Below are positions 1-22,249 of a stretch of DNA of 22,249 nucleotides, piece after piece. Each line of letters starts with the position of its first letter. The first letter of the stretch is position 1. Position numbers and translations under genes: made by a program. The DNA is from a virus. The notes below the pieces were generated by a model. That model was not told the origin of the DNA, searched no databases, and was given only the letters and a program-made list of their open reading frames with translations. The stretch spans positions 1 through 22,249 of the IMG/VR virus record IMGVR_UViG_3300046505_000106; one strand, given 5' to 3'.

Positions 1-40
1 GATCCCAGCTCACATCATTAAATTAATGGATACTGGGATC
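1..40 (-). terminator. Nested inverted repeat after the last gene, probable terminator stem
   Basis: An 8-bp perfect inverted repeat (GATCCCAG with CTGGGATC, positions 1-8 and 33-40) encloses a second perfect repeat, CATTAA-A-TTAATG (16-28). It lies about 20 bases past the stop codon of the last minus-strand gene, where a transcript terminator is expected. Any U tract for minus-strand transcripts would fall outside the window, so termination cannot be confirmed. On the plus strand the stem is followed by a T-rich stretch, so a bidirectional terminator is possible. Confidence 0.45.
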
Positions 41-59
41 TCTTTAATTTAAGTTAAAT

Positions 60-242
60 TTACTTTTTACTTTCGTGCTCCGGAAAATTTCCTAAAGTAG
101 TTATCTTTTTAACCAACACCCCAAAAAACCTGATACTTTTTGTCTCCGATACTTTACTATAAAACGGTCTTCCAGCTACACCAGTATCTTGGAGTATCTT
201 CTCAATTACAATACTTACTATAGGATGATTCTTTAAAGCCAT
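60..242 (-). CDS. Small hypothetical protein, 60 aa
   Basis: I do not recognise this 60-residue protein. It is basic, has no predicted membrane segment and contains a GVLVKKITTLGNFPEHESKK-like C-terminus. The case for a real gene is its position: its ATG (242-240) overlaps the TAA stop of the preceding 319-aa structural gene as TAATG, an arrangement repeated elsewhere in this window. It is the last gene before the terminator-like hairpin at the left edge. A minor virion or late accessory role is possible only by position. Confidence 0.55.
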   Translation of the reverse strand: MALKNHPIVSIVIEKILQDTGVAGRPFYSKVSETKSIRFFGVLVKKITTLGNFPEHESKK

Positions 243-1201
243 TACTGAATATGATTTTGAGAAGCAGCATCCACTATAATTCTACCGGCATCTGCTGTTA
301 CAACTGTTCCGGCCAAATTAGTAGTTACATTTGCTATCTTAGCTTGTGGAAAGAAAGCTCCCTTAGCTTTTGCACTAGTAGTATCACTTGCTTTAAAAGT
401 AAGAACACCAGAAGCTGCAGTAACAACGAGACCTATTGCAAGATATGCGGCAGCCCAAGCCGTTACAAAATCTGCCGCTGTTTGAGTAAGAGTACTATTC
501 CATGTGGCGAGTTTTGTAAGGGGTCCAACAGCACTATCTGTTACACCATTAACTGTTGTACCACCAGCTGTAATATTAGCCGTTCCACTAGATCCACTAA
601 GAGTGATCCTATCTTCTCTCGGAAACATCCAGATATTACAAGTACCCGTTACGGTATCAAGAGCTGTAGAAGTTTGTACGTTTTCTGTTCCACCCGGAAA
701 ATAATAAGCCGTAGAATCAGTTGGGAAAGTGGTTGTATAGGCCCCAGATGGTAAAAATTCAAGACGAATCCTATCACCTTCACGCATATTCTTTGGTCTT
801 TTAACAGCAATATGCTGATCAAATTTTACCTGCCATGTTTTAGCTTTAGCAAGATCAGGCTCAAATACTCCTGTAAGAGCACCCGAAAGAGTATCAATAG
901 TAGGAGCAGTAACATTGATTCTGTTGACTGTATCCCAGCCCCATGCAGGAACTACTGTAATAACAGCAGCGGCAGAACTTACCTTATAGCCGGCGGCAAG
1001 ATAATAAGCATAATTATTAGTAACCCATGTAGCACAGTCAGTTGTAAGGCTGTTTGTATAGGTTAAAATAGTCTTGTTTTTAATGCCATTGACATAAATA
1101 TCAATAGTACCGCTTCCACCGGAGATGGTTAAAACACTTCCATAAACAGTCACCTGACAGGTGGCTCTTGCAGGAAAATTAGCTAAATCAAAATACTTCA
1201 T
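242..1201 (-). CDS. Virion structural protein with two copies of a Gly/Thr-rich repeat domain
   Basis: A 319-residue protein rich in Gly, Thr, Ala and Val with almost no charged clusters, typical of beta-rich phage surface or fibre proteins. Two copies of a roughly 90-residue domain are visible, at about residues 22-112 and 198-303. Each opens with an ITLSGSSGTANI-type strand, has a middle AA.FV.A.AAAYLAIGLVVTAASGVLTF helix-strand section, and ends in T.NLAGTVV. The first half is a paralogue of the neighbouring 251-aa protein: both begin MKY-D-NF and share GWDT-NRIN and KA-W-V. The second copy seems to be an insertion relative to that protein. Head decoration, head fibre or tail appendage are all possible. 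No enzymatic motif is seen. Confidence 0.75.
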   Translation of the reverse strand: MKYFDLANFPARATCQVTVYGSVLTISGGSGTIDIYVNGIKNKTILTYTNSLTTDCATWVTNNYAYYLAAGYKVSSAAAVITVVPAWGWDTVNRINVTAPTIDTLSGALTGVFEPDLAKAKTWQVKFDQHIAVKRPKNMREGDRIRLEFLPSGAYTTTFPTDSTAYYFPGGTENVQTSTALDTVTGTCNIWMFPREDRITLSGSSGTANITAGGTTVNGVTDSAVGPLTKLATWNSTLTQTAADFVTAWAAAYLAIGLVVTAASGVLTFKASDTTSAKAKGAFFPQAKIANVTTNLAGTVVTADAGRIIVDAASQNHIQ

Positions 1202-1244
1202 TTGGTTATACTGTATTAAATTATTAATAAAAAAGAATTAAAAA

Positions 1245-1871
1245 CTATACCCCATAAATCTTTATCAAAAACTTACCTGCAGCATATGCACCAGCTGTAC
1301 CAGCAGCACCACCGGTTAAGTATAAATAGTAGTTAGCAGTAGGTAAACCGGTTGCAACCTTAGTCTGACCAAGGGTCCATGCTCCACCAGACGTAAGCAA
1401 TGCCGCATAATTTGCTAAACCAGATATAGCACCATCAAATACACCCGTGGTTACAGAAGCCTGATATAAATCAATATCAGCAACCCCGGTTGTAGGTACC
1501 TCTAAGCAAGTCATTGTTATTGCTACAACAGCACCATTAAGAGCAGCTGTTATTTGTCCAATAACAGCACTACCACCAGCACCTTCTCCAATAATATCCA
1601 AATCTGTAGTTGAAGAAGATACAGTTGCGGTTTTTAAATCCACATATATTTCTTCCACAAACATTCCTGAAGAACCTCTTTTACCATAGGGAACATATTT
1701 AACACCACCAGCAACATCAAACCCCACCCCGGGAGCAGTTACTGGTAAATCAAATAAATCTGATACTAATACATAATTTACAGTAGAATCCGCAGCCTTT
1801 TGGATGAGGAGTTTATCTGTTTGAGCTACGATACCGTTGCTGCTAAAATCCGAAGAAAACTTTTTTGACAT
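1245..1871 (-). CDS. Glycine/alanine-rich virion structural protein
   Basis: A 208-residue, beta-rich protein with low charge, an N-terminal polar segment and a Gly/Ala-rich C-terminus (TGGAAGTAGAYAAGKFLIKI). Proteins with this composition and a GK-[FL]-I-K/E-[IL] ending are common as minor structural proteins of environmental phages, but I cannot name a family. It lies between two paralogous repeat-domain proteins, so a place on the virion surface or fibre is inferred. The ATG at 1871 is preceded by a CATAAT block. No signal peptide or membrane segment is seen. Confidence 0.7.
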   Translation of the reverse strand: MSKKFSSDFSSNGIVAQTDKLLIQKAADSTVNYVLVSDLFDLPVTAPGVGFDVAGGVKYVPYGKRGSSGMFVEEIYVDLKTATVSSSTTDLDIIGEGAGGSAVIGQITAALNGAVVAITMTCLEVPTTGVADIDLYQASVTTGVFDGAISGLANYAALLTSGGAWTLGQTKVATGLPTANYYLYLTGGAAGTAGAYAAGKFLIKIYGV

Positions 1872-1888
1872 GACGTTATTATGTTAAA

Positions 1889-2644
1889 TTAATATATATA
1901 AACATTTTCTGAAGTTTGTATTTGTACACCGTCTTCATTTGTTATTGGTATTCCTGTTGCATCTCCAAGATCATAAAAAATCTGACCCACATTACTTGTC
2001 ATAAGACTACCAGCATACTGACACATCAATTTCCCTGCGGCTTGAACAAGTGTACGTCCGGACATAGAAATCGCACCAGCAACATATAATGAATCGATTA
2101 ATATTGGAGAAGTACTAACGTCAAACGTAACTATACTTGTATCATTAATATACACCGAAATATCTGTGGTAACACTAGTTGAAGTAGTTGATATCAACCC
2201 AATTTTAATTTGATCACCGTCTTTCATCCCAACTGGTGCAGCAATAGTAACACTAGCCGTGGTAAGAATAACTTCCCAGATCTTTGCTTTAGATCCATCT
2301 AAAGTAAGAGTACCTGTATAAGTACCTGAAAGATCCCCGGTAAGGTTTGCTATTGTAGTGTTTATTCTATTGGTAGTATCCCAACCGTGTGCCGGATTAA
2401 CTGTAATAACCCCAGAAGCCGCTGATACTAAAAAACCCCTTAATTTATAAAAGGTATGATTCGCAAGAACCCAAGCCAAAGCGGCTGCAGCAAGAGTACT
2501 TGAAACTGTAAGACCAGTCGTGTTCTTGGTCCCATTAATTGTGATATCCGCTGTACCGGAACTCCCGGTAAGCGTGATTATATTCGCATATAAGGTCAAC
2601 CTCTGGACCATCTTAGGCGAAAAATTAGGATCTTGATATTTCAT
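1889..2644 (-). CDS. Virion structural protein with one Gly/Thr-rich repeat domain
   Basis: A 251-residue protein with one copy of the repeat domain at about residues 22-112 (IITLTGSSGTADITINGTK, then LVSAASGVITV, GWDTTNRIN and LTGDLSGTYT). From residue 1 it aligns with the 319-aa protein two genes downstream; the two are paralogues around the glycine-rich 208-aa gene. A second region (MKDGDQIKIGL) matches NMREGDRIRLEF in that protein. It is the first gene after a 159-bp gap that holds a promoter candidate, and its ATG is preceded by ACAGCATAAT. A virion surface role is inferred. Confidence 0.75.
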   Translation of the reverse strand: MKYQDPNFSPKMVQRLTLYANIITLTGSSGTADITINGTKNTTGLTVSSTLAAAALAWVLANHTFYKLRGFLVSAASGVITVNPAHGWDTTNRINTTIANLTGDLSGTYTGTLTLDGSKAKIWEVILTTASVTIAAPVGMKDGDQIKIGLISTTSTSVTTDISVYINDTSIVTFDVSTSPILIDSLYVAGAISMSGRTLVQAAGKLMCQYAGSLMTSNVGQIFYDLGDATGIPITNEDGVQIQTSENVYIY

Positions 2645-2664
2645 TATTATGCTGTTTTAATTTA

Positions 2665-2702
2665 TAAAGATATAAAATATTATTGATTAATCTATTAAAA
2701 AA
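2665..2702 (-). promoter_or_regulatory. Candidate promoter for the three-gene structural cluster
   Basis: Read on the minus strand, TTTTTTAA (2702-2695), 22 bases, then TATCTTTA (2672-2665). The second box is one mismatch from the Bacteroidota -7 consensus TAnnTTTG, and the layout resembles the other candidate promoters in this window. The start codon at 2644 is about 20 bases downstream. The region is very AT-rich, so chance similarity is possible. Confidence 0.4.
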
Positions 2703-2726
2703 CCATTGTTATAGTGTTTTATTAAA

Positions 2727-2807
2727 TCATTGTTTAATACTATTGTTTAGCTGCCCATATGCCAGACTCCCCCACAATAAAACAGCAATTATTAATAACT
2801 TTCTCAT
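2727..2807 (-). CDS. 26-residue signal-peptide-like microprotein
   Basis: A very short gene that begins MRKLLIIAVLLWGSLAYG and ends QLNNSIKQ. It has the form of a signal peptide: a basic start (Arg2, Lys3), a hydrophobic core (Leu4-Leu11) and small residues before a possible cleavage site near Ala16-Gly18, with an eight-residue polar tail. Its ATG (2807-2805) overlaps the TGA of the upstream holin-like gene as ATGA, the same 4-base coupling used by other gene pairs here. No cysteine is present, so it is not an outer-spanin lipoprotein as it stands. It may be a lysis accessory peptide, a single-span membrane peptide or the remnant of a longer gene. Confidence 0.55.
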   Translation of the reverse strand: MRKLLIIAVLLWGSLAYGQLNNSIKQ

Positions 2808-3106
2808 GGTTTAATTTCATTATTATTTGCAGCAATCGTTGCAATAGTCTCATCCTTCTTTATTTCAAGATCTTCCTTTACCTGCTTACCTTCTTCTTTT
2901 TTCTGAACAAATAGAAATAACATAGCAGAACCGGCTATAGTTAAAAATGTGCTACCAGCCGCTGCTGCTGTCACTATAATAGAAGTATCCCCCCTAAGCA
3001 ATATAACCTGCTCAGACATAGCTAAAGCAGCAACTATTACTATATCAGCAATCAATCTACTGTTAGACTGATTACCATCAGCTCCTTGTAAAAACCCGGC
3101 GTTCAT
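2804..3106 (-). CDS. Holin-like small membrane protein, 100 aa
   Basis: Two hydrophobic segments are visible, about residues 18-37 (LIADIVIVAALA) and 42-68 (IIVTAAAAGSTFLTIAGSAM), followed by a highly charged tail rich in Lys and Glu (KKEEGKQVKEDLEIKKDE). Small size, two membrane spans and a charged C-terminus fit a class II holin, but holins are too diverse to assign by sequence alone. It overlaps the preceding small membrane-protein gene by 4 bases (ATGA) and the following microprotein gene in the same way, supporting a co-translated membrane or lysis cassette. No endolysin gene is present within the window. Confidence 0.65.
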   Translation of the reverse strand: MNAGFLQGADGNQSNSRLIADIVIVAALAMSEQVILLRGDTSIIVTAAAAGSTFLTIAGSAMLFLFVQKKEEGKQVKEDLEIKKDETIATIAANNNEIKP

Positions 3107-3300
3107 AATTTCCTAAGTTGATACTCTCTAACAGCCGAAATCCCGGCATACAAAACCAACACCAGACCAAAAAATATATGCCCGGCAAATAGTTTAAATC
3201 CCCCTACAACCGCAACTATGATCTGAGCGTTATATGGAAAGGCAGTAAACTTAACTACTGCTGCTAATCCAATCTTTAGATACTCAAGTAATTTTTTCAT
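3103..3300 (-). CDS. Small two-span membrane protein, holin-like
   Basis: About 65 residues, mostly hydrophobic, with probable membrane segments around QIIVAVVGGFKLFAG and FFGLVLVLYAGISAV, a basic N-terminus (MKKLLEYLKIG) and a basic tail (REYQLRKL). The frame can be extended to a TTG at 3312, but the ATG at 3300 is preferred because it follows the stop of the upstream coiled-coil gene by four bases and starts with a typical MKKLL sequence. It overlaps the next gene by ATGA. A holin or antiholin role is plausible from size, topology and neighbours, not from a recognised family motif. Confidence 0.65.
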   Translation of the reverse strand: MKKLLEYLKIGLAAVVKFTAFPYNAQIIVAVVGGFKLFAGHIFFGLVLVLYAGISAVREYQLRKL

Positions 3301-3304
3301 ATTG

Positions 3305-3595
3305 TTAAGCAATTAATTTTTCCATCTGTGTTTCAAGACACTTAATCCTAACCTCACGCTCCTCAAGAATCTTAATTCTTTTCTCGTGCTCGGCCTGAGT
3401 ATTCTCAATCTCAGCAAGTCTGGCCTCAATGCTGGTAAGAAGCTTGAACATTTTTTCAAACTCCTCATCGTATACATTGTCCTGAAGCGATAACAATCTT
3501 CCTATTGCCTGAAGATCATTACTGTTTAAAACCATACCCTCTCTAGTCTTCTGACTAATCGGTACATTATCGTAACGCGTTGAACTTTTTTTCAT
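3305..3595 (-). CDS. Small coiled-coil protein, 96 aa
   Basis: The C-terminal half (about residues 45-96) is a long amphipathic helix with heptad spacing of Leu, Ile and Met (MFKLLTSIEARLAEIENTQ and onwards through RIKILEEREVRIKCLETQM), indicating a coiled coil. The N-terminus is polar. No membrane segment or enzyme motif is seen. It sits between a single-span protein and two holin-like proteins, so it may be a soluble partner in the same cassette or a small virion adaptor. The ATG at 3595 is preceded by CAACATAAT, a block recurring before other starts here. Confidence 0.6.
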   Translation of the reverse strand: MKKSSTRYDNVPISQKTREGMVLNSNDLQAIGRLLSLQDNVYDEEFEKMFKLLTSIEARLAEIENTQAEHEKRIKILEEREVRIKCLETQMEKLIA

Positions 3596-3605
3596 ATTAT
3601 GTTGA

Positions 3606-4046
3606 TTATTTAATTACTCGTTTAACAATTATTTTAAAATCCGGGTTCTTTGACTTTTCTACCGGCTGACTTATTTCAAACTGAAGACCACCCATTATAT
3701 CTACAATATCCTGTTTGGTAACAGTAGGATCTTTACTAATATGAGTAACAACATCGACAGATAGAGTCTTCACAACATTTGTTACCTTAGTCATATCTCC
3801 TCGTATACCTTTCTGATCCATCTTCACATAATATAACCTTTTCAATATTGTATCCTGCTTATTCCCATGAAGAGAATCGCTTATAACAAGCTTATCTACC
3901 TTAGAATTAATATCCGCATTTCCCCCCTTTACTCCTTGAGCATATATAACAGCACCAATGGCAAATAAAGTAGCAGCATACCCCCAGTAGGTTTTTAATC
4001 CATCTAAGAATACCTTAATGCCCGATTTCTTTATTTCTTCCCCCAT
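3606..4046 (-). CDS. Single-span membrane-anchored protein, possible inner-spanin-like
   Basis: A 146-residue protein with a short basic N-terminus and one hydrophobic segment (about residues 20-37, WGYAATLFAIGAVIYAQG), then a polar, mostly helical domain (KVDKLVISDSLHGNKQDTIL and beyond) that would face the periplasm in an N-in orientation. It ends in a basic IIVKRVIK. This topology matches phage inner spanins (Rz-like), and the neighbours are holin-like, but there is no diagnostic sequence. It may equally be an uncharacterised membrane-anchored virion or superinfection protein. No partner lipoprotein is seen. Confidence 0.6.
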   Translation of the reverse strand: MGEEIKKSGIKVFLDGLKTYWGYAATLFAIGAVIYAQGVKGGNADINSKVDKLVISDSLHGNKQDTILKRLYYVKMDQKGIRGDMTKVTNVVKTLSVDVVTHISKDPTVTKQDIVDIMGGLQFEISQPVEKSKNPDFKIIVKRVIK

Positions 4047-4174
4047 TTCAGAGTATGTTTTCCGATTGTTACTTTCTTGCTTTTTTCGTTGATATTATTT
4101 TGCTCGTTAATTTTACTGTAGTGCCAGCGAATACCGTAGCGACTAAGGAATATTAGTATTGGTCGTTTTTGCAT
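4031..4174 (-). CDS. Possible 47-residue basic protein in the gap after the fibre gene
   Basis: An open frame of 47 codons from ATG at 4174 to TAA at 4031 spans the 96-base gap between the fibre gene and the next membrane-protein gene, overlapping the fibre end by 32 bases and the next start by 16. The product is strongly basic (MQKRPILIFLSRYGIRWHYS at its start, TIGKHTLKWGKK at its end) with a short hydrophobic stretch at residues 5-10. The gene-dense context favours coding here, but there is no ribosome binding site and no recognisable family. Overlap with both neighbours lowers confidence. Confidence 0.35.
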   Translation of the reverse strand: MQKRPILIFLSRYGIRWHYSKINEQNNINEKSKKVTIGKHTLKWGKK

Positions 4175-6239
4175 AAGCAGACCCGTTTTTTTCAACTTGA
4201 ACTCTTCCAATAAAAACCGTTCCTGTTACGCCTGAATCCCTCAAAATATAAACCCTTATAGATGTGCTATTAGTTAATGTTGAAAACTCAAGAGAAAGCC
4301 TACGAACAACCTTTCCTGATGTTTTTGAATAAAAACTTGTAGTTGGTAGTATGTCAGTTGTATGAACCTGATCCCTTATACACCATTTCAAATCAGTCAT
4401 TGTTCCTCTCTTGACATCGAATGACAACCTATATACCGTACTTGGAGTAACTGTTATGGTGTCGTATAATCCATGACCAACATTCGATGTTGTAATACGA
4501 TCTAATGTCTGACTACCATCTAAGTCATATTCCAAATTAGTATCTACTGTAATATTCACCTTATTATATACTATATTATCCATTTCTTCAGAATATGTAA
4601 TTATATTCTGTGCGGGGATAATAGCCGGAATTCTGGTGTCTGGATATAATATATTAATCTTATCTGCAAACAATGTACCCGCTAATTTTGCCCCTAAAGC
4701 AGTTAAGTGCATTAAGTCCACATAATAAAGAGTGTCGGTAGAGTCATTCAAATCCAAAAGAGTATCGGTATCCAATATGTAAACATTTGAAATTAAAGAC
4801 GCATCGGTTCTTAATAACCCATTAAATATTCCTCGCTCAATCTCAAACTGAGCGCCATCACCTCCTGCTGTTGCTGGAGTCATTGTAAAAATAGCAACTT
4901 TCCATCCAGCGGCACTTCTGGCTTGAAGATAGGGTTTTAGTGCATTATAAGTTATTGTTCCTTGTCCCGCAGTCTCTCCTATATCATTAACACCTATCCA
5001 TAATACAAGCCAATTCTTATAGGTTGATGTTTCTGCTATTAAATGGGTGTCTACTGCACTCCCACGACTTACAATATCAGCAACAGTAGAACCAGATACA
5101 GATGCTGCAAAATTATTCACTACATTAGTCTTTCCAATCAAAGCATCCTCAATATATGATCCTGATGTTATAAATGAATGTCCCTCAAGAACAGTATTTA
5201 ATTTAACTCCTATTTGAAATCTTCTTATATGGTTATTGTAGTTAAAAAGATAATTATCACACGCTTCTATAACTAATTGTCTTTCAGTAGGAGTTAAATA
5301 TGTAAAAATTAAAGAGAATGGCATTATTTTGTTATTAGCCTCATTATTCCATGAGCCACAAACTCTTATATTAGTACTTGAAAGACCTGTGGAGTTTTTT
5401 GCAAAACTTAAACTTACCAAATTCTTATTAATTTCAAGCGTTCCTGCCACTTCTCTTGATAATGAAAAATACCTATTGCTTATAATAGATAAAGTCAATT
5501 GCAGTCCTCCATTCAACATGCAGGATAATGTTTCAACTAAATTTGATATAAATATTTTATCTCCCTCAGAAAGATCATCGAAATTCTCTATTATGTCAGT
5601 ACTTATTCCTGTAATAATAGTCATATTATCTTGTCCTAAAATTCCCGCTCCATTTACCGAAGAAACAAAGTTTGTTAGTATATTACTCTTAATTATGCTA
5701 TTGCCCTTAAATCCTTTGTATGGATTAAAAGCAGGTGTATTATATAGTGAGGGAGTAAATGTTCCGGGACTTTTCCAATTTATTAAACTCGATTGACTAT
5801 CAGGACAGGCAAAATTATCCAATAAAATAGCTTTATTCCAAACACCTGCTTGTTTTAGATCATATACCCATTTATTCTGAATAACCTGATCAGCAGCAGA
5901 CGGAGGAGTTGTCATTGCCGCCTTGACGGTTAGATATTCTGACGTTGTTATAACATTATTTGTCACAGGATAAGACTTGCCTTTATAAACTACATTCAAA
6001 GTATTTCCATAAACAACTGCAACACTTAAAACCAATGTATAAACCACTCCTGACCATGAACCACTAAGAACCGTAAACCCTGCAATTGTAAAATCACTCG
6101 CACTAACTGTTTTTGCAGAAGGGAATGTAATTACAACATGAGTCGGTGCTACGTCCTCCACAACTAAAGATTGTGGAGTCCAGTTACGACTTTGACTATC
6201 CCCTAAAGGACTTAACCTTGCAAGTGAACTGATTAACAT
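4143..6239 (-). CDS. Tail fibre or spike with SGNH/GDSL hydrolase domain
   Basis: A 698-residue modular protein. Residues about 24-95 look like an Ig-like/SwmB-type beta domain (PTHVVITFPSAKTVSASDF, VVYTLVLSVAVVYGNTLNVVY). Residues about 96-345 are beta-rich and resemble a lectin-type module. Residues about 348-530 form an SGNH hydrolase: Ser355 in EGHS, a candidate block II glycine near 383, Gly416-Val-Asn418-Asp in WIGVND, and Asp508 with His511 in VDLMH. These are the expected serine, glycine, asparagine and histidine of the family. The C-terminal 150 residues look like a carbohydrate-binding jelly roll. By family knowledge such fibres bind host glycans and may remove acetyl groups from surface polysaccharide. 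Substrate is unknown. It is the largest protein of the tail region and lies just after a GIY-YIG endonuclease gene. Confidence 0.8.
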   Translation of the reverse strand: MLISSLARLSPLGDSQSRNWTPQSLVVEDVAPTHVVITFPSAKTVSASDFTIAGFTVLSGSWSGVVYTLVLSVAVVYGNTLNVVYKGKSYPVTNNVITTSEYLTVKAAMTTPPSAADQVIQNKWVYDLKQAGVWNKAILLDNFACPDSQSSLINWKSPGTFTPSLYNTPAFNPYKGFKGNSIIKSNILTNFVSSVNGAGILGQDNMTIITGISTDIIENFDDLSEGDKIFISNLVETLSCMLNGGLQLTLSIISNRYFSLSREVAGTLEINKNLVSLSFAKNSTGLSSTNIRVCGSWNNEANNKIMPFSLIFTYLTPTERQLVIEACDNYLFNYNNHIRRFQIGVKLNTVLEGHSFITSGSYIEDALIGKTNVVNNFAASVSGSTVADIVSRGSAVDTHLIAETSTYKNWLVLWIGVNDIGETAGQGTITYNALKPYLQARSAAGWKVAIFTMTPATAGGDGAQFEIERGIFNGLLRTDASLISNVYILDTDTLLDLNDSTDTLYYVDLMHLTALGAKLAGTLFADKINILYPDTRIPAIIPAQNIITYSEEMDNIVYNKVNITVDTNLEYDLDGSQTLDRITTSNVGHGLYDTITVTPSTVYRLSFDVKRGTMTDLKWCIRDQVHTTDILPTTSFYSKTSGKVVRRLSLEFSTLTNSTSIRVYILRDSGVTGTVFIGRVQVEKNGSAYAKTTNTNIP

Positions 6240-6251
6240 AACTTTATACTT

Positions 6252-6800
6252 TTATGCTGATTTTCTTTGCTCATAATACTTCAATAAAGATAGCCGTTGT
6301 TTTTCTCTAGTTTCTTTTGTTATAGGATGTAATCTATTCCACTCTCTTCTTTTTTCATTTGATTCCTCTGAATGATGTTTATTAAAAAAAGAATTATTTT
6401 CTCCTATTTGAGCCATAGCTATTTTATTATTATTATGCTCTTGAGAATGTTTTAAACCTAATTTTGCTTTTCTATTATTTTGTCTACCCTCTTCAGAAAC
6501 CTTTAATCCCAAAGTACTGCCAGCAACAGGGCTTACATTAAACCAAGGATCAAGAACATCGATATAGTATTGTTCTCTCTGAATTAAATTCTCTTTTTCA
6601 CACCTCTCTAATATAATAAATACTAAATCTTCTTCACCATATTTATTAAAATGATTCTGGAGTTTAATAGAAGTATGTCTATTCTTATTTAACAAATATA
6701 TATATTCTTTCAATCGTCTACTAAGTTTAATAGCACTACCAACATAAACCCGCTCGAGTTTAGTAGTAGATTGAATCATATAAATCCCAGAAATTATCAC
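6252..6800 (-). CDS. GIY-YIG homing endonuclease with NUMOD3 motif
   Basis: A 182-residue protein. The GIY-YIG nuclease signature is clear: GIY at 5-7, YVG at 19-21, a candidate catalytic Arg at 28-29, and a glutamate in REQYYID (Glu76) at the metal-binding position. RHTSIKLQNHFNKYG is typical of the phage Seg/I-TevI-like subgroup. Residues about 98-135 (LGLKVSEEGRQNN, GLKHSQEH) resemble NUMOD3 DNA-binding motifs. The start is GTG at 6800, overlapping the TGA of the upstream structural gene as GTGA. The stop lies in TCAGCATAA, 12 bases before the fibre gene. It is a mobile, probably selfish gene inserted between two virion genes, paralogous to the one at 8432-9214. Confidence 0.88.
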   Translation of the reverse strand: MIISGIYMIQSTTKLERVYVGSAIKLSRRLKEYIYLLNKNRHTSIKLQNHFNKYGEEDLVFIILERCEKENLIQREQYYIDVLDPWFNVSPVAGSTLGLKVSEEGRQNNRKAKLGLKHSQEHNNNKIAMAQIGENNSFFNKHHSEESNEKRREWNRLHPITKETREKQRLSLLKYYEQRKSA

Positions 6801-7669
6801 TTTGTATAATTCAAATTCATTGTTCCGGATGCTATTACTATTTCAACTACGGGCCACTCAAATACCTGTACAGGATTATTTACAACTATTGTAGTACCAA
6901 GAAATTTCTTATATCCCGGCTTCACCATAGGATTTATTTTATAAATACCGCTTCCGGTTCCTCTGGCAAGATACTTATATGAAGTAATTACTGCGTCTGT
7001 AATTACATTAAATGAAGAAACCGGATGAGGAAGTTTGGTACTTGTTCTTACAATCGTTGCTGTAGTATCCCCAGAAAGCGTAGTAATAGTTGCTTCAGTT
7101 ATAGGTACTCCAACAGCAGCTGTAAATATAAGTGTCACAGAACCTGTTAAAACGATTCCTATTGCCAAATAAGCTGCAGCATTAGCAGCCACGAAAGCAG
7201 CCGAGGTTGTTCCTACGTTTGTATCCCAAGCAAAAGATTTTGATAAACCGTTTACTGTAACCATACCTTTATTGGTTCCCGTAGCTGACAAAGTAAAAGT
7301 AGCAGTATCAATCCCACCGGTTTTTGTTCTTACAATCGTTCCAGCTAAATCTGTGGTAAGATTAACTATTGAGGTTATACCATTCCGGGTAAGTCCTGTA
7401 GAAGTGAATACTATTGTAGCCCCACTGTTACTTACAATAACCCCAATTGCTGCATAAGCATCATAATTAGTTGATACAAAGTTAGCTGCAGTAACAGTTG
7501 TACTGGTAGCATAAGTAGCTACTTTTGCTAATCCATGACAAGTAATAGTAGCCGTTCCGGTAGAGCCAGAAAGAGTAATAGTATCTACATCGGTATCGAA
7601 AAATTTATACGTCCCTGCCGCAAATAAATCATTGCCGCCCTGTGCCGAAAGTTTATCAAGTGGTTCCAC
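6797..7669 (-). CDS. Virion structural protein with two tandem repeat domains
   Basis: A 290-residue beta-rich protein made largely of two tandem copies of a domain, about residues 28-114 (DTITLSGSTGTATITCHGLA to TTDLAGTIVRT) and 122-208 (ATGTNKGMVTVNGLS to GDTTATIVRTS). The same domain occurs in the structural proteins at 242-1201 and 1889-2644. The C-terminal 80 residues are different (KINPMVKPGYKKFLGTTIVV). The only usable start in the frame is GTG at 7669, since an in-frame stop lies a few codons upstream; it is preceded by ACAGCATA. It is placed between the ring-like proteins and the fibre, so a tail-tip adaptor or surface appendage is likely. Confidence 0.75.
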   Translation of the reverse strand: MEPLDKLSAQGGNDLFAAGTYKFFDTDVDTITLSGSTGTATITCHGLAKVATYATSTTVTAANFVSTNYDAYAAIGVIVSNSGATIVFTSTGLTRNGITSIVNLTTDLAGTIVRTKTGGIDTATFTLSATGTNKGMVTVNGLSKSFAWDTNVGTTSAAFVAANAAAYLAIGIVLTGSVTLIFTAAVGVPITEATITTLSGDTTATIVRTSTKLPHPVSSFNVITDAVITSYKYLARGTGSGIYKINPMVKPGYKKFLGTTIVVNNPVQVFEWPVVEIVIASGTMNLNYTK

Positions 7670-7688
7670 TATGCTGTGTATTAATTAG

Positions 7689-8432
7689 TTAATAATTCAT
7701 TTTACTATTATAGAGGATTATGTCCCTCAATTTTTTCTTATCAAGTTTAAGAAGTCTCTGCTTCGCCTCATGCCAACTGCCATTCATTCCGTATTCATCC
7801 AAGCTTCTCTGAGCATCAAGCTCAATAATCCTATATCGATTATCTCTTGATTTCAAAGACTGAGCACAGCGTACTGTTACCCAGTCTACTAATGCTTTTC
7901 TTACTACTCTCGGTATCATCTGAGCAAAGTCTAATGTCTGGCTTGGTATACCTGAGTAAGTAAGTCTGACATAATCAAAATTTGCACAAGCATCTGAAAG
8001 TCTAATTATTCCGTTCTGAACCGAGAAATAATATAATTGATTCTCCCAAACATTACATCTGAAGAAAGGATCTGAAGTGGAAAAGCTGTTAGTACTAGCT
8101 GTTACGCCGGTTCCTTTTCCACGGGTTTGTACATTTTTCCTCCAATAAACTGTCTCCACATATCCAACTTTATCCGGAGTACCTTTGTAAATATTAATAT
8201 CTTTGAGATTAAAACATCCAACAGGCATATCAATCATCAAATCAGCAGGTATCTTAACATCAGATGTCCGAGGAATAAAGTCAACGTCAATGGATAATTC
8301 ATCCATTGCATCATGTACTTGTGCAACATAATATCCGGGCGACAATTTTCCGTTATCCTCATCATTTAAAATCATCATAACATTACTCAAGACTTCGTTA
8401 ATAGTCATAAAATCATTAGGATTCAAATCCAT
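7689..8432 (-). CDS. Head-tail connector or ring-like virion protein, third of three
   Basis: A 247-residue protein. An N-terminal helical part (MTINEVLSNVMMILNDED, AQVHDAMDELSIDVDF) is followed by a beta-rich middle and a helical C-terminus (MIPRVVRKALVDWVTVRCAQ and LDAQRSLDEY). This order, helices around a beta core with an aromatic/basic helix near the end, resembles P22 gp4-like tail accessory or ring proteins of podoviruses, and the two genes upstream have similar lengths. The exact family cannot be proved by eye. Its ATG overlaps the TAA of the GIY-YIG gene as TAATG. Confidence 0.65.
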   Translation of the reverse strand: MDLNPNDFMTINEVLSNVMMILNDEDNGKLSPGYYVAQVHDAMDELSIDVDFIPRTSDVKIPADLMIDMPVGCFNLKDINIYKGTPDKVGYVETVYWRKNVQTRGKGTGVTASTNSFSTSDPFFRCNVWENQLYYFSVQNGIIRLSDACANFDYVRLTYSGIPSQTLDFAQMIPRVVRKALVDWVTVRCAQSLKSRDNRYRIIELDAQRSLDEYGMNGSWHEAKQRLLKLDKKKLRDIILYNSKMNY

Positions 8433-9214
8433 TATGCTATCTTTTTATTGAATTTATATTTCCAAATAAAGCCACCAGAACTATTGCTTACACCCGTTAA
8501 ACATTTTGATATAGCACTAAAATTAATGCATAACTCTCTTGATGCTGTTGATGTAAAATCCCATTCCTTTATAAAATTCATATTTAAATCATACTGGAGA
8601 ATAGGTTTTTTATGTGCTTCTACATTATTTTTTACATGTTCCACAGACTTAGGTTTTCCTGTAAGACCTAATACTATCTGTTTAACATGATCTTCTGATA
8701 AAGATACATTAATATGAGAGTCTGATATTCTCTGACGAGTTATATCAGAAAATGTTCTATCTTTAGCAGCCTCTCTCATACTGTTAAGCGTTTCTTCAGA
8801 ATATACCCCCACTCTCCCACTATTCCATGCCGGTTTGCCTCTCCTACCACTATTCTCTTTTAGTTTTCTACGGGTTTCCTCCGATTTTTCTACCCCTAAA
8901 CAACTACCAGCTACTGGAACTATATTAAAGTATGGCTTCTCAGCACCATTAAATGAATAGGGCATAAACCAACCCTGTTCCCTTGCAAGCAAATGAGTAT
9001 TATTAAAATACTCTCCAGATTCTAACATAGAAAATTCTAAATCATCTTTACCATACTTATTATAGTGATTTTGAAGCTGTAAAGAATGGTGCCTATTCTT
9101 TTTTAAATCATCAAAATGCTGCCACTTTCTACCTATTACTCCCATAGAACTCCCCACATAAATCCTTTCAGGTTTACTAATAGATTGGATCATATACACT
9201 CCGGCTATTTTCAT
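8432..9214 (-). CDS. GIY-YIG homing endonuclease with NUMOD3 and NUMOD1 motifs
   Basis: A 260-residue protein. The nuclease domain has GVY at 5-7, YVG at 19-21, an Arg at 29 and a Glu in AREQ (79), with RHHSLQLQNHYNKYG between them. The middle (about 105-195) carries NUMOD3-like segments (LGVEKSEETRRKLKE, GKPKSVEHV). Residues about 203-253 match a NUMOD1 helix-turn-helix module (PILQYDLNMNFIKEWDF, SAISKCLTG, FIWKYKF). The gene is fitted without spare bases: ATGA overlap with the upstream ring-like gene and TAATG overlap with the downstream one. Its nuclease part is clearly related to the 182-aa GIY-YIG protein but the C-terminus is longer. It is a mobile gene and not needed for virion assembly. 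Confidence 0.9.
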   Translation of the reverse strand: MKIAGVYMIQSISKPERIYVGSSMGVIGRKWQHFDDLKKNRHHSLQLQNHYNKYGKDDLEFSMLESGEYFNNTHLLAREQGWFMPYSFNGAEKPYFNIVPVAGSCLGVEKSEETRRKLKENSGRRGKPAWNSGRVGVYSEETLNSMREAAKDRTFSDITRQRISDSHINVSLSEDHVKQIVLGLTGKPKSVEHVKNNVEAHKKPILQYDLNMNFIKEWDFTSTASRELCINFSAISKCLTGVSNSSGGFIWKYKFNKKIA

Positions 9215-9921
9215 TGTTGTTGTTCGTTAGGGTCATTCACACTAGAAATTTTCTGTTGGGGGAAATTCTTATTATCAAATCCTGCACCATCATTAATTAA
9301 GTCTGATGGAAGCTGCATCACAAAACGTCCGATATCTAATAGCTGCCTTTTAAGTACTGGAAGTAGTTCCGAAGGAAAGTCAAATGGCAAATCTATATCT
9401 GTATTTGGGTCTGCTACAGCTAAGGATGTCTTAAGTCCCACCTCAATCTTAGTCAAGTTTATTTCCTCTACTCCAAGTAAATAAATATATTTATTCTGGC
9501 GATAGTAATATGGATTATTCGGAGCCGGTCTTTCTTCATCACGAAAATAAAGCCTCATTGCATTGGCTACCGAAGTCCTTGTAAAGACTACACTACCCCA
9601 CATAGGTATGCTAAGATCCATATCGGGGGGATAAGAAACATAATCGATAGCCCCATCTTTATCAAAATCATAGATAGCTGCAGGAAGTTCAAAATAGTTA
9701 CGCCCTGTAATGCTATCCACAAGTACCGGAATATTATCAAATCTAACTGTAAAAGCCCCACTATCTCTTTTCTCTATATGCTGGGCACGAAGCCTATCAG
9801 CAAAAATAGATACCCAATAAAAAATTTTAAAGGGTGTAATTTGAGCATCATCGTAGATCTGTTTGAAATCGTTAAGCAGATCATATATAACCATTCGGGT
9901 TGTGGGTCTGTAGTCGCTCAT
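9211..9921 (-). CDS. Head-tail connector or ring-like virion protein, second of three
   Basis: A 236-residue protein with an N-terminal helical section (TTRMVIYDLLNDFKQIYDDA, FKIFYWVSIFADRLRAQHIE), a beta-rich centre with YFELPAAIYDFDKDGAIDYV, and a C-terminal helix (SELLPVLKRQLLDIGRFVM). This resembles ring or tail-accessory proteins of crAss-like and related podoviruses, as judged by architecture and position after the capsid gene. The last residues are NEQQQ, encoded by a CAA run that leads into the ATGA overlap with the GIY-YIG gene. It overlaps the gene upstream by ATGA as well. Confidence 0.65.
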   Translation of the reverse strand: MSDYRPTTRMVIYDLLNDFKQIYDDAQITPFKIFYWVSIFADRLRAQHIEKRDSGAFTVRFDNIPVLVDSITGRNYFELPAAIYDFDKDGAIDYVSYPPDMDLSIPMWGSVVFTRTSVANAMRLYFRDEERPAPNNPYYYRQNKYIYLLGVEEINLTKIEVGLKTSLAVADPNTDIDLPFDFPSELLPVLKRQLLDIGRFVMQLPSDLINDGAGFDNKNFPQQKISSVNDPNEQQQ

Positions 9922-10661
9922 GATAACATTAGGCTAACAAGTTGTTTAATTGAAGCATCTGTTATTGCACCATACTTAGTATCAGAAGCACTTTTATATC
10001 CCCCCGATCCTTCATGTTGAATAGATAAACAGTTTAACGTATAATCTACCAATAAGTTACGTAAACTTTGAGGAAATTCTATTACAGAGGCACCAGTAGC
10101 AACAAGAGAAGGATTTTTCAAATACCACACAGCTACTTTATCATTCACAAATATAGATGCCGGACGTACTAAGACCTCCATTGTAGTTCCTCCATGATAA
10201 TGCCCCGGACCTATATAAGAAGGTCTGGCAAACTCCGCAGGAATAGCAATTGCTGTTCCTGCACTAAAAGGATCACTTTGCGAATCCTCCCATGACTCAA
10301 GCGTGGCACGAGTAGCCCATCTATTACGCGTATCACTCAGTACCTCATTAGGAGCAGTACCTGTTGTAATGGGGTCAGGGTCTATTCCGAAAATACTCCA
10401 CAAATTAGCTGTTAACGTTGTAACATCTATTGTCTTAGTTGTAGCATTTCCAGTAGTGGGTAATACTACTGAATAAACTAACTCCCTCAGAGACTCTGGA
10501 GAAATCTTCTTCTGCTCAAAAGCAGCATTAAAAATAACAACAATATTTCCTATTGCCTTGTTTATAGCCGGAACCAAATCCTTGGTTTCCGAATACCTCC
10601 CCGAACCATCATCATCGAGAAAGGCTAATACATCGTTGAAAATATCTCCGGCTACAATCAT
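9918..10661 (-). CDS. Head-tail connector or ring-like virion protein, first of three
   Basis: A 247-residue protein. The N-terminus has an acidic helical segment (GDIFNDVLAFLDDDGSGRYS) and a second helix (LVPAINKAIGNIVVIFNAAF), then a beta-rich middle and a C-terminal helix (FPQSLRNLLVDYTLNCLSIQ). Helical ends around a beta core, length near 250 and position two genes after the capsid gene fit a head completion or adaptor protein that docks on the portal. The first of three consecutive genes of this kind; they may be ancient paralogues forming stacked rings. It ends in ATGA overlap with the next gene. Confidence 0.65.
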   Translation of the reverse strand: MIVAGDIFNDVLAFLDDDGSGRYSETKDLVPAINKAIGNIVVIFNAAFEQKKISPESLRELVYSVVLPTTGNATTKTIDVTTLTANLWSIFGIDPDPITTGTAPNEVLSDTRNRWATRATLESWEDSQSDPFSAGTAIAIPAEFARPSYIGPGHYHGGTTMEVLVRPASIFVNDKVAVWYLKNPSLVATGASVIEFPQSLRNLLVDYTLNCLSIQHEGSGGYKSASDTKYGAITDASIKQLVSLMLS

Positions 10662-10670
10662 GGCAAAATA

Positions 10671-11504
10671 TTATTCTTGATCAGCAGTTTGTTCCTGCCG
10701 TACCATATTTCGATTAATAATCTCCCGCTGAAGATCTGCTTCCTGCTTCTTATACTCATCTACCATTACACTGATAATAGGTCCACGAAGTTCAGAAGCA
10801 GATTTAGTTCTATAATTAGGGATCTTGAGTTGTTCGGCCTTAGCATAAATATCCTCTGGTGTTGCAACTGATAAAGCCGTAGCCGCAGAGGTTTTAAATG
10901 CAATCTCCTTAGAATCCTCTCTCATTACCTCATTAGTATTCTCGCCAAACTGAATACCATAATAAGGACTGTTACGAAGAAATTCAATTTCCGGACGAAG
11001 GCGTGTAGTATACTGGCTGAAGTTTTTAATCTCTTCTTCCCGCCCCTCCTTACGAATATCACTGGCAGCATACAAAAATGTGATAAGCTTAAACGGAGGT
11101 AGTTGTTCAATACCATCACTATCCATATAAGATCCTACAACATAAAATACGTGTCGTGCTGTAAATGTAATAGCATCTTTAGCGGGTACCAAATCGGCTG
11201 AAGTGGGTAAACGAAATTTTAGTTTATCACCAGTTGCACCTGTACGTACCTGTGAAGCAACTAACTGTAACTGGGCCCTTAATTCAGCAATTTCATTTGA
11301 CTGAGGGGCCTGAGTAACAGTTCTGATGGGTAGTTCGGTTTCATTAGCTACGGCAGATATACTCTGTCTTGTAAATTCTAATTCTTTTTTAAGGGCTTCA
11401 ATTTCATCCTCTTTTTCAAGAAGTTCTCTTTTTGCTTTGATATCTGCTGCACTTACTTTATTTTTTTCATTTTTAGGTTTGGCAGATCCTGCATTTGTTG
11501 GCAT
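10671..11504 (-). CDS. Coiled-coil virion protein downstream of the capsid gene
   Basis: A 277-residue protein. The first 25 residues are polar and lysine-rich, then residues about 20-48 form a charged coiled coil (KAKRELLEKEDEIEALKKEL) and a second helix follows (NEIAELRAQLQLVASQV). The middle contains a compact beta/alpha region (KLKFRLPTSADLVPAKDAIT, HVFYVVGSYMDSDGIEQLPP), and the C-terminus is helical and charged. I do not recognise the family. Position next to the capsid gene suggests a capsid-associated, head auxiliary or head fibre-anchor protein. It follows an HNH endonuclease gene by 15 bases. Confidence 0.65.
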   Translation of the reverse strand: MPTNAGSAKPKNEKNKVSAADIKAKRELLEKEDEIEALKKELEFTRQSISAVANETELPIRTVTQAPQSNEIAELRAQLQLVASQVRTGATGDKLKFRLPTSADLVPAKDAITFTARHVFYVVGSYMDSDGIEQLPPFKLITFLYAASDIRKEGREEEIKNFSQYTTRLRPEIEFLRNSPYYGIQFGENTNEVMREDSKEIAFKTSAATALSVATPEDIYAKAEQLKIPNYRTKSASELRGPIISVMVDEYKKQEADLQREIINRNMVRQEQTADQE

Positions 11505-11519
11505 AATAAATAATTTTAA

Positions 11520-11999
11520 TTAATATTTGAAATTTAAATTGGCAAATTCGCCATGATGTTCTTTCGCTTTCTCGTCATAAGCTATAGCGGCTTTCTCTTC
11601 GGTGGGAAAATAACCTATAAACATACTCTTCCCGTTAACTTTAATTCTTGCCCTAATTTTACCACTAGATAAGAAACTTACTCCAAGATACTTTGATTTT
11701 CCAAAGGCCGGATAATTACTCATATTCTGTCTATGAGTGCAATTTCTCATATTCTCCTCAAGATTGTTTAAACCGTTGTGATCTCTGTGATCTACTTCTT
11801 GATCATCTGGGGTGTTCATTATCTGTCTGTGCATCCTAACTACTTTAAATTTTCCATTACCAATCGGCATACTCCTACAAGCGTAAAAATTACCATTCTT
11901 ATCATCATACTGAGCAAACCAATTATACTGACCTAGTTCTTCAAACCAATGATCGTCAACTTGGGCAAATTTACCTTGGGTTAATTCTATTAATTGCAT
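11520..11999 (-). CDS. HNH homing endonuclease with AP2 DNA-binding domain
   Basis: A 159-residue protein. The HNH nuclease core is at about residues 69-95 (VDHRDHNGLNNLEENMRNCT then HRQN), with the His in VDH, a central Asn and the Asn of RQN. Residues about 103-157 form an AP2 domain (YLGVSF, IRARIKVNGKSMFIGYF, EKAAIAYDEKA, GEFANLNF), a combination known from phage homing endonucleases. It is inserted between the capsid-gene terminator and the next virion gene, so its own transcription depends on read-through. It is paralogous to the protein at 20008-20481, sharing DHNGLNNLEEN and RNCTH, and the genes share a 33-base DNA block with one mismatch. Confidence 0.9.
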   Translation of the reverse strand: MQLIELTQGKFAQVDDHWFEELGQYNWFAQYDDKNGNFYACRSMPIGNGKFKVVRMHRQIMNTPDDQEVDHRDHNGLNNLEENMRNCTHRQNMSNYPAFGKSKYLGVSFLSSGKIRARIKVNGKSMFIGYFPTEEKAAIAYDEKAKEHHGEFANLNFKY

Positions 12000-12002
12000 A
12001 AC

Positions 12003-12045
12003 TAAAATTAAAAATAGATTCAGGGGTTATTATTCCCCTGAATCT
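12003..12045 (-). terminator. Intrinsic terminator after the major capsid gene
   Basis: A perfect 11-bp inverted repeat, AGATTCAGGGG (12016-12026) with CCCCTGAATCT (12035-12045), encloses an 8-base AT loop. On the minus strand it starts 10 bases past the capsid stop codon and is followed by ATTTTTAATTTT, a T-rich run. This is the clearest intrinsic terminator in the window. Placing it right after the capsid gene would let the scaffold-capsid unit be transcribed in excess over downstream tail genes. Confidence 0.9.
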
Positions 12046-12055
12046 AAAGTATTAC

Positions 12056-13384
12056 TTAAGCTACAATACCGGTAGTGTCTATGTAAAAGCTACTTAACGG
12101 ATTGTTGAACTTGATCGATAACATACCTTGAACCCACCACTCAGTATAGTCATTGATTGAACCATTAACCCCTTTAGGATTGGTCTGACCCTGTTCGATA
12201 GGGGCATAGCCCTGCATACAAACCGGTTGAATGGTGTCAAGATCAAGAACAAAAATTCTGCTCTTCCAAGTAGCCGGGAACATAGAGATTTCCTTGAAAA
12301 GTTCTGTTGCTACAGGAACGAATCTCATATCACCAATATGATACTCCATAAGATTCAGATCAGCTATCTTATCATTGGGTGCATAACGAAGGCCGATTTC
12401 TTTAAAGCATTTTGAAAGCTCATAAAGAAGAGCATTCTGTGCAAAGATAAATCTTACTCCACCCTCTGATTTGTAGTCTGTCTGGAAGCAAAGAGCTTCG
12501 AAAACTTCTTTTAAAGTACTTGAGGTAACTCCCGAAGATGTAGCGCAGGAAGCAGCAACCATAAGTGGATAGATTCCACCCATTGTTAATGCACGATAAT
12601 CACCACCACTACCATTGAGAGGAGTAACACCGGCTTCACCGCGCTGACCATTCCAGAATGAACAGAACATATCCTGCAGTAAGAGCTGAAGTTGTTCCTG
12701 TTTGTCTTTATTAAAATAGTCAGTTGTTCCGAGGTTCTGGAATTTTGTAATCTCCCTACGGGTCCATCTCTTGTCACGCTGCATCATCTGAACGTAATTG
12801 TAACGCTCGATCTTAGCCATCCTGTCATAATGAACCATGAAGTTCTGACCGTCAGCTATGAGAGATCCCTGAATAGAGAAATAATCATTAACTGCAACAG
12901 CAGGAAGTGAGGTAGAAACACCGGTAGCGACCAGTGGTTTCAACAGAACGTGTCCCGAAGAAGTTCCATAAACAATAGCTTTTGTATTGTCAGGATACAC
13001 AACGATTTTATTTATCGTTACATAAGCCTCAGTACCGGCTGTAACCGAAAGGTCAACAGTAGCCCCGGTAGCTGTGATAGCAGTAGCTTTAAGTGCGGTA
13101 CGTCCAAAGGTCTTCTCCATATAGGTGAACACATCTCCCTTTGTATATTCTACAGGTTTGTCAAAAAGCAAACGGAAGATTTTATACTTTGCTGGTACAG
13201 CATCGAAGATAACCGCAGCAATATCCCTCTGTATTAAAGAGGTAGTACTGGAATGAGAGAGTTCAGAAACCGCCTCAGATCCGATAGCATTCAAATCCCA
13301 AGATGCGGGACTCTGAACTACGGTTGGGTTAACAGTTGAAGGTTGAGCTATATACCCCTGTTGGGTATTAAATTGATCAGTCAT
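12056..13384 (-). CDS. Major capsid protein (HK97-type fold inferred)
   Basis: A 442-residue protein in the expected place, directly after a scaffold-like gene. The N-terminal 55 residues are polar and flexible, followed by the region VFTYMEKTFGRTALKATAIT and a beta-rich segment (VDLSVTAGTEAYVTINKIVV) like an inserted domain or E-loop. The second half has features of capsid P- and A-domains (MMQRDKRWTRREITKFQNLG, GGIYPLMVAASC, RFIFAQNALLYELSKCFKEI, FVLDLDTIQPVCMQGYAPIE). It is not cleaved obviously and no protease gene is seen. A strong terminator follows its stop codon. Fold is inferred from context and overall pattern. Confidence 0.85.
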   Translation of the reverse strand: MTDQFNTQQGYIAQPSTVNPTVVQSPASWDLNAIGSEAVSELSHSSTTSLIQRDIAAVIFDAVPAKYKIFRLLFDKPVEYTKGDVFTYMEKTFGRTALKATAITATGATVDLSVTAGTEAYVTINKIVVYPDNTKAIVYGTSSGHVLLKPLVATGVSTSLPAVAVNDYFSIQGSLIADGQNFMVHYDRMAKIERYNYVQMMQRDKRWTRREITKFQNLGTTDYFNKDKQEQLQLLLQDMFCSFWNGQRGEAGVTPLNGSGGDYRALTMGGIYPLMVAASCATSSGVTSSTLKEVFEALCFQTDYKSEGGVRFIFAQNALLYELSKCFKEIGLRYAPNDKIADLNLMEYHIGDMRFVPVATELFKEISMFPATWKSRIFVLDLDTIQPVCMQGYAPIEQGQTNPKGVNGSINDYTEWWVQGMLSIKFNNPLSSFYIDTTGIVA

Positions 13385-13414
13385 AATATCAAAAAATTAG
13401 ATTAAAAAATAAAT

Positions 13415-14533
13415 TTACTTTTGTTTTTGAGGCAGCCAACTGGTAGCCTCTTTTACCATTTGCGCAATTACATTAGTTGTTGGTGCCCCGGACTGCGTCT
13501 GGGGTTTATCACTTCGATTCAGTATCCTCTCAACTTCTTGAGTAACACCGGCACCAGTCATCTTCTTTACTATATCCCCAATTGTTTCCGCTTGGGCAGC
13601 AATAGTCTGTTTGCCATAAAGCATCATAGCGATCTTCTCAGCTGCATCAGGAGCATAGGTTTTTTCTTTTGTAAACAAACTATCGGATAGGCCGAACTGC
13701 ATAGCCTTTTTAATCTCTGCGATTGCAGCCTTATCCACTTTGGGATTGCTGGCAATAAACTTAGAGATCGAGGTATCTATCGAGTCTGAAAAAGCTTTCT
13801 GCTTCTGCTGGATAGCTATCTTATTATTGTTTTCAAAATTCAAAACTTCTTTCTGATCAGCATCAAATTTCATTCTGACACCATCAAGCAAAACATTGCG
13901 CGAAGATTCGTCCAATGCTTCGAAGGTTTCTTTTGTATGTTGTTTTCCGGTATATAAATTAGCCAAAGCTATCTGATCCTGAGAAGAGAAGGGTTTGGTA
14001 TAATCTAATGCCGATTTTTTCTGAAAATTATTAATGACAGCCCTGTAGTCTGTATTAGAGATGGCTGCATCGAGTATCGTTACTACCTCGGGTGGAAGAG
14101 CTTCGAGATTACTCTTATAGTTATCTACCACCTTCTGGAGTTCGGCTGCCTGAGCCGCCTGTTCCTGAAGAGTTTTAACCTGAGCAAAGAGTGGAACAAA
14201 GTCTTTTACCTCTTTAAGTTCTATCCCTGCAAAATCCTTAGCAAATTTCTGAACATCCTGAAAAGTATTCATTGGGATATCCGTTGCAGGAGTTCCACCG
14301 TATGTCTGAGTACCTAATGGAGTATTTACTACAATAGGATTAATTGTAGGAGCTGTTGCTGGAGTAACAACCTGTGCTGGTTGTACAACCGAAGCTGCAG
14401 GAACTGCTGTATTAGCCGGAACTGTTACAGCAGCCGGAGTCACTGTTGATGTTCGAAGAGTAGCAATCTTTTCAGGACTAACAAGTCCTTCTAATCCTGC
14501 AAGTGCACTTTCTGTGTTTGTTTCTTTTGACAT
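13415..14533 (-). CDS. Scaffold-like capsid assembly protein
   Basis: A 372-residue protein with a low-complexity N-terminal third rich in Ala, Pro, Thr and Val (VTPAAVTVPANTAVPAASVV) and a helical remainder with coiled-coil regions (TLQEQAAQAAELQKVVDNYK) and many charged residues. The C-terminus is basic (ATSWLPQKQK). Helical, charged, low-complexity proteins lying between portal and capsid genes are usually scaffolding proteins that guide procapsid assembly and are then removed. There is no protease motif. A promoter candidate lies in the 126-base gap before it, so scaffold and capsid form one unit that ends in the terminator after the capsid gene. Confidence 0.8.
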   Translation of the reverse strand: MSKETNTESALAGLEGLVSPEKIATLRTSTVTPAAVTVPANTAVPAASVVQPAQVVTPATAPTINPIVVNTPLGTQTYGGTPATDIPMNTFQDVQKFAKDFAGIELKEVKDFVPLFAQVKTLQEQAAQAAELQKVVDNYKSNLEALPPEVVTILDAAISNTDYRAVINNFQKKSALDYTKPFSSQDQIALANLYTGKQHTKETFEALDESSRNVLLDGVRMKFDADQKEVLNFENNNKIAIQQKQKAFSDSIDTSISKFIASNPKVDKAAIAEIKKAMQFGLSDSLFTKEKTYAPDAAEKIAMMLYGKQTIAAQAETIGDIVKKMTGAGVTQEVERILNRSDKPQTQSGAPTTNVIAQMVKEATSWLPQKQK

Positions 14534-14599
14534 AATAAATTAATTTACGTTTTTAATCTAATTTTTGATATTATTTTTACAATTACTTCAACGTAACTA

Positions 14600-14636
14600 C
14601 AAAGATAGGCATTAATATTTAAAGAAGTGTAAAAAA
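14600..14636 (-). promoter_or_regulatory. Promoter for the scaffold-capsid unit
   Basis: On the minus strand: TTTTTTAC (14636-14629), 21 bases, TATCTTTG (14607-14600). The latter is a full match to the Bacteroidota TAnnTTTG box. The start codon at 14533 lies about 65 bases downstream. The same two boxes with the same 21-base spacing precede the terminase operon. Confidence 0.6.
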
Positions 14637-14642
14637 TACACT
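14626..14642. promoter_or_regulatory. Dyad AGTGTA-N5-TACACT over the upstream promoter box
   Basis: A perfect 6-bp dyad with a five-base A/T spacer, AGTGTA (14626-14631) and TACACT (14637-14642), overlaps the TTTTTTAC box of the promoter. Such a palindrome over a promoter element could be an operator for a dimeric regulator. An alternative is a weak hairpin at the end of the portal transcript. Confidence 0.35.
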
Positions 14643-14660
14643 AATATTTTTCAAAATATT
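14643..14660 (-). terminator. AT-only inverted repeat at the end of the portal gene, weak terminator candidate
   Basis: AATATTTT (14643-14650) and AAAATATT (14653-14660) form a perfect but entirely AT stem with almost no loop, touching the portal stop codon. It is followed on the minus strand by TTTTTT some ten bases on. Stability would be low, so termination is doubtful. Confidence 0.25.
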
Positions 14661-16852
14661 TATTTTTTCTTGTTCATACCACCCATAATTTTTACTTGCC
14701 TGTCTGCATTCTTATTCAATTGATCTTGGGTCTGTTTTGCAACATCCTGCTGATACACTACATTACCGGCTGTGTCGTTTACCTGTTGCTGTTGCTGTTG
14801 CTGTTGTTGCTGAACCTGTGCCGCCATACGTTTCTGATTGGCTAAACGCTTCTGATATTCTCTCATAGCGTATAAAAGTTCTTCGTTTGTAGCTCTCCCC
14901 AATAAGGTACTTGCCGTTTCTTGATCCAGTAAAGCAAATTGTAAATATGACATAATTGTAGCATCGGTAGTTAACCGTTCATTTGCAGAATCGATTGATC
15001 TGGTAAGAGTAAGCCTTAGGCTTTCTGTATTTGTATCTTTCGAAAGTTTAATTATAATGGCTGCGTCTTCACCTACTGCATCCACTAACTCGACATCATT
15101 ATCTGCATAATACCTTCTCCCAGAGGATATTACACTCTGATAACATCCCCTGAAACAATCCGTCAAAGCCGTATAAAATGGCTCCTGTATGAGAGATCCG
15201 CGCTGAATCATAAGCTGCATTACCCCTACAAGCTGATCCGGATTCCCTGTATCGCCTTTAACCGCTTGGTTAACCCCGGTAACTTCCTCAATAGCTAATT
15301 TAAAACTATCTATAAGATTGGAGAATGCCACCACGGATTCTTTTGGAGTAGAATCATAACGCCCCATGACATTCTGCACTCCCCGACCTTTAGCATTAAT
15401 TCCTATAGGCTCTCCTTTATTAATTTTGGAAATAGCCTCATCTTCAGTAGTAGTCCCAAGTAAATCTTTATCATATACCACACCAGCACCGCCGGAATTA
15501 TTAATCTGGTTCTCCATAACTGAGAGAAACCGGTTAATCATTCGCTGTGGATTTATTACCACATCTACGGGAGAAAGTGTTACGCCATCAAGATAAGACC
15601 ATGTACCCACCTTAAATGGAGGAGCCATGTTAGTCGGCTTATAAAGATCGGGCTCCTGATAGGGAACTATACCCCACTCTAAAGCCACATCTTTTGTAGT
15701 AGGAACCTGAACCACACCTAAGATTTCTTTTGGTACAAAATCACAATATCTCCAAAGGTCCACGTACAATTCTGCAATGTTATTGCCTTTTAGTACCCTT
15801 TTCTGATACTCAGTTAAATTATTATAAGGCACCAAATCTTTCTCGGTATACTGAGGTTTAGTTTCATTTTCTTCTACATAATTTATCCTGTGAAGGATTC
15901 TCTGGCCATACTCATCTACAACATACCCAAAATAATCTACTGTAAGATCCTTCCAATAAGCTGTATAAACAGGGATCTTCCCGGCAGTTGTGAAAATATT
16001 ATTAGTAGCAAAACTCGATCCCGTAATTCTTGAGGCAAAGTTCTCTATGCTCTTTCTTAAGTCGGGGGATATATTCTGATATCGCTCAAAAACTGTAGAG
16101 ACTTCTGCATCTTTATACTTAAAGAAAAATGAGGCATCAGATAAATCTGGGGTCTTGGCTGTACGATCCCACCCAAACTGATCCGGAAGTATCCGCTCAA
16201 TCATCCATTCTCCTGCATATGGATAAGGCTGTGCAATACATATCCCCGCTAAAGATACATCAAGAGCAAAAGGCATCTTGAGGTTTTCAAGTTTATTTAT
16301 ATTCTTGGAATATCTTAAAAGTTTGTTTGCACTTATTACCAGAGTATCCGAGTAAAGGTTATTAAACTTACTCTCTATCTCGGCTTGATCACCGCCGGTA
16401 GGAAAGTTATTATCCTGTATATAATCCTGAAAGCCCGGGAGTTTCTTTCCTACGAAATTATACATTATAAGCTTGGCAAGATTCCTCTCTCTTCGGCTCT
16501 TAGCCATGGGAGAAAGATTAGTCACCTTCATATCAAAAGTCATCCTCTCCGCGTTTCCCCGATATTGTTCAACCATAGGCTGAATATAATTCCTCGTTAC
16601 CTGAAGACGATTCCTATCGTTGTTATTCTCATCCTTAAAGAAAGCCTCAAGGTCCTCCTCCATGACCCATTGACGGTTCATATAGAAATCACGGTTTATC
16701 TCATACCTTCGAAGGTAATCCATCTGAAGATGATTAGATCCTGATCCGACTACCCACCGGGCATACTTAATGTGATAATCTATACCTTTATTTTGTTCGA
16801 GTGTCTCTATTCTGTTGGGCTTCGTTTGCTGGCTTGATAATAAAAATTGCAT
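14660..16852 (-). CDS. Portal protein
   Basis: A 730-residue protein, about the size of crAss-like and other large podoviral portals. The N-terminal region has the usual portal elements: YARWVVGSGSNHLQMDYLRR, NRDFYMNRQW, and the clip-entry segment NRLQVTRNYIQPMVEQYRGN. The core includes MPFALDVSLAGICIAQPYPY and the late helical region MENQINNSGGAGVVYDKDLL and VTGVNQAVKGDTGNPDQLVG. It forms the dodecameric ring through which TerL pumps DNA. The C-terminus is glutamine-rich with ten consecutive Gln at 681-690 and ends in a basic KIMGGMNKKK. It lies after TerL and before the scaffold gene, the standard order. Confidence 0.88.
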   Translation of the reverse strand: MQFLLSSQQTKPNRIETLEQNKGIDYHIKYARWVVGSGSNHLQMDYLRRYEINRDFYMNRQWVMEEDLEAFFKDENNNDRNRLQVTRNYIQPMVEQYRGNAERMTFDMKVTNLSPMAKSRRERNLAKLIMYNFVGKKLPGFQDYIQDNNFPTGGDQAEIESKFNNLYSDTLVISANKLLRYSKNINKLENLKMPFALDVSLAGICIAQPYPYAGEWMIERILPDQFGWDRTAKTPDLSDASFFFKYKDAEVSTVFERYQNISPDLRKSIENFASRITGSSFATNNIFTTAGKIPVYTAYWKDLTVDYFGYVVDEYGQRILHRINYVEENETKPQYTEKDLVPYNNLTEYQKRVLKGNNIAELYVDLWRYCDFVPKEILGVVQVPTTKDVALEWGIVPYQEPDLYKPTNMAPPFKVGTWSYLDGVTLSPVDVVINPQRMINRFLSVMENQINNSGGAGVVYDKDLLGTTTEDEAISKINKGEPIGINAKGRGVQNVMGRYDSTPKESVVAFSNLIDSFKLAIEEVTGVNQAVKGDTGNPDQLVGVMQLMIQRGSLIQEPFYTALTDCFRGCYQSVISSGRRYYADNDVELVDAVGEDAAIIIKLSKDTNTESLRLTLTRSIDSANERLTTDATIMSYLQFALLDQETASTLLGRATNEELLYAMREYQKRLANQKRMAAQVQQQQQQQQQQVNDTAGNVVYQQDVAKQTQDQLNKNADRQVKIMGGMNKKK
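14783..14812 (-). repeat. CAG/CAA trinucleotide run in the portal gene (ten Gln)
   Basis: Ten glutamine codons in a row (mainly alternating CAG and CAA) near the 3' end of the portal gene. The sequence is a short trinucleotide microsatellite that could change length by slippage in steps of one residue without loss of frame. Confidence 0.9.
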
Positions 16853-16876
16853 GGCTATATATTATTGGTAATCAAT

Positions 16877-17482
16877 TTATTGGTCTTTTTTCATTTGCCA
16901 ATCCCTAAGTGCTGTTGATTCGTCCTCCTTAACATCCTCACCTGAAATATTCACTACCGCAAAACCTTCCTCAAGTTTAGCAAGAAGTGAAGAAAGTTCG
17001 CCGGTAATTTTAGCTGAAATGTCTACGTATTTCTTGTAATCTATCTCTGTAGTAGTAGTAGCTTTATCCCCTTCTCCTTTTGTTGTAACCTCTTGAAAAG
17101 CTGTTGGACCCATATCAAGAATAGTCTGATACTGATCGAAGATCTTCTTAACCATTAGGTAACTCTTAAATCTTGCTCCGGGGTCAAATTCCGACATACG
17201 CTTAATAGCGACAGCAGTAGCCGAATCAAACTGAAGAGATAGAAGTCTTTCTTTTTCATTCTTCCCGGGATTGAATCCAGATCGAGCCAAAGCTTCTTTT
17301 ACCCTTTCATAATTATCGTGTTCATCTAAAACCAGTGGACTCGACTGATTTGCATACCACCAGATAAAAATTAGCTGCCGGGATGGAAGATTATCAAACT
17401 GTGGGCACCGCTCAATCTCAGGGAAACGATGCCTATAATCATCTGCTTTTATCCCCCGCGGATCAAATATTGTAATGTTCAT
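16877..17482 (-). CDS. Conserved-context protein between terminase and portal, function unknown
   Basis: A 201-residue mainly helical protein starting MNITIFDPRGIKADDYRHRF. Other visible segments are SRQLIFIWWYANQSSPLVLD, VKEALARSGFNPGKNEKERL and a Thr-rich linker (ATTTTEIDYKKY) before a C-terminal helix (ISAKITGELSSLLAKLEEGF). No enzyme motif or membrane segment is evident. Its location between TerL and the portal, with TAATG overlap to the preceding small gene, suggests a packaging or portal-associated role. A small terminase subunit is one possibility but there is no visible helix-turn-helix. Confidence 0.65.
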   Translation of the reverse strand: MNITIFDPRGIKADDYRHRFPEIERCPQFDNLPSRQLIFIWWYANQSSPLVLDEHDNYERVKEALARSGFNPGKNEKERLLSLQFDSATAVAIKRMSEFDPGARFKSYLMVKKIFDQYQTILDMGPTAFQEVTTKGEGDKATTTTEIDYKKYVDISAKITGELSSLLAKLEEGFAVVNISGEDVKEDESTALRDWQMKKDQ

Positions 17483-17724
17483 TAGTTCTGATCTATTTTA
17501 TCATAATCAATCATCTTATCCCAATCCGGGATATTTGTAGTTCCTTTCTTAGTTGGAATCTCTGCAACGAGTTCTCCATCAATTAAACAATATCCCAATC
17601 CATTCTGTTGACACCATCTCTGGGCTAATGCCCACGAAGGAGCCATTATAAATGGACCACCCCAAGTACACATCTCTCCTGTAAAAGGATCAATAGCTTT
17701 TATTGTTGTGGTATATCTTCTCAT
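17482..17724 (-). CDS. Small protein after TerL, 80 aa
   Basis: An 80-residue protein with a compact alpha/beta pattern: RRYTTTIKAIDPFTGEMCTW, PSWALAQRWCQQNGLGYCLI, DGELVAEIP. The helix followed by a GYC-[LK]-[IV]-DGELVAEIP strand resembles small single-domain phage proteins of unknown function. Three cysteines are present but no metal-binding pattern. It is coupled by TAATG overlaps at both ends, to TerL upstream and the 201-aa gene downstream, so all three are probably made in step. Confidence 0.65.
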   Translation of the reverse strand: MRRYTTTIKAIDPFTGEMCTWGGPFIMAPSWALAQRWCQQNGLGYCLIDGELVAEIPTKKGTTNIPDWDKMIDYDKIDQN

Positions 17725-20018
17725 TATGGATTACTTAAATTATCAAAATTCTGTAATGCTGGTAATTCTCCATCAGCATATGTCTCGTATATAGGAACCT
17801 TTACTGGTTGCCTGACCACCGTGTAATCCGGAAGCCTGACAAGTCTGTGCTTAACAGCAAACCTATTTGGTACAGCTAACTTTCTAGTCGGATACAAATG
17901 CATATGAGATTGTCTGCATATGTAGGCGTAAGTTATTGCATATAAAACGTCTGTAAAATGCATACTGACATTCATCGGCTTCCATGTTTCCTTACCGGCT
18001 TTAGTCCTATCCTGTACAAAAGTTGATAATTGAATAAATATATCATCGATGTACATACGATCATGGTAAGTCCTGATCAGCTCTGTCATGTAATCTATAA
18101 TAGCATCCGACCTGCTTCCTTTATTATCAATTCCAATTAGCCTAGTTCCCCCCGCTACTTTTGGAGGAAGCTGAGAAGTAAATACCAAAGATGAGAAAAA
18201 TCCTTTTAGTTCTTTATAGTCAGTATAATTAGTTCCAATGTTGGCTTCAACCAATTCTTTTATACCCATATTTATTCCCGGAGCTGTATTATAATAAAGC
18301 CCTAAAAGCACACTCTGAAGAAAACAATACTTATGGTCATGTTGTTTTCTAAAATTTAAAATAGCCGGAATTGTTTTTTCATACTCGTCCCAGATTGCAC
18401 TGGCAAATTTTGAATGACCTGATTCCACAGCTATCGGGTCCGTACCCTGATAATATCTATTCTCCCAACCGTCTTCGGGTTTTCTGAATATACGTACTGA
18501 AGCTTTTTTTAAATCATCCGAATCATCTAAAGCAATAAATCTGGCTCCGATTAATTTATATGGGAGATCATTCTCCTGTGGCATTGGATACATCTCATCA
18601 AATATTGGCTCAAAATAACCATACACCGGCTGCTGTTTTGGGGGAAGAGCTCTGCACCTATCTATACCACCCTCTATTATCTCTCTGGAAACCAGAGTAC
18701 TAGCGGTGGTAAGAAACATATCCTTGAAAGTTGAAGGATAATGCATATGAAACTGAGTCTTCGAAGTCTCAAGATCTATATCCTCTTTCATAGCTCTGGC
18801 ACCATAGTACCAAGCTTTTTCCTTCTCATATTCAATCTTATCAAAACGACAGTGCCAGCTGAAAAATAGTGGAACGAAACCATTATCATATTGCTTGGAT
18901 TCCCAAAGCCCTAAGATCCGGTACCACTCTTTTTCATATTCACCTTTACCTTTATCCATTGCCCCTCCGGTCCCCCACATGATAAGCTGACGCTTAAGTT
19001 CATAAGCACCAGTCTTAGGATTATTCCAGAACATCGTAGGACGGGCCTCATTAAGCATGGCTCCAAGTATCCCTATGTTTCCAATTTCATCTATAAGAGC
19101 CAGCTGTGGAGATCCCCCGTTGATAGCGGTCTTTTTTGGAGCTACTACATCAAGTCTACTGTTTGGATAACCCTTAGCACCTTTAGCTGCTTTATCCGAA
19201 AGCCAGAATCTAGTTCCGGAATCACTTTTTACCTTAGGCATCATCCACCGGGGGATGGCTCCAAATGGATATTTTATCTTATCGTTAAATATTTCTTCAC
19301 CGGTATCTTTATCTTCGGTAACAAATTTTATATAGTAGTTTGGCTGAAAGATCATCTTCTTTAAAGCCAGAAGACCCATGATCGAGGTCCACCCGATCTG
19401 ACGGCCTTTACCACCTATCACATTATACCCACAGTCAAACAGATAGCAAACTACAGCGTGGTGTTCCCTAGCCCGATACTTAACCAAACCTGAGGAAATA
19501 TCCCCCTCTTTTAATTCTCCATATTTGTTTACAAAGTAAAGACTGTTCTCATCACACCTGTCGTATTCGCGCTGTTTATAAGCTCTCTTGGCATCATCCG
19601 TATGGTAAGAGGTAATATTATCGTCTTCCTGTAACCACCTATAAGCCTGAACTTTATAATATTCAAATTTCTTATACCCGGATTTATTAGGAAAATAACC
19701 ATAAGTTATGCTGTTGATCCAACTAACAAAATCCTGTGTATGCTTTAATAAACTATCCGGCAACCAATCAGCTTTAGTAATATTAGCCCTTATCATGTGA
19801 TAATTGCCTGAATCATTAAAGGGGTCCATCATTTCAGACCACCTTTTCTCAATTTTAATATCTATTGAACTACCCGGCTTTCTTCCAACTGATTCTGTTT
19901 TAATAAGTCCTTCCTTAATCAGGATTTGAATTTTGTCCTCCTGAAGAACCCCCTTTTTATATTGCTGGAGTAAATAATTTAAATATCGTTGACGCGATAC
20001 AGCGGGATCAATTGCCAT
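17724..20018 (-). CDS. terL: Terminase large subunit (packaging ATPase and nuclease)
   Basis: A 764-residue TerL from the ATG at 20018. The ATPase has a deviant Walker A, KGRQIGWTS (residues 204-212), a Walker B LALIDE (306-311) and a coupling motif WGTGG (348-352). The RNase H-like nuclease has Asp527 in QGTDP, a candidate Glu591 in VEANIG and Asp690 in HFTDVLYAITYAY. TerL drives DNA into the procapsid through the portal and cuts concatemers. The frame is open 13 codons further upstream, but that extension lies inside the preceding HNH gene; the ATG chosen overlaps the HNH end by only 11 bases, starts MAIDPAVSRQ and follows AAAGAAGAATTTT. Walker A has Trp where many terminases have Lys. Confidence 0.93.
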   Translation of the reverse strand: MAIDPAVSRQRYLNYLLQQYKKGVLQEDKIQILIKEGLIKTESVGRKPGSSIDIKIEKRWSEMMDPFNDSGNYHMIRANITKADWLPDSLLKHTQDFVSWINSITYGYFPNKSGYKKFEYYKVQAYRWLQEDDNITSYHTDDAKRAYKQREYDRCDENSLYFVNKYGELKEGDISSGLVKYRAREHHAVVCYLFDCGYNVIGGKGRQIGWTSIMGLLALKKMIFQPNYYIKFVTEDKDTGEEIFNDKIKYPFGAIPRWMMPKVKSDSGTRFWLSDKAAKGAKGYPNSRLDVVAPKKTAINGGSPQLALIDEIGNIGILGAMLNEARPTMFWNNPKTGAYELKRQLIMWGTGGAMDKGKGEYEKEWYRILGLWESKQYDNGFVPLFFSWHCRFDKIEYEKEKAWYYGARAMKEDIDLETSKTQFHMHYPSTFKDMFLTTASTLVSREIIEGGIDRCRALPPKQQPVYGYFEPIFDEMYPMPQENDLPYKLIGARFIALDDSDDLKKASVRIFRKPEDGWENRYYQGTDPIAVESGHSKFASAIWDEYEKTIPAILNFRKQHDHKYCFLQSVLLGLYYNTAPGINMGIKELVEANIGTNYTDYKELKGFFSSLVFTSQLPPKVAGGTRLIGIDNKGSRSDAIIDYMTELIRTYHDRMYIDDIFIQLSTFVQDRTKAGKETWKPMNVSMHFTDVLYAITYAYICRQSHMHLYPTRKLAVPNRFAVKHRLVRLPDYTVVRQPVKVPIYETYADGELPALQNFDNLSNP

Positions 20019-20481
20019 AAAATTCTTCTTTAAAGTTAAGATTAGCAAATTCCCCAAAGTATTTTATAGCGGCTCTATCATAAGCTCTAGCAGCATCTTC
20101 CTCTGTTTTAAAGGTGCCTAAATAAATTAATTTCTTATCTACAGTAATCCTAGCTCTAATATACTTACTGCTATATCCGACTCCTAAATAAAGGACTCTA
20201 CCACTTGGTGTACGATTGGTATTGTTTTGTGTATGGGTACAATTTCTTAAATTCTCCTCAAGATTATTTAAACCGTTGTGATCCTGATGATCACATTCCA
20301 TATTTTCGGGGGTACCCATAATTAATCTGTGCATAAAAACAGATCTTCTATTACCTACATATGTTTTTGCATAATAAGTATGTTTACTCTTAACAGCATA
20401 CCATACAAAAGTATTAAGCCAATCATAGTTTTTATCATCGACTTGAACAGATTGTCCTTGAGTTAATGGTATGAGTTTCAT
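20008..20481 (-). CDS. HNH homing endonuclease with AP2 DNA-binding domain
   Basis: About 157 residues. The HNH core contains CDHQDHNGLNNLEENLRNCT followed by HTQN, and an AP2 domain follows (YLGVGYSSKYIRARITVDKK, YLGTFKTEEDAARAYDRAA, GEFANLNF). Two ATG codons are possible, 20487 and 20481. I prefer 20481: it aligns with the start of the other HNH protein (MKLIPLTQG against MQLIELTQG), overlaps the upstream stop as ATGA, and lies nine bases after an AGGAGGA. The end runs 11 bases into terL, so the insertion sits exactly at the terminase start. It is a mobile gene and paralogue of 11520-11999. Confidence 0.9.
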   Translation of the reverse strand: MKLIPLTQGQSVQVDDKNYDWLNTFVWYAVKSKHTYYAKTYVGNRRSVFMHRLIMGTPENMECDHQDHNGLNNLEENLRNCTHTQNNTNRTPSGRVLYLGVGYSSKYIRARITVDKKLIYLGTFKTEEDAARAYDRAAIKYFGEFANLNFKEEFYGN

Positions 20482-20810
20482 TGGCATATATCCTCCTGTA
20501 ATAAGCCAATACCATTGTCACAAAAATAACAACTGTTTGGTGATAGGTCAAAATACCCATCATAATGCCCTAAAGTAGTACCACGATAGATCCTGTAGAC
20601 CTCGGCCCCCTCGATAGGCAACCATTCAAAACTTATAGAGTTTTCCTTATTAGGTGCATAGACCTGAAGGATATGAGAAGGAATACTTTCTTTATCTGCT
20701 AAAGCTGTTATAACGTAGTAGTAGAGCCCTTTTCGTAACTCTCCATCTGGGTATATAACTAAAGATTCTGGTATAAGCACGGGGCTCCCGGGTGTAACTT
20801 CATTGATCAT
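20478..20810 (-). CDS. Small FN3-like protein encoded ahead of the terminase
   Basis: A 110-residue protein with the strand pattern of a fibronectin type III domain: LRKGLYYYVITALADKES, ILQVYAPNKENSISFEWLPI, EGAEVYRIYRGTTLGHYDGY. The W-x-P-x-x-GA-x-x-YRIYRGTT segment is typical of FN3 strands C to C'. There is no signal peptide and no other domain. Free-standing Ig-like or FN3 domains in phages are usually weak glycan-binding decorations of capsid or tail; presence here, as first gene of the packaging operon, is unusual. Residues SCYFCDNG contain a CxxC pair near the end. Fold is inferred from sequence pattern only. Confidence 0.7.
   Translation of the reverse strand: MINEVTPGSPVLIPESLVIYPDGELRKGLYYYVITALADKESIPSHILQVYAPNKENSISFEWLPIEGAEVYRIYRGTTLGHYDGYFDLSPNSCYFCDNGIGLLQEDICQ
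20491..20497 (-). promoter_or_regulatory. Strong Shine-Dalgarno sequence before the HNH-AP2 gene
   Basis: AGGAGGA on the minus strand, nine bases before the ATG at 20481 and three before the ATG at 20487. Starts of the virion genes nearby have A/T-rich leaders and no such element, so this site stands out and favours the 20481 start. Confidence 0.55.
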
Positions 20811-20815
20811 AGGTA

Positions 20816-20852
20816 CAAATATACAAATTTATAAGAATAAAAACGTAAAAAA
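20816..20852 (-). promoter_or_regulatory. Promoter for the terminase-portal operon
   Basis: On the minus strand: TTTTTTAC (20852-20845), 21 bases, TATATTTG (20823-20816), matching TAnnTTTG. A second match, TAAATTTG, lies at 20831-20824. The ATG of the FN3-like gene is at 20810, only five bases after the nearer box, so a transcript from it would have little or no leader. The boxes and spacing equal those before the scaffold gene. Confidence 0.55.
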
Positions 20853-20871
20853 TTTGTATATTTTTACAAAT
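20846..20871 (-). terminator. AT-rich hairpin with T tract, possible terminator before the terminase operon
   Basis: ATTTGTA (20852-20858) and TACAAAT (20865-20871) form a perfect 7-bp stem with a six-base loop, 12 bases after the stop of the 93-aa gene. On the minus strand it runs straight into TTTTTT. The stem has few GC pairs, so strength is uncertain, and its T tract doubles as the upstream box of the next promoter. Confidence 0.4.
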
Positions 20872-20883
20872 AAAGCTATTATA

Positions 20884-21165
20884 CTAGATAGATTTTAACC
20901 TCTTGGATTCTTTAATCTCAATCTTGGTTTCCATGATTCTGATCTTCCTGTCCATAGCTTCAAGTAAAGTAATAACTTTCTTAAGTTTGCCCCGGGCTTC
21001 CCTGACAGCCTTAATATTTTTTGGGTAAAGCTGAACGTAGTTTAAGGCTTCGGGAAGAGTTGATCTCTCTCCATAGGCTACGTCTTCAGGTCTTTCGTTT
21101 CCTATGCAGATATCAACAATTATGTCAAGATCCTGAAGAAGATCATCTGGAAGTATTTTACGCAT
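20884..21165 (-). CDS. Small helical protein, 93 aa
   Basis: A 93-residue charged, almost fully helical protein. The C-terminal half (NIKAVREARGKLKKVITLLE, AMDRKIRIMETKIEIKESKR) looks like a basic coiled coil; the N-terminus is acidic (LLQDLDIIVDICIGNERPED). No family is recognised. It directly abuts the stop of the upstream gene (TAG then ATG) and is the last gene before a terminator-like hairpin. A small terminase subunit, which is often a helical oligomer encoded near terL, is possible but not supported by a specific motif. Confidence 0.6.
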   Translation of the reverse strand: MRKILPDDLLQDLDIIVDICIGNERPEDVAYGERSTLPEALNYVQLYPKNIKAVREARGKLKKVITLLEAMDRKIRIMETKIEIKESKRLKSI

Positions 21166-21390
21166 CTACCATAATTTTATATCAGAGTGTTTAAAATCAA
21201 ACAATTTCTTGGTTTTAACTAAATCATATTGTCCGGTTACTAAAAGCACCTCTGTAACCCCAGCAGATTTGTTCTCTTCTATACATTCACAATCTATAAT
21301 TTCAAATTTATTTCTTCTATACTTAGCATATAAATGACTATTATCTCCATTTAAATCGGCCATAGAAAAAACTGCAGTTCCGTGTATCAT
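21166..21390 (-). CDS. Small hypothetical protein, 74 aa
   Basis: A 74-residue protein with a beta-rich pattern (HGTAVFSMADLNGDNSHLYA, AGVTEVLLVTGQYDLVKTKK). I do not recognise it. No membrane segment or catalytic motif is visible. It is closely packed, five bases after the ribbon-helix-helix gene and abutting the next gene, so it belongs to the same transcription unit. Codon structure and spacing support a real gene. Confidence 0.6.
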   Translation of the reverse strand: MIHGTAVFSMADLNGDNSHLYAKYRRNKFEIIDCECIEENKSAGVTEVLLVTGQYDLVKTKKLFDFKHSDIKLW

Positions 21391-21395
21391 AGTCT

Positions 21396-21839
21396 TTAAT
21401 TATTTTCAAGTAAAGGAAAATATTTCTCAAGGGTTTTGTCATAATCACGTCCAGCCCGGCTGGCTCTTAAAGCGTGGAGAACATCCATAGGATTAATCCC
21501 GGCCTTTCTTAATCTTTCTACAGCACCGGCTCCTGAACGGATATCGGGTCTGAGCCTTCTTGCTGACATGAGAGAAAATGCTTCCTGAATCTCAGGATCT
21601 GACTTAGACTTAAGTTCATCCACATTGGATGGAAGGATTATACCCCTAAAGTCTTTCTGCTCTACCTCAGGAATGCTAGGAATAATATCTATAGTCTTTA
21701 CTTTCTCCCAAGGAAATAACCACTGATGAAGAGCCACGGATAATGCCTGAGACATATTATATTCACCCCCTTCAAGCTTTTTATCCAAAGCCTCTTTTAA
21801 CCTAACCGGAATAGTTCCATAAATTCGTATACCTTCCAT
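21396..21839 (-). CDS. Ribbon-helix-helix-like DNA-binding protein
   Basis: A 147-residue protein. Residues 2-43 have the pattern of a ribbon-helix-helix domain: a short strand GIRIYGTIPVRL, a helix KEALDKKLEGG, then NMSQALSVALHQWL as second helix. Such domains bind DNA as dimers and are used in phage repressors and some small terminase proteins. The rest is helical and basic (SARRLRPDIRSGAGAVERLR, GINPMDVLHALRASRAG). It is in the unit just upstream of the terminase operon, so it may be a late-gene regulator, acting at dyads near the promoters here, or the small terminase. Neither can be decided from sequence. Confidence 0.6.
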   Translation of the reverse strand: MEGIRIYGTIPVRLKEALDKKLEGGEYNMSQALSVALHQWLFPWEKVKTIDIIPSIPEVEQKDFRGIILPSNVDELKSKSDPEIQEAFSLMSARRLRPDIRSGAGAVERLRKAGINPMDVLHALRASRAGRDYDKTLEKYFPLLENN

Positions 21840-21842
21840 GAT

Positions 21843-22079
21843 TTATACTTTATTTTTTATCTCTAAATACCCACCCTGTTTACACCTATTCACCCTTGTT
21901 TTATAATCCGATTCAATGATAATAGTTTCGTAATTAATGGTTCCAGTACCTGTTCTAAAATAGATAACATTTATTAAAAAATTATCTTTCTTATCCGGTA
22001 TAAACCAAACTGAAAGTTGTTTATTATTACTCATTTTTATTAATACAGGATCTCCATTAAACTTTAAAATATTTTCCAT
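21843..22079 (-). CDS. Small hypothetical protein, 78 aa
   Basis: A 78-residue beta-rich basic protein (ILKFNGDPVLIKMSNNKQLS, FLINVIYFRTGTGTINYETI). It is not recognised. It is the first gene after the promoter at 22101-22137, with a leader of about 20 bases, and is followed after three bases by the ribbon-helix-helix gene. No membrane or enzyme motif is seen. Confidence 0.6.
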   Translation of the reverse strand: MENILKFNGDPVLIKMSNNKQLSVWFIPDKKDNFLINVIYFRTGTGTINYETIIIESDYKTRVNRCKQGGYLEIKNKV

Positions 22080-22249
22080 TATATCTTATTATTTACCCTA
22101 CAAAGATAAAACTTAATTCGTTAATAATCAATAAAAAGTGCAGAAATGTGCAGAAAAATGTTCACTTTTGCACTCTCCACTAAGTATCAATAAGTTACAA
22201 GGTTTAAGAGAAGGGAAGGAAGGGGTGGGGGGAAACCTTTAAGGAAGGG
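22080..22249. other. Intergenic control region with repeats and a G-rich edge
   Basis: No gene is visible here on either strand. It holds a minus-strand promoter candidate, a tandem GTGCAGAAA repeat (22138-22146 and 22148-22156), inverted repeats AAAAGTG/CACTTTT (22134-22140 with 22163-22169) and AGTGCA/TGCACT (22137-22142 with 22169-22174), and at the right end a purine-rich tract with G runs (22211-22249) quite unlike the AT-rich remainder. Confidence 0.6.
22101..22137 (-). promoter_or_regulatory. Promoter for the four small genes
   Basis: On the minus strand: TTTTTATTG (22137-22129), 20 bases, TATCTTTG (22108-22101). Both the TTG and the TAnnTTTG match the Bacteroidota promoter consensus with normal spacing. 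The start codon at 22079 lies about 20 bases downstream. Repeats directly upstream could be operator sites. Confidence 0.65.

Follow-up and report, generated by a model that had tools for sequence, protein, structure and literature searches.

What kind of protein domain recurs five times in three separate genes of one uncultured virus of bacteria, and what might it do there? The window analyzed here is a complete IMG/VR virus record of 22,249 bases. Its first-pass annotation had proposed that the proteins encoded at 242..1201 (A319), 1889..2644 (B251), and 6797..7669 (C290) share a divergent domain of about 90 residues, belonging to a family that could not be named, which might serve as a modular surface or glycan-binding unit or as a stacking block for different appendages. 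All three open reading frames were verified at these positions, on the minus strand.

A profile of the family was compared with 15 window proteins. It recovered exactly five copies of a ~95-residue domain, at 62-92 bits (i-E 2e-18 to 9e-28), and gave no further match among the 15 proteins. Two copies lie in A319, namely A1 (845..1147, residues 19-119, HMM i-E 5.8e-24) and A2 (284..622, residues 194-306, HMM i-E 9.2e-28), the latter carrying an extra 13-residue loop. One lies in B251 (B1; 2300..2593, residues 18-115, HMM i-E 3.2e-21), and two lie in C290, namely C1 (7316..7594, residues 26-118, HMM i-E 8.7e-26) and C2 (7034..7312, residues 120-212, HMM i-E 2.4e-18); all five are on the minus strand. 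When the five segments were aligned in pairs, nine of the ten pairs scored better than all 500 shuffles (z 4.9-32), the sole exception being B1-C2, for which 19 of 500 shuffles were equally good. BLASTP all-vs-all of the 15 main window proteins joined only A319, B251, and C290 in this way. The profile matches and shuffle tests therefore confirmed the proposed five copies in three proteins, and showed that the copies, divergent as they are, constitute one domain. The C-terminus of B251 was also considered as a possible sixth copy, but this was dropped (1.2 bits, 86 of 300 shuffles equally good).

The three carriers differ in architecture. In A319, A1 is followed by a module, M (623..844, minus strand; GDRIRLEF...FPGGTENVQT), and then by A2. 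MAFFT alignment showed that M is common to a 216-residue protein of a 78-kb relative, L013, and to L027. B251 joins B1 to an M-like C-terminal part and is a paralogue of A319, while C290 comprises two tandem copies and a C-terminal stretch of ~78 residues modelled at pLDDT below 50. The whole N-terminal ~150-165 residues of A319 and B251, covering the domain and the following module, are alike (about 40% identity, E 1e-33), and A1 and B1 are sisters in the tree of copies (support 99/99). Because of this, two of the five copies reflect one gene duplication, not separate acquisition; the other three, A2, C1, and C2, were placed separately. Only nine of the 35 inner branches of the tree were well supported, which leaves it uncertain how many separate insertions took place.

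Next, the gene neighbourhood was analyzed. The window carries, in order, genes for a terminase, a portal (P22_portal), a scaffold-like protein, a major capsid protein (SU10_MCP), a 277-residue protein, and three adaptor/ring-like proteins, followed by accessory genes. The adaptor/ring-like gene adjoining C290 upstream (7689..8432, minus strand) matches SU10_adaptor in Pfam at E 0.0018, below the cut-off, and is one of two weak SU10_adaptor proteins in the window; its product has a 55% identical homologue in L008. Another gene (9211..9921, minus strand) encodes a ring protein that resembles ring 2 of crAss001: it matches CrAss_Ring_2 at E 1.3e-5, narrowly missing the cut-off, and its best profile match is crAss001 gp40. 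The window portal matches crAss001 gp20 best (E 1e-7). In L013, a 1585-residue protein, encoded a short way downstream of the domain genes, matches gp44, the muzzle, best, at only E 0.008, and a 255-residue protein matches gp45. On the basis of these matches, the description that fits the window virus best is that of a distant crAss-like podovirus, with weak matches to Crassvirales. No sheath family was matched by A319, B251, or C290 in Pfam and PHROGs scans, and no sheath gene was found among the window ORFs examined, in a virus with podovirus-type ring/adaptor genes.

Two small domain genes of L013, encoding proteins of 186 and 216 residues with one domain copy each, occupy the slot that separates the last ring gene from that of the 1585-residue protein, and a 61-residue ORF comes after them. 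The 216-residue protein is homologous to A319 and B251. We infer the placement of the carriers on the virion from gene order; gene position and relatives suggest that A319, B251, and C290 are virion proteins. Their genes would sit between the ring-protein genes and the muzzle gene, the position of the latter being judged from relatives.

That three proteins of the same slot carry the domain, and that the relative has it in the corresponding genes too, fits the proposal of a stacking or docking block by which different appendages share one attachment site. However, MCP-like, adaptor, and fibre proteins from unrelated phages also carry the domain, as do cellular proteins, and the appendages of a sister phage share a separate base. 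In this sister record (L030/L027), a 573-residue tailspike-like protein opens with an uninterrupted, domain-free base of ~88 residues, and the neighbouring 186-type gene has the domain inside the same base at residue ~46-50; the two base halves of the L013 186-residue protein match the tailspike-like base beyond all shuffles. The idea of a shared attachment site was thus not supported, and we consider a docking role very unlikely. The separate base is the plausible attachment module of the sister phage, and the pattern in relatives makes attachment through such a base domain more likely. In the window itself, the C290 flanks, tried as a tailspike-type base, scored no better than shuffles, so that this comparison detected no trace of the base in C290.

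The family that the first-pass annotation could not name is not catalogued either: the domain fell outside every curated family of Pfam, NCBIfam, and PHROGs. No Ig-like family (I-set, Big, fn3, PKD) of Pfam or NCBIfam was matched among the 22 family members scanned, nor were the flagellin hook IN-type repeats or flagellin families of Pfam, nor any carbohydrate-binding family at the curated cut-off. Searches of INPHARED by tblastn with C290, A319, the window MCP, L186, the consensus domain, and the portal gave zero matches, and L216 gave one match at E 0.9. Profile searches of PDB sequences returned only unrelated matches (E >= 0.02), and viral scans with the single window proteins C290, A319, and R247 returned zero relatives.

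Structure prediction was more informative. AlphaFold2, applied to a relative's copy with a 22-copy alignment, gave a model at pLDDT 94 with the order beta-beta-beta-alpha-beta-beta-beta-beta and a central helix of 17 residues. In the model of C290, C1 and C2 both showed the same element order (core pLDDT about 75-88), C2 at lower confidence and with the protein ends unresolved; for these two copies, this agrees with the suggestion that the fold is kept. As compared by VIA-align, the relative's copy resembled the additional domains of contractile tail sheaths (A-1(L), Z 10.8; PhiTE, 10.4; Milano, 9.5; Mu, 9.3) and a T7-like nozzle (Z 10.1), and the C1 model matched residues 92-186 of the A-1(L) tail sheath at Z 11.5 (rmsd 1.7 Å over 87 residues). 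Flagellins reached 8.9 and T4 gp11 6.5, and C2 resembled a domain of the chitin-active GbpA at a single mid-range Z of 7.5; because chance arrangement can produce Z below about 8, the fold argument is built on the sheath and nozzle matches. The models therefore predict the fold of the contractile tail sheath additional domain, one also seen in nozzles, flagellin D2/D3, FliD, and T4 gp11. The predicted link to sheaths is structural only, as no PDB sequence matched. Among the structural matches listed, no head-fibre or tail-needle fold was recognised, and antibody domains appeared in the Foldseek list at low probability only; of the Ig-like, head-fibre, and tail-needle folds that the first-pass annotation had put forward for comparison, the latter two were not recognised among the top matches, where the sheath additional domain stood instead.

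We then examined where else the domain occurs. A search alignment of three copies led to 18 loci in viral contigs and two in bacterial genomes, and a second alignment added more. After iteration, the domain was found in 35 proteins, with more than 35 copies; BLAST clustering of the carriers with the domain masked gave about 15 unrelated groups. The sequence family comprises at least ten unrelated carriers in other viruses and two bacterial MAG proteins. One carrier is a probable HK97-type MCP adjoining an S49 head-maturation protease. The others include an SU10-type adaptor, large tail-fibre-like proteins, very large proteins of 2318-2497 residues described as virion proteins, and further structural proteins. 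A 348-residue carrier holds two tandem copies, and L024 has tandem copies as in C290. In two contigs, an internal UGA codon falls at the glycine position of the family, and reading under code 25 gives a protein of 441 residues in which the domain scores 84-90 bits. No match was found in 394 other sampled Bacteroidota genomes, and the family is therefore mainly viral. Many unrelated proteins hold this one domain as an insert, so the modular behaviour that had been surmised was supported.

Comparison of filled and empty sites showed how the domain is accommodated. The homologues of A319, namely the L013 216-residue protein and L027, are empty at the site of A2, which in A319 is nested in what would be, judging from the alignment, the last hairpin of M. 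In the SU10 adaptor, 112 residues in L086 stand against ~4 at the same site of the L088 homologue. A third case is the tailspike-type base described above. A fourth is a groundwater Bacteroidetes MAG protein (L037), a close homologue of ArrA (E 4e-222), where residues 662-770, with the domain at 664-758, replace six residues of solved ArrA (chain 639-644). The empty site was taken from the PDB alignment, because a search of 147 other Bacteroidota genomes at E 1e-60 gave no relative of this ArrA-like protein. Judged against these empty homologues, loop insertion is clean in the SU10-type adaptor, the tailspike-type base, the ArrA-like reductase, and A319. At the MCP site, L093/L094/L096 are still filled with the domain, and L099/L100 hold other sequence; the surrounding homology is weak, so the latter do not constitute an established empty MCP.

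A selfish in-frame element that inserts in genes wherever the protein tolerates it would also be expected to leave unrelated carriers and clean insertions, such as that in the gene of the ArrA-like reductase. However, no mobility signature was found: the GC of the inserts is not strongly atypical, the window copies are only 70-77% identical in DNA, and the domain shows a strong bias to virion proteins, with none in the ~394 other sampled Bacteroidota genomes; we regard this explanation as highly improbable. Instead, it is likely that the domain represents one evolutionary family of autonomously folding plug-in domains on virion proteins, with the predicted fold described above, and that it decorates tail appendages in the window virus. 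A surface plug-in is the simplest reading because the domain would fold by itself, is tolerated in unrelated loops, and has structural relatives that face outward in solved sheaths and flagellins. The domain would be spliced in frame into exposed loops of otherwise differing virion proteins, or joined in tandem, leaving the carrier's own fold undisturbed. In the window virus, it would decorate the three accessory proteins, most likely tail-associated appendages. By analogy, its role may be to enlarge the outer face of the virion so that it makes weak, multivalent contacts with polymers of the host surface or of the environment, or to shield the virion. Precedents exist, in that additional domains of sheaths lie away from the tube, are thought nonessential for T4 sheath formation, and perhaps act in adhesion or stability (PMC9230969), and there is ample documentation that phage proteins exchange domains (PMC10684548). 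A broader version, in which the domain is a universal virion plug-in that entered capsid, adaptor, tail, and spike-base proteins in frame in phages of several bacterial phyla and crossed into cellular proteins, is put forward only tentatively. If true, it would imply a common selectable surface property that is independent of the carrier, including carriers in UGA=glycine phages and the ArrA-like arsenate reductase.

Two narrower functions were weighed against this surface plug-in. The domain may be a specific glycan-binding adhesion module, whose spread across carriers would be selected for the avidity that it gives the virion toward polysaccharides of capsule, mucus, or the cell surface. Its presence on many exposed structural proteins, the likeness of C2 to the GbpA domain (Z 7.5), and the weak carbohydrate binding proposed for sheath additional and Ig-like phage domains (PMC9230969) point in this direction. 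However, binding residues were not identified, carbohydrate-binding families gave no match at the curated cut-off, the GbpA match is one mid-range Z, and the insert in the ArrA-like enzyme is without an obvious glycan role, so specific glycan binding is rather doubtful. Alternatively, touching copies could act as structural cement that stabilises the tail or capsid lattice, or as spacers that set appendage reach. Sheath additional domains may touch their neighbours and stabilise the tail (PMC9230969), and the tandem copies in C290 and L024 could serve as spacers. Nevertheless, the symmetry and position of the carriers (MCP, adaptor, fibre, ArrA-like) are too diverse to make one conserved lattice contact likely, and the copy number is one to two, differing even between sister phages; we thus judge this function unlikely.

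These results provide a name-able and searchable family for a domain that current annotation pipelines miss. With matched filled and empty sites in several unrelated proteins, the long-standing question of how promiscuous extra domains act on phage particles becomes directly testable, since carriers that differ in symmetry can be compared with one another or stripped of this one domain. The ArrA-like reductase offers, furthermore, a rare candidate case of a structural domain of phages entering a cellular enzyme. The surprise is limited, since both the fold and the phenomenon of exchangeable surface domains were known before, and it is the sequence family that is new.

Among known systems, the sheath additional domains of A-1(L) (~92-187), PhiTE (~85-181), Milano (~94-201), and Mu (~100-214) are similar in the fold of the whole domain (Z 9-11.5, rmsd 1.7-2.6 Å) and in being an extra unit on a conserved core. 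In contrast to these, the window carriers are not sheaths, and the PDB search detected no sequence relation. The inserted domain of the T7-like nozzle (P-SCSP1u, ~147-257; Z 10) likewise has the same fold, as does T4 gp11 (~82-187) at Z 6.5-7.2, within the range that chance can reach; both are similar in structure only. Flagellin and FliD D2/D3 share the general fold (Z 5-9, in part within that range) and the position as an outer domain of a filament protein, although neither a sequence match nor a match to a Pfam flagellin family was obtained. The virion proteins of crAss001 (PMC10172136) are distantly similar in portal, ring 2, muzzle, and cargo, with related gene order, but the 27 proteins include no counterpart of the three domain proteins, and zero genes lie between ring 1 (gp43) and the muzzle (gp44). 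The promiscuous Ig-like domains of phages (Fraser et al. 2006, as cited in PMC9230969 and PMC10684548) are likewise small surface domains, occur in many structural proteins, and are exchanged between phages. However, the window family has a central helix and no Ig-like Pfam match, and also interrupts an SU10 adaptor and an ArrA-like enzyme. The domain is a new sequence family of known fold; it behaves like the promiscuous domains already described in phages, and its range of carriers is unusually broad.

The MCP-like proteins of two loci, L099 and L100, carried a different repeated sequence, GTVVYLSPTAATGTAVEGHTYYSKD-type, roughly where related major capsid proteins hold the domain, which suggests an exchangeable insert site. 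The domain was also carried by a close homologue of the respiratory arsenate reductase ArrA in a Bacteroidetes MAG (JACPRZ010000050.1; L037:4006-6840), in which six residues of the solved enzyme were replaced by a clean insertion of ~109 residues, the domain.

Two phage contigs contained UGA-bearing genes (L020:6347-7669 and L022:5240-6562), whose reading frames stay open only when UGA encodes an amino acid. Inside their domain copies, UGA coincided with glycine positions of relatives, as in code 25, the code of Absconditabacterota/Gracilibacteria. Their 441-aa protein showed a related-flavour copy on each side of the domain (two flanking copies). L030 and L027 are the ends of one record, IMGVR_UViG_3300031673_000015, whose 120-bp terminal repeat falls within the domain; this repeat may reflect an assembly join on the repeated domain, fusing genes of the 186-type and 216-type (relatives of the L013 186- and 216-residue proteins). 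L030 also encoded a tailspike-like protein of 573 residues (L030:4457-6178). The ~88-residue base domain at its N-terminus, a separate unit that it shares with the 186-type proteins, is likely a virion-docking module.

In the accessory slot of the window, a protein of 698 residues (4143-6239, minus strand) contained a GDSL/SGNH hydrolase domain (PF13472, E 8.5e-9), which makes this protein a candidate glycan-deacetylating appendage. Between its gene and that of B251, small membrane or coiled-coil proteins were clustered (2804-4046, minus strand); they gave weak holin and XhlA-like matches, and the cluster is possibly a lysis cassette. Inspection of translations by eye further indicated four endonuclease-like genes in two paralogous pairs, all on the minus strand: GIY-YIG-like at 6252-6800 and 8432-9214, and HNH-like at 11520-11999 and 20008-20487. 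Free-standing and interspersed among structural genes, these four resemble homing endonucleases in their placement.
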